Assembly: GCF_028693135.1 (NCBI RefSeq)
Contig: NZ_JAQUVZ010000005.1
Location: forward strand, 1 to 64,000
DNA length: 64,000 bases
Reading direction: 5' to 3'
Source of the DNA: Methanosarcina sp.
GTDB lineage: Archaea; Halobacteriota; Methanosarcinia; Methanosarcinales; Methanosarcinaceae
The position numbers were made by a program, and so were the translations under genes. This document shows positions 1 through 64,000 of this stretch, piece after piece. Numbering within the stretch: the first letter of the stretch is position 1; every line of letters begins with the position of its first letter. The notes below the pieces were generated by a model, which was not told the origin of the DNA, searched no databases, and worked only from the letters and a program-made list of their open reading frames with translations.

Positions 1-126
1 GTATTCAAACTCGTTACACTTGGGTGGATTTATGTCCATAACTCCGTACGTTTTTGGTGAATTACTATAATATAATTATATTTTAAATGAAATGAACTTT
101 TCGGCATTTCAAGTGCGTAAGTCCTA
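1..126 (-). mobile_element. IS701-like element, 5' end fragment
   Basis: This is the transposase-start end of an IS701-like element that continues off the window. Positions 1-39 on the minus strand encode the first residues of a transposase (MDINPPKC...). They match the start of the copy at 17071-18205 (MDINSPKC...). The AT-rich leader and the terminal repeat, which ends near GCGTAAGTCCTA, are also shared with that copy. Only the overlap is visible, so it cannot be judged whether the element is intact. Confidence 0.75.
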
Positions 127-183
127 TCGTCATAAATGCTCAATCAACAATCTTATATATCTACAAATCGAGAGTAATCTTAT

Positions 184-375
184 ATGAAAAGCGTGCATGC
201 TATCCGTAAGTTTGGCGGTAAAAAATACGGCGCCATAAAAAAAACCTATACTCCAGAAGGACGCCTAAACCCTGAATTCATCGAGGAGGTAGAATGCAGC
301 AGGCAGAAGGTCCAGGAAGGAAAAGGTATTAAGTTCAATACAGTAGAAGACTTTTTAAACAGCCTTGAAAAATGA
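184..375 (+). CDS. putative RelB-type antitoxin
   Basis: This is a 63-residue basic-to-acidic protein whose stop codon overlaps the start of a RelE-like toxin gene (ATGA overlap at 372-375). The small size, the position directly before the toxin and the C-terminal segment (VEDFLNSLEK) fit an antitoxin that binds its toxin and autoregulates the operon. I do not recognise a specific DNA-binding fold, so the assignment rests mainly on context. The gene lies about 60 bp from an IS end. An upstream ATATATCTACAA stretch could serve as promoter. Confidence 0.6.
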   Translation: MKSVHAIRKFGGKKYGAIKKTYTPEGRLNPEFIEEVECSRQKVQEGKGIKFNTVEDFLNSLEK

Positions 376-635
376 CATATCAAGTAATTATATCCCCCGA
401 CTTTGAAAAAGAAACAAAAGGCCTCTTCAAAAAGGACCCTGTTCTTTATAGTCGTTTTAAGAAGACTGTTAGCAGTATTCTGATAAATCCGGAATGTGGT
501 AAACCTCTGAGGAATGTACTTAAAGGACTCCGCAGGGTTCACATTGGCCACTTCGTTTTAATTTATGAAATAGATGATACTAATAGAACAATCACTTTTT
601 TAAAGTTCAGCCCTCACGACAAAGCATATAAGTGA
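372..635 (+). CDS. RelE/ParE-family toxin
   Basis: This 87-residue protein has the layout of RelE-family mRNA interferases: an N-terminal beta strand (YQVIISPDFEKE), helices rich in Lys and Phe, a central segment (NVLKGLRRVHIGHFVLIYEI) and a C-terminal strand (RTITFLKFSPHDKAYK). The R-x-x-x-G-x-x-x-I-Y-E-I pattern is typical of archaeal RelE toxins, which cleave mRNA in the ribosomal A site. It is translationally coupled to the upstream antitoxin by a 4-bp overlap. The length is normal for the family, and there is no sign of damage. A ParE-like gyrase poison is the alternative, because sequence alone separates the two poorly. Confidence 0.8.
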   Translation: MTYQVIISPDFEKETKGLFKKDPVLYSRFKKTVSSILINPECGKPLRNVLKGLRRVHIGHFVLIYEIDDTNRTITFLKFSPHDKAYK

Positions 636-675
636 AACTCCTTTCCTTTATCTTCACCTTTTCTTTACCTTTTTC

Positions 676-840
676 CCGGGATCTTACAGCCCTCCGGATC
701 AGTCCAGCACTGATGCAGGAGACCCAACAATGATAATGAATGTGGACGGCTCAAACCCTAAACTTGTGGAATCCCGGGGAGATTCCAGGAAAGAAGCCAT
801 AGATATATACGACCATATCACACAAACCGAACTAAAATAA
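676..840 (+). pseudogene. 3' remnant of an unidentified gene
   Basis: An open frame of 54 codons (PGSYSPPDQSS... to ...DHITQTELK) ends in TAA at 838-840 and has no plausible start or ribosome-binding site. Its composition (NVDGSNPKLVESRGDSRKEA) looks like real protein rather than random translation. I read it as the surviving C-terminal end of a gene lost next to the toxin-antitoxin pair. The family is not recognised. Confidence 0.3.
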
Positions 841-994
841 AATTGCCTTAAATATGTTCCACAATTGGAAATACATATATAATTTTTTTCAAAGTTGCTG
901 GTCTGAGGGGTGCGGCAACTCCTAATAGTTAAGTTCGACAAAAAACAAACAAAGAAAAATTGATTCTTTTTTAAAAAAGTCCTAAAAAGGTAAC

Positions 995-1079
995 GCTGAG
1001 GGGGAGATTCGAACTCCCGTAGCGCGTGAGCACTACCGGTTTTCAAGACCGGCGCCTTGGTCCGCTGGGCTACCTCAGC
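995..1079 (-). tRNA. tRNA-Ser (anticodon UGA)
   Basis: On the minus strand an 85-nt cloverleaf can be folded. The acceptor stem is GCTGAGG/CCTCAGC. The anticodon stem CCGGT/ACCGG encloses the loop CTTGAAA, giving anticodon TGA. A long variable arm (GTGCTCACGCGC) marks it as a class II tRNA, and the T arm contains GGTTCGAATC-like sequence (GAGTTCGAATCTC). CCA is not encoded. A T-rich run follows the 3' end and would serve as terminator. The UGA anticodon reads UCA/UCG-type serine codons. Confidence 0.95.
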
Positions 1080-1085
1080 ATGTTG

Positions 1086-1108
1086 AAAATATAAATTTAA
1101 ATATAATT
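1086..1108 (-). promoter_or_regulatory. TATA-box region of tRNA-Ser
   Basis: On the minus strand an AT-only stretch (TTATATTTAAATTTATATT) lies just upstream of the tRNA 5' end. It fits an archaeal TATA box for TBP/TFB. The exact box and the start point cannot be fixed by eye. Confidence 0.4.
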
Positions 1109-1240
1109 TTTTAGCTTTCCGGGGAAATCCCCGCAACCGCCCTGTTATTCCGGGGCGCGTATACAGAGAACCTGATTATTATATATAAAATTTGCGAAGA
1201 GAAAGAACTCTTCGCTTTTCTGTAAAATTCCAGTTAAAGA

Positions 1241-2014
1241 TTATTCCTGGGACTCTGAAGACTCTTCTTTAACTTCGGTTTCAGCTTCAGCTTCAGCTTC
1301 GACTTCGGCTTCAGCCTCTACTTCAGCCTCTGCAGGTGCAGGGACTTCAGCTTCGGCGGTGATCTTTTCGATTAACTGAATTTCTTTGAGACCGGCGTAC
1401 TTGAAGAGTTCGGTTGCTACCCTGTTCTTTGCCATGAGCCAGCGCTGGTTGAAGGTAAGACCTGTGGGCACATTGATCTTTGCAACACCGTCATCGATTT
1501 CGACTTCCGTGTCACGAATGCCTGTATAGAGGGCAAGAAGACCCTGGATCTTTTCAACATCTGCCTCAAGGATCTGTTCAATGGTGTACTCGTAGCTAAC
1601 GGTCTTGCCTGCGAGGGGGCTGTTAAAGTCTACAGTGACCCTGCGGCCGATAACCCTGCTGACAACTCCTCTTCTTTCGTCCAGTTCAACAGGCATGCCG
1701 GGGTGAACATTTCTGTCAGGGAACTTTGTTATGGAAACGGTCTCTATGAGATTAGGGTTGCTTGGACCGAATGACTTTTCCGGAGGGATTGAAACTATAC
1801 CGGAGTAACCAGCTTCCTTTCCTTCAAGGTCTTCATCAAGACCCTCGATTGTGTGCCCTGCCCCGACAATAACGACGTCTCCGCCGTAAAGACCGCGAGG
1901 ATTAAAGATATCTTCCTTCTTTGCAAGCTCTTCGTCTGTTGTGTCGAAAATCTTGCCGTTCTCAAACCTACCTGTGTAGTTTAACTTTATGAAATCGCCT
2001 TTCTGAATTGCCAT
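1241..2014 (-). CDS. FKBP-type peptidyl-prolyl cis-trans isomerase (long archaeal type)
   Basis: This protein catalyses cis-trans isomerisation of X-Pro bonds and acts as a folding helper in the cytoplasm. The N-terminal FKBP core is clear: GDFIKLNYTGRFENGKIFDT, then GAGHTIEGLDEDLEGKEAG, with the inserted IF domain between. A C-terminal extension of about 100 residues follows, as in 26-kDa archaeal FKBPs. The last 40 residues are a low-complexity tail of Glu/Ala/Val repeats (EAEVEAEAE). I start at the ATG at 2014; an in-frame TTG nine bases upstream is possible. The gene is monocistronic, with the tRNA-Ser gene downstream on the same strand. Confidence 0.92.
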   Translation of the reverse strand: MAIQKGDFIKLNYTGRFENGKIFDTTDEELAKKEDIFNPRGLYGGDVVIVGAGHTIEGLDEDLEGKEAGYSGIVSIPPEKSFGPSNPNLIETVSITKFPDRNVHPGMPVELDERRGVVSRVIGRRVTVDFNSPLAGKTVSYEYTIEQILEADVEKIQGLLALYTGIRDTEVEIDDGVAKINVPTGLTFNQRWLMAKNRVATELFKYAGLKEIQLIEKITAEAEVPAPAEAEVEAEAEVEAEAEAETEVKEESSESQE

Positions 2015-2023
2015 AATTCTCAA

Positions 2024-2806
2024 CTCTTCTATTAAATTAATTAAACTTGATAAGCAAGGAAATTATCCATTATCAGTTAAATTCCTGAACTTTCAGAGTA
2101 AACGCGTTTCACGCTATAGAACTCTGGCTTTAATAAGCTTTTTGGGAACCAGCAGGGTTGCCTGATTCCTCGCATATCGTTGTAAAAATTTTACTTTAGG
2201 AGAAATTCACCCAAAACCCGCATCTTCTGCCATTAAAAGCAATTTATGCAAAAGATTCAGCCTGTAAAAAGGAAGAAAAGTCACTTTCATTTTTGTCTTA
2301 GAACCTGTCCTCTGAGGCAAAAACGCCCTTTTTCGCAGCTTTGTCAGGCAGGAACAGAAGTTCCGGCAAGAAGCCTTTTGTCTGGACTGGTCTATTCATA
2401 CCTTCATTTCGTCAGTTGAGTTTCCTGTTTCAGTCTGATACCTATTTAATCCGATGCCTTTCCACCGCCTTTTGGAAAATTCACCTCTACGGCTGTTTAT
2501 GGTAGTTACATCAAGATAGTTAGTTCGACTTTTTGAAATCAGACCCCCTGAACTATTTCAGCTACTCCAGCCGTAAACATCTTTTGAATTAAACATAACT
2601 CAGGAGTTTCATAATTTCCATCCGGTTACTGTTTATTTATCTTAACACAATAAAATATTAAATATAACCTTGAACATTATATTTAATGGGAATAAGGGAA
2701 TATAGTGGATCGTATCTGTTTAGTAAACATGTTTGATTTTTTATTCAATTATATGGCTAAAACCAGAAAGGCCTGACAGAAAGGGTCCCGTATTCAGGAG
2801 AAAGAT
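2024..2806. other. intergenic region, FKBP to nikR
   Basis: About 780 bases with no convincing gene. An AT-rich stretch near 2655-2690 (CATTATATTTAATGGG) is a plausible TATA region for nikR or for a transcript with a long 5' leader. No NikR-type palindrome was found by eye. Confidence 0.4.
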
Positions 2807-3229
2807 ATGGAAAAAAGACTTATGAGAATAGGGATTTCCCTTCCAGGGGAGCTTCTGGAGAAATTTGATAAAGCCCTTATGAAAAGAGGATACTCCTCAC
2901 GTTCTGAAGGCATAAGGGATGCCATAAGAACATACAACCAGCACTATGAATGGATGCAACAGATAGAGGGCACAAGGACTGCAACCCTCTCTCTTGTGTA
3001 TGACTGCTCAAAAAAAGGCATAACAAGTACTCTGGCAGAAATTCAGCATGAATACATGGATTTGATAAGCTCTTCAGTCCATTTCCATATGGAAGAAAAT
3101 TTCTGCTTTGAAGCGATAATCCTCGAGGGGGACGGAGAAAAAATAGTGGAGCTGGCTGAAAAAATCCTTAGTTTAAAGGGAGTTAAGCACTCCAGATTAA
3201 CAACGGTACCTCAAGAGAGGACAGAATGA
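2807..3229 (+). CDS. nikR: nickel-responsive transcriptional regulator NikR
   Basis: NikR is a Ni(II)-dependent repressor that controls nickel uptake, which matters in methanogens because of coenzyme F430, hydrogenases and CO dehydrogenase. Residues 1-45 form the ribbon-helix-helix DNA-binding domain (MRIGISLPGELLEKFDKAL). Residues 55-135 form the ACT-like metal-binding domain. The high-affinity Ni ligands known from the family are all present: His81, His92, His94 and Cys100 (QHEYMD, VHFHMEENFC). The length of 140 residues is normal. The start is set by GGAG at 2797-2800 before the ATG. No nickel transporter genes adjoin it, so it probably acts in trans. Confidence 0.95.
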   Translation: MEKRLMRIGISLPGELLEKFDKALMKRGYSSRSEGIRDAIRTYNQHYEWMQQIEGTRTATLSLVYDCSKKGITSTLAEIQHEYMDLISSSVHFHMEENFCFEAIILEGDGEKIVELAEKILSLKGVKHSRLTTVPQERTE

Positions 3230-3393
3230 ACGGAGATAAATAAAAAAAGCTTATCTAATTTGAAGCTTATCCAATTTAACAGATGGCTTAAAACTCGTCT
3301 AATGACTGATTCCAGGATAAAATTTTAAAAACGCCCTGTAGACCCCCGAATAAATAAAACAATTTGCCGATGTTTAATTCTCCTGAACTTTTC

Positions 3394-3432
3394 ATAAAAA
3401 TTGTTGATAAAAATTGTTGATAAAAATTGTTG
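3394..3432. repeat. tandem repeat, 3 x 13 bp
   Basis: Three perfect copies of ATAAAAATTGTTG lie 20 bp before the first GNAT acetyltransferase gene. The position suggests slippage in the 5' region or possibly a binding site; the sequence does not decide which. Confidence 0.85.
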
Positions 3433-3453
3433 TTTTGTGCTTAAGGGATATAT

Positions 3454-4023
3454 ATGAATCTTACAAAAATCCACCCAAAAACAGATTTATTTGTAAGAAC
3501 TCTTAAAAAAAAACTCAGGGATGCGGCAGGAATTTTTCTTTTAAAGAGTTGGGAGCGAATAGAGAAAGAAAATGTAGGAACTGTTGAAGATACCATGCTT
3601 CCGGAAATCATTAGAATTCAGGCAGAAGGATTTGAAAATGAAAAGCCGGAAGAAATGATAAAATATTCAAATAAATTCAGAAACGTCTTTTATGTAATTA
3701 AGAACCAGGATAAGGTAATAGGCTACTGCACATATCGCCTGAAACCAGCTTATTCATCCAGAGGGTTTGAAAAAAAATCTGTAATTTATTCGATTGCAAT
3801 TGACAGTAAATTCAAAAATCAGGGATTTGGAAGGAAGCTTCTGGAAGAAAGCATCATGGAAATGAAGCTAAATAGAGTATCATCTGTCTTCCTGTTTGTA
3901 AACGTAAACAATGCCCCTGCCCTAAAATTATACAAGAAAACAGGTTTCTCGATAGTCAAAGAAGTAGAAAACATATGTGGGCAAAATGAGAGATGCTACA
4001 AAATGGAACTTAAACTTTTTTGA
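3454..4023 (+). CDS. GNAT-family N-acetyltransferase
   Basis: This 189-residue protein carries a GNAT fold that transfers an acetyl group from acetyl-CoA to an amine. The acetyl-CoA pyrophosphate-binding motif A is visible as SIAIDSKFKNQGFGRKLLEE (Q/R-x-x-G-x-G/A type). It is followed by the helix ESIMEMK and motif B with NVNNAPALKLYKKTGF, the pattern of RimI-like enzymes. An N-terminal ~50-residue extension is shared with the paralog at 4440-5012. The substrate is unknown; RimI-like enzymes acetylate protein N-termini, but the fold is used on many amines. The 5' region holds a 13-bp tandem repeat. Confidence 0.85.
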   Translation: MNLTKIHPKTDLFVRTLKKKLRDAAGIFLLKSWERIEKENVGTVEDTMLPEIIRIQAEGFENEKPEEMIKYSNKFRNVFYVIKNQDKVIGYCTYRLKPAYSSRGFEKKSVIYSIAIDSKFKNQGFGRKLLEESIMEMKLNRVSSVFLFVNVNNAPALKLYKKTGFSIVKEVENICGQNERCYKMELKLF

Positions 4024-4439
4024 TTTAATTTCCATAATCCTCCCTGGAAAATGCTTTTTTTACAATTAATACTTAATATGATTGTTTTCAGTGAAAATGT
4101 TTTATACAGCAGATCTTTTATATAAGAGTGAGAATTTAGATTAAGCTCTGATTTCAATGAATTGTTTTTATACTCATGATAAGCAACCGGCCAAATATTG
4201 GAATTAATCAAAATCCTCCAGTAATTTCCAGACTATTGTGCGACATACTTCCTTAAAGCCTCTTTTTATGGCAATCGAGGACTTAAAAGGTATATTTAAA
4301 TAAAAATGCGGTTTACAATCCAGTATGCCTTTGATTAATAACTTTATATCTGCAGCAAAAGAAAGAGTTTCTTTTAATAACAGCAGTGATAAAACTCACG
4401 AAGAATTATGTCAATAGCTTTCCATTTAAAGGTGATTCT
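4024..4439. other. intergenic region between GNAT paralogs
   Basis: About 415 AT-rich bases separate the two acetyltransferase genes. Apart from a possible TATA-like stretch (TTTATATAAGAG near 4117) nothing is recognised. The gap suggests that the paralogs have separate promoters. Confidence 0.4.
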
Positions 4440-5012
4440 ATGGGTCCCACAAAAATTTATATGAGATTGGTTTCATGTTTAGAGAGTTTTAAGAGACTGC
4501 TGTGGGATGCTATCGGGGCCCATCTTCTAAAAGAATGGAAATATACCGAGAAAGAAAATATTGTACCTGTAGATGAAACTATACTTCCGGAGATTCTTAG
4601 AATTCAGGCAGAGGGATTTGATAGTAAGAACGAGGAAAATCTTATAAAATACGCAAAGAAACTGAGAAAAATCTTTTACGTAGTTAAAAACCAGGACAAA
4701 ATTGCAGGCTATTGCATATATTACCTTAAACCAGAACTGTCGTTCAAAGGGCTGAAAAAGAAATCCGTAGTTTACTCAATTGCAATAGACAAGAAATTCA
4801 GGGAAAAAGGATTTGGAAGGAAGCTTCTGGAAGAAAGCATAAAGGAAATGAGGCTAAACGGAATAGACTCTATTCTCCTTTATGTAAATGTAAACAATGC
4901 CTCTGCCATAAAGTTGTACGAAAAAATGGGTTTTCAGATAATCAAAACAATAGAAGAGGTATGCGGCCAGGAAGCGACATGCTATACAATGGAGTTAAAA
5001 TTTGCTGATTAA
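4440..5012 (+). CDS. GNAT-family N-acetyltransferase (paralog)
   Basis: This 190-residue paralog of the preceding gene is colinear along its whole length. It shares the N-terminal extension (LLKEWKYTEKENI), motif A (SIAIDKKFREKGFGRKLLEE) and NVNNASAIKLYEKMGF. A longer reading from a GTG at 4386 is possible. I prefer the ATG at 4440 because AAAGGTGAT lies just before it and because this start lines up with the paralog. The pair probably arose by tandem duplication. The substrate is unknown; the conserved C-terminal CGQ segment in both suggests a common target. Confidence 0.85.
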   Translation: MGPTKIYMRLVSCLESFKRLLWDAIGAHLLKEWKYTEKENIVPVDETILPEILRIQAEGFDSKNEENLIKYAKKLRKIFYVVKNQDKIAGYCIYYLKPELSFKGLKKKSVVYSIAIDKKFREKGFGRKLLEESIKEMRLNGIDSILLYVNVNNASAIKLYEKMGFQIIKTIEEVCGQEATCYTMELKFAD

Positions 5013-5227
5013 CCCTTCAATTGGATTTAAAATCACTATATTAAGGTTTAAGCTCCAAGATGAATAATTAAATCTCATTTAACGCTCCAAAATCCCTCTA
5101 AATAAAAAATCAATCTCTTTTATCACTCTTTTTCTGCAAGTATCTTTATTTCTTTGTCTGGCAACTAGAGGGTTGTACAGAGGTAAGCCGGGGTAACAGT
5201 GTGACCGCGGTTGATAGTATTTAATAA

Positions 5228-5313
5228 GATGTGAAAACTGCACTGAGATGTAAAAACTGCACTGAGATGTAAAAACTGCACTGAGATGTAAAAACTGCAC
5301 TGAGATGTAAAAG
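5228..5313. repeat. tandem repeat, 4.5 x 19 bp
   Basis: Four consecutive near-identical 19-bp units (GATGTAAAAACTGCACTGA; the first has one substitution) plus a partial fifth. The block lies directly before the broken DUF4405-like gene, ending about 20 bp from its ATG. It is head-to-tail with no spacers, so it is not a CRISPR. Confidence 0.9.
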
Positions 5314-5331
5314 TTACAATGGAGTAAAAAC

Positions 5332-5615
5332 ATGAAGAGAATAAAACTTAATTATATCATGGACCTTGCTTTCATTGCTCAATTTGTCCTGGTTGGCTAT
5401 TCAGGTCTTTTATCGTTTGTCGGCGGCCATGGCACAGATCCCATTTCTGGAAGTTAATCCATGTACAGCTTGGGATTTTGATTCTGGTCTTCTTTATTGC
5501 CCATATTGCACTCCACTGGAAATGGATGGTGTTTGCCACAAAGAAATATTTCACAAGAGAGAAGGAAATGAAAGCTGGCAAAATTATCAAGGTTAACTAT
5601 ATTTCTATGGATTAA
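5332..5615 (+). pseudogene. frameshifted DUF4405-like membrane protein
   Basis: Two overlapping frames together give one small membrane protein. From the ATG at 5332, frame 1 encodes MKRIKLNYIMDLAFIAQFVL and on to ...HGTDPISGS, then stops. Frame 2 continues as LIHVQLGILILVFFIAHIAL, then HWKWM...KIIKVNYISMD and TAA at 5613-5615. A single frameshift near 5450 joins them. The paired His residues (GGHG; IHVQ; HIALHWKW) in two or three transmembrane helices resemble DUF4405, a family of b-type cytochrome-like proteins linked to membrane electron transfer. It looks recently broken; a sequencing error is the alternative. Confidence 0.6.
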
Positions 5616-5853
5616 GGTCAGTAGGTTGTCCCCTGCTCCATGGTTGATATTTTGGTATTAGAAACCCCAGCCCGGCTATTGAGTTCGTTTATATCTACGT
5701 ACGAAGGCGGGTTAAAACGGAGCGCGGCACGTGAAAAAAAAGATAGAGAAATACATTTGCGGCCATTTAGGAATAATACCAACCAATTAATCAGGGAGTG
5801 CAGTCAGTAGAAAAGCAGGGAATATATAAGAGTTATTTGTATGTACAAATAGG
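5616..5853. other. intergenic region with no recognised gene
   Basis: This stretch lies between the broken membrane gene and the 21-bp repeats. It contains a GC-richer patch (GAAGGCGGGTTAAAACGG) but no gene or RNA that I recognise. Confidence 0.3.
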
Positions 5854-5958
5854 TTATTCAAATATGTGGATAAGTTATCCGAATGTACTAATAAATTATC
5901 CTAATGTACTAATAAATTATCCTAATGTACTAATAAGTTATCCGAATATACTAATAAG
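5854..5958. repeat. tandem repeat, 5 x 21 bp
   Basis: Five head-to-tail 21-bp units of the type TTATCCTAATGTACTAATAA. The first is the most degenerate, and the middle copies differ at one or two positions. Because 21 is a multiple of three, the + strand reads as a repeating peptide (NVLINYP), but no ribosome-binding site or start supports translation. The block sits just beyond the 3' end of the minus-strand membrane gene. Confidence 0.9.
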
Positions 5959-6042
5959 TTGCCATAATTTGCAAAATTATAATGGGTTATCAGGATATAC
6001 AGATAGGATAAAAACAGTGAGGGATGTGAGAAGCCAGGAACT

Positions 6043-7221
6043 TTACCTCTCCTTGTCCCGCAGGATCACAACATTCCCACGTCCCCTCTTGAACTTTTCT
6101 ATCAGTTCCCTTCTTTCCAGGTCTGCAAGCATGAGGCTGACTTTTCCTTCGGAATATTTCAGCTTGCTGCGGAGGTCTTTCTGGGTAATCCGACCTCCCT
6201 GGCCCCTGATTATATCCATGATTTCTTCAAGATCCGCCGGAAGAGGGTAGTTCTTTTTGATAACAGGGGTTTCTGGCTCGGGAATCTTTGTGGGCTCAGA
6301 TGCCTGTGCTGGTTCTTCAGGAGACGTTTCTTTGTCCTCTTTTGCTTCCAATTCAAGGTCTGCAGGTTCTATTTCAGGTATGAGATTCCCTTCTCTGCTT
6401 TCGGCCTGTTTTTTCTTATCCCGGACTTCAAAATCTGACTCTTCTGAATGTTGGGTTTCTATGGGTTCTACAGGGAGTCCCGGTTCGTTTTTCGGCTCAA
6501 TTCTTTCATCAAGAACTTTTTTAGAAAAGTCAGGTGTGCTTACAGGCACATAGAGCTTTTCGGTTTTATGTTCTGTTTTTTCTTCCGAAAGCCTGTTTTT
6601 TTCCAGTTTACTTTTTTCCAGTATATGGTTTTCTAGCTTATAGTTTTCTAGCTTATTTTCCTCTATACTTCTATGTTTCTGGAACGTGTAGCCGCCAGCT
6701 AAAAGGAGAGATATCGCAAGGGCTGCCAGCAGATAATATCCGGTTGAAGAGGTAGACCCGTTTATTTCACCGAGCTCAGTGATACTTACATTACCAGCGC
6801 CAGCGTTATCGGTATCCGGGTTGTTAATTTCCTTATCTTCCGGGTTTTCGGAAATCACTCTTTCTTCAGAACTGTCCATCAGTTCTTCGGAATAAACAGG
6901 GAGGAGCAGGAGATCAAACACATAGCTTCCTTCTCCTATAATTTTGACCGTCTTTTCGGCTGAATAGATAAGAGTACTGTTTTGATAATAACTGGCTTTA
7001 ATAAGGTAATCCCCAGGCTCCAGTTCAAAAGAGTATACGCCGTATTTAGCCACCATAGACTGGGTGGGAGTGGAGTTTACTTCAACCACAGCATTTTCCA
7101 GGGGTTCGAAGGTATCCCAGCCGTACACCTCTCCGTGAATTGTGGCTGTGCTGTCTGCCAAGGCAGGTCCTGCAAAAAGCACTGCGGCAGCAACGCAGAT
7201 AATGAAAACGTTCAGATTCAT
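6043..7221 (-). CDS. membrane-anchored protein with extracellular beta domain and cytoplasmic winged helix
   Basis: This 392-residue protein has four parts. Residues 1-22 are a signal peptide (FIICVAAAVLFAGPALA). Residues 25-110 look like a carboxypeptidase-regulatory/PEGA-like beta sandwich (TIHGEVYGWDTFEPLENAVV). A transmembrane helix at about 160-180 (YYLLAALAISLLLAGGYTF) follows. A long charged Glu/Lys-rich linker then leads to a C-terminal winged helix (about 325-390; LEEIMDIIRGQGGRITQKDL) like those of MarR-type regulators. The topology puts the sensor outside and the DNA-binding domain inside, which would make it a one-component membrane transcription regulator. The start has TGATC upstream. 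It is the last gene of a three-gene minus-strand block. The function is inferred from architecture. Confidence 0.75.
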   Translation of the reverse strand: MNLNVFIICVAAAVLFAGPALADSTATIHGEVYGWDTFEPLENAVVEVNSTPTQSMVAKYGVYSFELEPGDYLIKASYYQNSTLIYSAEKTVKIIGEGSYVFDLLLLPVYSEELMDSSEERVISENPEDKEINNPDTDNAGAGNVSITELGEINGSTSSTGYYLLAALAISLLLAGGYTFQKHRSIEENKLENYKLENHILEKSKLEKNRLSEEKTEHKTEKLYVPVSTPDFSKKVLDERIEPKNEPGLPVEPIETQHSEESDFEVRDKKKQAESREGNLIPEIEPADLELEAKEDKETSPEEPAQASEPTKIPEPETPVIKKNYPLPADLEEIMDIIRGQGGRITQKDLRSKLKYSEGKVSLMLADLERRELIEKFKRGRGNVVILRDKER

Positions 7222-7297
7222 TTTGATCAGAAAACCCGGGTTACGGTATGGATTCTTTTATTATCTCGGACTTTATTCTTATATCTTTTTCATAACT

Positions 7298-8404
7298 TTA
7301 TATATTCTCATTAATAAAGCGGATTTTCTTCAATAAAGTTTCTTTCATCCCGGTTTTCGGACCAGGGGTGCCAACTGCATCAATCTTATTCTCCGTAAGT
7401 CCTGGTCTTTCGGAGCCCATTTTTTCTTCAAAAAACGAGCTTACTGCCCATTGTTCTTCATTTGTTATTCCGTCGGCGTCTTCTATGCTGTATGTCCCGT
7501 TTCCAAAGAAAGCCGCGTATCCTTCTCCATCTGCCTCAACAGTGATATTTTCGCCACTGAGCAATAGCATTTTACGGGAACCGGAAATCTCCACATCTGC
7601 AGACTGTATATGGTAGATGAGCACATTTTCCTGCCGCTCATCTCTAATTTCAAGTGTGTAATCCCCTTCGATTTGGATTGTAGAATCAGGGGAAAGCTCC
7701 ATTATTGCCATTTCACCTTCCTGCAGGTGCAGATTGAGATCAAAACGGCCCATCAGGGTAACTCTCCCCTCTCCTTTTGCACTGAGCCGGTCCGGTTCTT
7801 TCAATTCTCTACTTCCGGGCATCAGGCGCTTGAATTCTTCAAATATGTCTTTAAGGACCAGGTTGGCTCTAATCATGCTCTTCTGTGACTGGATTAGATA
7901 CCCCTTTTCTGAGCTTTCCACCGGTATGCCGTCTTCTGAATCTTCATTCACTCCAGGGCTGCTGTCTTCTTCTTCTGATGAAGATGCTGCAAGGGCTCGG
8001 TAATTCTTTGCCTCTTCTACAAGGCTGCGGTATTCTTCAAGCAGGGATTCAAGCCTGCTCACGTCCTTTCCCTGTTCCCTGAGGTACTGAACCCCGGGAT
8101 CAAGCCTTGAAGATATAGACTCTGCCTTTTCGATGTTCTCATCTAGCAGGAATTTTGCGTTTTGTAGGGAATGAGCTGATCCCCGACCCTCAGAAGGCAT
8201 ATCCGGAGGTGGATCATGAGGGCCTATATGCATGTCGGGCATCTCAGAACCTCCTCTCTGGAGTCCGTTGTAGGGATCAAAAATGCTACTGTAAAGGTCT
8301 CCGGGAGCTTTATAAGTAGCAGGCTGTGCCTGTGAATCAACACAACCTGAAATTACAATAACTCCCATAAGTATAAGAATCAAGGGTAAGAATTTGATTT
8401 TCAT
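7298..8404 (-). CDS. secreted lipoprotein of unknown function
   Basis: This 368-residue protein begins with a lipoprotein signal peptide ending in VISGC (lipobox Cys about residue 21), so it is probably anchored outside the membrane. Residues 80-145 are helical and charged, possibly coiled coil (LLEEYRSLVEEAKNYRALAA). Residues 210-330 look like a beta-rich domain (GRVTLMGRFDLNLHLQEGEM; YTLEIRDERQENVLIYHI). I do not recognise the family. It lies between an ArsR-like regulator and a membrane-bound winged-helix protein on the same strand, with gaps of 115 and 76 bp, which suggests a shared surface-sensing role. Confidence 0.7.
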   Translation of the reverse strand: MKIKFLPLILILMGVIVISGCVDSQAQPATYKAPGDLYSSIFDPYNGLQRGGSEMPDMHIGPHDPPPDMPSEGRGSAHSLQNAKFLLDENIEKAESISSRLDPGVQYLREQGKDVSRLESLLEEYRSLVEEAKNYRALAASSSEEEDSSPGVNEDSEDGIPVESSEKGYLIQSQKSMIRANLVLKDIFEEFKRLMPGSRELKEPDRLSAKGEGRVTLMGRFDLNLHLQEGEMAIMELSPDSTIQIEGDYTLEIRDERQENVLIYHIQSADVEISGSRKMLLLSGENITVEADGEGYAAFFGNGTYSIEDADGITNEEQWAVSSFFEEKMGSERPGLTENKIDAVGTPGPKTGMKETLLKKIRFINENI

Positions 8405-8519
8405 GCTGGTCTAAACCTTCTGGTAAACATCACTGGACTCTATATTTTATTTATGTTTTTATATTTTAATATTTGCTTTAGCTTCGAAAATTTGCCTCGA
8501 AAGCATGCCTGCGGCAATT

Positions 8520-8954
8520 TCATAACCCGGATTCACAATAAACCCCTGATAACTCCGAAAATTCCAAAACATCCGAAAAATCCGATCCTTCCTGACTTTT
8601 CAGACTGAGCTGCCGGAGCATCGTTAAAATGAGGGACATATCCGGAATGTTTTTTCCGGGCAGAAGGATAATTACCTGCTCTACTGCCTCATACACCTTT
8701 ATTTCTCTTCCTTTCCTGCTCCATTTTACCTGCCTTACCCTTATCAACCCGGCTTCAAGAAGAGAATCCAGGTTGTATTTGAGGGTATTCAGGCGCATTT
8801 TAAGTTCATCTGCAATATCAGCCGCAGACATAGATCTCCTGTCAAGCAGCTTGAGGATCCTGATCGAAGTCTCATTAGATAGAAGCCGGGCAATTTTCCT
8901 GGAATCTTCGGAATGCTGCAGGATCAACAATTTTTCCTTCGGGTTTTCAGGCAT
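8520..8954 (-). CDS. ArsR-like winged-helix transcriptional regulator
   Basis: This 144-residue protein has a winged-helix domain at residues 18-95. The segment LSNETSIRILKLLDRRSMSA, then ADIADELKMRLNTLKYNLDS, then LLEAGLIRVRQVKW matches the helix-turn-helix and wing of ArsR-type regulators. No metal-binding Cys cluster is seen, so a metal sensor is unlikely. It is the first gene of the minus-strand block with the lipoprotein and the membrane winged-helix protein, and it may control that block. GGAG lies eight bases before the ATG. Confidence 0.8.
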   Translation of the reverse strand: MPENPKEKLLILQHSEDSRKIARLLSNETSIRILKLLDRRSMSAADIADELKMRLNTLKYNLDSLLEAGLIRVRQVKWSRKGREIKVYEAVEQVIILLPGKNIPDMSLILTMLRQLSLKSQEGSDFSDVLEFSELSGVYCESGL

Positions 8955-9752
8955 TTTTTGTCTCCGGTATGGTTTCTGAATAATTTGGTCTGAATAACAT
9001 GATAATTTTTATAACTTCTATAATAGCTTCTTTAAAGCGTTTATGAGCTGTCAGGAATAGCCGAAGCCGTTATTTCGCAGGTATATAGGTCTTGCACATA
9101 TGGTCTCGATTATTTGCTTCAGCCGAACCTTTCATAACTGCACAGTACGAAATGGCACGGTGTAAAAGCGTATTTGAGGGTTTATTCTGTGAGGATCTTT
9201 CTTATTGTAGTGGGTTGGATTGTGTGTCATTCGGCATATTCCTGATCAGGTTCTGTATCTGAATTTAAAGATAAAAGTATACTTACTTTTCCGGTTCTAT
9301 TAAATTATTGGGTTTAATAATTACCCTTTAAGAGGGCTTATATTTTCATTTAATGCTTTATAATCCTTAAATATCGCATTTTGAGATGTAAGATTTCCTG
9401 AAAGCTTTTGAGCAATATTATACTTTATTTATAAATCGCCCTTACATTTGAGAAGTACATCCTGATTCCTGGATCATATTATTACAAATCCCTCAAAATA
9501 ACCTTGGAGAAACAATATCGTGTAAACAGGTAAAGAACAAAAATCTATACCTGATCCTGCTAATCTGATGACTTTACTTTTTTGCCACTTAAAAACTCAT
9601 TATTTCTTATGATTTCTCCCCCTGGTTTTTCTTTCTTTCATTCAGTCTTACCTCCTAATTTCTCTATCTGGCAAATGAATCTAAGTATCATTAACTGGTG
9701 CCTTTTTTTCGGTTCATTTTCATTACACAAATCCAAGACAGGTGAAGATCTA

Positions 9753-9838
9753 TGGAAAAAAAGGAGTAATCTTTGGAAAAAAAGGAGTAATCTTTGGAAA
9801 ATAATCTTTGGAAAAAAAGGAGTAATCTTTGGAAAAAG
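9753..9838. repeat. tandem repeat, ~4 x 21 bp
   Basis: Three full copies of a 21-bp unit (TGGAAAAAAAGGAGTAATCT + T) and shortened copies lie at 9753-9838. Each unit contains GGAG, which looks like a ribosome-binding site, but no start codon follows at useful spacing. Head-to-tail slippage is the simplest explanation. Confidence 0.85.
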
Positions 9839-10136
9839 ATGCGGGATAGCTGGTGAAGTTTTTTAATTCAATATTCTTGGGCAGATTTCATGCCTGATTC
9901 AGTGGGCAGATCGCCTGTACTGCTGCACCCAAAAATCACTATATCATGATTAGCCAGGTTATCTCTAACTGTTCAGGTAGCTAATTATTACATACATTTC
10001 CCCAGTTCGAATATATGGTATTATAGAGTTCTAATAAGTTTCATACCAATTATTTAAGCTTAATTTTACTAATAAAGACCAATAAAAGCTTCTTTTCTAA
10101 ATTTAATCCATTATTTTTCTTTATTTCTGAAAGTAA

Positions 10137-10194
10137 GCTTATATTTAAGCCAGCTCATTTATGGGATGTCAACCGGCGAAAAGCCGACTGGCTT
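10137..10194 (+). promoter_or_regulatory. TATA-like box and nested hairpin upstream of secreted protein
   Basis: GCTTATATTTAAGC at 10137-10150 looks like an archaeal TATA box. It overlaps an inverted repeat: AAGCCAG (10147-10153) can pair with CTGGCTT (10188-10194), enclosing a second hairpin CGGC-GAAAA-GCCG (10174-10186). The nested arrangement suggests either an operator or a structured leader of the gene at 10272. It does not match a riboswitch that I know. Confidence 0.4.
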
Positions 10195-10198
10195 GAAT

Positions 10199-10252
10199 TA
10201 AACAGAACAACGTGAATTAAACGAGTAAACAGAACAACGTAAATTAAACGAG
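10199..10252. repeat. direct repeat, 2 x 27 bp
   Basis: Two adjacent 27-bp copies (TAAACAGAACAACGTGAATT, then AAACGAG) differ at one base. They end 20 bp before the start codon of the secreted protein at 10272, in its likely 5' untranslated region. Confidence 0.85.
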
Positions 10253-10271
10253 TAATTGACGGAGGTATACT

Positions 10272-11231
10272 ATGAAAAAACAAACAGTAAAATCAGTTGC
10301 CAGTTTTGCGGTGGTGCTGATGATCTTAAGCATTATCCCTTATGGTGTTTTTGCTTTAGAAAACGGGACCAATACAAATCAAACAAGTGCAACGAATGAA
10401 AACGGATTTGGAAAGATGATGCCAGGAGATATGAGGCATGGGGGTGCAGGGCCCGATGGAATGAGTGGTATGGGGCTCGGTCCTGCTGAAAATATAACCG
10501 ATGAAAATTTCGCCGATGTTCAGGCTGAAATGCTAAATTCAATTACTGAAAAGATTGCTGAACTTCAAAACAGGTACAGCAACGTCAGCGAGGCTGCAAC
10601 TGCAGAGGAGCTGCAGGCAGTGTTGCTCTCAGAAAGACAGGCAAATGCTGAAAGGGCAGGTCCTGGAGAAAAGAATGGATTCTCCGGTGGAATGTGCGGA
10701 CCGTGCTTCTCTGAAGTCGGGAATGTAACGGAGGAAAACTTTACTGATGCACAGACCGAAATGCTTGATTCCCTGCAAAACATGACCGACAAACTTGAAG
10801 AAATACAGATCCGGCTCACAGAAGCAGGGGATGAAGACAGGGTTGAAGAGCTTGATGAGAAAATCACTGAGCTTCAAAACATATATGCTGAAGTGAGTGG
10901 GGCTTCAACTGCTGCAGAACTTAATGAAATTGTATTTGCTCACCTGCAGACACAGGCAGTTGATTCCCTGGAAAAGGAAATTGAATCCCTTAACGCCAGG
11001 GTTACAGAGGATGGAAACACAAATGATGAACGGTTAGAGGACAGGATCACGGAAATCAATGCCCTGATTGCAGACGTCGAGGGTGCTGAATCCCTTGATG
11101 AGCTCAAAGAAATTATGTCCTCTGAAATGAAGGATGGAAAAGGTCCAATGCAGAAAGGCGGTCGCGGAAACATGCCAGGACGCCTCGGCAGCATGCAGGA
11201 TAACGGCACTGATAACAGCACTGAAGCCTGA
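10272..11231 (+). CDS. secreted helical protein, paralog of the 11608 gene
   Basis: This 319-residue protein has an N-terminal signal peptide (about 1-28, ending YGVFA) and no C-terminal anchor, so it is probably exported. The mature part alternates Gly/Met-rich segments (GKMMPGDMRHGGAGPDGMSG) with at least two copies of a helical module (NFADVQAEMLNSITEKIAEL; NFTDAQTEMLDSLQNMTDKL). These modules look like coiled coil. The family is not recognised. GGAGG precedes the ATG with ideal spacing. The Met/Gly richness could suggest metal binding, but that is a guess. It shares module style with the next gene, and the two probably form an expanded local family. Confidence 0.7.
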   Translation: MKKQTVKSVASFAVVLMILSIIPYGVFALENGTNTNQTSATNENGFGKMMPGDMRHGGAGPDGMSGMGLGPAENITDENFADVQAEMLNSITEKIAELQNRYSNVSEAATAEELQAVLLSERQANAERAGPGEKNGFSGGMCGPCFSEVGNVTEENFTDAQTEMLDSLQNMTDKLEEIQIRLTEAGDEDRVEELDEKITELQNIYAEVSGASTAAELNEIVFAHLQTQAVDSLEKEIESLNARVTEDGNTNDERLEDRITEINALIADVEGAESLDELKEIMSSEMKDGKGPMQKGGRGNMPGRLGSMQDNGTDNSTEA

Positions 11232-11607
11232 TCCTCTGAGATAATCAAAAAAATCCCTCCTTTAAAGATCCAGTGTGAGAAACCAAAACTGAAAATTTAT
11301 GAAAGAAGATTAGTCCACTAAAATCCATGCCAGATGCATTCAGTCCTGAAAAAAAAATCGAAAAGGCTTCCTTCAGGAAGCCCCTCAAAACTACACCAGA
11401 TATGATACCAGAAAACAATATAAAGGGAATGGATAAATAGAGCATGATACTCCTCTCCCGTTCTTTTTCTGGTATCGATTGCCTTCTGGATAACTGGATT
11501 GATTTTTTATCTTAGTTTTTTCAGATTACATATTCCAAAATTACATATTCCAGAATTTTATATTTCAGGGTATTATCCGAATGAAAGATTCATAAGAGGT
11601 TATATTC
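11232..11607. other. intergenic region between the secreted paralogs
   Basis: This 376-bp AT-rich spacer contains short direct repeats (ATTACATATTCCA twice, at 11523-11555) just before the second secreted gene, and no gene that I recognise. Confidence 0.35.
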
Positions 11608-12273
11608 ATGAAACTTTTTGATTTGATAAAAATCTTTAACTTGAAAAACATTTCCATTTTTTCGGTTTTACTGATAATGTTTAGCATAGTTCCCAGTTGC
11701 GCACTTGCTGCGGAGGAAACTACACAGCCTTCATTCCCTGAGGAAGATTTTGACACTATGCAGAGCCGAATGACTGAATCAGTCGATAGAATGATAGAAA
11801 CTCTTGAGAACTCTACAGAAGACTTTGATGCCGATACCCTTGAATCGGCCGAAGAACTGATAAGTGGGCTTACATCGATCAAGGAAGAAATTTCCAATGC
11901 CGAAACGACATCTGACCTCCAGACGGTCAGAGAGGAGCTTGATACTCTGCTTGAAGCGGTTCCTGAAGAATTAAAGAGCATTTCCGGATTTGGAATGGGT
12001 CATGACCCTGAAAATGCCCAGAACGGAAGTAAGATCTCTCCTCAGGGCTCTGCTCCAAAGGGCTCTGGTAACATGTCCGAAGGGCGTCCTGAGGTACCAG
12101 AGGCGGCTAATGCAAGGAGTGAAAATGCAAGTATGGATAAACAGGGAATGCCTGACAGGGCATCTAATGAGCAGGAAAAAGCAGGCATGGAAGAAGGCAG
12201 CGATAGCGCCCCATCCTCGGAATCCGGTTTCTTTGGAAAACTGATTAACAGCCTTAAGTCTCTTTTCAGCTGA
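11608..12273 (+). CDS. secreted helical protein, related to the 10272 gene
   Basis: This 221-residue protein carries a signal peptide (residues about 1-34, ending CALAA). A helical module of the same type as in the preceding gene follows (DFDTMQSRMTESVDRMIETL; TSDLQTVREELDTLLEAV). The C-terminal half is rich in Gly, Ser, Asn and Met and ends in a short amphipathic segment (FFGKLINSLKSLFS). GAGG lies ten bases before the ATG. The function is unknown; it probably arose by duplication and divergence from the upstream neighbour. Confidence 0.65.
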   Translation: MKLFDLIKIFNLKNISIFSVLLIMFSIVPSCALAAEETTQPSFPEEDFDTMQSRMTESVDRMIETLENSTEDFDADTLESAEELISGLTSIKEEISNAETTSDLQTVREELDTLLEAVPEELKSISGFGMGHDPENAQNGSKISPQGSAPKGSGNMSEGRPEVPEAANARSENASMDKQGMPDRASNEQEKAGMEEGSDSAPSSESGFFGKLINSLKSLFS

Positions 12274-12329
12274 TCCTTTTCAGCTAATTCGGAAGGCGGC
12301 CTGAAGTTGAAATTATTTTAAAGCTTCAG

Positions 12330-12400
12330 GAGCAAAAATAGAGTAAAAATAGAGTAAAAATAGAGTAAAAATAGAGTAAAAATAGAGTAAAAATAGAGCA
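12330..12400. repeat. tandem repeat, 6 x 11 bp
   Basis: Six head-to-tail copies of the 11-bp unit GAGTAAAAATA lie between the convergent secreted-protein and HEAT-repeat genes. The first and last units carry GAGC. Eleven bp is about one helical turn, but the simplest reading is replication slippage. Confidence 0.9.
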
Positions 12401-12477
12401 AAAAGCCCGATCGGGGGTAAACTAACCCCCTTCACAAACTCGACGTAACTCCGGAACAGAATAACTGTTCAGGTGTC

Positions 12478-13851
12478 TTATTCTGAAACCTCGAAGCTTG
12501 AAGTTCCGAGGTTTTTTACCTTCTCAAGCGCAATGCCGGATTTTTCCACTTTTTTGAGAGCCTTTGATGCAGCTTTTCTTACGGAAGAGTCAGGATTCTC
12601 AAGGGCTCTTGCAAGGCCTGAAACGGCTTCAGGCGTGCCTATTTTTTCAAGAGCAGAGATTACAGCTTTATGTATCAAAGCATCAGGGTCTTCAAGGACT
12701 TTTAGCAGTTCAGGAACAGCTTCTTTTGCTTTAATGTCTCCAAGTGATGCAGCAGCAGCCTCCTGCACAGTAATTTTTGGATCATGGAGAGCTTTCAAAA
12801 GCCCTGGAATAGCTTCTTTTTTGCCTGTCTTTCCAAGTCCCAGAGCTGCAGCTTCCCGGACTGAATTGTCAGCGTCATCAAGGGCTTTAACAAGGCCCAG
12901 GGCGGCTTCAGCCGTCCCGATTTTTCCAAGTGCGTTTATTATTATTTTCCTCATAGGACTGTCAGGGATATCAAGGGCTTTAACAAGGCCCAGGGCGGCT
13001 TCAGGGGATGCAATGTCTGCAAGTGCGTCCGCAGCCCGGCTTCTCAAATACCAATCTTCATCGTCAATCTCTCTCAAAAGGACGGAAACGGCTTCAGGTG
13101 TTCCTACTTTCCAGAGTGCATCTATTGAAGCCTTTCTTATATTTCTGTCAGAAGAGTCCAGTGCCTGTACAAGAACGGGTACTGCTTCTGACACACCTAT
13201 TATTTTGCGGAGAGTTTCTGATGCCGCTTCCTTTACTGGCTGTCTTGAATCATCCATCATTTCCATCAGATTTGTCAGGACATCTGAATTGCCTCTTTTT
13301 CCAAGGATTTCTACAGCTTGCTGCCTTATCCTGTTATCCGGATCTTCAAGCGCTTTTAGAAGCCCGCAGGCTGCTTCATATGTATTTATTTTTCCAAGGG
13401 CCATTATTGATATTTTTTTCAGAGAACTGTCCGAACAACTAAAAACTGTAGTAAGCCCTGAAACAGCTTCGGAAGACCCAATTATCATCAGAGCTTTTAC
13501 TGATTCTTTCTGTACGAACTTGTCTGAATCACTGAACCCTTTAACAATTCCAGAAACTGCCTCTGGTGTGCCTATTTTTCCGAGAGCAATTATTGCAGTC
13601 TTTTTTACAGAACTTTCAGGGTCGACAAGCATATTTATCAGACCCAGCACTGCATTCGGGTCATTAATTATCCCCAGAGCTTCTGAAGCTGCAGTTTTTA
13701 CCTTCGGGCTGGAGTCTTCAAGGGCTCTTAGCAGAATGGGGACAGCGTAAGAATCCCCGGTTTTCCCCAGCTCTTTTGCAGCAGCTGCTCTGTTCCCCGC
13801 GAAAACAGAGCGTTCAACCTTCTTTTCCAAAATCTGTATATTCTCATCCAT
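12478..13851 (-). CDS. HEAT-repeat (PBS lyase-like) protein
   Basis: This 457-residue protein is built almost wholly from about 14 HEAT-like repeats of roughly 31 residues. The repeated pattern is AVPxLLKALEDPDxxVRKAA-AxALGKIG, for example AVSGLARALENPDSSVRKAA and AALGLVKALDDADNSVREAA. Such solenoids are protein-binding scaffolds; relatives include phycobilisome lyase-like proteins, but no bilin chemistry is expected here. No signal peptide or membrane segment is seen, so it is cytoplasmic. The partner is unknown. The regular codon repeats explain the long antisense open frame on the plus strand. An SD-like GGAAAG precedes the ATG at 13851. Confidence 0.88.
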   Translation of the reverse strand: MDENIQILEKKVERSVFAGNRAAAAKELGKTGDSYAVPILLRALEDSSPKVKTAASEALGIINDPNAVLGLINMLVDPESSVKKTAIIALGKIGTPEAVSGIVKGFSDSDKFVQKESVKALMIIGSSEAVSGLTTVFSCSDSSLKKISIMALGKINTYEAACGLLKALEDPDNRIRQQAVEILGKRGNSDVLTNLMEMMDDSRQPVKEAASETLRKIIGVSEAVPVLVQALDSSDRNIRKASIDALWKVGTPEAVSVLLREIDDEDWYLRSRAADALADIASPEAALGLVKALDIPDSPMRKIIINALGKIGTAEAALGLVKALDDADNSVREAAALGLGKTGKKEAIPGLLKALHDPKITVQEAAAASLGDIKAKEAVPELLKVLEDPDALIHKAVISALEKIGTPEAVSGLARALENPDSSVRKAASKALKKVEKSGIALEKVKNLGTSSFEVSE

Positions 13852-14294
13852 TTCTTTCCATCCCCAATAAGTGTAAAGACTTATATAAGTCTTAAAAAAT
13901 TCCAGGCGTTTTTAAAAATATATATATTGTAAGCCTTTAAAAAAACAATTATTTGTACAATGTTATTATTCTATATTTAGTGCTTCAGTTAGTTGATATT
14001 CTATTATATGAACATTTAACTTAGATGAAAATCTGCAAATCCCCCTCTTAGAATATTATAGAGTTCATCCCCTTACACACTCTATTTTTTAATATATTAG
14101 ACTCGAAGATATAAGAACTTTTAGATTGTTAATCCGGAATTACTTAAAAAAGTACAGCTTTCAATTTTGGCTTGTGAAGTAACATCTACCCCCCTGTCAG
14201 GCTAACGCCTGCCGAGGAAGGAGATTTCCCACCTTAATGTTAAAAAAGGAAAAATTATTCCGGGAAATTCTGTCAGTAAAGAATACTGAAAACA
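13852..14294. other. intergenic region with a solitary hairpin
   Basis: About 440 bp separate the HEAT gene and the kinase-like gene. The only structure seen is the hairpin at 14184-14231 listed separately. The rest is AT-rich and includes a likely TATA region for the HEAT gene near 13915-13930. Confidence 0.4.
14184..14231. repeat. solitary IS200/IS605-like end hairpin
   Basis: CCCCCCTGTCAGGC-TAAC-GCCTGCCGAGGAAGGAG forms a hairpin. Its 3' arm (CGAGGAAGG) is shared with the right-end hairpin of the IscB element at 63040-63084, and GAGGAAGGAG with the left-end region near 61560. There is no transposase or nuclease gene beside it. It is probably a leftover end of a related element. Confidence 0.4.
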
Positions 14295-14993
14295 TCAATA
14301 TAGAGAAATGGTGAACGAAGGAAAATAATAGTAAGCTCCGACTAGAATAAATAAGCTAACTGCAGGCACTGTGATATTGTCATCTATATTTTCTATTCTT
14401 TCCACGAATGAGCATACTATTCCTGCAAGGATTCCTGCTACTCCCATTTTTGCGCCGATAATTATGCATACCACGAGCATACCTGCGGTTCCTTCCCAGG
14501 CTTTTGTCCTTTTATTATATTTCAGGTTCCTTATTATTCCAGTAATCCCATCCCCATATGCCATGAAAAGCACTGGAATCACTCCAAGCCAGAAAGTCCT
14601 GTCAATATACCAGGTAAAAAACACTATCAATCCCCAGCTCAACGTGAAATCCACGTCATAAATGTTTTCCGGGTCCTGGAACCAGTACATCCGTCTGTTA
14701 AGTTTATGCGGCACATACGTCGCAAGAGCAAGCCCAAAAGCCATCGCTGCCGGCAGGATAGGTTCGTGAGCAACAAAGGGGAGCAGCATTGCCGTCAACC
14801 CACCTGCTAAAAAATGGATGGCTTTTCTGGAGAAGTATATTGAAGAATTGATCGACCTTCCCTTTTTTATAGCAAATTCGTACACCTTTTTTGAGAGAAC
14901 AAAGAGGACAAGCAAATTCCAGACTGCAAGCACCGAAAATACAGGCAGGTCGGAAACTATGAATTTCCAGGGAACTTGAAGTACTGTCTCCAT
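14295..14993 (-). CDS. polyprenol/phytol kinase-like CTP-dependent membrane kinase
   Basis: This 232-residue polytopic membrane protein belongs to the SEC59/DGK1/VTE5 group of CTP-dependent lipid kinases. Members phosphorylate dolichol, phytol or diacylglycerol. Visible signatures are RKAIHFLAGG near residue 52, the YGDGITGIIRN motif near 146, and a following KAWEGTAGM segment, which correspond to the conserved CTP-binding blocks. Six or seven hydrophobic helices are apparent. In an archaeon, phosphorylation of geranylgeraniol or dolichol for membrane lipid or glycan-carrier synthesis is plausible. The gene stands alone on the minus strand. Confidence 0.78.
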   Translation of the reverse strand: METVLQVPWKFIVSDLPVFSVLAVWNLLVLFVLSKKVYEFAIKKGRSINSSIYFSRKAIHFLAGGLTAMLLPFVAHEPILPAAMAFGLALATYVPHKLNRRMYWFQDPENIYDVDFTLSWGLIVFFTWYIDRTFWLGVIPVLFMAYGDGITGIIRNLKYNKRTKAWEGTAGMLVVCIIIGAKMGVAGILAGIVCSFVERIENIDDNITVPAVSLFILVGAYYYFPSFTISLY

Positions 14994-15201
14994 GACATTC
15001 TCTATATCTTTTAAATATAAGGTTTTTTGGATTTGATGAAGTTCCGGAGAAATCGGGGTTACTGAAAATTATATTAAACAAGTTTGTACCGCCCATTTTT
15101 ATGATCTAAATATTTTTACTTTTATTTTTTTAACATTTTTTAAATAAAAATAGAAATGCCTAAATAACTTCTAATCTTCACACTGTTAATGGAGGATTTT
15201 T

Positions 15202-15945
15202 ATGAAACTTAACAGGATTTTTGTGGTACTTCTTCTATCTCTGTCCCTGACCCTTGCTGGAAGCGGGTGTGTCTCGCAGGGCGAAGGAGCAGAAGACGAA
15301 GAAAGTATGGACGCACTGGCTGAGAGCGAGGTTTCAAACATCCGGGCAAACCCTGTGACTCCCTGGAATCCCGAACCAACCGAACCGGTTATTGACCCAA
15401 CTGCCTATATCCACCCCCAGGCATCAGTAATAGGTTATGTAACAATAGGCGCAAGTGTAATGGTTTCCCCAATGGCTTCGGTCAGGAGCGATGAAGGAAT
15501 GCCAATTTTTGTAGGGGACGAGACCAATATCCAGGACGGAGTTGTGCTCCATGCCCTTGAGACAATTGATGAGGAAGGCGAACCTGTGGAAAATAACCAG
15601 GTTGAAGTTGACGGCAAAAAATACGCAGTTTACGTTGGAGAAAGGGTTTCTCTTGCCCACCAGGCTCAGGTACACGGCCCTGCCTATGTGGGAAATGACA
15701 CATTCATTGGCATGCAAGCCCTAGTTTTCAAGGCTCAGATAGGAAACAACTGTGTGCTTGAACCGACATCGGCAGCAATTGGTGTAACTATCCCTGACGG
15801 CAGATACGTCCCTGCAGGTACTGTAGTAACCTCTCAGGCTGAAGCAGACAGGCTGCCAGAAATTACGGATGACTATGCCTACAGGCACACTAATGAAGCC
15901 GTAGTCTACGTAAATGTCAACCTGGCTGAGGGATATAACGCATAA
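15202..15945 (+). CDS. cam: gamma-class carbonic anhydrase Cam (exported)
   Basis: The enzyme interconverts CO2 and bicarbonate outside the membrane; in Methanosarcina it is linked to growth on acetate. The left-handed beta-helix (IHPQASVIGYVTIGASVMVS) and all key residues match the M. thermophila prototype. The metal ligands are His117, His153 and His158, with the acid loop residue Glu120 (proton shuttle), Glu98, Arg95 and Gln111; these correspond to mature numbers 81, 117, 122, 84, 62, 59 and 75. Residues 1-23 form a signal peptide with GSGC near the cleavage site, a weak lipobox. GGAGG precedes the ATG. The last 54 bases are duplicated at 53999-54052. Confidence 0.96.
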   Translation: MKLNRIFVVLLLSLSLTLAGSGCVSQGEGAEDEESMDALAESEVSNIRANPVTPWNPEPTEPVIDPTAYIHPQASVIGYVTIGASVMVSPMASVRSDEGMPIFVGDETNIQDGVVLHALETIDEEGEPVENNQVEVDGKKYAVYVGERVSLAHQAQVHGPAYVGNDTFIGMQALVFKAQIGNNCVLEPTSAAIGVTIPDGRYVPAGTVVTSQAEADRLPEITDDYAYRHTNEAVVYVNVNLAEGYNA

Positions 15946-16336
15946 AAACAAAAACTTTAAAGTCGAAATCATTAAAGTAGAAAAGTAAGCAGAGTATAAA
16001 TGGAACCGAAAAGATACAGGAGATAAAAGTTCAAAAGATGCAGTGGTCTTTTAACTAAAAAAACCTTTCCTGAATCTTTTATTCTTTGCCCGAAACTGCT
16101 CTCATTTTCCTGCTTTTGGGCAAATTCACTATTTTCTTCTTTTTCTTGCAGATTTTGTCCTTGTTTATATATGTGAATATTTCCGGGGTTGACTATTCAT
16201 AATAACGTATTATCAAATAAGAACATACTGTACCACTCATTTCAACAAAAAAATCAATCTTGTAGATAGACAACCAAAAATTAATTAATGGTATAAAACA
16301 ATATAAATTATGTTTATATGTTTAAAAGTGATCTTT
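15946..16336. other. intergenic region between cam and PAP2 gene
   Basis: About 390 bp. The first ~210 bp are shared with 54053-54255. A region of T-rich sequence near 16130-16160 could end cam transcription, and AT-rich sequence near 16280-16315 (ATGGTATAAAACAATATAAATT) is a likely TATA region for the PAP2 gene. Confidence 0.45.
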
Positions 16337-16930
16337 ATGATAACGGACCTAAATCTTACATTATTTCATATCATCAATGATCTGGCTGGAAAGAACTCTG
16401 TTCTTGATACTACGATGATATTTGCAGCAAAGTATCTTATTTATATTTTTTGTGTTTATCTTGCATATACATGGTTTGCAAAAAATGAGTATCGACAGGA
16501 GGTACTGTTTGCCGGATATGCAGCTCTTCTTGGCCTAGGAATGAATTTCATCATTACTCTATTCTATTTTCATCCTAGACCCTTTATGATACCCACCGGG
16601 ACACTTCTTATCGCGCATGTTGCCGAGTCTTCTTTTCCATCTGACCATGCTACTATAATGATTTCTATTTCACTGATGCTCCTAACATTTAAAGATTTGA
16701 GGCGTAGTGGTGCGATATTTTTCATACTTGCGTTTATTAGCGGGCTTGCGAGAGTTTATTCCGGGCTGCATTTCCCTATGGATATGGCAGGTTCCCTGCT
16801 TATTGCTTTATTTTCGATCAGTATATTACTAGCCCTGAAAAAATATCTGATACCCATTAATCGAATATTGCTTACCTATTTCGAGAATATTGAGAAGAAG
16901 CTCACAAAAGGTAATTTGAAAACATCGTAA
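16337..16930 (+). CDS. PAP2-family phosphatase (undecaprenyl-diphosphatase-like)
   Basis: This 197-residue integral membrane phosphatase has about five or six helices. It shows the lipid-phosphatase signature in order: FHPRPF near residue 80 (from KxxxxxxRP), SSFPSDHATIM near residue 100 (PSGH-type), and GLARVYSGLHFPMD (SRxxxxxHxxxD-type). BcrC-like members dephosphorylate polyprenyl diphosphate so that the carrier lipid can be reused in glycan assembly. I start at 16337, where GTGATC sits five bases upstream, rather than at the ATG at 16310. A near-identical copy lies at 54663-55256, differing at only a few residues. Confidence 0.88.
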   Translation: MITDLNLTLFHIINDLAGKNSVLDTTMIFAAKYLIYIFCVYLAYTWFAKNEYRQEVLFAGYAALLGLGMNFIITLFYFHPRPFMIPTGTLLIAHVAESSFPSDHATIMISISLMLLTFKDLRRSGAIFFILAFISGLARVYSGLHFPMDMAGSLLIALFSISILLALKKYLIPINRILLTYFENIEKKLTKGNLKTS

Positions 16931-16955
16931 TAATTTTCTAATATATATCTATCAC

Positions 16956-17063
16956 CTGCATGACCAGGAGCTTCTCAAACAGGGGGGAAGCCACTACTAC
17001 GAGACGAAGGTTGTCTGTGCAGACGGTGTAAAAAGAGACTTCCTATTCCACAAAGCCACGTAT
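16956..17063 (+). pseudogene. fragment of the multi-PAS histidine kinase gene
   Basis: About 105 bases match 56703-56810 of the large kinase gene. They encode DQELLKQGGSHYYET, then VVCADGVKRDFLFHKATY, the end of PAS domain 3. The piece has no start and runs straight into the left terminus of the IS701-like element. Compared with the intact copy, the segment between PAP2 and this point (55263-56702) is missing. It is a relic of an earlier cam-PAP2-kinase arrangement. Confidence 0.85.
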
Positions 17064-17070
17064 AAATATA

Positions 17071-18205
17071 TAGTAGTTACGCAGTTGAACCGTAACATAT
17101 CGTTTTTAACACTTTCATTCCTACATTAATTAATTTAATGTGTGGAGGATTCTTTAAATATGCTGTCACTGCCACTCTTATAATTTTCATAGCACTTTCA
17201 AACCAGGAGATTCCACTTTTGACTCTCTGTAATTCCATTCTAAGGAAAACTCTTAATGAGAACATTATATGTGCTCTTTGTGACTCTTCCTTTCTTGCCT
17301 GACATTTTTCTACACCACAGAACTGCTTTATCCCTCTATGATATTCTTCAATTTTCCATGACTTCTTTGCCAAATCTTCACATTTTGATTCATCCATATC
17401 CTGCACATCTGTAACCCAGTGTTGCGTGTCTCCATCTTTTGAAACTATCCGAACACCTTTACAAATCCATATGCTTTGAGATGAACCACAAGTCCTTCTG
17501 GAGGAATATCTACTGTTTCAAGTGGCACGTTTCCCTTGTTGTCAGGATTTACCGAACATTAATCTTTAACCTTGTAAGGAAGTGCCATTCTTTCTTCCTT
17601 ATGGCTTTAAGGTTTTTCACGCTTGCATACTACGTATCAAACAAAACAAATTCTGGATTAAAACCACGTTCTTCGGCTTTGTCAAGCATATCGAGGAAAT
17701 GGTCATTCTTTGTTTTGTCGTCTTCATCAATGTTATAAATCCTAAAATCGATAGGTATAACGGTTGTACCGTCTGTCCAAACTAAGGTGACCAGACCTAT
17801 CCCTTTTACAGTACGATGATGTTTTCCACTCCAAATAGGACGAACAAAAGCCATTTCTATTGCATATGGTTTATCTAATGTTGAATCGTCAACAATTAGA
17901 AAGCCTTCCTTAGGCTTGACATAATTTTTTACCTCCTCCCATAGCGCTTCCGTGTCTGGAGTTTGTCTTTGAAGTAAACGAGTAAAAGAGTCATGAGAAG
18001 GAGCATTATCTACGATTGGATAACATCTAGCGGCTTCAGTACAGCTACAAACGTTAGATGTCGCAATGAGAAAATCAATGTAATCAGTGTCAATACACTT
18101 GGGGGAATTGATATCCATAACTACATACGTTTTTGGGGTATTACTATAATATAATTATATTTTAAATGAAATTAACTTTTTGGCATTTCAAGTGCGTAAG
18201 TCCTA
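17071..18205 (-). mobile_element. IS701-like insertion sequence
   Basis: This 1135-bp element has imperfect inverted ends: TAGTAGTTACGCAGTTGAA at the left, and TAGGACTTACGCACTTGAA when the right end is reverse-complemented. It contains one transposase gene on the minus strand, which is broken. No target duplication is visible, because the left flank is a kinase relic and the right flank is unrelated. Part-copies lie at 1-126 and 46123-46335. Confidence 0.85.
17077..18118 (-). pseudogene. IS701-like transposase, disrupted
   Basis: The transposase (DDE type, IS4 superfamily) starts at the ATG at 18118. It reads well through FLIVDDSTLDKPYA (first Asp region), WSGKHHRTVKGIGLVTLVWT and HFLDMLDKAEERGFNPEFVL to VLFDT. 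It then meets TAG at about 17628-17630, where a Trp is expected (FDTWYASVKN). Further frameshifts follow before the last segment, 17406-17077 (KSWKIEEYHRGIKQFCGVEK), which holds the Y-x(2)-R-x(3)-E/K type motif. Pyrrolysine could in principle be read at the TAG, but the later frameshifts make the copy inactive. Confidence 0.85.
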
Positions 18206-18280
18206 TCCCGTACGTAATCAAAATATCACTTTTATCCAATTGATCCGTCTCTTAACGATGTGCATTAAAAGCTGGCAACT

Positions 18281-20686
18281 TCAACCAGAGTGATCAACTA
18301 CAAATGTGGTGTTGCCTTCTAGGTATTCAGAATTCAGATCATAGCCCGTTACATGGACTATGTGATCTCCCTCATTTATTTCTGCCTTTATTCTAGCTTC
18401 ATAGAAGTAGGCACCATCTGAATATGACAGATAGGTGACATCGACCATCTCATTGGCTGAGACTGATACTGAAGGCCTCGAGTTTAATGTGGTTGAGGGT
18501 GTGACTGTGATTTCCAGATCTCCAGTATCGATAATGTTCGGGGTCACCTCAATTTCAAAGTCAGGAATGGAGTTGTCAACCAGAATTTCATCGAAAGCGG
18601 AGACTGTCTTTCCAAAGATATCCGTACATATAGCTTCTACATAGAAATGGCTCCCGTGCCTTACAATATAGTTACCTGTCCAGTGGACCCCGTCTGAGGA
18701 CGTCAGTTCATTGGATTCAGGCTCAAAACCGTCACGGGTAATCAGGCATACAACTGCCTGGAGTGGTACAGGGTATGTCACAGTAAATGTTGTTGCAGTC
18801 TTGCAGGGATTGGGAGATATGTCCAGAGTAACCTTAGTGGCTCCAGTATATACTTTAGTCTGAGCATCCGGTTTCTGATGCTCAGGTTCTTCGTTGCCTG
18901 CCTTATCAACTGCCTTAGAACGGAAATAGTAAGTCTGGTTATGCTTTCCGGTAAAAGTGGAAGAGTTATCCATGGTCTTCGAAATCCAGGTTTCCCAGTT
19001 AATTCCGTCTGTACTGGAATCTATGGAGTAATAAGCGATTCCTGACATGTCATCTGTCCCATTCCAGGAAACGGTAAAGGCTTTGTTGTCTGTGTACGCA
19101 GGGAGTTCCAATACACTTGAGGTTGGAGGCACTGTTTCGACAGTATTGGAGTCCGAAACATATGAAGAGAGGTCTGAAAGAGGTTTCAGGGAAACTCTAT
19201 CCCAGAAAACTTCAACTGGCACGATTTCCCCTGGCAACTGCTTCAAACCGAGTGTTAAGTTATTGTCGCCTGCCTGCAGATCTATAGGGACTTCAAGGTG
19301 CTGCCACCCCTCATCTCCACTGATCCCATCTGACCAGACAGTTTCTCCGTTAAGGGTAACATATTTTAGCTGGGGATCTGCTCCCTGAACATTTGAATTG
19401 AAATCGTCCATTACATATGCTGAGAGCACAGCCATTATATCTTCTTCACATTCTATGCTCTGGGAAATCTCCCCGATTTCTACATTAAAGTCGGATAGAT
19501 TTCCTTCATAGGAATTTACCATCCTGTAAGCATAAGAAGAATCCACCCCTGAGCTATTTGCATATGAGCCTGTTATATATTCAGTATTTGAAGTAAAATT
19601 CCAGCCTGTTGAAGATTCCATCTCTCCGTTTTCAATCTTCGAAAGCGCAGAGGCATTAGTGTATTTCTCGTAGTCCAGGTGAGAGAAAGCATTATTGTTC
19701 TCTATATAGAGATGAACAGACCTGTAAGAAAAATAATTTACTTCTTCTTTATAAAGCGCAAATTCAAGTTTAGACCTGCCACTCTTCAATTTCTGGCGGG
19801 TGTATGTAATATTATTCTGCCAGGTCCCCCTGTCTTCTAGGGGAATATTGAGCTCCTGAATTACTTCCCCATCGGCTTTCATCTGGAGGATATAGTTTAC
19901 ACTCTGAAGCTCATGATTTTCAATTCCGACTGTAACATTGATAGGGACATTGATCAGGCTCTCATTAGGATAGCCTTCAGCTTTTCCATCGGGACCCAGA
20001 AGATATAGCATTGTAAAGGTCTCCTTTTCCCGAGTCATCTTGGCATATGCAAGCATTGCGCTTGAGATAATTATCGAACCTATCAGGGCAATTACGAGAG
20101 CTTTTTCAATTTCCGGAGGTAAGGGCTTTTTTCGGGTTTCTTTGCCGGGCTGGTACTTTAATCCCTTTGCTTTAACTTTGCTCCTTGATCTGTGAAAACG
20201 CCTGTTTTCAGCCGAATCAGTAATTTCTTCAGGTTCATCAGGGCTTTCATCAACCTCGTCCGACTGAATGGACCTTATGAATTCTTTAAGAGAAAAGGAG
20301 AACTGCTCACTCTCGTCCTTTAATTTTCTTGTAAAAATTGCAAGAATGCTGAAGAAAGTCGTGATCCCAAGAATGGATACAACTATTGGGGCAGGACGAT
20401 AACCCCAGGGAAGCAGGCTTATTAAAAAGCCGTCAAAAACTGTGAGTATAAGGCTGAAGCCGACACTTAAGGTGAAACGTTCTATCCCGCTGATCTCTTT
20501 ATTACTCGGGAAGAGTGCAGATATAAAAGCATAGCCTGGAACGAAAAAAAAGAGGGACAGGGCTATAGGGATCCTGAGAAAAGTTTCATTGAAGGGGGGA
20601 ACAAGTACAAAGACAGCCCCCAAACATGAAAGAAAAGTAACTGCAAGCAAATCATCTACAAAAACACATTTTTTTAAGTGTGACAT
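18281..20686 (-). CDS. DUF1616 membrane protein with extracellular beta domains
   Basis: This 801-residue surface protein has an N-terminal membrane module (residues 1-125, four helices; FFVPGYAFISALFPSNKEIS). The module fits DUF1616, a family common in archaeal surface-glycan regions. After a basic cytoplasmic linker (170-195) and another helix (195-215), the large outer part holds several beta domains. They include a DUF1616-type segment (220-320), a jelly-roll-like region (345-500) and fibronectin-like domains (TVSWNGTDDMSGIAYYSIDS; YYFRSKAVDKAGNEEPE). It probably sits in the envelope and takes part in cell-surface or glycan organisation. No direct operon partners are seen. Confidence 0.75.
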   Translation of the reverse strand: MSHLKKCVFVDDLLAVTFLSCLGAVFVLVPPFNETFLRIPIALSLFFFVPGYAFISALFPSNKEISGIERFTLSVGFSLILTVFDGFLISLLPWGYRPAPIVVSILGITTFFSILAIFTRKLKDESEQFSFSLKEFIRSIQSDEVDESPDEPEEITDSAENRRFHRSRSKVKAKGLKYQPGKETRKKPLPPEIEKALVIALIGSIIISSAMLAYAKMTREKETFTMLYLLGPDGKAEGYPNESLINVPINVTVGIENHELQSVNYILQMKADGEVIQELNIPLEDRGTWQNNITYTRQKLKSGRSKLEFALYKEEVNYFSYRSVHLYIENNNAFSHLDYEKYTNASALSKIENGEMESSTGWNFTSNTEYITGSYANSSGVDSSYAYRMVNSYEGNLSDFNVEIGEISQSIECEEDIMAVLSAYVMDDFNSNVQGADPQLKYVTLNGETVWSDGISGDEGWQHLEVPIDLQAGDNNLTLGLKQLPGEIVPVEVFWDRVSLKPLSDLSSYVSDSNTVETVPPTSSVLELPAYTDNKAFTVSWNGTDDMSGIAYYSIDSSTDGINWETWISKTMDNSSTFTGKHNQTYYFRSKAVDKAGNEEPEHQKPDAQTKVYTGATKVTLDISPNPCKTATTFTVTYPVPLQAVVCLITRDGFEPESNELTSSDGVHWTGNYIVRHGSHFYVEAICTDIFGKTVSAFDEILVDNSIPDFEIEVTPNIIDTGDLEITVTPSTTLNSRPSVSVSANEMVDVTYLSYSDGAYFYEARIKAEINEGDHIVHVTGYDLNSEYLEGNTTFVVDHSG

Positions 20687-21086
20687 TCTACTGTGTAATA
20701 ATTCCTCAAAAGATATAACGTTTTCCTAATTTTGAAAAACGCCTGTCCAGCGACTTTAGAATTTATGGGTAAGAACATGAAACCTGTACTTTAAGCCTGT
20801 AGTTTTATAATGTATACTTAAATAGTCAAAAAACAAACTGGTATAATTATTTATACAGAGTGCTAGATAATCACTTTTCACTAAAATGTTGTTTGAGGAT
20901 TCATCTGGAGGTTTTGATTCGAAAATAATTTACTTTTTTGAGAATTACTGCCTATAATTTATAAGTTAGGTATTAATCAAACAGATATCTCAGGATTCAT
21001 GGTTATTATTCTCACATCAATAACTTTTTGTGGTAGAAATTATAATATTAACAGCAACACACTAAAAAAAGTTCGGGGGTATATAA
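20687..21086. other. divergent intergenic region
   Basis: About 400 bp between the divergent DUF1616 and M48 protease genes. It is AT-rich with several TATA-like stretches (TTTATAATGTATACTTAAAT near 20810; TATAATTTATAAG near 20952). Both promoters presumably lie here. No gene is seen. Confidence 0.4.
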
Positions 21087-22268
21087 ATGGCTGGATTTGG
21101 AGTGCCTGAATCTCTTGATTTTTCTTCAGCTTTATCAGGCTGGCTTACAATAGAAGTTATTTTGTTTATTGCAGTAACTGCAATCTTGGGATTTCTCCTT
21201 TATGCTTATATATATTTTTCAAGCAGCAAATGGATTCTCAAATGGTACGGAGCACAGAAGATTCAAAAAAGTGAAAAACCTCTGTTGTACTCAATCCTTA
21301 AGGACCTTTCTTCCAGAGCAGAAGTTCATTCCCCCGAGATATATAGCTTTGAATCCAGAATTCCTTCAATGTTTACCGTGGGGCACGCAGGCAAATCCTC
21401 GATTACTATTTCAACATCCATGCTTGAGATGTTTGGTGAGCTGGAGCTGGAAGTCTTAATGGCGCATGAGATAGGGCACATAAAAAATAGAGACGTTGGC
21501 AGGAACACGATAACGGCGTTTCTTGCAGGCACAATAATGTCTTTTCCGAACTTTGCAATGTGGTGTTCGATGCTCTCAGGCTTCGGACAGCCAGAGGACC
21601 CGGCACCCAGATTCTTCAGGTATATAGCAACTGCAATTGCCGTACCGCCTGCAGCACTTCTTATACATCTTACAAATCCGGCTAAAAGAGAACTTGAAGC
21701 CGATGAAGCAGCAGTCAAACTGACAGGAAATCCTCAGATCCTGGCAAAAACCCTTGAATTTCTGGAAAACTATATTCCCCTTCAGCCAGTACCCAGCAGG
21801 TTTAATCCGGGGCATTTCCACCTGTTCAGCACGCACACACAGCAGGTGAGAGGATACTTATCCATTTTCATATCTATGTTTGATACACATCCCGAAACCG
21901 GAGACCGAGTTACACGTATCCTCAACCACTTGACATATTCTAAAGACGATAACATAAGTGATAAGCGCTCAAGGGTCCCTGGCTTTTTTGATGTGAAAAA
22001 CTGGAGGCTTGCAATAAGAATCAGCTTTGTATCATACATGGCGTTTTTGTTTGTGATTATAGTTGTGGTTACTTTTGTAAGAAAAGATTTCGACTTCATG
22101 ATTATTGGAGTTATTACTGGAGTATACACTGAAATAGTTTTTCTGCTTATGGGAACTACTGCGAAAGTTTCCAAAAGAAGGAGTTATTTGAAAAACTCTT
22201 CCCCAACCCGTAAAAGAATTTTTTTGAACTCTATGCAAATTTTCAAGCATTTAATAAAAAAAGGGTAA
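21087..22268 (+). CDS. M48-family membrane zinc metalloprotease (HtpX-like)
   Basis: This 393-residue membrane protease is of the HtpX/Ste24 type and degrades misfolded membrane proteins. The zinc site is clear: HEIGH at residues 127-131 (VLMAHEIGHIKNRDV), with the third ligand Glu204 in RELEADEAAV. Transmembrane helices are visible near residues 22-45, 140-160, 178-195 and two near 315-365. It is longer than typical HtpX because of the C-terminal helices. GGGGGTATATAA lies before the ATG. Single gene, with an IS66 element inserted about 175 bp downstream. Confidence 0.88.
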   Translation: MAGFGVPESLDFSSALSGWLTIEVILFIAVTAILGFLLYAYIYFSSSKWILKWYGAQKIQKSEKPLLYSILKDLSSRAEVHSPEIYSFESRIPSMFTVGHAGKSSITISTSMLEMFGELELEVLMAHEIGHIKNRDVGRNTITAFLAGTIMSFPNFAMWCSMLSGFGQPEDPAPRFFRYIATAIAVPPAALLIHLTNPAKRELEADEAAVKLTGNPQILAKTLEFLENYIPLQPVPSRFNPGHFHLFSTHTQQVRGYLSIFISMFDTHPETGDRVTRILNHLTYSKDDNISDKRSRVPGFFDVKNWRLAIRISFVSYMAFLFVIIVVVTFVRKDFDFMIIGVITGVYTEIVFLLMGTTAKVSKRRSYLKNSSPTRKRIFLNSMQIFKHLIKKG

Positions 22269-22443
22269 ACATCTGAGGATAAAACCTCTGTTCTCTTCAC
22301 CTGCAGCCACTTTACCCATAGAATAAAATCGAACGTAAAAAGGAAAAGCAACGAGATACTTTAAAGAAAAAATAATTTGAGAGTCTCTTATAACTTGAGA
22401 GTCTATGCACGAATAATGGCTCTTCGCTATTTCGAGGATAATT

Positions 22444-24045
22444 GTAACTATTCAGCCATACCTTTAGTAAAAGCAATTTTCCTCTTTCCGAGGAAAAATT
22501 GCATATAAAATAACCCTCTTTTTCAACATCATGCTTACACGTGAAGAGATCCTTGGAATCTATGAAGCTGGTCCTGAAGCAGTTATTGCTGTAATTCAGA
22601 GACTTGATTATATCATAGAGAAACAAGCTTCTCAGATTGCTGAACTTGAAGAACGTGTAAGAGTTTTAGAGGCTCGTTTGAATCAAAACAGCCAAAATAG
22701 CAGTAAACCTCCTTCTACTGATGTTTTTTGTAATGAAAAACCTAAACCTAAGGGTCTCCGCAAGAGTAGCGGCAAAAAAGCTGGTGGCCAAAAAGGTCAT
22801 CCTGGAAAGACTTTTGAAATGGTTGAAAACCCTGATTAGGTCATAGTCCATTCACCGGACTGCTGCGAAAATTGTGGTCATCATCTTGAAGATACTGAAG
22901 TTGATGACTATGAACGCAGGCAAGAAGCTGAAATTCCTCCTGCAAAAATCATAATTACTGAACATCGTTGTGAAATCAAGAAGTGTCCTCACTGTGGGAA
23001 AGTTAACAACGGCTCTTTTCCAGAGTCTATAAAATTCCCAATTCAATATGGACCTCGTCTTTTAGCCTCAATTATGTATTTTAGGAACTATCAATTGATT
23101 CCTTATGAAAGAACTTGTGATTTAGTAGAGGATGTCTACGGTATACGTATCAGCCCAGCTACCATAAAAAGAGCGGAAAAGGAATGTTTCCAGAACCTGG
23201 AACTTTTTGAAAAAGCTGTTATGGAACGTCTATTAGTTTCCCATTCTGCACATTGTGATGAGACAGGGATGAGAATTTTAGGGACGAAATGGTGGCTTCA
23301 TGTAGTATCAAACAGTCTGTGGACCTACTATTTTGCACATCCAAAAAGAGGGACAGAAGCAATGGATGCTCTGGGATTCCTTCCACAATACAAGGGAGTA
23401 GCAGTTCATGATGGACTTGCTTCATACAACAAGTATGGATGTGAACATGCTCTGTGCAACGCTCATCTTAAACGGGAACTTACTGGGATTGAAGAAAATT
23501 TTAAGCAGCAATGGGCTAAAAAGATAAATGAACTCCTCAGTGAGATGAAAAAATATACTGATGAATGCAGACAGATGGAAATTCCAATAGATCCAGAAAA
23601 AGTAAGGGAATTCGAGGAAGTATACGATGCAATAATTCAAGAAGGAATCGAGGAAAATCCACCACCTGATACCTCAAAAGATCAGGTGAAAAAGAGAGGA
23701 AGACCAGCACAAACAAAAGCAAAGAATCTCCTTGATAGGTTCATAATACACAAGGAACCGATTCTGAGATTCCTCAATAACCTGAGAGTGTCGTTTGATA
23801 ACAATCAAGCAGAGAGAGATATCAGAATGATGAAGCTACAACAGAAAATTTCGGGAACTTTCCGAAGCATAGAAGGAGCGGTAGCTTTCTGCAGAATTAG
23901 GGCATACATATCCTCAATTAAAAAGAATGGCATGAATGTAATGGATGCTATTCTAGCGGTGCTCAACGGAGCACCGCTATTATCCTGAGAATTGCAGCAT
24001 TTTGCTGAAAAAACATACTTTTTTTATCAGTGGCTGAATAGTTAC
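22444..24045 (+). mobile_element. IS66-family insertion sequence, complete
   Basis: This 1602-bp element is bounded by perfect 15-bp inverted repeats: GTAACTATTCAGCCA (22444-22458) and TGGCTGAATAGTTAC (24031-24045). It is flanked by a perfect 8-bp target duplication GGATAATT (22436-22443 and 24046-24053). Eight bp is the usual IS66 duplication length. The intact ends and duplication indicate recent insertion. It carries only the transposase gene, without the IS66 accessory ORFs tnpA/tnpB, as in the ISBst12-type subgroup. Confidence 0.95.
22531..23988 (+). CDS. IS66-family transposase with one in-frame TAG
   Basis: The reading frame runs 486 codons from the ATG at 22531 to TGA at 23986-23988. 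It is broken only by a TAG at 22837-22839 (…MVENPD-TAG-VIVHSPDCC…); everything after it stays in the same frame. The N-terminal leucine-zipper-like helix (QIAELEERVRVLEARLNQNS) is followed by the SSKPPS motif, a Cys4 zinc finger (CCENCG … CPHCG) and the DDE domain (HCDETGMRILGTKWWLHV; VHDGLASYNKYGCEHALCNA; NQAERDIRMMKLQQKISGTF). In Methanosarcina TAG can be decoded as pyrrolysine, so the gene may be functional. A simple nonsense mutation is the alternative. Confidence 0.85.
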
Positions 24046-24195
24046 GGATAATTTATAATCATATTCCATTTTGTGAGCAACACATATTAAATTTAAAAAT
24101 ATTTTTTGTATAAAATCACATACAAGATCGATGTTTATATTTTTGGAACGGTAACTTTCCAACTATACAGTAATTTTCAACCCATACAAACAGCG

Positions 24196-25361
24196 GGTAG
24201 TCAGTTTGTATTTGATTGATATTATATATTATAAATTATGTGTATTATTATTATGGGTAAAAGAGGTCCAAAACCACAATTCACTGATGTTGCCTGTCTG
24301 AATAAAGACTGTGAGCTCTATGGTCTTACTGATCAAGGCAATGTTGTTGGAAATGGGACTTACATAAGCCGTGGAGAAAAAACAAGAAGATACATTTGCC
24401 GTCACTGCGGCAAAGCATTTTGCGACCATACAGACACTTTTTATCATGATCTTCGCAAAGCTGAACAAACTATCGATTTAGCTCTAAAAATGTCTATGAA
24501 AGGTATGAGTATTGCGGTCATTGCAGATGTTTTAGAGGTTCAATCAGCAAGTGTAAAACGATGGTTAGCTCGTGCAGCTGAACAATGCGATAAAGTAAAT
24601 GATACTTTGATGACCAATTTAGATGTACCCAAGATAGAAATGGATGAGATGTGGGTAATAGTTAAAAAAAAATAGTTCCTAGAATGGAAGTATATGAAGA
24701 TGATGGGCCATGGATGTGGGTAGCTTTTGCAACAAATTGCAGGTTAATAGTCACTTTTATCATCGGTCCAAGAAAACAGTATGTTGCAGATGAATTAGTG
24801 AAGTTAACAGCTGATTGTCTTTCTGAGACTATACCGGTTTATGTTACAGATAGACTTGATTTTTATAAAGTAGCTCTTTTGAATCAATACGGAGTACGGA
24901 TCGAGTATCCGAAAACAGGGAAAAGAGGTAGACCAAAGAACCCGGAAATTGTTCCACCTGAGGATTTGAAATATGCACAGGTAGTCAAAAAAAGAAAGGG
25001 AGGGAAGCTCCAGAAGGTTGTGAGAAAGGTCATATTTGGAGAAGACATAGAGCAAAAAGAGATATCAACAAACTTAATTGAAAGACAAAACCTAACTTTC
25101 AGGCAGGATAACAACAGGGTTTCGAGAAAAACGATCGGATTCTCGAAAGGAGTAAAAGAGTTGGTGAACCAAATGAAGCTTTACTGCACCCACTTTAACT
25201 TCTGTAGAGAACACGGGGGATTGGAGTATAAAGATGAAAGGGACGTTGAATGTAAAAATACACCTGCGAAAGAATGCGGAATTACAGATTCAAAGTGGAC
25301 ACTACGAGACCTTCTAACATTTAAGTGTTTTAAAACATCAGTCATATAACAATGGACTACC
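24196..25361 (+). mobile_element. IS1-family insertion sequence, complete
   Basis: This 1166-bp element has imperfect ~24-bp inverted ends: GGTAGTCAGTTTGTATTTGA at the left, and GGTAGTCCATTGTTATATGA when the right end is reverse-complemented. It is flanked by a perfect 8-bp target duplication AAACAGCG (24188-24195 and 25362-25369). The duplication shows that it inserted as a unit and recently. It lies 150 bp from the IS66 element, between the M48 protease and the archaeosortase gene. Confidence 0.95.
24238..25349 (+). CDS. IS1-family transposase, needs -1 frameshift
   Basis: Frame 1 (24238-24675; the ATG at 24253 is an equally good start) encodes a zinc-ribbon (CLNKDCELYG … YICRHCGKAF), a helix-turn-helix (IAVIADVLEVQSASVKRWLA) and the first DDE Asp (KIEMDEMWVIVKKK). 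It stops at TAG (24673-24675), directly after nine A (24664-24672). Slipping back one base on the A-run gives ATA GTT CCT AGA and continues as IVPRMEVYEDDGPWMWVAFA. The second frame carries VTDRLDFYK and the IS1-type end NLIERQNLTFRQDNNRVSRK. IS1 itself uses -1 frameshifting on an A-rich site, so this is likely programmed recoding rather than decay. Confidence 0.85.
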
Positions 25362-25458
25362 AAACAGCGAAGAGCCCGAATAATAAAAAAGATATGAAAT
25401 ATTTACATAAAGCACTTGAGGTAGATCAATTTTGTCTTTTTTGGTTCTATAAAAAGCT

Positions 25459-26295
25459 TCATCTTTTTAATTCAATAAAGTACATTATAAATGCTGCAAC
25501 GGTTGCAAAGATAATCCAGCCTATGTGCGTATGCACCAGCATCATTGTTTCCGACCCATAATAATAAGCAGTTAAATAAAGAACAATAACTCTAAATAAA
25601 TTCGCTATGTAAGCGACAACCACACAAAACCCGAGCATTTTCAGGGTATTGTTAACGTCCATTTTTTCAATTCGACTGTACCCAAAGACAATTCCAATTA
25701 AGAGGAACATGGAGTACAGGCCTGAACAGGGCCCTCCAATGACCACGGTCATCTCTTCAATGCCACTGACCCTGACAGTTTCCGTAGCGATTACCTCCAG
25801 AGGAATTCCTGCCACTCTGAGCAGTCCTACAGTTGGAAGGAGTATTAAATAATGGTCGAACTTGTGCAGGAAATCAATGTTAAAGAAAGCAAACAGGGTA
25901 TAAAATATAAGATACAGTATCACAAAAACAGATGAAATGTACATTCCGAACCTGGAGACGCGCGTAATCTGCGGGTTTTGAAGCTGAGTTCCAATTAAAG
26001 AGGCTCCGAAAAATAATGTCATAACATCCAGTGTTCCAAGTTCACCACCGTTTTTGAAGTTATAAAACAGATCGACTGAAACTATAAAAGCCCCTATAAA
26101 AAAATACGTTTTCGATTTTTTCAATAATCCAGAATTACCCAGATGCTTGAAATTAATTCTGGTCAACAAAAGTACAGAAGCAAGAAACAGGATAATTCCA
26201 ACAGTAGTTGAACCTTCGCTAACCTCAACTGCCATTCCTGTAAACATTGCAAGAACTAATAAAATTAGAACCAGGTTCCTGTTTTCATTTTCCAT
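25459..26295 (-). CDS. archaeosortase (exosortase/archaeosortase family)
   Basis: This 278-residue, roughly eight-helix membrane enzyme cuts C-terminal sorting signals of surface proteins and is thought to transfer them to a lipid. The catalytic triad is visible: Cys190 in IGGPCSGLYSM, Arg235 in AYIANLFRV, and His255 or His257 in VHTHIGW. I start at the ATG at 26295, because GAGGGG lies just upstream; an in-frame start 36 bases earlier is less likely. PEF-CTERM proteins at 46.7-52.1 kb are the likely substrates, which would make this the ArtC type. It lies head-to-head with the polysaccharide gene cluster. Confidence 0.9.
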   Translation of the reverse strand: MENENRNLVLILLVLAMFTGMAVEVSEGSTTVGIILFLASVLLLTRINFKHLGNSGLLKKSKTYFFIGAFIVSVDLFYNFKNGGELGTLDVMTLFFGASLIGTQLQNPQITRVSRFGMYISSVFVILYLIFYTLFAFFNIDFLHKFDHYLILLPTVGLLRVAGIPLEVIATETVRVSGIEEMTVVIGGPCSGLYSMFLLIGIVFGYSRIEKMDVNNTLKMLGFCVVVAYIANLFRVIVLYLTAYYYGSETMMLVHTHIGWIIFATVAAFIMYFIELKR

Positions 26296-26723
26296 TATAC
26301 CCCTCTTATCTGCATGCATATATCTGAGCAACTTACTTAAAAACTTTTCTAGAAGTTATAAGCAATTTCCGAGATAACTACTATATAAAATACAAAATAG
26401 TAAGGACTCGTCACAGAATAACCTCTGCATATTTCTGATTGTACATCTTAATTTTCAAGATCAAGGTCGCCAATCAAAGTTCCAATTTATAATAAGTTGC
26501 AGAGGTTATTTCGTTGCGGGCACTAAGAGATATACATTAAAGGCATAACTTTATAAACTAAAAGGAAATAAATTAGAGGAGTTACATTCTAACTTATAAT
26601 CGGAGGTTATGAACAAATTGAAGCTCGAAAAAAATCTATTTACAATTATAGGTTCCTAATCCGATAATATACTAAAACTACTAACTAAATTAAAGATCAG
26701 GTCAAAAACCGGGGGCGTCAACA
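26296..26723. other. divergent intergenic region with long inverted repeat
   Basis: About 430 bp between the divergent archaeosortase and deacetylase genes. A perfect 13-bp inverted repeat, AATAACCTCTGCA (26417-26429) and TGCAGAGGTTATT (26498-26510), brackets 68 bp. The rest is AT-rich with TATA-like stretches on both sides. Confidence 0.5.
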
Positions 26724-27560
26724 GTGAGGGATTTTACTTTAACGAAGTATGAAAGTTTGCTGCAGGCAATCAAAAAAACAAACTACTCTACCTGTTCTGT
26801 AGACGATTTTCTCAAAAACAAACCCGGAAAGTGTATCATCCTCAGACATGACGTGGACCGTGCGATAAATAGAAACCTTGCAATGGCTGAACTTGAGCAC
26901 AGCTATGGAATTAAATCAACATACTACTTCCGGCATATTGAAGAGACGTTCAAGCCTGATATCATTCTCCAGATGGCAGAAATGGGGCACGAAATAGGCT
27001 TCCATTACGAGGTTATGGATAAAGCAAACGGAGACCCGAAAAAAGCAATCGAGATCTTCAAAAAAGAACTAGAAGACCTCAGGAAAGTTACCGAAAACGT
27101 CACCGAAATAAACACGGTATGCATGCACGGGAACCCCTTAAAACCCTGGTCAAACAGGGACCTGTGGAAAGAGTATGATTTCAGGGATTTCGGGATTGTA
27201 GGGGAACCCTACCTCTCAATTGACTACAATAAAGTTTTTTATCTTACTGACACAGGAAGGACCTGGGCAGATTTGAAGATCAGGGTCAAGGACACTATTG
27301 ATAAGTCCGAAGGTAAGTCCGAAGTAAATGCAAAAGCAGATCCTAAGGCAATTTCTTCTACTGATGATGTAATCCACCTGATTCAAAGCGAAAAAGTTTC
27401 CCAGATCTGCCTGCTCGTGCACCCCAACCGGTGGTGCGAAGACTTTGGAGGCTGGACAAAAGAACTGCTGTTCCAGAACGTGAAAAATGTTGGGAAGGCA
27501 GGGATTGTGTGGTACAGGAGCAGGACCCAGAAAAAAGATACTATGACTGCGGGGCTTTAA
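26724..27560 (+). CDS. polysaccharide deacetylase-like protein
   Basis: This 278-residue protein has features of the NodB/CE4 deacetylase fold, which removes N-acetyl groups from polymeric sugars. The metal-binding pair is seen in LRHDVDRAINRN (His and Asp), with EMGHEIGFHYE (HxxxH type) later and a histidine in CMHGNP. It starts with GTG at 26724. The next gene, a FemAB-like protein, begins one base after the stop, so the two are coupled. In bacterial exosortase loci a deacetylase and a FemAB-like protein also occur together, which supports a joint role in glycan modification. Confidence 0.8.
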   Translation: MRDFTLTKYESLLQAIKKTNYSTCSVDDFLKNKPGKCIILRHDVDRAINRNLAMAELEHSYGIKSTYYFRHIEETFKPDIILQMAEMGHEIGFHYEVMDKANGDPKKAIEIFKKELEDLRKVTENVTEINTVCMHGNPLKPWSNRDLWKEYDFRDFGIVGEPYLSIDYNKVFYLTDTGRTWADLKIRVKDTIDKSEGKSEVNAKADPKAISSTDDVIHLIQSEKVSQICLLVHPNRWCEDFGGWTKELLFQNVKNVGKAGIVWYRSRTQKKDTMTAGL

Positions 27561-27561
27561 A

Positions 27562-28578
27562 GTGATTGAGATTACGGAGTCTATTGACCTGGAGAAATGG
27601 GAGAATTTTGTATCCAATCATCCGGAAGGGAACATTTTCCAGACCTGTGCAATGGCAGATGTATACAGGTCAACTAAAAACTATGAACCTATTTCGCTTG
27701 CTGCAATTGAGCCCGAAAGCGGAGTGATACTTGCAGTCCTGCAGGCGGTCATCATCAGAGACGCTCCTGGTTTTGTTGGGTCAATTTCCTCAAGGTCAAT
27801 CATCAACAACGGGCCTCTTTTTGTTGAAGGCAAAAAAGGGCTTGAAGCTCTTGAGATGTTGCTCAATTACTACGAGAAATTTCTGCACAACAGAGCAATC
27901 TACACACAGATCCGCAACCTCTGGGACACTGAGAACTCGAAAAACACCCTGGACTCTCTGGGATACCAGTATGAGCCCCACTTAAATTACCTGATAGATC
28001 TCAACCGTCCTGCTGAAAATATCTGGGGGGATATCCACAAACCCCGCAGAAAAGGAATAAACAGAGCTGAAAAAGTAGGAATTAAGGTTAGAAAAATAGA
28101 AACGAGAGACGAAATAAAAGATTGCTATAAAGTAATTGAGGAAACTTATAAAAACGTAAGGCTTCCCCTTGCAGACATCTCTCTCCTTGAAAGCGCTTTC
28201 GATAAACTTTCCTCTTCCGGACTTATAGATTTCTACCTTGCAACCCTAGAAGGCGAAGTTGTCGGCTCACGTGTGGTTTTGAAGTATAAGGGCATGGTGC
28301 ACGACTGGTACGCAGGTTCAAAACAGGAAATAAACTACGTAAACGAAGCCGTTGTCTGGCACATGCTCTCGGAATACGCAGGCAAAGAAAAAGTATTTGA
28401 TTTCGGGGGAGCTGGGCATCCGGACAAGCCTTACGGAGTAAGGGAATTCAAAAAACGGTTTGGCGGTGAGGAAGTGAATTATGGGAGATATGAGAAAATC
28501 CATGACAGGGGCAAAAAGGAACTTTTGAATTTAGGATTCAAGGCGTATAAGAAATTGAATCTGGCACGGGTATTGTGA
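27562..28578 (+). CDS. FemAB-like (GNAT-superfamily) ligase
   Basis: This 338-residue protein has the double GNAT-like fold of FemAB/FemX proteins. In bacteria these add amino acids from aminoacyl-tRNA to peptidoglycan precursors, and a subgroup accompanies exosortase loci. Supporting segments are NHPEGNIFQTCAMADVYR at the N-terminus, KPRRKGINRAEKVGIKVRKI in the middle, and the acceptor half FYLATLEGEVVGSRVVLKYK … WYAGSKQEINYVNEAVVWHM with FGGAGHPDKPYGVREFKKRF. Archaea lack murein, so a surface-glycan substrate is likely. The start is GTG, one base after the deacetylase stop. Confidence 0.82.
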   Translation: MIEITESIDLEKWENFVSNHPEGNIFQTCAMADVYRSTKNYEPISLAAIEPESGVILAVLQAVIIRDAPGFVGSISSRSIINNGPLFVEGKKGLEALEMLLNYYEKFLHNRAIYTQIRNLWDTENSKNTLDSLGYQYEPHLNYLIDLNRPAENIWGDIHKPRRKGINRAEKVGIKVRKIETRDEIKDCYKVIEETYKNVRLPLADISLLESAFDKLSSSGLIDFYLATLEGEVVGSRVVLKYKGMVHDWYAGSKQEINYVNEAVVWHMLSEYAGKEKVFDFGGAGHPDKPYGVREFKKRFGGEEVNYGRYEKIHDRGKKELLNLGFKAYKKLNLARVL

Positions 28579-28648
28579 AGATATTGCTGGGAAATTTGCA
28601 AATAATCCGAGTATTGGGGTTTATTATTTAGAATTTAGAGGGTAGGGT

Positions 28649-29101
28649 ATGAAAACGTTAAGGAAATTGAAGAAAAAAACGCTGAAATACTTTGCTAAAA
28701 ATCTACCCTGCTGCAGCCTCCGAATATTTTTGTATAAAAATTGTGGGTACAAGATCGGGAAGCAAACGTACATTGCAGAAGGTCTAACCGTTGCAGAAAA
28801 GCTGGAAGACACTGATAACCTGATCATTGGAAATCGGGTAGCAATCGGGCCAAACGTTATCCTGCTCACATCATCAGATCCAAACGATTCTCACATCAGG
28901 CCTTACGTAAAAACCCAGAGAGGTCGAATCTTAATTGAAGACGATGCCTGGCTTGGCGCTGGCTCCATAATCATGCCGGATATCACAATTGGCAAGGGAG
29001 CTGTAGTCGGAGCCGGATCAGTCGTTACAAAACATGTAGATCCCTATCATATCGTTGCAGGAGTGCCTGCTAAAACAATAAAAAAGGTTGAGATGCCGTG
29101 A
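28649..29101 (+). CDS. left-handed beta-helix O-acetyltransferase
   Basis: This 150-residue hexapeptide-repeat acyltransferase resembles WbbJ/maltose acetyltransferase. The repeats are visible (IGNRVAIGPNVILLTSSD; IEDDAWLGAGSIIMPDITIG; KGAVVGAGSVVTK), and the typical C-terminal VAGVPAKTIKKV is present. Members transfer acetyl groups to sugar hydroxyls. Its stop overlaps the next gene (GTGA at 29098-29101), so the two are translated together. It is probably a glycan-decorating enzyme. Confidence 0.88.
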   Translation: MKTLRKLKKKTLKYFAKNLPCCSLRIFLYKNCGYKIGKQTYIAEGLTVAEKLEDTDNLIIGNRVAIGPNVILLTSSDPNDSHIRPYVKTQRGRILIEDDAWLGAGSIIMPDITIGKGAVVGAGSVVTKHVDPYHIVAGVPAKTIKKVEMP

Positions 29102-30123
29102 ACATACTATTTGATATCGGACACCCAAAAGACGTAAATGTCTTTAAAAATGTGATCTGGAAGCTTCAAGAAAGGGGACACGAAATCAAGATAGTGGCAA
29201 GAACCAAAGAGAACACAAAAAGAGTACTTGAAGAATATGGGTTTGAGTATGAGGTATGCAAACATCATAAACAGATGGTAGGTAAGGCTTTCGGCATTAT
29301 CACAAATGACCTACATCTTTATAGAATCGCTAAAAAATTCCAGCCGGACATTTTTGTTAGCCCAGGATCTCCTTATTCAGCTCATGTAAGCCGACTACTT
29401 AATAAACCCCATATTGCTTTTTCGGATACTGAAATTGCAGGGCTTGTAATAAAGTTGACATTTCCTTTTACGGATAAGATCTACACGTCATCCAGTTTCT
29501 ATCTTGATCTTGGCCCAAAACAAGTGAGGTTCAATGGGTACTACGAACTGGCATATCTGCACTCAAGATATTTTACACCAAGCAAAGATGTACTTAAAAA
29601 ATACAATCTGGACGAAGGCTATATTATACTGCGCTTATCGGCACTTGCATCCCATCACGACATAGGAGCAAGAGGATTCACTTTCAGTTCCGAAGAGGAG
29701 TTAATCAGTTTTATTCGGGAGCTTGAAAGATATGGCCGGGTAATTATTTCTTCAGAGACAAAACAATGGAAGACTATCTCTGATTATGAGCTTAATTTCA
29801 AACCAGGAGACCTGCATGATATTCTCTACTATTCAAAGATGTGTATTGGCGAAGGGGCAACAATGGCTTCGGAAGCAGCTATACTTGGAGTTCCGGCAAT
29901 ATACGTTTCAAATACTCACAGAGGATATCTTGATGAATTAGAGTCCTACGGACTTGCATTTACTATTCAGAACAGAGAAGAAGCTCTTAAAAAAGCAATA
30001 TTACTATTGGATGATAATTCTTTGATACACAATTTCAAAGAAAAAAGAGAGAAGTTATTAAATGAAAAAATAGATGTTGTGGAATTCATGGTCAATGAAA
30101 TTGAAGGCGCATATAGATTATGA
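29098..30123 (+). CDS. DUF354-family glycosyltransferase-like protein
   Basis: This 341-residue protein matches the archaeal DUF354 group, which has a GT-B fold like UDP-GlcNAc 2-epimerase and MurG. The start MNILFDIGHPKDVNVFKNVI is typical, followed by a loop with SPGSPYSAHVSRLLNKPHIA. The C-terminal nucleotide-sugar half contains GEGATMASEAAILGVPAIYV. It starts with GTG overlapping the acetyltransferase stop. It probably transfers a sugar during assembly of the surface glycan; donor and acceptor are unknown. Confidence 0.82.
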   Translation: MNILFDIGHPKDVNVFKNVIWKLQERGHEIKIVARTKENTKRVLEEYGFEYEVCKHHKQMVGKAFGIITNDLHLYRIAKKFQPDIFVSPGSPYSAHVSRLLNKPHIAFSDTEIAGLVIKLTFPFTDKIYTSSSFYLDLGPKQVRFNGYYELAYLHSRYFTPSKDVLKKYNLDEGYIILRLSALASHHDIGARGFTFSSEEELISFIRELERYGRVIISSETKQWKTISDYELNFKPGDLHDILYYSKMCIGEGATMASEAAILGVPAIYVSNTHRGYLDELESYGLAFTIQNREEALKKAILLLDDNSLIHNFKEKREKLLNEKIDVVEFMVNEIEGAYRL

Positions 30124-30185
30124 AGAGTTAATAATTATTCAATTTCAATAGATTTTCATTAGTAGGGATGGAATAGGAGAACCAT

Positions 30186-31079
30186 ATGGTCGCAGAGCCC
30201 GATTATATTCTAACAACCCCGTGTAAAAATGAAGAACGTTCCCTTCCGGAGCTTGCAGAATCTATAATTAACCAAACGATAACCCCAAAACTCTGGCTCA
30301 TTGTAAACGATAACAGCACTGACAATTCTGCCGAAATTCTGAGGGATTTTGAAACTAAATATGACTGGATTCGTGTAATTACATCTGAAGGAACAAAAAG
30401 GGATCTTAGTTTTCATTACGCAAAAGTCGTCAGTGAAGGATTGTCGTTAGCTCTGGAGATAACCTCTGTTGATAAAATTTCTTTTGAGTATCTTGGCCTC
30501 ATTGATGCTGATATGATTTTAGAGAGAAGCTTTTTCGAAAAGATAATAGATAGATTTGAAAAAGATCCCTGTCTTGGTGTTGCGAGTGGTAGTACAGCAT
30601 ATATTGAAGCAGATAAACTCATCACTGAGAAAGGCAGAGAAAACCTACCCAATGGCGGCTTGAGAGTCTGGAGGCGGGAGTGCTTCATAGAAACTGGAGG
30701 CTTCCCCATAAGTTACTCAGCCGACTCCGTCTCAAACGTCCTTGCTGTTTTACACGGTTGGGATACAAAAAAGTTTGAAGATATTGTCGGGATTCAAACA
30801 CGCAGAACCGGCAGTGCTGAAGGTTTATGGAAGGGATACAGGACGAAAGGGGAGTCCGATTATTACAGAGATTACCATCCGCTTTATGCCTTGTTCAAAT
30901 TTGTGAAATACAGCTTCACACGTCCCTTCTACATCGGAATTGCATATATGGAAGGATATATAAACGGAATCGTTAAAATTCGAAAGAAAATAGACATTCC
31001 GGAAGTCAGACAGTACTATAGAAAAAAACATCTTGAAATCGGAAGGTACTATGCAGGAAAATTCAAGTTTAAGCTCTGA
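30186..31079 (+). CDS. glycosyltransferase family 2
   Basis: This 297-residue GT-A enzyme has the GT2 start (YILTTPCKNEERSLPELAES), the nucleotide-binding part (LIVNDNSTDNSAEILRDF) and the metal-binding acidic motif (YLGLIDADMILERSFFE). A C-terminal basic region (RPFYIGIAYMEGYINGIVKI) may be membrane-associated. GGAGAACC lies before the ATG. The last 29 bases overlap the following membrane gene. It probably adds the first or an early sugar to a lipid-linked oligosaccharide. Confidence 0.88.
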   Translation: MVAEPDYILTTPCKNEERSLPELAESIINQTITPKLWLIVNDNSTDNSAEILRDFETKYDWIRVITSEGTKRDLSFHYAKVVSEGLSLALEITSVDKISFEYLGLIDADMILERSFFEKIIDRFEKDPCLGVASGSTAYIEADKLITEKGRENLPNGGLRVWRRECFIETGGFPISYSADSVSNVLAVLHGWDTKKFEDIVGIQTRRTGSAEGLWKGYRTKGESDYYRDYHPLYALFKFVKYSFTRPFYIGIAYMEGYINGIVKIRKKIDIPEVRQYYRKKHLEIGRYYAGKFKFKL

Positions 31080-32658
31080 TGTTCAATATAATCCAGGTAG
31101 AAGAACCGAATTTTTGCTAATGGGATTATTGGTAATATTGAACATCATCATCAGAATTCCCAGCATACCCCATGAAAAAGGTTCTGATTCTTTCTTTATA
31201 CACTCACTTGCAAACTCCATCTCAAATTTTGGAGTTGCACAGTGGTGGATTAACTGGATGTCTGTCTTCGGGATGTATCCTTATTCTTACGCCAGTGCCG
31301 TTCCATTTACACTTTCAGGAATATCACAATTGACTGAAATCAGGATGGAAATTGTAATATTACTGTTCTGTGTTATTCTAGGTTTATTCAGCATATTTAC
31401 ATCTTATTCATTAGCAACAGTTCTCTATGATAACTTCCTGCATAGGTTCCTCTTTACAGCCATATTTTCTCTATCTGCAGGTACCTTGAACCTTACAACC
31501 TGGGAAATATCAACGCGTGCTCAAATTCTGGTTTTTTTTCCTTTCTTGATATATTTAGTTTTCCAAATAGTGAAATTAAAAGTCAGGTTTGTTCTGCTTT
31601 TCATCGCAACAGCATTATTACTGCTTGCAACTCACCATTTTGTTTACATGGGATTGTTTTATTCAGGCCTGATATTTATTATTGCTCTCATTTACAAGGT
31701 TAATTTGAGAAATAAATCTCTCCAGATCCAAAAAACCCAGCTCTGGAGCATCAATCTTAGTTACATATATATTTTAATTGTTTTTCTTCTTATACTTTTA
31801 ATCTTCTTATATGGTAGTAAATGGGGTTTAATAACTTCAGGCTCCAGATACGCCTGGATAATAGACATACTAATGATTACAGGCAGAAATGTAGGGTTTA
31901 TCTTACCACTTTCAGTTGGTGGTCTTATATATTACATTTTCAAAAAAGATAAGTTAATAGACGAGTGGGCAATTTTGATTTGTCTACTGCCTACATTGAT
32001 ATTTTCATTTAACCAAATTTATGGCTATCTGACTACACATTTCTTCCTCACCTTATTAGGATCCGTCGGGCTTTTTAATGTAATTAAAAATCAGAAACAA
32101 AATGGCAAAATTGTAGTTGCTGCTGTTATAATATTCTTAATATTAAATATAACATTCTCTACATTTTTTGCCCATTATCGTTTAGGAATAGGTGGGGGAA
32201 ATGATGAATGGTATATGAGTGAAGAAACATACACTACAGGAGAATGGATAAAAGAAAGTATTAGTTGGGATAAAAAGGTAGTATCAAATAGCATGCAGGG
32301 TGAACGATTGTTTGCGTCTTATGGAGGGAAGCCTGTGTTATATTTAGATGATATCAATAATTATATGAATGGATTTATAAAGTTAGATGAGAATAATATA
32401 GAGCAAATATCAGTATTTTCAAAGAGTTATTATCTAGACAATCCCTATGTTTTAAAACCCGGAACAACTACATCAGGCTCGTATAACTGGATTTGTCTAC
32501 ATTCAATTAATAGTGAGAACTCTCAAAATTTTATAGGTGGAAATAATATTTCATATTTTTTTGGAGATATGTATGTAAATAATCCTTTATTCAGTTCATT
32601 GCCTCAAAATAAAAATTCAATTTACAACAGTGGAAGAATGCAAATATGGGAGAATTAA
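31051..32658 (+). CDS. large polytopic membrane protein of the glycan locus
   Basis: This 535-residue protein has about 10-11 predicted membrane helices (residues about 17-380). A C-terminal extracytoplasmic domain of about 155 residues follows (ISWDKKVVSNSMQGERLFAS). The layout, with the early loop after helix 1 (RIPSIPHEKGSDSFFIHSLA), resembles GT-C enzymes that use polyprenyl-phosphate sugars, such as PMT/ArnT-like or Stt3-like proteins, or a Wzy polymerase. No WWDYG motif is seen, so a classical oligosaccharyltransferase is unlikely. I start at the ATG at 31051 (GGAAGG upstream), 29 bases inside the preceding gene. Confidence 0.7.
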   Translation: MQENSSLSSDVQYNPGRRTEFLLMGLLVILNIIIRIPSIPHEKGSDSFFIHSLANSISNFGVAQWWINWMSVFGMYPYSYASAVPFTLSGISQLTEIRMEIVILLFCVILGLFSIFTSYSLATVLYDNFLHRFLFTAIFSLSAGTLNLTTWEISTRAQILVFFPFLIYLVFQIVKLKVRFVLLFIATALLLLATHHFVYMGLFYSGLIFIIALIYKVNLRNKSLQIQKTQLWSINLSYIYILIVFLLILLIFLYGSKWGLITSGSRYAWIIDILMITGRNVGFILPLSVGGLIYYIFKKDKLIDEWAILICLLPTLIFSFNQIYGYLTTHFFLTLLGSVGLFNVIKNQKQNGKIVVAAVIIFLILNITFSTFFAHYRLGIGGGNDEWYMSEETYTTGEWIKESISWDKKVVSNSMQGERLFASYGGKPVLYLDDINNYMNGFIKLDENNIEQISVFSKSYYLDNPYVLKPGTTTSGSYNWICLHSINSENSQNFIGGNNISYFFGDMYVNNPLFSSLPQNKNSIYNSGRMQIWEN

Positions 32659-32676
32659 ACTGACGGACGTTCAAGA

Positions 32677-33780
32677 ATGAACTTAATATATTACTATCCA
32701 ATGGAAAACGGAGCTCCAGCTGAGGTTGGAAGAAATATTCTTAAAAGGTTACTTGATCATTCGGAAATCCTTCCGTTCGCTGAAATTAAATTATTTTGTA
32801 AAGAAAAAAATGTTCATGAAATTAGAAATAGCTTCGATCTGGATGTAATAACATATAAAAATTTAAACAAAATAACCAAGCATGATCTAGTACACATTCC
32901 GGTGTTGCCAACAATACTGCCAAATGCTAAATTTTTGCTATATCTTTATATTAAAGTCATAAAAAGAGGAAAATTAATTCTCCAGTATCATGGGGACGTA
33001 AGAAAAGAACTTAAATCGAGCTATAAAGATATTATATCACTGATTCATATTCTTACATATATATTTGTCCCACAAATATTAAGAAGCTCGGATCGAGTTA
33101 TCACACATTCATATTATATGAATGAGATTATAACTAAATATGGTGCAAAAAAGCTAGTTGTGATACCGAATGCAATAGATGAATACTGGTATCAAAAAGA
33201 GGCAGAAACTGAGGCAAAGTCAAGTAGGGTTATTGATCACAATAATTTCAATATATTTTATCACGGCAGGCTTTCTTGGGAGAAGGGGGTCGATGTCTTA
33301 ATTGAAGCATTTGGACATTACGCAATAAACAATCCAAACACAACTATTTATCTCGCTGGAGAAGGACCTCAAAAAAAGCAGTTGAAAGATTTATGCTCAA
33401 ACTTAGATATAGATAAACGAGTCATTTTCTTAGGTAATATAAACAAAGAAGAAATTGTGTTTTTTTTGAAAAATGTTGATGTAGCAATATATCCATCAAG
33501 ATTTGATAATTTTCCTCTGGCTGTCCTTGAAGCTCTAGCATGCGCTAATTGTCCTGTGTATTTCTCAAAAAATATAGGTATTTACGACTTTGTGATTCAG
33601 GATGGATTCAAGTTAAATTCTTTTGAACTAGATGTTGAAAATTTAATTAAGGTGTTGGATTCAGCTTCTTGTAGCACGAATAAAAACGTAGTAAATCAAC
33701 AGATACAATTTGCAATAAATTACACATGGGATCGAGTGATACTCAAATATATTGAATTATACCATGATGTTATAAATTAA
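32677..33780 (+). CDS. glycosyltransferase family 4
   Basis: This 367-residue GT-B retaining enzyme has the GT4 C-terminal signature: NIFYHGRLSWEKGVDVLIEA, IYLAGEGPQKKQLKDLCSNL, and the E-x7-E type motif in YPSRFDNFPLAVLEALACAN. The N-terminal half (MNLIYYYPMENGAPAEVGRN) starts the acceptor domain. It lies 18 bp after the membrane protein gene. Codon use is distinctly AT-rich compared with the genes at 27-30 kb. Confidence 0.9.
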   Translation: MNLIYYYPMENGAPAEVGRNILKRLLDHSEILPFAEIKLFCKEKNVHEIRNSFDLDVITYKNLNKITKHDLVHIPVLPTILPNAKFLLYLYIKVIKRGKLILQYHGDVRKELKSSYKDIISLIHILTYIFVPQILRSSDRVITHSYYMNEIITKYGAKKLVVIPNAIDEYWYQKEAETEAKSSRVIDHNNFNIFYHGRLSWEKGVDVLIEAFGHYAINNPNTTIYLAGEGPQKKQLKDLCSNLDIDKRVIFLGNINKEEIVFFLKNVDVAIYPSRFDNFPLAVLEALACANCPVYFSKNIGIYDFVIQDGFKLNSFELDVENLIKVLDSASCSTNKNVVNQQIQFAINYTWDRVILKYIELYHDVIN

Positions 33781-33819
33781 TAACTTTAAAGTGTTTAACC
33801 TTACTTTGTTGGAGGGAAT

Positions 33820-34935
33820 ATGAAAATAATTGTTGTCCATCCTGCACATATGGATTACAGGCAAGAGATCTTTGAGAGCCTGAATAAAAAATATGATACT
33901 ACATTTATCTTTACAAAGCAGGGGAGAGGTCAGGAAGGGGTTAAGGAAGAGCAGGCAAGTATTCCTCCAGAATGGAAAAGTAAAGTGTTAAAAAGTGACT
34001 TTTTAATTGGTCGAAAAGATATCGCCATGTATCTGAGATTGATTAAAGAACTCCTTTTTGGGAAGTATGATCTCATCCTAACATCAACGAACTGGTATAT
34101 ATGCTGGATAATGGCTAAGGTTCGTGGAAAGAAATTCGTCTTCATGACCGAATTTTGGCACTGGCAAGATACCTCATTTATAAGGAAGATTTTGAATAGA
34201 TTCACTAAGGTTGTTGTTAAAAATTCGGATTCAATCTTTGTGATGGGAACAAATGCATACCGATCATGCATAGAATTAGGAATAAAAGAAGAACGAGTGT
34301 TCATGCATCCGCAGTGTGCAATGGATTATAGTGAATTTCCTACGTTCAATCTGAGGACGAAACATAATCTGGAAAATAAAAAGATAATATTATTTTTAGG
34401 AAGAATTGTGAATATAAAAGGTTTGGATTATTTAATCGAATCTTTTTCGAGATTAGAATACGATGAGACAGATGCCTTTTTGATCATAGCCGGAGAAGGA
34501 CCTGAGCGTACAAAATACGAGAAACTCGCTAAAGAAAGAGGTATTAAAAACATCCTTTTTACTGGTAGGGTCTTAAAAAAAGATATATCGTCCTATTACA
34601 GCGCTTGCGATATTTTCGTTTTGCCGTCTATTTTCTATAAACAGTCATATGAGCCCTGGGGGTTGGTTATAAACGAAGCAATGGCTTTTAGTAAGCCTGT
34701 GATTGCTACTAATGCTGTTGGAGCCAGTGCCGATATGATCAAAAATGGTTATAATGGTTATGTTGTTAAAGAAAAAAATGTAGATAAGTTGTATAACTCT
34801 CTTAAAAATGTGTTAGCTAATGATGAAAACATGAAATTAATGGGGAAAAATTCTAGAACAATTTTTGAGATAAAAAATAACTACGGTTCTTTTTCTGAAA
34901 CTCTAAGTTTGTCCCTAGAACACGCAATAAAGTAA
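33820..34935 (+). CDS. glycosyltransferase family 4
   Basis: This 371-residue GT4 enzyme is marked by IILFLGRIVNIKGLDYLIES, FLIIAGEGPERTKYEKLAKE, and the donor-site motif YEPWGLVINEAMAFSKPVIA. The N-terminus MKIIVVHPAHMDYRQEIFES starts after GGAGGG at a good distance. It is similar to the other family 4 enzymes in the cluster only over the C-terminal domain, so it probably has a different acceptor. AT-rich like its neighbours. Confidence 0.9.
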   Translation: MKIIVVHPAHMDYRQEIFESLNKKYDTTFIFTKQGRGQEGVKEEQASIPPEWKSKVLKSDFLIGRKDIAMYLRLIKELLFGKYDLILTSTNWYICWIMAKVRGKKFVFMTEFWHWQDTSFIRKILNRFTKVVVKNSDSIFVMGTNAYRSCIELGIKEERVFMHPQCAMDYSEFPTFNLRTKHNLENKKIILFLGRIVNIKGLDYLIESFSRLEYDETDAFLIIAGEGPERTKYEKLAKERGIKNILFTGRVLKKDISSYYSACDIFVLPSIFYKQSYEPWGLVINEAMAFSKPVIATNAVGASADMIKNGYNGYVVKEKNVDKLYNSLKNVLANDENMKLMGKNSRTIFEIKNNYGSFSETLSLSLEHAIK

Positions 34936-34963
34936 CCTAAAGTATTGCTAGAGGTAGGAATTG

Positions 34964-36094
34964 ATGCTCCACAATGACTCTAAAAAATGTATACTCTCTA
35001 TTTGCGATATATCTCCAACTAAGTTTGGTTCTTTTGAAGAGTTTATCATTTCACTGACGGCGAAATTAAAGGAGAATAATTTTGAACATATAGTAATTTT
35101 CAGAGATAAACCTATCAAAAGCGTAGAAGATTCCCTTCTAAACTTAGGTGCAAAGATAGAGATTATTAAACCATCAAATAATAATATATGTAATGTTATT
35201 ACATTCTATAAAGTTATAAAGAAAAACAGGCCCGAAATTGTTCATTTTCATTTTTATCCCGTATACACAATTGTGAATTATTTAAAATTATTTACTAATA
35301 TAAGAATTGTATATACGGATCACATGGGTGGTAAAAAAACAAAAACATTTACAAAGAGATCATTACGCAAAATATACTATTTGACGAATTCGAAATTATT
35401 CGGGATTGGAATCGATAAGATTATTTGTGTGTCAAATTTTGTAAAATCTAAATATTCAAGAGAATACGGGATAAATTCTAAAAAGTTAGTTACTATATAT
35501 AATGGAATTAATACTGATAGATTTCAAAGAAAGTATGAAACTAAAAAGATAAAAGAAAAATTCAATATAACAACTGAATTTGTAGTAACGTGTGTAGGTC
35601 TAAGAAAAGAGAAAGGTGCTCATTATTTAATCGAAGCAGCACCGGCAATAATCAGAAAATATCCTAATGTTAGGTTTTTCTTAGTAGGTGAGGGTGAGTA
35701 TAAAAATTATCTTGAAGAGCGTATAAATGAACTAAATATCAAAAATTATTTTAAATTTACTGGCAATACCGACTCTATTGAAGATATTTATAGCATTTCT
35801 TCTTGCGTAGTAATACCAACTTTAGTCGAGGAATCTTTTTGTTTTGTTGCAGCAGAAGCAATGTCAGTAGGAACTCCTATTGTTGCATTTGATTCAGGAG
35901 CTATCAAGGAAATAATCTACAATAAAGAAAGCGTAATAATTAAAAATTCTAAATTACTGTCTGAAAAGATAATTGAATGTTTCAAAAGTGATGATCTTAA
36001 TATAAAAGGTGCTAGAGACCATGTGATAAAAAATTTATCACTTGATAAAAATGTCTGTAATCACGTCAAACTATACAAAGATTTATTGAAATAA
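34964..36094 (+). CDS. glycosyltransferase family 4
   Basis: This 376-residue GT4 enzyme shows VVTCVGLRKEKGAHYLIEAA, FFLVGEGEYKNYLEERINEL, and the motif PTLVEESFCFVAAEAMSVGT. The N-terminal domain contains HFHFYPVYTIVNYLKLF and TDHMGGKKTKTF. I use the ATG at 34964 (GAGGT upstream); a TTG three bases earlier is possible. It is the last gene before a 540-bp gap. Confidence 0.9.
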   Translation: MLHNDSKKCILSICDISPTKFGSFEEFIISLTAKLKENNFEHIVIFRDKPIKSVEDSLLNLGAKIEIIKPSNNNICNVITFYKVIKKNRPEIVHFHFYPVYTIVNYLKLFTNIRIVYTDHMGGKKTKTFTKRSLRKIYYLTNSKLFGIGIDKIICVSNFVKSKYSREYGINSKKLVTIYNGINTDRFQRKYETKKIKEKFNITTEFVVTCVGLRKEKGAHYLIEAAPAIIRKYPNVRFFLVGEGEYKNYLEERINELNIKNYFKFTGNTDSIEDIYSISSCVVIPTLVEESFCFVAAEAMSVGTPIVAFDSGAIKEIIYNKESVIIKNSKLLSEKIIECFKSDDLNIKGARDHVIKNLSLDKNVCNHVKLYKDLLK

Positions 36095-36633
36095 TTTAAC
36101 TGGAAGAGCTGATCCCAAAAATTAAAACTACTCCTCTGAATCGAATTTAGAATAATCAATCGAGCTTAGGATCATGAAACAGACATTCCGCATATGTACA
36201 CAGATGTAAAATTTATTTGCTGATTTGCCCACTATTATTCATTAAATGTGAGATTCGTTTATAAGTTACTGATATTGAGAACATAAGCGGCATTTTTGTG
36301 GACTTCTGCGGAAAGTGGGATGATAATAATTTTGAAATTGTTATTAATGTGAAGATAAACTTGGTTTTGGGATGAGCTCATACATAAATCTAAAAAATAG
36401 CAAGTTACTTCTCAACAAATAAAAGTTATCCGAGATAGTGAACTTCATGACTCGTTTTAGTAGGGACATCGTATAAAACATACTAGTGCTTTGATTCCCA
36501 AATAAATCCATTATTTGGTGAGGGATTTGTTGATCACGAGATGGATTTTGAAGTTTAGGTTTATGGATGTAATCTGGAATCGATACACTAGTATTAAATA
36601 TAAGTGTTTAGTGTTACTGTATGGAGTATGTGA
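36095..36633. other. intergenic region inside the glycan locus
   Basis: This 539-bp AT-rich spacer has no gene, RNA or IS end that I recognise. It separates the glycosyltransferase run from the flippase gene, which therefore likely has its own promoter. Confidence 0.4.
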
Positions 36634-38061
36634 ATGAGTAAAGTGAAGCTTATTGCTGAAAACACAGGATTTTTGGTTATTGGAAACGTAGCTTCTAAAG
36701 TAATAAGCTTGTTTGCTGTAATTCTTATAGCTCGTTATCTAGGTGACGTTGGCTATGGGAAATATTCCTTTGTTTTTGCTTTCATTTCATTTTATTCTAT
36801 AGTTTCAGAACTAGGTATTTTGCAAATACTTGTAAGGGAAATTTCTAGAGACCCGGAAATAGCTGGAAAAATGATTGGTAATGCAATATTAATAAAAACT
36901 GTCCTTTCAGTCTTAGCATTCATTGCTGCTATTTTTAGTATAAATAAAATGGGGTATCCCGAAGAAACAATAATAGCTGTACAAATTGCAGCTTTAGTTT
37001 TATTGGTAGATACTTTTAACACATACGGTGTAATTTATGAGGTAAATTTGAAGATGAAATATTCGATCTTCTTTTTACTAATAAGTCGTCTGTTGATGTT
37101 AGGACTCATTGTGCTCATCATACATTTTGATCTTGGATTAAATTTGATCATTTTGGCTACCGTGGCAGCAAGTGCAATTCAGAACTTTTTTACGTTTTTG
37201 TTCTCTACTAGATATATCAAGGTGAAATTTGATCTTGATTTTCAAGTTTGCAAATATTTGGTGAAAAATTCATTGCCTCTTGCTTTATCTTCGGTTTTTA
37301 CAATCATTTATTACCGAATTGATACAGTCATGTTATCCATGATGGTCGGAGACGCGGCTGTAGGCATATATAGTGCAGCATATCGAATATCAGAAACTTT
37401 TATATTTATACCAAGTATACTAATGACTTCAATATTCCCTTTAATGTCGAAATCCTTTGAAAATTCAAATGAGATTTTAGCTTTTTCTTATGAAAAATCG
37501 ATCAAATATTTATTTTCACTTGCTTTGCCTATGGCTGTGGGAACCACAATATTGTCCGACAAAATAATGTTGACAATTTATGGGGATGGTTTTAGAGGTT
37601 CTATTATTGCCCTTCAAATACTCATCTGGGCTACAGCGATTATTTTTATAAATTATGCTACAAGTAATTTTTTTGTATCAATAAATAAGCAAAAATTTGT
37701 AATGTTCTTTACTGGAGTAGGAGTAATCATTAATGTCTTGTTGAATCTTATATTAATCCCAAAATATGGTTATGGAGGTGCATCTATCGCAACTGTATTA
37801 ACAGAACTCTCTACATTGATTATAACCTTTTACAGAATGCCACCTGTAATAAACAGAAAAAAATTAATTAACCAAAATTATTCCTCAGTCATTGCTACAA
37901 TAATTATGGCTTCGTTTTTACTTAGTGGAGTAAAGGATTACCTTGGTTTATTGATAGTAATTCCGTCAGCAGTTATTTATTTTATCTCTTATTATGTGTT
38001 TAAAGGAGTAGATGTTGATGATAAAAACATATTCATGAAGGTTTTTGGAAAATACATATGA
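36634..38061 (+). CDS. Wzx-like polysaccharide flippase
   Basis: This 475-residue membrane protein with about 12-14 helices belongs to the MATE/MOP group of oligosaccharide flippases. The start (KLIAENTGFLVIGNVASKVI) and the segment IARYLGDVGYGKYSFVFAFI are typical. Others include YRIDTVMLSMMVGDAAVGIY and LLNLILIPKYGYGGASIATV. It would flip lipid-linked oligosaccharides across the membrane for assembly outside. It lies with five glycosyltransferases and the archaeosortase, as expected in an envelope-glycan locus. Confidence 0.92.
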   Translation: MSKVKLIAENTGFLVIGNVASKVISLFAVILIARYLGDVGYGKYSFVFAFISFYSIVSELGILQILVREISRDPEIAGKMIGNAILIKTVLSVLAFIAAIFSINKMGYPEETIIAVQIAALVLLVDTFNTYGVIYEVNLKMKYSIFFLLISRLLMLGLIVLIIHFDLGLNLIILATVAASAIQNFFTFLFSTRYIKVKFDLDFQVCKYLVKNSLPLALSSVFTIIYYRIDTVMLSMMVGDAAVGIYSAAYRISETFIFIPSILMTSIFPLMSKSFENSNEILAFSYEKSIKYLFSLALPMAVGTTILSDKIMLTIYGDGFRGSIIALQILIWATAIIFINYATSNFFVSINKQKFVMFFTGVGVIINVLLNLILIPKYGYGGASIATVLTELSTLIITFYRMPPVINRKKLINQNYSSVIATIIMASFLLSGVKDYLGLLIVIPSAVIYFISYYVFKGVDVDDKNIFMKVFGKYI

Positions 38062-38182
38062 TTTTCGATACAACAGAATATAATATAACTCATTAATTAA
38101 GTGGCGAGTTAATAGTATCAATGTCAAATAAGATTAATGATGAGTAACAAATTTATAAACTCAAAATTTATCAGTGAAGATT

Positions 38183-38968
38183 ATGGACGCTAACATCAAA
38201 ACTATATTAATTTCCCCACATTCAGATGATATCGCATACTCACTTGGTGGGTCACTACTGAAAAATCATTTTGAAAAACCGGTGATTTCTGTAACTGTTT
38301 TTACAAAATCCAATTTTTCACCCCGTCTGAAATTAACTGATCCTGAAGAAATCACAAGAACACGATATTTAGAAGATATTGAATTTACAAAAAAAATAGG
38401 AATCGAATATAAAAGTTTTCAATTTCCAGAACCTCCATTAAGGGGAAGAACTTCACATAAAGAAATATCCAAGTCGGATCCATATTTAGATCCAATATAT
38501 AATGAAGTTTATCTAAGTCTATCGGAACTTATTAAATCGTATCCTAACGCTTTAGTTGTATCTCCAATGTCACTCGGAGATAACATTGATCATAGAATTG
38601 TTTTTGAATCTTGTGTTTCAATATGTAAAGAAAATAATAGAAAAATCACTTTTTATGAAGATGTGCCATATGTGTCTTTATTGACATTAAAACAAGTGAA
38701 AAATAAAGCATTTGAAATAAATGCTAATCTAAAACCAAGCAAAATTGATATAACTTCAACATTTTATGAAAAATTGAAAAATTTAAAATTATACAAAACC
38801 CAAATCGGTAGAAAAGTACCAAAGGGGGTTTTAACACATGCAGCGCGGCTTGGTATTAAAAATGAGAACTTCATCGAATTTGTTTGGAAAAATAAATTAT
38901 TAAAATATTTCATTTACTATTACTTATATATTGGAAATAAATCGAAATATGAGAGAATCTGGAGATAA
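38183..38968 (+). CDS. PIG-L/LmbE-family deacetylase
   Basis: This 261-residue protein has the PIG-L zinc-site motif near the N-terminus (ILISPHSDDIAYSLGGSLL; HxDD type). It has the conserved distal His in SLGDNIDHRIVF. Family members remove N-acetyl from GlcNAc-type sugars linked to lipids or small molecules. I start at the ATG at 38183 with GTGA upstream; a GTG nine bases earlier is possible. It may trim an N-acetyl group during glycan assembly. Confidence 0.87.
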   Translation: MDANIKTILISPHSDDIAYSLGGSLLKNHFEKPVISVTVFTKSNFSPRLKLTDPEEITRTRYLEDIEFTKKIGIEYKSFQFPEPPLRGRTSHKEISKSDPYLDPIYNEVYLSLSELIKSYPNALVVSPMSLGDNIDHRIVFESCVSICKENNRKITFYEDVPYVSLLTLKQVKNKAFEINANLKPSKIDITSTFYEKLKNLKLYKTQIGRKVPKGVLTHAARLGIKNENFIEFVWKNKLLKYFIYYYLYIGNKSKYERIWR

Positions 38969-39259
38969 AAAAGGAATTCGCAAGTATAATCTCTTATATA
39001 AGTTGGAATTTTTGGTTCAAACTGAATTTTGATGCACAAATATATCCCAAAAAAATAAATATCGATATGTACAACCAAATTTAGACCATCATTAATTACA
39101 AGGTTTACACGATTGAACTCCGAAAAAAGTAGCATAAAGCAGCAGACTATAAATATATGCCATTTTTAACAAACTCCGATGTACTTTATTTTGGTTCTCA
39201 AGTGTAGATTATCTAATATTTGTATGTAAATGGATTAAATAAGGTAAAGAGGGAGATCA
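38969..39259. other. intergenic region
   Basis: About 290 bp of AT-rich sequence; nothing recognised. Confidence 0.3.
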
Positions 39260-40066
39260 ATGACTGTAAAAAACCATCTGAGAAAAATCAGGAGTTATTT
39301 TTTTACATATTTTCCAGAAGGACAATTAAAAAATTGGTTTTATTGCGCATACAACAATAACTTAAAAGAAAACAATTTCAGAGTTATATACAAAAGAGAA
39401 TATTTCATAGTACAATTAGATGACTCCACCTCAATAAAATTAAAAGATTATAGAGGGATAGATTTTTTCAGGGGACTATTAAAAGGTTATTTAAAAAATT
39501 ACACTCTTTCGAATGGTGATATAGTTATAGATGGAGGAGCTTACTTAGGAGAGTTCACACTATATGCGTCTCAAAAGGTAGGAAAAGAAGGAAAAGTAAT
39601 CGCTTTTGAGCCTGATCGTTTGAATTTTGAAAAATTAAAAGAAAATATCGAGCTAAATAAACTGAATAACGTAATTGCTATAAATAAAGGCTTATGGGAT
39701 GAAAATACAATTTTGAAGTTTTACCAAAGCTCGACAGATGGATCATCTTTTAATCCAGATGACAGTTCAGAGAATAAGAATTTGTTTATAGAAATTCCAG
39801 TAGTGAAACTAGATTCAGAAATTGATAGATTAGGTCTCAAAAGAGTTAATTTTATAAAAATGGATATTGAAGGCGCAGAAGTTAAAGCTATAAAAGGATG
39901 TGAAAACATTTTGAAAAACACATCTGTGAACCTTGCAATCGCATCATATCATATAGTAGATGGCTCCCAAACTTATGCCGATGTCGAAAAACTACTCAAA
40001 AGTTATGGTTATGAATGCCAAACCTCATTTCCGTCTCATTTAACCACTTATGCATCCAAAAGATGA
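39260..40066 (+). CDS. FkbM-family methyltransferase
   Basis: This 268-residue S-adenosylmethionine-dependent O-methyltransferase is of the FkbM type. The SAM motif is IVIDGGAYLGEFTLYASQKV, with KVIAFEPDRLNFEKLKENIE for the ribose-binding acid. INFIKMDIEGAE-type sequence (VNFIKMDIEGAEVKAIKGC) is the family hallmark. In glycan loci these enzymes methylate sugar hydroxyls. GGGAGATC lies before the ATG. It is the last sugar gene on the plus strand, followed by an IS5-like relic. Confidence 0.9.
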   Translation: MTVKNHLRKIRSYFFTYFPEGQLKNWFYCAYNNNLKENNFRVIYKREYFIVQLDDSTSIKLKDYRGIDFFRGLLKGYLKNYTLSNGDIVIDGGAYLGEFTLYASQKVGKEGKVIAFEPDRLNFEKLKENIELNKLNNVIAINKGLWDENTILKFYQSSTDGSSFNPDDSSENKNLFIEIPVVKLDSEIDRLGLKRVNFIKMDIEGAEVKAIKGCENILKNTSVNLAIASYHIVDGSQTYADVEKLLKSYGYECQTSFPSHLTTYASKR

Positions 40067-40303
40067 AAATGCAGTATATTCTGCGGAAAAAATATTGACG
40101 AATTTGATTTAGAGTTATTGATTTTGATTAACAACAATCTTAAATTATGTAATTATTGTTTATCTTATACTGCTATCAATTATGAATATGCTTTGCTTGT
40201 AGTTTTTTGGAATTGTTTTTATTCACAAAGGGAATATTATGACCCGTATCTAGGAAATTGACATTATGAGGTCAATGGCAATTATTCTCATTATTTTTGC
40301 GCA

Positions 40304-40917
40304 TATGGACAGTTTTACCCTAACTTCCGCCTTTGGAGGCTTAAAGGAATTGGGGAACATATCAATACTGTACTGAGAACGGAACTAAGAATTGCGTATG
40401 GAAGAGAACCAGAGTCAAGTGCAGCGATTTTAGATAGCCAGTCAGTTAAAACCACAGAAACACCAGGAATACGCGGTTATGATGCTGGGAAGAAAGTAAA
40501 AGGGGGAAAGCGCCACATTCTGGTAGATACAGTAGGGCTACTGTTAATAGTTGTAGTTCATGCAACAAATATTCAGGATCGAGATGGGGCCAAACTTGTT
40601 CTGGAACAAGTTAAGGGTACATTTTCTCGATTGCAGCTTATCTGGGCTGATGCTGGTTATTCGGGTAAACTGGTTGATTGGGTCAATGTAATGTGTGGAT
40701 GGGTATTGGAAATCGTTAAGCGTAGCGACGATGTCAAAGGCTTTAAACTACTTCCTCACAGATGGATAGTAAAGCGTACATTTGCATGGCTGGGCCGATA
40801 TCAACGTTTGAGTAAAGATACGAAGGATTGACAGAATCATGTCAAGCGTTGGCATATGCTGCTATGATACACATAATGATTAGACTACTGGGTCGTATCA
40901 AAACGTTAAGCGAATGA
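40304..40917 (+). pseudogene. IS5-family transposase relic
   Basis: The open frame begins without a start and reads FRLWRLKGI, then RIAYGREPESSAAILDSQSV, KRHILVDTVGLLLIVVVHAT and LIWADAGYSGKLVDWV. This is the IS5-type DDE domain. At about 40825 it shifts frame and continues as LTESCQALAYAAMIHIMIRL to TGA at 40915-40917. The first ~80 residues are missing and no clear terminal repeats remain. Confidence 0.85.
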
Positions 40918-40973
40918 GATAAATGAATATTCAGACAGCCTCTTAGAGCGTGAGTCCTATAGTAATGTAATCA

Positions 40974-41606
40974 TTATCGTCTTAAAAAACTCATTTTTCT
41001 TAATTCCCTGATTTCTTTTGCTCGATCACCTGCTACAAGTGTATTAGGTCTTATATCTGTAGCTACGACAGACCCTGCAGCTATAACAGATCCTGCACCA
41101 ATTGTCACCCCACCTAATATAGTTACATTTGCCCCAATCCAACATCCATCTTCAATAATTATTTTCTTATATTTTGCTTTTCCAGCTCTTTCTTTTTCAT
41201 TTCCTAATTCGTGAGTGTCGCTAATAAATAGTGTATTTGGTCCTATACCAACATTATTACCAATAATAGTTTGTGACCTTACCTCAACATCATGATTCAT
41301 GTCTACATTATCTCCAATTTCTAATGGGCCGATGAACTTACAAGAATTATTAATACAAACGCTTTTCCCGAAAACATACTTTCGAGTTAGCAATTCTAAG
41401 AAGTAGACATCTTTCCCAATATAGGGAACTGACGCACATTCTATAAAAGGTGATAATATAAGTCCTCTCATCTTCCCAAATATGGTAAAAATTATTGAAT
41501 CTGATGAATCTATAAATATTATTTTTGTCATTAATAAGATTATAGGAGTTATTATCCCATCAATTCCCTTCAATAGATGATTAATTATTTTTTTTCGCTC
41601 AACCAT
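40974..41606 (-). CDS. hexapeptide-repeat acetyltransferase
   Basis: This 210-residue left-handed beta-helix acyltransferase is of the WbbJ/colanic acid type. The repeats are seen at residues 85-190 (IGPLEIGDNVDMNHDVEVRS; GPNTLFISDTHELGNE; IEDGCWIGANVTILGGVTIG; GAGSVIAAGSVV). The N-terminal ~60 residues contain a hydrophobic segment (IDGIITPIILLMTKIIFI) that may bind the membrane. It probably acetylates the surface glycan. It is the only glycan gene here on the minus strand, separated from the cluster by the IS5 relic. Confidence 0.88.
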   Translation of the reverse strand: MVERKKIINHLLKGIDGIITPIILLMTKIIFIDSSDSIIFTIFGKMRGLILSPFIECASVPYIGKDVYFLELLTRKYVFGKSVCINNSCKFIGPLEIGDNVDMNHDVEVRSQTIIGNNVGIGPNTLFISDTHELGNEKERAGKAKYKKIIIEDGCWIGANVTILGGVTIGAGSVIAAGSVVATDIRPNTLVAGDRAKEIRELRKMSFLRR

Positions 41607-42243
41607 GTCTTTTGGTCCTATATTCCTGTATAAAATTTAGTTCTCCTTTGCTGCGGTAAATCGCGATTTTTAAAATCAAATTGCGTGCGGCCACCCCAAC
41701 CTAAAAAGGCTGTCCTGCAATTACCTCCAGTAATACCATAATACCTTCGTTTTTTATTTAAAGGCTTTATATGCCTTATTTTTCACATGTTTTTGCCCTG
41801 AAAATGAATTGTCGGACAGCCTGTGAAGGACGCGGTATTCGTGACCCTCCGCACTCCCGTAGTAATAAAAGGTAGTCATTTTCCCCCAAATTAGATCAAA
41901 TTCAAAGAAGAAAACCAAAAAATTGTAACATGGAACTCTATAAATCTCTGATTCCAGAATAACTGGCAAAGACCATTTCAGATTTGAGACATATGACTTT
42001 TAAGGACTTAAATTATTTTCCTCTGTTTGTGTGTTACCCTTTTCAAGAAGAAGCGTAGCGTCGTAGACTCTGTTATAAGTCGTAGTGTACTCAATATCGA
42101 ATGCATCTTATATTCTTTGGAAGACGTGTGGTAAGCTGCAAAACTAAAATAACCCCTCGAGAGAGGGATTATTTTTTACGCCTGGACATCTAACTCCTTA
42201 CAAAGCGTTTTATGATAAAGGATGGTCAAGCTTTGGAATAAAA
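41607..42243. other. intergenic region
   Basis: About 640 bp. A terminator-like hairpin lies at 42149-42177. A weak 71-codon minus-strand frame (41754-41969) has no ribosome-binding site, and I do not call it a gene. The rest is unrecognised. Confidence 0.4.
42149..42177 (-). terminator. hairpin with T-run after the lipoprotein gene
   Basis: AATAACCCCTC-GAG-AGAGGGATTATT forms a stem of about 10 bp with one mismatch, flanked by T-rich sequence on both strands. It lies about 70 bp beyond the stop of the minus-strand lipoprotein gene and probably ends its transcript. Confidence 0.5.
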
Positions 42244-43164
42244 CTAATTATCACCGCGTCCTTCTATGACATCAATGATACGCTGGCCGATCAGTGGAGC
42301 TGCGGAAGCGGCAAAAGTGGGATTAGGGTGAGAATTCGAAGTTGATGCGGCATTTTCCGGCAAGAGGTATAGACCGCCTCCGGTTTCCAGGCCGTGGAAA
42401 TCCCATACATAGATATTATCGCCGGGTTCATCCCAAGTTGTCTTGACCCAGTTCGCAAAGTCTCTTGCTCTTCCGGCTTCTTCGGCATTGGTAGTGCTTT
42501 CGACCAAAGCTGCACCGGTCCAAACGATGAAGCGTTTATTCGGAAACTCATGCATCTTCGCTTTCAGGGCGTTGTATTGCAGCTTATAATTCTCTTCGCT
42601 TTTGACACTTGAAGTTATATCCGGAGAACCGGTATCGGCAGCAACGCTGCTGACCGGGAAGCAGTGCTTCCAAACGATGACGTCATAATTCTGAGTCAGC
42701 ATCTCCAAGGTCGGTTCTTTCATATAGGCAGAATCGCCGGCATGATTTACCCAGATGTTCCAATAATCATAAGGATAGTTATTCCATCCATAGGGGCGTG
42801 ATTTCGGAAATTCCATTTGTGTTATACGGTAGTTTGTGTCGTGATTAGTGTTGTAATTTGCAATCGTAGTGTCTACCCCACCGCCCCAGATGACTCCGCC
42901 GGTGCTGTGATGGAGATAAATGACCTTTGCCGAACTCGACATCGGTTCGACATTTTCATTTTCCGCGGCTATAATATTGTTGTCTGTGCTAGTTACGTTC
43001 GTTGTTGTAGTCGCGTTATGTGCAGATGCTACTAACTGTGCATTTTCACTGGCGTTTGAATTATCCGTATCCGAGTTTGAACTACACCCCGATGCATAGA
43101 TAAATAAAATGATAGTTAGCAATCCTATACATATAATTCCAGAAGTATTACTAGCAAGATTCAT
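42244..43164 (-). CDS. secreted lipoprotein, SGNH-hydrolase-like
   Basis: This 306-residue protein has a signal peptide ending in IYASGC (lipobox; Cys27) and a Ser/Thr/Asn-rich linker to about residue 75. The mature domain (AKVIYLHHSTGGVIWGGGVD … NYDVIVWKHCFPVSS … KRFIVWTGAALVESTTNAEE … IYVWDFHGLE) resembles SGNH/GDSL-type hydrolases seen in surface loci. The HHSTGG segment would hold the nucleophile Ser. The late DFHG region is less typical. It could trim O-acyl groups from the glycan. The function is inferred. Confidence 0.65.
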   Translation of the reverse strand: MNLASNTSGIICIGLLTIILFIYASGCSSNSDTDNSNASENAQLVASAHNATTTTNVTSTDNNIIAAENENVEPMSSSAKVIYLHHSTGGVIWGGGVDTTIANYNTNHDTNYRITQMEFPKSRPYGWNNYPYDYWNIWVNHAGDSAYMKEPTLEMLTQNYDVIVWKHCFPVSSVAADTGSPDITSSVKSEENYKLQYNALKAKMHEFPNKRFIVWTGAALVESTTNAEEAGRARDFANWVKTTWDEPGDNIYVWDFHGLETGGGLYLLPENAASTSNSHPNPTFAASAAPLIGQRIIDVIEGRGDN

Positions 43165-43714
43165 GATAATCTCCAGACTTTACTTATTATTCTTTTGTAA
43201 GATGACGTTACTACCGGAAAAGGTGAATTTACTTGCCGCTTTATTAAATTAATAATCATGTTTAATTATGAGCTGATCCTAAAACTCAGGCAGTGTGCTT
43301 AATTTTCTGTAAAATCTACTCACTACACCCCGATATAATGATGAATAAAATACTACTGTTCCATTACTATATATTGTTTCCTATGATCCAGTCTTCATTT
43401 ATATCAACTAGTATTGAGACTACCAGTCTCAATACTAAGTCCTGGTTAGGAAATGCTCCCACTACCTTGCTTCTCCTTTTGAGTTCCTTGTTGGTTCTCT
43501 TCATCATATTTGTTGTCCTTATTTTTTTCCAGTGATTTTCTGAAAATTGCATATAATTCATTACATGATACTGAAAACTTTTATTGTGTCAGCTGCGCTT
43601 TTATACCCCAGACTCGAAATAAAAATAAAAAGGTCTGAAGGTTTCTTTAGTCTCTTTATTGTAAAGTTGTGGCCGTTTCGAGAAAAGATACTTTTAAAGA
43701 GTCTGTGACACCAG
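43165..43714. other. intergenic region
   Basis: About 550 bp with the perfect palindrome at 43409-43437. No gene is recognised. Confidence 0.35.
43409..43437. repeat. perfect 13-bp inverted repeat
   Basis: TAGTATTGAGACT and AGTCTCAATACTA are separated by only three bases (ACC). The hairpin is perfect but has no T-run, so a protein-binding site or a mobile-element leftover is as likely as a terminator. Confidence 0.7.
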
Positions 43715-43996
43715 GTGGAGGATCTGACTCCACAGACGTCTGCAGGAATGGCAAGAGCTCTGCTGTGTGCGTGCGTTGCTAAAGTGGAACCGACAAAAGA
43801 AATCCTGACATCAGGACCAGCCGGTGAAGAAAACTCTGAAGCAGTCCTTCCTTCTGAAAAAGAAACAGAAACAGAAACCATCCAGGGTGAAGAGGATTAG
43901 GAAGACCGGAATTATCAGGCACCAGCATCGGGCATATATGAAGCCGGGATATTATTCCTGGCTGCTCTGATGCTCTTCAAAATAAATCGAGAGTGA
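43715..43996 (+). pseudogene. C-terminal remnant of a membrane-anchored surface protein, with in-frame TAG
   Basis: A frame from GTG at 43715 encodes an acidic Glu/Thr-rich stretch (EKETETETIQGEED). It is interrupted by TAG at 43898-43900, then continues as EDRNYQAPASGIYEAGILFL with a hydrophobic C-terminal helix, and stops at TGA (43994-43996). A TGA lies in frame just upstream, and the other frame shows SVTPGGGSDSTDVCRNGKSS, so frameshifts have occurred. I read it as the degraded tail of a surface protein. TAG read as pyrrolysine is possible but not supported. Confidence 0.35.
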
Positions 43997-44031
43997 GATG
44001 ACTTATTCTCACCCTTCCTATTTTTAATTAG

Positions 44032-45009
44032 TTACAACCTTCCCGGAAGTAAAATCCCCATAATACAAAAAACTGAAGTCACCAGAAACATCGCATAGGT
44101 TGCCTGCTTTTCATTTAACCTGTAGCGGTAAGGCAGGACCCATTTAAGAGTAAGAGGATTGGGTACCTCCAGAGTCCCATCTTCCCTTATTTTTCCAAAC
44201 TTAACAGCAGGGTACTTCTTGATCTTCCAGTAGACGTACATTAAGAAATTGACTGTATGCGGGATGAGCATAATGAAGCCGCTTATGATGAAGCCCTGAA
44301 TGACAATAATAGTCCCGATCGCTGCCCCGACCGTAAGCGACCCAACATTTCCCCAGAAGATTCTGGCAGGGTACTGCTCGTAGAGGTAAAACCCGATCGT
44401 AGCCCCTGTAATGGCAACAACGAATATTATATTCTCAACATCATTTATCAGGGCCGACTTTATAATCAGCGAGACCAGAACAATTATAGATAATCCTGAA
44501 GCAAGCCCGTTGTATCCGGAATGCATGTTAACAAGGTTTGATGCAACCAGCACATATGTAGGGACAATGAACTGCAGGTAGAGGATCCCGAGTTCCAGAT
44601 CTCCAATGTTTGGGAGAGTAATCGCAGTGTGAGTCGCATACTGAATAAGTGGATAAGAGCAGTAATACATGATCAGCAGCTTGGAAGCTCGACCAATATT
44701 GATCATATCATCAAGGACGCCAAACAGCCCAAAAAGTGCAATGACGATCATTGCGACATAGTTTGTGGGTGTGAACTTGAAAAAGAGGGAGTTCATGGAA
44801 AGAGAAAGCATTGCGACCAGCAGAATTAAAGTCCCTCCACGGTCTGCTACCGTCGGCCGGCTCTTCTTGTAAACGTCCTTCGCGACAATCCCACTCTCGG
44901 TCAGCTTCCTGATAAAATAAGGCATGGAGGCTGCAGTTACTATTAGTGGAACAAGGAAATTGCTTGTAAGCATAATATTTTGAAAGAATGAAACTGAACT
45001 GAATATCAT
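44032..45009 (-). CDS. GlcNAc-1-phosphate transferase-like (MraY/WecA/GPT family)
   Basis: This 325-residue, ten-helix membrane enzyme moves a sugar-1-phosphate from UDP-sugar to polyprenyl phosphate, the first step of lipid-linked glycan assembly (AglH-like in archaea). The family markers are GLFGVLDDMINIGRASKLLI (DD motif), NLVNMHSGYNGLASG (NxxxxxxNGL type) and a cytoplasmic loop with KIREDGTLEVPNPLTLKW. The length fits the family. It starts at the ATG at 45009. It is likely the priming enzyme for the locus to its left, although it is on the opposite strand. Confidence 0.85.
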   Translation of the reverse strand: MIFSSVSFFQNIMLTSNFLVPLIVTAASMPYFIRKLTESGIVAKDVYKKSRPTVADRGGTLILLVAMLSLSMNSLFFKFTPTNYVAMIVIALFGLFGVLDDMINIGRASKLLIMYYCSYPLIQYATHTAITLPNIGDLELGILYLQFIVPTYVLVASNLVNMHSGYNGLASGLSIIVLVSLIIKSALINDVENIIFVVAITGATIGFYLYEQYPARIFWGNVGSLTVGAAIGTIIVIQGFIISGFIMLIPHTVNFLMYVYWKIKKYPAVKFGKIREDGTLEVPNPLTLKWVLPYRYRLNEKQATYAMFLVTSVFCIMGILLPGRL

Positions 45010-45411
45010 TTTTTACTGCCCCTCACCGTTACTATTATATGTATCACAAATGATTTCTGGCTCTGCAGACAGAACCGCGATAGCAGCTTTTTAGCCTATT
45101 CAAAAGCCTCGAGTAATCTAAGAAACGCTGTCACGGTTAAAATATACGAATATGGCGCTTCTTTGATCCCAGGTCCTGAGCAGATATTATTTACAGGAAG
45201 ACCAGAGTCTAATAATTTATAGACTGTTCTTCTTTTATTTATTGTTTTCTACCACATGCCCCGTTTTTATAGGACAGTTTGTTTTTATTAGCTCTTGCGT
45301 TTAAGATAAAATAATAAAACGGGCATTTATCCACATACTATAATATATATTCCAAATGTTGGTCTACAAAAAGATTTAAATCCAGCATCTGTCATAAACC
45401 TTAAAGATAAT
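45010..45411. other. divergent intergenic region
   Basis: About 400 bp between the GPT-like gene and the VanZ-like gene. It contains TATA-like sequence (ATACTATAATATATATTCC near 45337). No gene is seen. Confidence 0.4.
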
Positions 45412-45927
45412 ATGCTAAAACTTGACAAATCCCGTTTTTTTATTTCAATTACCATCTTATACGCAATTATGGTTTTTTACTTATCAGTCAGTGCCGGCGT
45501 AGGAGATATCAAAGATCTTCTGAAAATGGGCCTGGGTTATCCGATTCAAAATATTCTCCTTGCCAATGACCTCTTTTCTGTAATGGATTTTTTGCTTGCC
45601 TCACTAAACGCGGTTCAGGATGCATCCATAGATCCGGGGCATGTAGGGATTTACTTTGGGCTCGGAATCTTACTGTATTTTGTGTTTTTAAGTTCAAAAA
45701 ATCCGGCACTTGTAAGATATTCAGCAATCTACGCAGTATGCATCGGGGCTGCTTACGGAATCCTGAATGAAGTATTTCAGATGTTTCTCTCGTACCGTGT
45801 AGCAAGCATAGCAGATGCCTTCTCAAACCTTATAGGTCTCGTACTTGCACAAATTTTTGTAATTTTGTTTGCACTTACGCTAAAGGTAATTTTGAAAGTA
45901 AGAACAAAAGAATCGAATGCTCAGTAA
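45412..45927 (+). CDS. VanZ-like family membrane protein
   Basis: This 171-residue protein has four or five membrane helices. It matches the VanZ-like pattern: a first helix ISITILYAIMVFYLSV, then PGHVGIYFGLGILLYFVFL, then AYGILNEVFQMFLSYRVASI with ADAFSNLIGLVLAQ. VanZ confers teicoplanin resistance in bacteria, but archaeal and EPS-locus members are of unknown role. In bacterial exosortase loci VanZ-like proteins often accompany envelope glycan genes. It probably contributes to the same surface system. Confidence 0.82.
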   Translation: MLKLDKSRFFISITILYAIMVFYLSVSAGVGDIKDLLKMGLGYPIQNILLANDLFSVMDFLLASLNAVQDASIDPGHVGIYFGLGILLYFVFLSSKNPALVRYSAIYAVCIGAAYGILNEVFQMFLSYRVASIADAFSNLIGLVLAQIFVILFALTLKVILKVRTKESNAQ

Positions 45928-46122
45928 AAGTTTAAGAATTAAAAGTTATGAAGCTAAAAAAGAGAGTTAAAGTTTGATAACTTGAAATCCATTATTTTGT
46001 CATCGGTTAACGAATTTTATGTACAACTTCGAATACCATATATAGCGATTTTCCAACATAATTAGTTGATATGTTGCATAAAAAATAACATTTTTTGACG
46101 TTTTGCACCTTACCCGAATCCA

Positions 46123-46335
46123 AATGAGAGCACATATAATGTTCTCATTAAGAGCTTTCCTTAGAATGGAATTACAAAGAATCAAAAGTGGAATATCTTG
46201 GTTTGAAAGTGATATGAAAATTAGAAGAGTTGCAGTGACAGCATATTTAAATGACCCTCTATACACATTAAATTAATTAATGTATAAATGAAAATGTTAA
46301 AAACGATATGTTACGGCTCAACTGCGTAATTCCTA
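46123..46335 (+). pseudogene. IS701-like transposase 3' fragment and element end
   Basis: It begins inside the transposase (RAHIMFSLRAFLRMELQRIK) and continues as SGISWFESDMKIRRVAVTAY. It ends in the terminal repeat GCGTAATTCCTA at 46335. It is colinear with 17071-17270 of the full copy. A GTCATCGGTTAA motif at 45999-46010, which resembles the IS4 end at 52503, lies about 110 bp before it. Confidence 0.85.
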
Positions 46336-46687
46336 TTTTAAATTGAGTTATTTGAAAACGTTAATATACTTTCAATAAATATAGTTTTAGAGCTAGAAAA
46401 CGCATGAATTAGCGACTGTGAAAAATAATAATTATTTTTACCAATATTTATATTTCTCTTTTTCGTTGGCACATTCATATGTCACAAATAGTTATCTTGT
46501 TTAATATATTTCTTCAGAACACCCTTATATATTCCTTAACCTGTGTATACTATGACAATATAAATTGTCTGGGTTGACAATATAAAGTGTCTAGTTTGAA
46601 AAACAAAAAATGCATAAAGATGTCAAAATTAAATACTTTCAGATAAATACGGAAAAAATCAAAATATCTGAAAAGTGGGGGTAGATT
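46336..46687. other. promoter region of the first PEF-CTERM gene
   Basis: About 350 bp with a TATA-like stretch (CTTATATATTCC near 46525) and the two palindromic sites at 46554-46591. The leader before the ATG (AAAGTGGGGGTAGATT) is similar to that of the PEF-CTERM gene at 49452. Confidence 0.5.
46554..46591. promoter_or_regulatory. tandem palindromic operator candidate
   Basis: GACAATATAAATTGTC (46554-46569, perfect 6-bp arms) is repeated as GACAATATAAAGTGTC (46576-46591), with 22 bp between starts, about two helical turns. The sites lie just after the TATA-like stretch near 46525, where a repressor would block transcription of the PEF-CTERM gene. Confidence 0.5.
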
Positions 46688-47218
46688 ATGAAGAAAATAT
46701 TTTTGCTATTAGTGAGCGGTTTATTGATCACTTGTATGGCTGGACCGGCAATGGCATCAGCTGATATTACGTTAGGTACACGGGAAGTACAAATAAACAA
46801 TACTGACGCTGCAGTTCTTGAATTTAGTTTATTAGCGACTGCATCACCCAATTATAAAATGATATTAACGACGCCACCTGGAGTTAGTGGATACATACTT
46901 CCTGACAGCACAACAGGAAACCCTATTCCTTCATTTACTCCTTGGGTAACTGGGACAACAGGGGAAAAAATTTTTGAGATTGCCCCAGCACAAGCGTCTG
47001 TATCTCATAATGGAAAATTGTATCTTAAGGGAAACACAGCAGGAGAAGTGTCAATAAGTGTATATGAAGGTACAAGTTCAACCCCGGAAGCTACATGGAA
47101 ATTGAAAACATATACCACCGTTGATACACAAATCCCAGAGTTCCCAACAGTCGCTCTTCCTGTAGCAGCAATACTTGGATTGGTTTTCATATTCAGGCAT
47201 AAGAAAGACGAGCTGTGA
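46688..47218 (+). CDS. PEF-CTERM surface protein (copy A)
   Basis: This 176-residue protein has a signal peptide (KIFLLLVSGLLITCMAGPAMA) and a beta-rich mature part (DITLGTREVQINNTDAAVLE … GKLYLKGNTAGEVSISVYEG). The C-terminal sorting signal comprises IPEFPTVALPVAAILGLVFI, then RHKKDEL: a PEF motif, a hydrophobic helix and a basic tail. This is the PEF-CTERM type, recognised by an archaeosortase such as the one at 25459-26295. It is probably exported, cut near the PEF motif and attached to a lipid. Two further proteins with the same tail but different mature domains follow at 49452 and 51516. Confidence 0.88.
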   Translation: MKKIFLLLVSGLLITCMAGPAMASADITLGTREVQINNTDAAVLEFSLLATASPNYKMILTTPPGVSGYILPDSTTGNPIPSFTPWVTGTTGEKIFEIAPAQASVSHNGKLYLKGNTAGEVSISVYEGTSSTPEATWKLKTYTTVDTQIPEFPTVALPVAAILGLVFIFRHKKDEL

Positions 47219-47362
47219 TTTTTCCACAACTCTTCTTTTCTTTAACCTTTTTTAAATTTTTTTTTATTTATTAAATAATTTATGTTGATTTCACTTTTGA
47301 AAACCCTATCGTTTTCCTTGAAACGTCGAATAAGTCAGAGGGATTACTTCCCTTTCTCTTAA

Positions 47363-47396
47363 GAACCGGACTTGCATCTTTCAATGCATCCGGCTC
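47363..47396 (-). ncRNA. group II intron domain V
   Basis: The minus strand reads GAGCCGGATGCATTGAAAGA and continues to CCGGTTC over 34 nt, the usual domain V length. GAGC pairs with GTTC, the stem GCCGGA.../...TCCGGT is interrupted by a bulge, and the terminal loop is GAAA. This is the catalytic core element of group II introns. Confidence 0.8.
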
Positions 47397-47452
47397 AAGC
47401 ATTATATAACCCTTTATGTATCAGGCGACAGTTTTTTTTCCAAAATGGCATC

Positions 47453-47764
47453 TCAATTGCTGATTTTAAGTTGATTTTTACGTTGTTGGAAATAGTTTTG
47501 GTTAAGAAATGGGTTCATATCCAACTTTAGAGGTATATGACGTCTTATTTTTGTATGGGACAATAGCAACAGTTCATTTTTTTGAGTGCGGAAGTTCCAG
47601 CCAAGAAAATCAAAACCGTCATTAATGTGGGTAATCAAGGTTTTTTCATCAGAGAATTCAAGACCTCGTTCCTTAAGGAAATCAGTTATCAGAACCTTTA
47701 TTTCTTTTGCAATATCCTCAGAAGCAGCAGTGATTATGAGGTGAGTAGCCCAGGGGAATTTCAC
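47453..47764 (-). pseudogene. group II intron reverse transcriptase/maturase fragment
   Basis: This fragment contains part of RT domains 5-7: LIITAASEDIAKEIKVLITD, then RGLEFSDEKTLITHINDGFD and FLGWNFRTQKNE. The FLGW motif is diagnostic of group II intron RTs. The YADD active site and everything before it are lost at a deletion junction at about 47745. After NELLLLS the frame is degraded. It cannot encode an active enzyme. Confidence 0.88.
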
Positions 47765-48381
47765 CCCTGGGCCCTCTCAGCTCATCCGGCTCCCATTATC
47801 CAGCCCCTTAAGGCCTTATTTTGTCCATGGGTTCCTCCCTTGCTAACCAAGGTTGACCGTAGTTCAAAACTGGATAATACAATCCCTTCGCTCCATGCCC
47901 ATTACAGGCACTTCATCACTACTACGAATTGTTCCGCCCCTGCAACATTGCATCGATACTTTAGTCCTTGCAGGTCCACTGCTTGGAGTTTTCTCTTAAC
48001 ATCAATGTGCAGGATCCCAAGTTCCATAGAGAAGCCTGTGCTAAGTTCACGCCAACTTTATGCCGGTCACCGTCTGGTCAGTAAACAGGGTATCTTCCAG
48101 ACTCATCCCAGGTTACAGACTCACCCTGGTTTTGATGACATCTAAGGTGGTTTCGATACGTCAACACTGGTTCAGTTTCATTCAGCTCCCTATCACGTAC
48201 CTGGCGAAGTCACAGCCTCGCCTTTTCCCATAATGCTCACCCGTGGCTTTTGACCAAAGCAGCTTATGGTGGTTTGAAATCACTTCCTGTAAAGCGAATT
48301 CGAGGGGTCTACCCTCATCTTCTCTATAGCATAACTATCCAATGTGACAATTTTGTTACAAGGTTCGCTTTCGTGGTGCAC

Positions 48382-48877
48382 AATCATCCGTGAACTGTGC
48401 CTTGGCAAGTTTGATGTCCTTGTCGGGATCAACCTGCTCAGGGAAGGGCTTGACATCCCCGAAGTGGGCTTCATCGGTATACTGGACGCAGATAAGGAAG
48501 ACTTCCTCAGGGACTCAAAGAGCCTCATCCAGATCATAGGCCGCGCAGCCCGGAACTCCAGTTCAACGGTTGTCCGTTACGCCGACAGGATGACCGATTC
48601 TATCAAAAAAGCTGTCAGCGAAACCAAACGCCGCCGCGCAATGCAGATCGCCTACAATAAAGAACACGGCATAATCCCGACAACCATCCGAAAACCCATA
48701 CGAGAAAAAGTAGTGGACATCACAGATACAAAACACATCCCGAAGACCGATATCCCCAACGTAATCATTGAACTGGATACGGAGATGAGGGAAGATGCCG
48801 ACAGGCTGGACTTCGAGCGCGTAATCCAACTAAGAGAAATCATAAAGAGACTGGAAAAAGAGATAAAAGCGGTGTGA
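48382..48877 (+). pseudogene. uvrB 3' fragment 1
   Basis: This is the C-terminal part of excinuclease ABC subunit B. It comprises the helicase motif region ([35 protein letters not shown]) and the C-terminal UVR motif ([20 protein letters not shown]). It has no start; the upstream edge is the group II intron 5' end. The full uvrB must lie elsewhere. It is the same segment as at 50592-51087, offset by 2210 bp. Confidence 0.9.
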
Positions 48878-49451
48878 AGGTAAGAGTAGCCTTAAAAGGT
48901 AATATTATTTTCCATCAGTTTTTCCTTTTTTAATAGCGATTCTCTTTTTATTGGCATACATTACACTATTAATCTATATTAGTCTTTTCATTTCTATGTT
49001 TGTCTGGCTTCTTTTTTTTCTAAAGTTTGTCCTTCCTGAAGCTCAGACTTTTTTAAGTTTGATCGAAACTTCAGGTCAAATACATTTTTTTTTCTGTCTT
49101 TATTTTTTTGGCAATTATATCGAACTTATTATAGTAACAAAATATTAATAATTTTCATAAGTTATTTTTTATTTAGATGTCATTTGATGCTGATTAATCT
49201 TATATTTAGGTCACATACTGTTTAAAGTAAATTTAACTAAATACGTTTATCTATTCATGGATCGATAGAAAAATATCGAATTGGTTTCTTAAGGGGGTTT
49301 TACGGGTGAAATTAAATTTTACATAGAAGATATAATAAATTTGTATAAATTTGATCGAATTGTCAAGCTCAATTGGATCAAAAAAGAGTGGAAATATAAT
49401 CGACTTACCAGAACGTTGAGCGAAAAATCTGGAAAGTAGGGGTAGTAAGAT
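48878..49451. other. array spacer, copy 1
   Basis: About 570 bp; the first ~440 bp closely match 51088-51515. They end in a decayed start region (GGGGGTTTTACGGGTGAAATT) that corresponds to the start of the PEF-CTERM gene at 51516. The following ~130 bp are specific to this copy and lead into the gene at 49452. Confidence 0.75.
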
Positions 49452-50096
49452 ATGAAGAAAATACTATACGCTTTAATGATTGTTGCGTGCCTATTAACAT
49501 TAGGAGTAGGAAACGCAATGGCATACGATACTATAGACGAACTTTTAAGTGATGTCTATGGACCATATACATATAAAGAAGTAAGTCAAAATTCGTTATT
49601 CGACTATGCTCCAAATAATCCTCACACTATGAACATAAAATATACTAGACCATATGTAACAGCAGAAGACATGTATACTCTTGGTATATATAATCCTACA
49701 GGTTTAGTAAAAACTCCATATTTTGGCGTTGGTACTGATACTGATTTAGATTTTAACACTGAACATAGAATAGATTCCCTATATACTTTTGGATTATATA
49801 TTGACTATTATAATGGTTCATCTACAACCTTCTACTCTTGCGCAATTAACAATAATGATGGAAAACATGCAAAAATTTATCAAATATTGAATAGTGCTGG
49901 TAATCCAGTTGATGGTAAGTACGTGGTGGCATTTGATGATGGAGATGAAACGCATGTTTTGAATGATTTTATGGACGTAGTCATAGAAATTCATCCAGTT
50001 ACTGCAAGAGAAATTCCCGAGTTCCCTACAGTCGCCCTGCCTTTTGCAGCAATACTGGGTTTAATGTTCGTTTTCGGCCGCAAAAAAGAGGAATAA
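49452..50096 (+). CDS. PEF-CTERM surface protein (copy B)
   Basis: This 214-residue protein has a signal peptide (ILYALMIVACLLTLGVGNAMA) and a Tyr/Asn/Asp-rich mature domain (DELLSDVYGPYTYKEVSQNS … DFNTEHRIDSLYTFGLYIDY). It ends in the PEF-CTERM tail (REIPEFPTVALPFAAILGLM, then FVFGRKKEE). The mature domain differs from copies A and C, yet the tail and the 3' flank are nearly identical to those of copy C. AAAGTAGGGGTAGTAAGAT precedes the ATG. It is a probable archaeosortase substrate of unknown surface function. Confidence 0.87.
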   Translation: MKKILYALMIVACLLTLGVGNAMAYDTIDELLSDVYGPYTYKEVSQNSLFDYAPNNPHTMNIKYTRPYVTAEDMYTLGIYNPTGLVKTPYFGVGTDTDLDFNTEHRIDSLYTFGLYIDYYNGSSTTFYSCAINNNDGKHAKIYQILNSAGNPVDGKYVVAFDDGDETHVLNDFMDVVIEIHPVTAREIPEFPTVALPFAAILGLMFVFGRKKEE

Positions 50097-50185
50097 ATCA
50101 ACAGAGTTTTAAGGCGTAAAAAACCCTTAAAACTTAAATTTTTCCTTTTTTTCACTTTTTTTGGAAATTCACTCTATCCTGATTA

Positions 50186-50368
50186 TTATTCCCCATCATT
50201 GTCAGAGTCCTCATCTTCATACTCTTCTCTTTCGTCTCTTTCTGAGTATCCTGTTTCCTCTATCTTTCTTGCTTCTTCTCTTTGCTTTTCTGCTTCCATG
50301 AGCTCTCTTTCTGTTTCAGCTATCCTTTCCGTTTCTTGTGACTTTTTTGCACTATACTTTATAGGCAA
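50186..50368 (-). CDS. short acidic ORF beside uvrB fragment (copy 1)
   Basis: This 60-codon frame (KKSQETERIAETERELMEAE … EREEYEDEDSDNDGE) is highly charged and probably helical. It is preserved as an open frame with few changes in the second copy at 52163-52345, which suggests some constraint. It would need a TTG start and lacks a clear ribosome-binding site. It may be the tail of a lost longer gene. Confidence 0.3.
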   Translation of the reverse strand: MPIKYSAKKSQETERIAETERELMEAEKQREEARKIEETGYSERDEREEYEDEDSDNDGE

Positions 50369-50372
50369 ACAT

Positions 50373-51087
50373 AGCTATCCGGCTTCGTTGACCCTGAGGT
50401 TGAGATACGGCCCCTTGAGGGCCAGGTCAGGGACGTCATGCAGGAGACCGGAAAATAGTGGATAGGGGAGACTGCGCCCTTGTGACCACCCTGACCAAAA
50501 AGCTCGTAGAAGAACTGACCAATTACCTTGCCATAAACGGGATCAAAGTCCGCTACCTGCACTCCGATATCAAAACAATCGAAAGGACATAAATCATCCG
50601 CGAACTGTGCCTTGGCAAGTTTGATGTCCTTGTAGGGATCAACCTGCTCAGGGAAGGGCTTGACATCCCCGAAGTGGGCTTCATCGGTATCCTGGACGCA
50701 GATAAGGAAGGCTTCCTCAGGGACTCAAAGAGCCTCATTCAGATCATAGGTCGCGCAGCCCGGAACTCCAGTTCAACGGTTGTCCTTTATGCTGACAGGA
50801 TGACCGATTCAATCAAAAAAGCTGTCAGCGAAACCGAACGCCGCCGCACAATGCAGGTCGCTTACAACGAAGAACATGGCATAGTTCCGACAACCATCCG
50901 AAAACCCATCCGAGAAAAAGTAGTGGACATTACCGACACAAAACACATCCCGAAGATCGATATCCCCAACGTAATCATCGAACTGGATACGGAGATGAGG
51001 GAAGCTGCCGACAGGCTGGACTTCGAGCGCGCAATCCAACTAAGAGAGATCATAAAGAGACTAGAAAAAGAGATAAAAACTGTGTGA
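50373..51087 (+). pseudogene. uvrB 3' fragment 2
   Basis: This is a longer uvrB piece, starting at [20 protein letters not shown] and running through [20 protein letters not shown] to the C-terminal UVR motif. It has in-frame TAG (GK-TAG-WIGE) and TAA (ERT-TAA-IIREL) codons, so it is not functional. The last ~496 bp are the same as fragment 1. Confidence 0.9.
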
Positions 51088-51515
51088 AGGTGAGAGTAGC
51101 CTTAAAAGGTAATAATTTTTCCATCCGTTTTTCGTTTTTTAATTAATATTTACTTCCCATGGCCTTACCTTAATATATTCATCTATATTAGTCTTTTCAT
51201 TGCTAGACTTGTCTAGTTTCTTTTTTTTCTAAAGTCGATCCTTCCCGAAGCTCAGACATTTTTAAGTTTTATGGAAACTTCAGGTCAAATACATTTTTTT
51301 TTCTGTCTTTATTTTTTTAGCAATTATATCGAACTTATTATAATAACAAAATATTAATAATTTTTATAAGTTATTTTTTATTTAGATGTCATTTGATTCT
51401 GATTCCTTTTATATTTATACCGTATACTGTTTAAATAATATTTGACTAAATAAGTTTATCTCCTTATAGATTGATTGAAAAATATCGAATTAGTTTCTAA
51501 AGGGAGGTTTGATGG
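51088..51515. other. array spacer, copy 2
   Basis: About 430 bp, closely matching 48878-49320. It carries the promoter and leader of the PEF-CTERM gene at 51516 (GGGAGGTTTGATGG before the GTG). Confidence 0.75.
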
Positions 51516-52073
51516 GTGAAGTTAAAATATATTATTGGAGTTCTTGCACTCTTACTAATTATGGTTGGCACGGCAAGTGCAGGAGAAGTAACCATAACCT
51601 TTGATGAAGGTCTTGTAGACCCTGGTGAGGATATAGGTAACACCTATTCGGATATGGGAGTAACATTTTCTGCCGGAGCAAAAATTGTTGATACAGAGTG
51701 GGGATCAGGAACGGACTACGGATTCTGGAATCCAGATAATCAGATTACTATAATTGATTTCTCACCTGTTGTAAAATCGGTTTCAATAGAGTTTGAGGAC
51801 GCATTTGTGGGTAATATGGATGCAATTCTGGTAAATGGAGAATTGCTTTCTACATCTAAATTCAACGTGTTCTGGACAGACAGAAATCTGAAAATTGTAA
51901 GCAATGAAGATTACATAAAAAGCGTTCAATTATCAGATGGTTCAACATGTGTAAATTGGATAAAATACGATAACCTGATTTATGATCAAATTCCCGAATT
52001 CCCCACAATAGCCGCGCCTGTTGCAGCAATAGTGGGTTTAATGTTCGTTTTCGGCCGCAGAAAACAGGAATAA
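51516..52073 (+). CDS. PEF-CTERM surface protein (copy C)
   Basis: This 185-residue protein starts with GTG after GGGAGG. It has a signal peptide (IIGVLALLLIMVGTASAG) and a beta-rich mature domain (VTITFDEGLVDPGEDIGNTY; VVKSVSIEFEDAFVGNMDAI). This looks like a small jelly-roll type domain. The tail QIPEFPTIAAPVAAIVGLMF, then VFGRRKQE, is the PEF-CTERM signal. The cargo domain is unrelated to copies A and B by eye. Confidence 0.87.
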   Translation: MKLKYIIGVLALLLIMVGTASAGEVTITFDEGLVDPGEDIGNTYSDMGVTFSAGAKIVDTEWGSGTDYGFWNPDNQITIIDFSPVVKSVSIEFEDAFVGNMDAILVNGELLSTSKFNVFWTDRNLKIVSNEDYIKSVQLSDGSTCVNWIKYDNLIYDQIPEFPTIAAPVAAIVGLMFVFGRRKQE

Positions 52074-52162
52074 ATCAACAGAGTTTTAAGGCGTGAAAAA
52101 CCCTTAAAACTTAAACTTTTCCTTTTTTTCACTTTTTTTGGGAATTTGTTCGATCCTGACCT

Positions 52163-52345
52163 TCATTCTCCATCAGCATCAGAGTCATCGTCTTCGTATT
52201 CTTCTCTTTCGTCTCTTTCTGAGTATCCTGTTTCCTCTATCTTTCTTTCTTCTTCTCTCTGCTTTTCTGCTTCCATGAGCTCTCTTTCGGTTTCAGCTAT
52301 CCTTTCCGTTTCTTGTGACTTTTTTGCACTATACTTTATAGGCAA
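52163..52345 (-). CDS. short acidic ORF beside uvrB fragment (copy 2)
   Basis: This is a 60-codon frame nearly identical to that at 50186-50368 (KIEETGYSERDEREEYEDDD). It is antisense to the array and abuts the third uvrB fragment. It has no good start signal. The function is unknown and it may not be expressed. Confidence 0.3.
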   Translation of the reverse strand: MPIKYSAKKSQETERIAETERELMEAEKQREEERKIEETGYSERDEREEYEDDDSDADGE

Positions 52346-52349
52346 ACAT

Positions 52350-52484
52350 AGCTATCCGGCCTCGTTGACCCTGAGGTTGAGATACGCCTCCTCGAGGGAC
52401 AGGTCAGGGACGTCATGCAGGAGATCCGGTAAATAGTGGATAGAGGAGACTGTGCCCTTGTGACCACCTTGACCAAAAAAAGAA
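52350..52484 (+). pseudogene. uvrB fragment 3, truncated by IS4-like element
   Basis: SGLVDPEVEIR, then [13 protein letters not shown], followed by TAA, then [14 protein letters not shown]. It corresponds to the first ~110 bases of fragment 2. The match ends within a few bases of the IS4-like left end, and uvrB does not resume on the other side. Confidence 0.85.
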
Positions 52485-52495
52485 TTAGAGTTTTA

Positions 52496-53944
52496 TTCAT
52501 TGGTCATCGGTTAAGAACTTATTTCCATCTACCAATAGTGTTTTTCAATTCACCTTTTCATTAAAACCATTCTTCTCTGAACCTTTCTCTGTTTACATGC
52601 GGATCCAATGCTTGACTTTCATATACACTCATTATCGTTTCAAAAGTTCTTTGAATTCCACATCTATTCAAAATGACTGTCAACAAATCTGATGCATTCT
52701 CTGCAAATATTGTGCTCCAACGTAACTGCGTATATTGAGCCATTTTTTCAGGATGCGCTGTCGAGTTTCTGACAAGAGAATAAATTCTTCTGCTAACGAT
52801 TAGTGTCAACATTGCTGTCCATATTAGAGCCTCAATTACCTGCACATTCTTTGTTTCAAGAACGTCAAGAGCGTATTTGCTTTTCAACTCCTTAAACAGC
52901 AGTTCTATGTCCCATCTTGCTCCATATAATTTTGCAATGTCTTTTGCATTCAAAACATCTTTCTGAATATTTATGATATATATATGATGCTTTTCATCCT
53001 CATCATTATATACCGCAACAAGACGTACAAGCAGCTCATCCCGCTTTTGTTTGCCTTTATATGCTCTTCTTTTGAATGCTATTTTTACAACTGCATCAAT
53101 ATCTTTTCCAGAGAGTTGTTTAATACACTCACTAACAGGTTTTTCCGTGAACTCTTTGCTTTTTGTCTTAGAAAGTCCTTCTTCAACAGAAACAAGAATC
53201 GGATCCATATTCTTCCTTATTCTTGAAACAAAATATCCTCCGTTTTCCTCAACTCTTGCAAACATTTGAGTTTTGTAAAATCCAAGATCAACAAGAAGGA
53301 TACGGTCTTTGATCCATGGACCGATTTTCAATGTTTTGATCTCAGCTGTTTTTTCAGAGTACAGAGCAACTGTTTTAGGTCCATTAGCAACTGCACTTAC
53401 CATAACTCCCACTTTTACCCCAGCAGCTACTGTTCTTGCTCTTGCTGCTGGAAACTTGTCTGCTAAAGATGAGTGAAGACGAACAATTGTACGGTCTTGA
53501 ATGAGAACATCCTGAAAGTTTTCGAGTTTTTTGCTAAGTTTTCTACCAGGTTCTTTTGCAAGCTCTTCTATGCCGTGAATGACACACTGATGAAGAAACT
53601 CAACAAGTTCTGGAGTGAATCTATAGTACCAGCTGCTGTCGCTTAGGGTCTTATGTGATTCTTTTTCATATTCTCTTTTTAAACTGGCAAGTGTACGCTG
53701 CAAGCGTACACCAAAACCAAGAGTTAAAACCCAAAAGATGATGACAGGGTCAATTTTACGCTCACGTACTATGAGACCAGTTTCTTTGGCAGTTTGCCTT
53801 AACCACTCTTCGGGAAACATTTCCCAAAGAGAGTCCTCAAGAGTAGGTGGGGGATGAGGAGACATAAATGCACTAATATTTAGATTATTATTATAAAAAC
53901 ACATACGAGAGTGATTCCCTAACGCTTAACCGATGACGTATGAA
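52496..53944 (-). mobile_element. IS4-like insertion sequence
   Basis: This 1449-bp element has ~20-bp imperfect inverted ends, TTCATTGGTCATCGGTTAAG and TTCATACGTCATCGGTTAAG (right end reverse-complemented), with a perfect 13-bp core. It holds one intact transposase on the minus strand. No target duplication is visible; the flanks are different duplicated segments, so recombination at the element is likely. Confidence 0.88.
52561..53904 (-). CDS. IS4-family transposase
   Basis: This 447-residue DDE transposase is complete. The motifs are FQDVLIQDRTIVRLHSS (first Asp), KDRILLVDLGFYKTQMFARV (second Asp) and LYGARWDIELLFKELKSKYA (Glu in the YREK-like region). It has no stops or frameshifts, so it may be active. 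It starts at the ATG at 53904. This is the only intact transposase in the window that needs no recoding. Confidence 0.92.
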   Translation of the reverse strand: MCFYNNNLNISAFMSPHPPPTLEDSLWEMFPEEWLRQTAKETGLIVRERKIDPVIIFWVLTLGFGVRLQRTLASLKREYEKESHKTLSDSSWYYRFTPELVEFLHQCVIHGIEELAKEPGRKLSKKLENFQDVLIQDRTIVRLHSSLADKFPAARARTVAAGVKVGVMVSAVANGPKTVALYSEKTAEIKTLKIGPWIKDRILLVDLGFYKTQMFARVEENGGYFVSRIRKNMDPILVSVEEGLSKTKSKEFTEKPVSECIKQLSGKDIDAVVKIAFKRRAYKGKQKRDELLVRLVAVYNDEDEKHHIYIINIQKDVLNAKDIAKLYGARWDIELLFKELKSKYALDVLETKNVQVIEALIWTAMLTLIVSRRIYSLVRNSTAHPEKMAQYTQLRWSTIFAENASDLLTVILNRCGIQRTFETIMSVYESQALDPHVNRERFREEWF

Positions 53945-53998
53945 AAAAGATATTGTGCTGAAAATATTTAATTATTTGTTAACCTGCCGAAAATAAGT

Positions 53999-54052
53999 AA
54001 TGAAGCCGTAGTCTACGTAAATGTCAACCTGGATGAGGGATATAACGCATAA
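53999..54052 (+). pseudogene. 3' end of cam (18 codons)
   Basis: The frame encodes NEAVVYVNVNLDEGYNA and a stop. It is identical to the end of the cam gene at 15892-15945 except for one Ala-to-Asp change. It is a duplication remnant, not a functional gene. Confidence 0.93.
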
Positions 54053-54254
54053 AAACAAAAAATTTAAAGTCGAAATCATTAAAGTAGAAAAGTAAGCAGA
54101 GTATAAATGGAACCGAAAAGATACAGGAGATAAAAGTTCAAAAGATGCAGTGGTCTTTTAACTAAAAAAACCTTTCCTGAATCTTTTATTCTTTGCCCGA
54201 AACTGCTCTCATTTTCCTGCTTTTGGGCAAATTCACTATTTTCTTCTTTTTCTT

Positions 54255-54336
54255 ACAATAGTTCCGGACTCATTGTTTCAACAAGAATTATACCGACAAT
54301 AGTTCCGGACACATTGTTTCAACAGGAATTATACCG
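54255..54336. repeat. direct repeat, 2 x 41 bp
   Basis: Two adjacent 41-bp copies (ACAATAGTTCCGGACTCATT … TTATACCG) differ at two positions. They are present only in duplication copy 2, in the spacer before the PAP2 gene. Confidence 0.9.
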
Positions 54337-54662
54337 TCCAGACAGACAGAGCTTTCTATACGTATCTGGCCAGTTATTCTTATTTAAGGGATCGGGTTAT
54401 CCCCGATTATGAAATGGTTTCAAACGATTAATTGGGGATTATCTGGTATCTTCTCAAAATTTGAGGAGATTATAATCTCATGAAAAATATAATAGTTGCT
54501 CTATTTTACCTTTAATACTAATGTGCTTAATGCACTATCAAATAAGAACACGCTATACCACTCATCCCAATAAAAAAATCAAATATGTAGATAGACAACC
54601 AAAAGTCAATTAAATGGTATAAAACAATGTAAGTTAAGTTCGTATGCTTAAAAGTGAGCTTT

Positions 54663-55256
54663 ATGATAACAGACCCGAATCTTACATTATTTCATATCAT
54701 CAATGATATGGCTGGAAAGAACTCTGTTCTTGATACTACAATGATATTTGCAGCAAAGTATCTTATTTATATTTTTTGTGTTTATCTTGCATATACATGG
54801 TTTGCAAAAAATGAGTATCGACAGGAGGTACTGTTTGCTGGATATGCAGCTCTTCTTGGCCTGGGAATGAATTTCATCATTACTCTATTCTATTTTCATC
54901 CTAGACCCTTTATGATACCCACCGGGACACTTCTTATCGCACATGTTGCCGAGTCTTCTTTCCCATCTGACCATGCTACTATAATGATTTCTATTTCACT
55001 GATGCTCCTGGCATTTAAAGATTTGAGGCGCAGTGGTGCGATATTTTTCATACTTGCGTTTATTAGCGGGCTTGCGAGAGTTTATTCCGGGCTGCATTTC
55101 CCTATGGATATGGCAGGTTCCCTGCTTATTGCTTTATTTTCGATCAGTATATTACTGGCCCTGAAAAAATATCTGATACCCATTAATCGAATATTGATTA
55201 CCTATTTCGAGAATATTGAGAAGAAGCTCACAAAAGGTAATTTGAAAACATCGTAA
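54663..55256 (+). CDS. PAP2-family phosphatase (second copy)
   Basis: This 197-residue membrane phosphatase is almost identical to the gene at 16337-16930, with only a few changes (for example Leu6 to Pro and Leu18 to Met). The catalytic motifs HPRPF, SSFPSDHATIM and GLARVYSGLHFPMD are unchanged. AGTGAGC precedes the ATG at 54663. The near-identity means recent duplication or gene conversion. It lies before the large kinase, as did copy 1 before its relic. Confidence 0.88.
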   Translation: MITDPNLTLFHIINDMAGKNSVLDTTMIFAAKYLIYIFCVYLAYTWFAKNEYRQEVLFAGYAALLGLGMNFIITLFYFHPRPFMIPTGTLLIAHVAESSFPSDHATIMISISLMLLAFKDLRRSGAIFFILAFISGLARVYSGLHFPMDMAGSLLIALFSISILLALKKYLIPINRILITYFENIEKKLTKGNLKTS

Positions 55257-55625
55257 TAATTTTCAAATAAGCTCCTTTTCATAAAATACTATTTATCAGT
55301 ACTTTATTCGTTTTCGGGATTTTTGGTTTTAGGTCAATCATGATAAAATGAATGCAGTGTTAATGAAATTCTTTTCTGGTTTAACGGAAATGCCTTCTAA
55401 TTGCATAAATATTCGATACACATCACATACTTTTTTAAATGATGGGGAACTAATTTGCGGATGTATACTTTTTAAATGAAAGGTTTCCGGAAGTATCAAA
55501 AAATGATATTAAAAGTGGAAATAGAGCAATCCTCTATAAACTGATTTTTGCCGACGATTTTGAGCAAAGGGCAAAAAGACTAGTTTCCACAAAGAAAGGG
55601 GATAATAGCAGGAAAGTGAGGAAAG
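55257..55625. other. intergenic region before the multi-PAS kinase
   Basis: About 370 bp. A plus-strand stretch near 55470-55610 (frame RFPEVSKNDIKSGNRAILYK) resembles short coding sequence but has no start. The kinase promoter presumably lies here. Nothing else is recognised. Confidence 0.35.
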
Positions 55626-58600
55626 ATGGGGGACTCTAAAAGCTTCAAATACCTCAGAAAACTCGAAATGGAAGGAGATGAACAATTAATTGAACGGTTT
55701 CCTTCAGATGACCCGAATCCTATCCTGAGAGTGGAAAAGGATGGTACAATAGTCTATGCCAATAGGGCGGCTTTTCCTTTGCTGGAACACTGGGGAGTTC
55801 GGGAAAAGGAAAGAATCCCTCAAGCCCTGAGGCACAGCGTCCTGAGAGTGCTTGCTCAAAAAAGCCCGGAATACCTGGAGCTTACTGCAGGAAACAGGGT
55901 GTACTCCGCAAAGCTCTCCCCCCTCCCCGAAGAGGGCTGTGTAAACATCTACGGGTTTGACGTGAGCAGGCGGGCGGAAGCGGAAGAAAAACCTGGGCTC
56001 CATCAAGAGAACCTGGAAAAGCTCGTTGAAATAGGAACCCGGGAATATATTAATGCAAACGAGAAACTTACTGAGGAAATTGCAGAGAGAAAGAAAATCG
56101 GCAAGGTCCTTCAAAACAATCTGCATTTTCTTGAGACCCTTTTGAACACCATCCCTGCCCCGGTCTTCTACAAGGACGAGGAGGGCAGGTACATGGGATG
56201 TAATGAAATTTTTGCAAGCCAGATTCTCGGGCTCCCCCAGGAAAAAATCCTCGGAAAAACCCTTCCATCCCTTCCATTATCCATCCCGGAAGAACTCATT
56301 GAATACTGCCATAGAGTGGCTCTAGAACTTATCAGGAGCGGAGGAAAACAGGACCAGGACGTAGAGTTAGTTTGTGCTGACGGCAAAACAAGAGACTTTC
56401 TGGTCAACCGGGCTGCATTTAAGGACGAGGGAGGGGAAACAGCCGGCATGGTAGGGGTTATGCAGGACATAACCCAGATTAAGAGGGCAGAAGAAACCCT
56501 TCGGAACACCGTAAATTTTCTGGGAACCCTTGTTGACGGCATCCCGAGCCCGGTATTTCAGAGAGACAAAGACGGGATTTACCTGAACTGTAACGAAACC
56601 TTTGCTAGCCAGATTATGGGACTTCTGAAGGAACAGGTTATCGGAGGATCTGTTGCTGAGTTTCAGAAAAAGATCCCGAAAGATCTCGCAGAAATCTACC
56701 AGCTGTATGACCAGGAGCTTCTCAAACAGGGAGGAAGCCATTATTACGAGACTGAGGTAGTCTGTGCAGACGGTGTAAAAAGAGATTTCCTTTTCCACAA
56801 AGCCACTTATGAAGACAGTTCCGGAAATGTGAGTGGGATTGCAGGCGTCATGCTGGACATAACCCCGCGCAAGGCAGCGGAAGAACAACTCTGGAGAAGC
56901 GAGGAAAGGTACCGCATCGCTGCCGAGCAGACAGGGCAGCTTGTATATGATTATTACATTGGATCAAAGCAGGTTGACTGGGCGGGAGCAATCAAAGAGC
57001 TTACCGGATACAGCCCCGAAGAGTTCAGGCAGGTAGATCTCGAAGGCTGGAGGGACCATATACATCCCGAAGACCGGGAAAGGGCCTGGGAAATCCATGA
57101 AAGGTGCATGAGAACAGGGGATAGATACCTTGAAGAATACCGGTTCAGGAGAAAGGATGGGATCTATTTCCATGTGGAAGACAGCAGCGTGTACCTCAGG
57201 GACGAAAGCGGCCGCATATCCAGGATCATCGGAGTACTAAAGGACATAAGCGAGAGGAAAATAGCCCGGGAAATTCTGGAGAAAAGTGAAGAAAGGTTCC
57301 GGGCAGTTGCAGAAAGGACAGGACAGCTTGTTTATGATTATGATTTGAGGACAAAACGGAGTACCTGGGAAGGGGCCATTGAAGAACTGACAGGATACAG
57401 TTATGAGGAGTTCCAGAAATTCATCCCTGAGGTCTGGGCTGAACACCTCCATCCGGAGGACCGCCAGAGGGCTGTTGAAACCTCTAAAAAATGCCTGGAA
57501 ACGGGGGAAAACTTCCATAAAGAGTACAGGCTCAGAAGAAAAGATGGCAGCTACTTCTACGCAGAGAACAACGGTTTTTACATAAAAGATAAGGATGGGA
57601 AGGTCTACAGGACTGCCGGAGTAATAAAGGACATCACTGAAAGAAAGCTCGCCCAGGAAAAACTGGTGGAAAGCGAGGAGAGGTTCCGCATCGTTGCCGA
57701 ACAGATTGGACAGGGAGTCTACGACTATGATATTGAGAGTGACCGGCTTTCCTGGGCGGGCGCGATAGAAGAGATCACCAGGTACGGCAGCGAAGACCCC
57801 TGCATTTCTACCAGGGACCTCTGGGAATCCCTTATCCATCCTGAAGATAGTAAACGGGCAACCAGGTACTACGAACAGATCCTGAAAGAGGGGAAAAATT
57901 ACCAACAGGACTACCGGATACGAAAGAAGGACGGAAACTACATCCATGTGGAAAATAACGGTGTTTTCCTGAGGGATGAGAAAGGCCGGGTATACCGGAT
58001 GCTCGGTGCAATAAAGGACATTACGGAAAGAAAGCTTGCCAGGGAAAACCTTGAGAAAACTGAAGAAAGGTACAGGCTGGCAGCTGAACAGACCGGCCAG
58101 CTTGTGTACGATTATGAGATTGAAACGGGAAAAACAGACTGGGCCGGAGCTATTGAGGAGATTACGGGATACGGCAAAGAAGAATTCCATAAATTCGGAA
58201 AAGACGAATGGATTTCACACATACACCCCGAAGAAAGAATGCGGGTGGTCGAAAGCATAAAGAGGTCTCTGGAAACCGGGGATAGGATTCAAGAAGAATT
58301 CAGGTTCAGAAAGAAAGACGGCAGCTATTTCTACGTGGAAGACTGCGGGACGGTTCTGAAAAGCGAAAACGGGCTCCCTTACAGGGTTATTGGAGTGAAA
58401 AAAGATATAACTGAAAAGAAACTTGCCCGTGAAAAGCTTGAGAAAAGTGAAGAAAAGTATCGCATCGCAGTTGAACAGACGGGGCAGATTGTATGTGACC
58501 TGGACCTGGATAAAGGAAACATTGAATGGGCCGGAGCCATAAAGGAACTTACCGGGTATAGTTTTGAGGAGTTCCAGAAATTCACCCCCCAGATCTGGGT

Positions 58601-61448
58601 AGAACATATCCATCCCGAAAACCGCGAGTATGTGCTCAAAAATGTAAAAGGGTATTTAAATAGAGGGGGAAGGTTCAAGCAAGAATTCAGGTTTAGAAAG
58701 AAAGACGGGAGCTATTTTTACGTAGAAAACAGCGGAATCATTCTTGAGAATGAAAGAGGACAGATGTATAGGATCCTCGGGTTAACGAAAGATATTACGG
58801 AACAGAAACTTGCCCGTGAAAAACTTGAAAAAAGCGAAGAAAGGTACCGCCTGATTGCAGAACATACCGGACAGGTCCTGTATCACGACGACTATACGAA
58901 AGGGATAACTAAATGGTCAGGTGCTATCCCCAAGATTACCGGATACAGCATAGAGGAATTTCAAAAAATCAACACCAATAGCTGGCTTGGGTTGATCCAT
59001 CCCGAAGAACGGGAAAGAGTGGCTTCGGCACATGAACAGTGCAGAAAAGAGGGAGGAAATTTCTTCGAAGAGTACAGGCTCAAAAAGGCGGATGGGAGCT
59101 ATGTCACCGTAGAAGACGAGGGGGTCTACCTTAAAGGCGAAAACGGAAACATATGCAAGGCACTTGGAGTTATCAAAGACATTACAGAGAAGAAGCTTGC
59201 CCAGAAGAAACTTTCGGAAAGCGAGGAACGCTTCCGGGTCGCTACCGAACAGACCGGACAAATCGTCTTTGAGCATGACCATGTGACTAACGTACTTACC
59301 TGGGGAGGAGCAGTCACCGAAATTACCGGGTACAGCATTGAAGAATTCCAGAAATTCGACAGCAAGATGTGGTTTGAACATGTCCACCCCAAAGACCGGG
59401 AAAGGGTTCTTGCAGAACTCAAAAAATTCCAGAAAAAAAACAGCCACTTCCGTGTGGAATACAGATTAAGGAAGAAGGACGGGAGCCATTTCCATGTAGA
59501 AGACAGCGGGATCTACCTGCGGAACGAAGAAGGGCAGATCCGCAAGGCTGTCGGGGTAATAAAAGACATCACTCCCATAAAGTTTGCCGCAGAACAACTC
59601 CAGGAAAGCGAGGAAAGGTTCCGCATAGCAGCAGAGAAGACAGGTCAGCTTGTATACGATTACAATGTAGCTTCAGACTGTATAACATGGGCAGGGGCCA
59701 TTGGGGACATTAGCGGTTACACCCATGAAGAAATCCATAAGCTTACGACCAGGGAACTCTGGAAAAAGCACATCCACCCTGAGGACTATGAAAAAGTAGT
59801 TACGTATTTTAGAAATGTTTTCAAGGCCGGTAGGAGTTATTCTCAGGAATACAGGCTCAAAAGGAAGTCCGGGGACTATATTTATGTGGAAGATTGTGGA
59901 ACTTATTTGAGAGACAAAGAGGGCAGAGTCTACCGGATGATCGGGGTGATAAAAAACATCACGGAGAGAAAACTTGGAATGGAACAATTGCGGAAAAGCG
60001 AAGAAAGGTTCCGCATTGTTGCCGAACAGACCGGACAACTGGTATACGATTATAATATTTCGGAAGATAAAATCGGCTGGGCAGGAGCTATCAAAGAGCT
60101 TACGGATTATAGTGAAGAAGAATTCAAAAACGTAATCAAAATGGAGGACTGGAAAGAGTTCTTACACCCGGAAGACCTCAAAAGAGCAGTTGATTCATAT
60201 AAAAGGTGCCTGGAAAACGGAGAAAGGTATTGTGAGGAATACCGGTTTAAAAGGAAGGACGGGAACTATATTCATGTGGAAAACAGGGGAGTATTCCAGA
60301 AGGATGAAAATGGACGCATACACAGGATGCTCGGGGCAAATAAAGACATTACACAGCTCAAACTTTCCATAGAGAAAGTTCAGGAGAGCGAAGAGAAGTA
60401 CCGTTCATTTATGCAAAACTTCAAGGGGATTGCTTTCCAGGGCGATATGTACTTCAATCCATTTTTCATGCACGGGGCTCTGGAAGAAATCACGGGATAC
60501 ACGGAAGAAGAATTTCTTTCCGGAACTATTCCCTGGCCCCTGTTAACAGCTCCCGAAGACCGTCACCTGATCTACGAAGATGCAGTGAAAATAAGAACTA
60601 TACCGAATACCCTCATCGAACGAGAATACAGGATAAAGAACAAGAATGGAAAATTGCACTGGATCTGTGAGCTCCTTCAGAATATTTCCGATTCTTCAGG
60701 AAAACCCCTTTTCGTGCAGGGCTCGGTCTACGACATAACTGAAAGAAAGGAAGCAGAAGAAGCCCTGGCAAGGATCGATGAGATCCGCAAAAAAGAGATC
60801 CACCACCGGATAAAGAACAACCTCCAGGTAATATCCAGCCTCCTTGAACTGCAGGCTGACCAGTTCAGCGAAGAGAAAGTTGTAGAGGCATTCAGGGAAA
60901 GCCAGAACCGCGTGGCGTCCATGGCCATTATCCACGAAGAGCTCTACAGGGCAGGGGATACCGAGACCCTTGATTTTTCAGCCTATCTCGGGAAACTGAC
61001 CTCGGACATTCTACGCTCATATACGGTCAGGAAAGAGGACGTAAAGCTGAAGCTCGAGGTAGATGAGGTATTCCTGGGAATGGACACTGCAATCCCATTA
61101 GGGATCATTATCAACGAACTTGTTTCCAATGCCCTGAAACACGCCTTCCCTACCGGAAGGAAAGGGGAAATCCAAATTTCTCTCTTCCGGAAGGAGCTCA
61201 GTGAAAATAAAAACATAGGTAAGCTCACAAATAATAATGATAAAGGGAGTTTAATTAACAGGAGTTACCTGTATAAGCTGGTCGTTTCAGATAACGGGTT
61301 GGGTTTTCCTGAAAACGTCGACTTCAGGAATACGGATTCACTGGGCCTGCAGCTGGTAAATACCCTTGTGGAACAGCTGGAGGGTACAATCAAAATGGAT
61401 AAAAAAAGAGGGACTGCATTCAGGATCAGTTTCACGGAAACGGAATAA
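55626..61448 (+). CDS. multi-PAS sensor histidine kinase (HisKA_2 type)
   Basis: This 1940-residue protein has no membrane helices and is probably a cytoplasmic sensor. It has 13 PAS/PAC domains. PAS1 (about 25-115) is followed by a coiled segment. PAS2 and PAS3 (about 175-420) are a close pair (NTIPAPVFYKDEEGRYMGCN; DGIPSPVFQRDKDGIYLNCN). PAS4-PAS12 (about 425-1585) form nine tandem units of about 129 residues, each starting SEERYRIAAEQTGQLVYDY and ending in a DITERKLAREKLEKSEERY-type linker. PAS13 precedes the kinase core: HHRIKNNLQVISSLLELQAD (phospho-His) and an HATPase domain (GIIINELVSNALKHAF; SDNGLGFP; LGLQLVNTLVEQLEG). No receiver is attached. A relic of the gene is at 16956. Confidence 0.95.
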   Translation: MGDSKSFKYLRKLEMEGDEQLIERFPSDDPNPILRVEKDGTIVYANRAAFPLLEHWGVREKERIPQALRHSVLRVLAQKSPEYLELTAGNRVYSAKLSPLPEEGCVNIYGFDVSRRAEAEEKPGLHQENLEKLVEIGTREYINANEKLTEEIAERKKIGKVLQNNLHFLETLLNTIPAPVFYKDEEGRYMGCNEIFASQILGLPQEKILGKTLPSLPLSIPEELIEYCHRVALELIRSGGKQDQDVELVCADGKTRDFLVNRAAFKDEGGETAGMVGVMQDITQIKRAEETLRNTVNFLGTLVDGIPSPVFQRDKDGIYLNCNETFASQIMGLLKEQVIGGSVAEFQKKIPKDLAEIYQLYDQELLKQGGSHYYETEVVCADGVKRDFLFHKATYEDSSGNVSGIAGVMLDITPRKAAEEQLWRSEERYRIAAEQTGQLVYDYYIGSKQVDWAGAIKELTGYSPEEFRQVDLEGWRDHIHPEDRERAWEIHERCMRTGDRYLEEYRFRRKDGIYFHVEDSSVYLRDESGRISRIIGVLKDISERKIAREILEKSEERFRAVAERTGQLVYDYDLRTKRSTWEGAIEELTGYSYEEFQKFIPEVWAEHLHPEDRQRAVETSKKCLETGENFHKEYRLRRKDGSYFYAENNGFYIKDKDGKVYRTAGVIKDITERKLAQEKLVESEERFRIVAEQIGQGVYDYDIESDRLSWAGAIEEITRYGSEDPCISTRDLWESLIHPEDSKRATRYYEQILKEGKNYQQDYRIRKKDGNYIHVENNGVFLRDEKGRVYRMLGAIKDITERKLARENLEKTEERYRLAAEQTGQLVYDYEIETGKTDWAGAIEEITGYGKEEFHKFGKDEWISHIHPEERMRVVESIKRSLETGDRIQEEFRFRKKDGSYFYVEDCGTVLKSENGLPYRVIGVKKDITEKKLAREKLEKSEEKYRIAVEQTGQIVCDLDLDKGNIEWAGAIKELTGYSFEEFQKFTPQIWVEHIHPENREYVLKNVKGYLNRGGRFKQEFRFRKKDGSYFYVENSGIILENERGQMYRILGLTKDITEQKLAREKLEKSEERYRLIAEHTGQVLYHDDYTKGITKWSGAIPKITGYSIEEFQKINTNSWLGLIHPEERERVASAHEQCRKEGGNFFEEYRLKKADGSYVTVEDEGVYLKGENGNICKALGVIKDITEKKLAQKKLSESEERFRVATEQTGQIVFEHDHVTNVLTWGGAVTEITGYSIEEFQKFDSKMWFEHVHPKDRERVLAELKKFQKKNSHFRVEYRLRKKDGSHFHVEDSGIYLRNEEGQIRKAVGVIKDITPIKFAAEQLQESEERFRIAAEKTGQLVYDYNVASDCITWAGAIGDISGYTHEEIHKLTTRELWKKHIHPEDYEKVVTYFRNVFKAGRSYSQEYRLKRKSGDYIYVEDCGTYLRDKEGRVYRMIGVIKNITERKLGMEQLRKSEERFRIVAEQTGQLVYDYNISEDKIGWAGAIKELTDYSEEEFKNVIKMEDWKEFLHPEDLKRAVDSYKRCLENGERYCEEYRFKRKDGNYIHVENRGVFQKDENGRIHRMLGANKDITQLKLSIEKVQESEEKYRSFMQNFKGIAFQGDMYFNPFFMHGALEEITGYTEEEFLSGTIPWPLLTAPEDRHLIYEDAVKIRTIPNTLIEREYRIKNKNGKLHWICELLQNISDSSGKPLFVQGSVYDITERKEAEEALARIDEIRKKEIHHRIKNNLQVISSLLELQADQFSEEKVVEAFRESQNRVASMAIIHEELYRAGDTETLDFSAYLGKLTSDILRSYTVRKEDVKLKLEVDEVFLGMDTAIPLGIIINELVSNALKHAFPTGRKGEIQISLFRKELSENKNIGKLTNNNDKGSLINRSYLYKLVVSDNGLGFPENVDFRNTDSLGLQLVNTLVEQLEGTIKMDKKRGTAFRISFTETE

Positions 61449-61489
61449 GGAACCCGGTATAAGCAAAAGAAAATACATTATTCTAAAAA

Positions 61490-61809
61490 GTGAAGCCGAA
61501 ATTTGTCAATTACCCCTCCCTAAAACCTTCACCTAACGGCTCAGGTTTTTGAGGAAGGAGCTTGTCTAACAAGCCCTGGTTGACCAGATCACCGATTAGG
61601 AGCAATGGAAAATCGGTAAACGATAGGAAAGAAATAGTTACCCTTGAATGTCGCCTCAGTTTAAGGCTCTAAGGATGCCGGTTAAACAGTCCTGAGAGGT
61701 AGGGACAGTGCTTGCATCGTTAAACCTTTCCATATCAGATCGAGAGGAGGACGGATTCCGGAATTGACTCCACAATTCGGATACGCATAACTCTTCGGAG
61801 GAAAACTAT
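61490..61809 (+). ncRNA. HEARO / omega-RNA of the IscB element
   Basis: About 320 bases between the kinase stop and the iscB start are rich in stem-loops and purine-rich conserved-looking blocks: TTGAGGAAGGAGCTTGTCT, GAATGTCGCCTCAGTTTAAG, AAGGATGCCGGTTAAACAGT and GGTAGGGACAGTGCTTGC. HEARO RNAs (now called omega-RNA) occupy exactly this position before IscB-type HNH ORFs and carry the guide at their 5' end. The assignment rests on position and pattern. The 5' end and guide, near 61475-61510, cannot be fixed by eye. Confidence 0.75.
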
Positions 61810-63093
61810 ATGTTAGTTTTCGTAATCAATCAAAACAAAAAACCACTAATGCCCTGTAAACCTTCAAAAGCCAGAAAGCTACTGCAAGCAGGCAAGGCAA
61901 AAGTGGTCCGAAATACTCCATTCACCATCAAGTTACTTTTCGGAAGCAGTGGGTATACTCAACCTGTAACTGCAGGGATGGATACCGGCTCTAAGGTAGT
62001 GGGCTGTGCAGCCATTGCTAACGGAAAAGTGTTGTATCAGTCCGAAATCTACCTGAGAGAAAACGTTTCGAAAAAGATGGAACAACGGAAGATGTACCGG
62101 AGAACCCGGAGAAGTCGGAAGACAAGGTATAGACCCGCAAGATTTGATAACCGGGGAAATTCAAAGAAAGAAGGAAGATTGGCTCCTTCTATCCGAAGCA
62201 AACTTGAAGCTCATTTCCGGGAAAAGAGGTTTGTGGAATCCCTGCTTCCTGTAACCGAGTGGAAGGTAGAACTTGCTTCCTTTGATATTCACAAAATAAC
62301 AAATCCGGAAGTTTCCGGGATCGGATATCAGGAAGGGGACCTTAAAGGGTTCTACAATATCAAAGCTTACGTTCTGGACAGGGACGGCTACACCTGCCAG
62401 CACTGCAGGGGAAAGTCAAAGGATTCCAGGCTGCATTGCCATCATATCGTTTTCAGGTCACAGAAGGGAACAGATGCACCGGAAAACCTGATAACGCTCT
62501 GTGAAACCTGTCACAAAGCCCTGCACAATGGAGAATTCAAGCTTTCAGGGAAAAAGTCAAAAACAAAACATGCAACTGAAATCGGGATCCTCAAATCCCA
62601 AATCCGGAAATCCGGCTGGAATTTTGCAGAGACTTTCGGGTACGAAACCAAGTACAGGAGAGAGCAGGTCTTGAAGTTGTTAAAAACACATTACTTTGAT
62701 GCTGTTGCTATCTGTTGCAGGGACGATCAGAAAGTAGAGGTAGAAGATTCGGTTTTTCTAAAAAGAAACGTTCCTGCGGGAGATTATCAGCAGCGGAGAG
62801 GGAAGAGATCAGAGAAGAAAATACCTACCGGAAAGCTGTTTGGGCTCAGGAAATTTGATATTGTAAAAACGGAAAACGGGATCGGGTTCATTCGTGGCAA
62901 ACGGTCATCCGGGTATTTTTCAATCTCAGATATATTCGGAAACAAAATTTCAGATAGTGTTAATGTTAAGAAAAAATGCAGGAGACTGAGTGCGAGGAGT
63001 ACAACATTAGTTCAGATGGTACAGATGACGCATTCCTCCCCTACCTGCCATTTCCGGCAAGCCGGAAATGTCGAGGAAGGGGTCTCCTGCTGA
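61810..63093 (+). CDS. iscB: IscB RNA-guided nuclease
   Basis: This 427-residue protein belongs to IscB, the ancestor group of Cas9, which cuts double-stranded DNA guided by omega-RNA. In order: the PLMP domain (KPLMP, residues 11-15), RuvC-I with Asp58 (TAGMDTGSKVVG), an Arg-rich bridge helix (about 92-115; RRTRRSRKTRYRPARFDNR), RuvC-II with Glu154 (WKVELASFDI), the HNH domain (CQHC 196-199, HCHH 209-212, CETCH 231-235) and RuvC-III with Asp297 (THYFDAVAI). All catalytic residues are present, so it looks intact. The last ~25 residues are read through the right-end hairpin. GGAGG precedes the ATG. Confidence 0.95.
   Translation: MLVFVINQNKKPLMPCKPSKARKLLQAGKAKVVRNTPFTIKLLFGSSGYTQPVTAGMDTGSKVVGCAAIANGKVLYQSEIYLRENVSKKMEQRKMYRRTRRSRKTRYRPARFDNRGNSKKEGRLAPSIRSKLEAHFREKRFVESLLPVTEWKVELASFDIHKITNPEVSGIGYQEGDLKGFYNIKAYVLDRDGYTCQHCRGKSKDSRLHCHHIVFRSQKGTDAPENLITLCETCHKALHNGEFKLSGKKSKTKHATEIGILKSQIRKSGWNFAETFGYETKYRREQVLKLLKTHYFDAVAICCRDDQKVEVEDSVFLKRNVPAGDYQQRRGKRSEKKIPTGKLFGLRKFDIVKTENGIGFIRGKRSSGYFSISDIFGNKISDSVNVKKKCRRLSARSTTLVQMVQMTHSSPTCHFRQAGNVEEGVSC
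63040..63084. repeat. right-end hairpin of the IscB element
   Basis: CCTCCCCTACCTGCCATTTC … GAAATGTCGAGGAAGGGG forms a long hairpin with CCGGC-AAG-CCGG near its tip. Subterminal hairpins like this mark IS200/IS605-type ends. The 3' arm is related to the solitary hairpin at 14184. Confidence 0.7.
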
Positions 63094-63701
63094 GGTAAGA
63101 TGAAATTTGTTTTAAAACTAATATAAATAAAATAAATATATGCACATTATAATTTGAGGGCGAGTATAACTTATATAATCTTATTTTAGAAACTTTAATA
63201 TTGATAATAAGCTTTCCGATGATGCAAATATAATTTCTGCTAGAAGAAGTGAACCCATCTGGAGAAAAGCCCCGGAAAAAATTCATCTTGATTTCATGGA
63301 TACCGATTTTGAAGCAAGTGTCGTCAGTACAGGCTCAAATTTATTCGATAAAGAATGGATTGGCTGAAAGGTTGACAGGGCTTTTTTGAAATTTTGGGGG
63401 AATGTTACTTAGTTTTTATTTTTTGCAGGTTATGAGAGGCTTTGGGAACTTAAACGAGCAACTTTTGTTTATCTGCAAAAATCCAATCAGTTCAGCCTCC
63501 ACCTTCGATCTGAAATCTTCCAAAAACCTTAACGAGCCAGAGAAATCGCGAGGCTGCACAAATTATAAACAGAAAGTAAGCATAAGTCATGGGCAATAGA
63601 TTATATGCGATTGAATCTATGCGATTGAATCTATGCGATTGAATCTATGCGATTGACTCTAAGCGATTGAATCTAAGCGATTGATACTATTGTTTGATTA
63701 T
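63094..63701. other. intergenic region with gene remnant and repeats
   Basis: A plus-strand frame at about 63190-63367 (NIDNKLSDDANIISARRSEP … NLFDKEWIG) ends in TGA and has no start. It may be the tail of a lost gene. The 14-bp repeats at 63605-63688 follow. A frame at 63402-63599 is not convincing. Confidence 0.35.
63605..63688. repeat. tandem repeat, 6 x 14 bp
   Basis: Six head-to-tail 14-bp units (ATGCGATTGAATCT and variants) end 13 bp before the start codon of the nucleotidyltransferase gene. They lie in its promoter or leader and may have altered expression by slippage. Confidence 0.9.
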
Positions 63702-64000
63702 ATGCAGGTCGACGACACACAATCATATCTGGAACAGCTGGAAAGAACGCTGAGCGAATTTTTCTCAAATATAGATAGTGTTACACTTGCTTACCTATTC
63801 GGTTCAACTGTCCGGGGGGAAGCTAACTGCCTGAGTGATATAGATATCGCCGTCCTTTTTGACAATACCCTTACAAAAAAGGAAGCTTTTGACCTTCAGT
63901 TGAAGTTGATAGTTGATCTGGGAGACCTTCTTAAAACAAACAATGTGGATCTTGTCGTGCTCAATGATTCTCCTCTACTCTTAGCATTCAATATCATACG
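63702..64000 (+). CDS. minimal nucleotidyltransferase, MntA-like (partial)
   Basis: The visible 99 residues show the pol-beta-type nucleotidyltransferase motif: LAYLFGSTVRGEANCLSDID, then IAVLF (GS-x(9-11)-D-x-D). The third acid is in VDLVVLND. Such small proteins pair with HEPN RNases as MntA antitoxins that AMPylate the toxin. The gene runs off the window, so the partner is not seen. It starts at the ATG at 63702, close behind the 14-bp repeats. Confidence 0.82.
   Translation, partial: MQVDDTQSYLEQLERTLSEFFSNIDSVTLAYLFGSTVRGEANCLSDIDIAVLFDNTLTKKEAFDLQLKLIVDLGDLLKTNNVDLVVLNDSPLLLAFNII

Follow-up and report, generated by a model that had tools for sequence, protein, structure and literature searches.

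The window, by which is meant the whole 64,000-nucleotide stretch of Methanosarcina sp. DNA analysed here, carries an IS66-family insertion sequence with a TAG codon inside its transposase frame. The features of the element are:

22436-22443, no strand assigned: left copy of the target site duplication, GGATAATT, 8 bp
22444-24045: IS element, 1602 bp, with perfect 15-bp ends and an 8-bp target duplication
22444-22458, + strand: left terminal inverted repeat, GTAACTATTCAGCCA, 15 bp, perfect
22531-23988, + strand: IS66-family transposase frame, 485 residues with the TAG read through, TGA stop
22594-22809, + strand: DUF6444 domain (Pfam), residues 22-93
22837-22839, + strand: in-frame TAG, codon 103, between D102 and V104; candidate pyrrolysine codon, conserved clade-wide
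22837-22936, + strand: match to Rfam RF02513, PYLIS_6, 'Pyrrolysine insertion sequence transposase 2', 101.1 bits (gathering threshold 80)
22855-22998, + strand: zf-IS66 zinc finger (Pfam), residues 109-156
23044-23883, + strand: DDE_Tnp_IS66 catalytic domain (Pfam), residues 172-451
24031-24045, - strand: right terminal inverted repeat, perfect partner of 22444-22458
24046-24053, no strand assigned: right copy of the target site duplication, GGATAATT

The first-pass annotation had described a frame of 486 codons, open apart from the TAG at 22837-22839 and continuing into a Cys4 zinc finger and a DDE domain. Translation of 22531-23988 confirmed that this TAG is the sole internal stop, and both IS66 domains downstream of it score above their cut-offs (PF03050 at 212 bits, PF13005 at 40 bits). 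The zinc-finger residues C112, C115, C152 and C155 are invariant in 50/50 homologues, and the candidate DDE residues D243, D294 and E428 show no variation across a 22-row alignment. A structure model (mean pLDDT 79), which served for domain borders only, places a long helix at residues 15-55 (coiled coil), a disordered linker at residues 53-93 and then the zinc finger and catalytic fold.

The boundaries of the element display the traits of the IS66 family, namely inverted ends that start with GTAA, present on both sides, and a duplicated 8-bp target. Canonical IS66 elements also carry the accessory genes tnpA and tnpB, which were not found here. Both are missing from the ISBst12 subgroup of IS66, and a length of 1602 bp, which leaves space for one transposase ORF only, fits this single-ORF type. 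Bacterial ISBst12-like elements (ISGka4, L143) likewise have a single transposase ORF with IS66 domains at 38% identity, but four bacterial copies carry a sense codon at the TAG site (GAA, GAA, ACA and CAT). The element had been called freshly inserted on the strength of its perfect ends and perfect duplication. Both are as described, and with no other full copy present in its genome the description is a fair one; however, no immediate donor was seen, since the nearest copies found are only 95.4% identical at the DNA level.

Other mobile or structured elements lie in the same window. An adjoining IS1-type transposase (24238-25349) is encoded in two overlapping frames that a -1 frameshift would join where nine consecutive A residues precede TAG, and looks like a case of ordinary programmed frameshifting. 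A HEARO RNA was found at 61505-61752 (+ strand, 111 bits), and pieces of a group II intron at 47325-47398 and 48199-48316 (- strand).

The host genome contains a tRNA-Pyl gene (anticodon CTA) followed by pylS, pylB, pylC and pylD, all adjacent, with each of the four proteins above its own NCBIfam cut-off; fragments of MtmB are also present, at contig ends. This complete cassette supports the earlier proposal that the host would decode TAG as pyrrolysine. TAG is in ordinary use as a stop as well, as it terminates 2/42 non-overlapping long ORFs of the window in a mechanical count. In two other Methanosarcina genomes (G017 and G018, 73% and 92% complete) PylS and PylD were not over cut-off and IS66 was present only as wrecked remnants, a possible loss of the Pyl system; Pyl-positive genomes such as G008 likewise hold nothing but wrecked IS66 remnants, so these genomes lend no support to a connection between losing Pyl and decay of the element.

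Homologues were sought in 31 genomes of the genus, 112 of the family and 238 of the class. Among the matches listed, about 65 full-length copies in 13 genomes, all belonging either to Methanosarcina or to a single neighbouring Methanosarcinaceae genus, contain exactly one TAG. Alignment with other copies had been suggested as the check on the pyrrolysine reading, and the TAG proved to be conserved at the homologous codon in 42/42 distinct full-length copies checked, in proteins that diverge to 60-94% identity. The opposite pattern, in which near relatives would have a sense codon at the site and the TAG would not be conserved, was not seen: among the matches listed, no full-length Methanosarcina copy of the codon-103 (site A) clade has a sense codon without a TAG. 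Outside the clade, GAA (Glu) occupies the site in 17 aligned rows, and CAT or CAC in four more distant ones. With the bacterial copies as root of the tree, in which the TAG was uninformative (X treated as a gap), the TAG103 clade has support of 97/89, site A has a single origin and Glu is the likely ancestral residue at codon 103. Fourfold sites in 29 rows predict about 8.5 changes of the codon-103 TAG under neutrality, against one parsimony change observed (Poisson P of about 0.002, a rough value as parsimony counts are minima). Because it is conserved throughout the site-A clade despite this expectation, the codon-103 TAG is, on the comparative sequence evidence, old, conserved and not due to chance. 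Viral contigs contained no relatives of the transposase.

Transposases of this kind have been described before. The match to PYLIS_6 begins at the first base of the window TAG, and matches to PYLIS_6 and PYLIS_5 (RF02512) across the clade start at the TAG. Two transposase clusters are listed among known pyrrolysine genes (Have et al., 2013, PMC3639795); the transposase2 cluster had three members from one organism, and the mean TAG-to-stop distance of the second transposase cluster, 1149.7, compares with 1149 in the window copy. A copy in a complete 5.75-Mb genome (L022) matches PYLIS_6 at 136.5 bits, whereas the window copy comes from another species and is 88% identical to L022 in protein sequence. 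PYLIS_5 ('transposase 1') corresponds to a sister subclade with its TAG at the homologous codon, but its proteins are only about 60-67% identical to that of the window copy. According to a 2010 review (PMC2933860), M. acetivorans and M. mazei both have transposases with a conserved in-frame amber, which their M. burtonii relatives lack, and the function of the amber is left open; here, too, relatives from other genera lack the amber, and the window copy adds a further species. PMC8211752 credits the pyrrolysine transposases to Zhang et al. (2005). Given the PYLIS_6 match and these publications, the TAG transposase is an already described kind, published from about 2005 onward and represented by Rfam families of its own, and the pyrrolysine reading is no novelty.

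The RNA stem implied by the Rfam models was considered as a signal and rejected, as compensatory change is absent from all 11 pairs of the Rfam model. In 18 distinct sequences from the wider clade the PYLIS_6 stem downstream of the UAG had 73.7% of cells paired and no pair with two-sided changes, leaving this part of the model without covariation support, and a fresh consensus fold of the region was weak (-2.2 kcal/mol, one compensatory change). The missing covariation agrees with reports (PMC2933860) that PYLIS is not essential.

Evidence that the TAG copies are functional came from selection and from mobility. Pooled dN/dS values were 0.33 upstream of the TAG, 0.24 over the first 65 codons downstream and 0.17 over the remainder, and those of the TAG copies resemble the values of sense relatives. 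The complete genome G010 holds nine TAG copies that are 100% identical over 1600 bp, of which 7/9 have their own perfect 8-bp duplication. The other two, L104 and L108 (G010:C1 2358257 and 3963851), lie in opposite orientation and carry each other's duplication halves (AAAATAAA/GAAAAATT), a sign of chromosomal inversion by recombination between both copies. A second complete genome, G009, holds about 22 full-length TAG copies. Because no full-length sense-codon copy was found in G009 or G010 among the matches listed, the amber form must itself make transposase, unless an outside element was the source, and amber copies transpose without a visible helper. Conservation, selection, the proliferation of TAG copies and the host Pyl cassette together bear out the earlier view of the TAG as a probable conserved read-through codon in a working transposase. 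The safest statement is that the codon is read through, most likely as pyrrolysine, in an active transposase. The earlier interpretation is supported in part, and its proposed tie between transposition and methylamine physiology is no more than a possibility.

Ambers at two other positions are the parts of most specialist interest, and neither the second (codon 120) nor the shifted one (codon 99) is mentioned in the accessible portions of PMC2933860 and PMC8211752. A sister lineage (L089 in genome G002 and L060 in G038, 79% identical; clade of 31 rows, 100/98) accounts for two of the rows with GAA at site 103 and has its own single TAG 17 codons downstream, at window codon 120, which is Glu in nearly all TAG103 rows. 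Frame, ends and 8-bp duplications are intact in L089 (315-1742) and L060 (1504-2844). The lineage, to which L090 and L091 also belong, comprises two intact copies, one per genome, and five 5'-damaged copies; no Rfam family covers it, and no PYLIS match was found at its TAG120. The third variant, L087 (G010, 383-1837, - strand), is a singleton with TAT (Tyr) at codon 103 and TAG at codon 99, and again has an intact frame, ends and duplication. Its TAG99 sits in a divergent segment of 100 bases, where 17-19 differences occur compared with about five elsewhere, and L087 may therefore be a mosaic. In the structure model, sites 99, 103 and 120 all fall between the helix/coiled coil and the catalytic domain. 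The amber may have been gained at least two times, at codon 103 and at codon 120 in the sister lineage, and shifted once, to codon 99.

A mechanism based on pyrrolysine read-through, with the amber as a possible throttle, is the best explanation as a whole and is probably right. The transposase mRNA would present a single UAG, positioned after the N-terminal coiled coil and ahead of the zinc finger/DDE part, and tRNA-Pyl(CUA) would decode a share of these UAGs as pyrrolysine, yielding full-length active transposase. The remaining UAGs would terminate translation in competition with this, leaving an inactive 102-residue coiled-coil peptide, and transposase supply would thus depend on charged tRNA-Pyl. 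The component claims differ in strength. Reading of TAG103 through as pyrrolysine is very probable, judged from the genomic evidence, whereas a regulatory role of the amber has a likelihood slightly short of even. The data favour a throttle over a required pyrrolysine side chain, since related lineages retain a single amber that sits at another codon close by. A throttle would also account for the retention of one amber, for its changeable position and for termination leaving only the coiled-coil peptide; this support consists of a small sister lineage (two intact copies) and the singleton L087, and the comparisons are post hoc. In other Pyl-encoding genera the IS66 relatives have the sense codon GAA (Glu), so in principle IS66 transposition would need no pyrrolysine.

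The same Glu elements, which thrive in those genera, fit a competing explanation in which TAG103 is read as pyrrolysine but serves no regulatory purpose and is a tolerated, fixed oddity, arising by constructive neutral change or with pyrrolysine now needed locally. This is a realistic prospect, if one we would not bet on. It is in keeping with a tree on which site A arose once and with the structure model, in which residue 103 opens a predicted strand that precedes the zinc finger and residues 99 and 120 lie in predicted coil. It does not sit easily with the near-absence of change at the TAG relative to the neutral expectation, with the fact that the only copy without TAG103 (L087) has a new TAG four codons off, or with the separate TAG in the sister lineage.

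Were the TAG instead a true stop, two proteins would be made, the second from an internal start. Candidate starts can be found, an ATG 79 codons past the TAG in the window copy and, for many members of the other subclade, a TTG 6 codons past the TAG, but no start codon position is common to the clade. The window copy has no start in the 78 codons past the TAG, yet these include the zinc-finger stretch, which is under selection (0.24) and keeps its four invariant Cys residues, and homologues from other genera are a single open frame. With no conserved start and with selection on the zinc-finger stretch, this reading was ruled out as highly improbable. Least probable of all, and rejected, is the pseudogene reading, in which the TAG would be a nonsense mutation and the dead copy would owe its movement to a functional relative acting in trans: the window copy is the single full copy in its genome, and N-terminally damaged sister-lineage copies with their own duplications in G002 indicate that movement in trans may occur, but the same TAG recurs in 13 genomes across the divergence given above, complete genomes rich in identical TAG copies have no full-length sense copy among the matches listed, and selection is purifying downstream of the TAG.

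Returning to read-through with the amber as a throttle, we tentatively suggest that Methanosarcina IS66 elements may be selected to keep one amber between coiled coil and catalytic domain, at any position, as a recoding switch. If this is true, the level of charged tRNA-Pyl would determine how much coiled-coil peptide is made relative to full transposase, and the amber would be a stop-codon counterpart to the programmed frameshift of other insertion sequences. Natural pyrrolysine proteins beyond the methylamine methyltransferases are, to our knowledge, very few, and the IS66 amber transposases are among the most numerous candidates. The comparative evidence removes the pseudogene reading, as TAG copies have spread without a visible sense helper, and the natural variants at three amber positions make the choice between a needed residue and a throttle a testable question.
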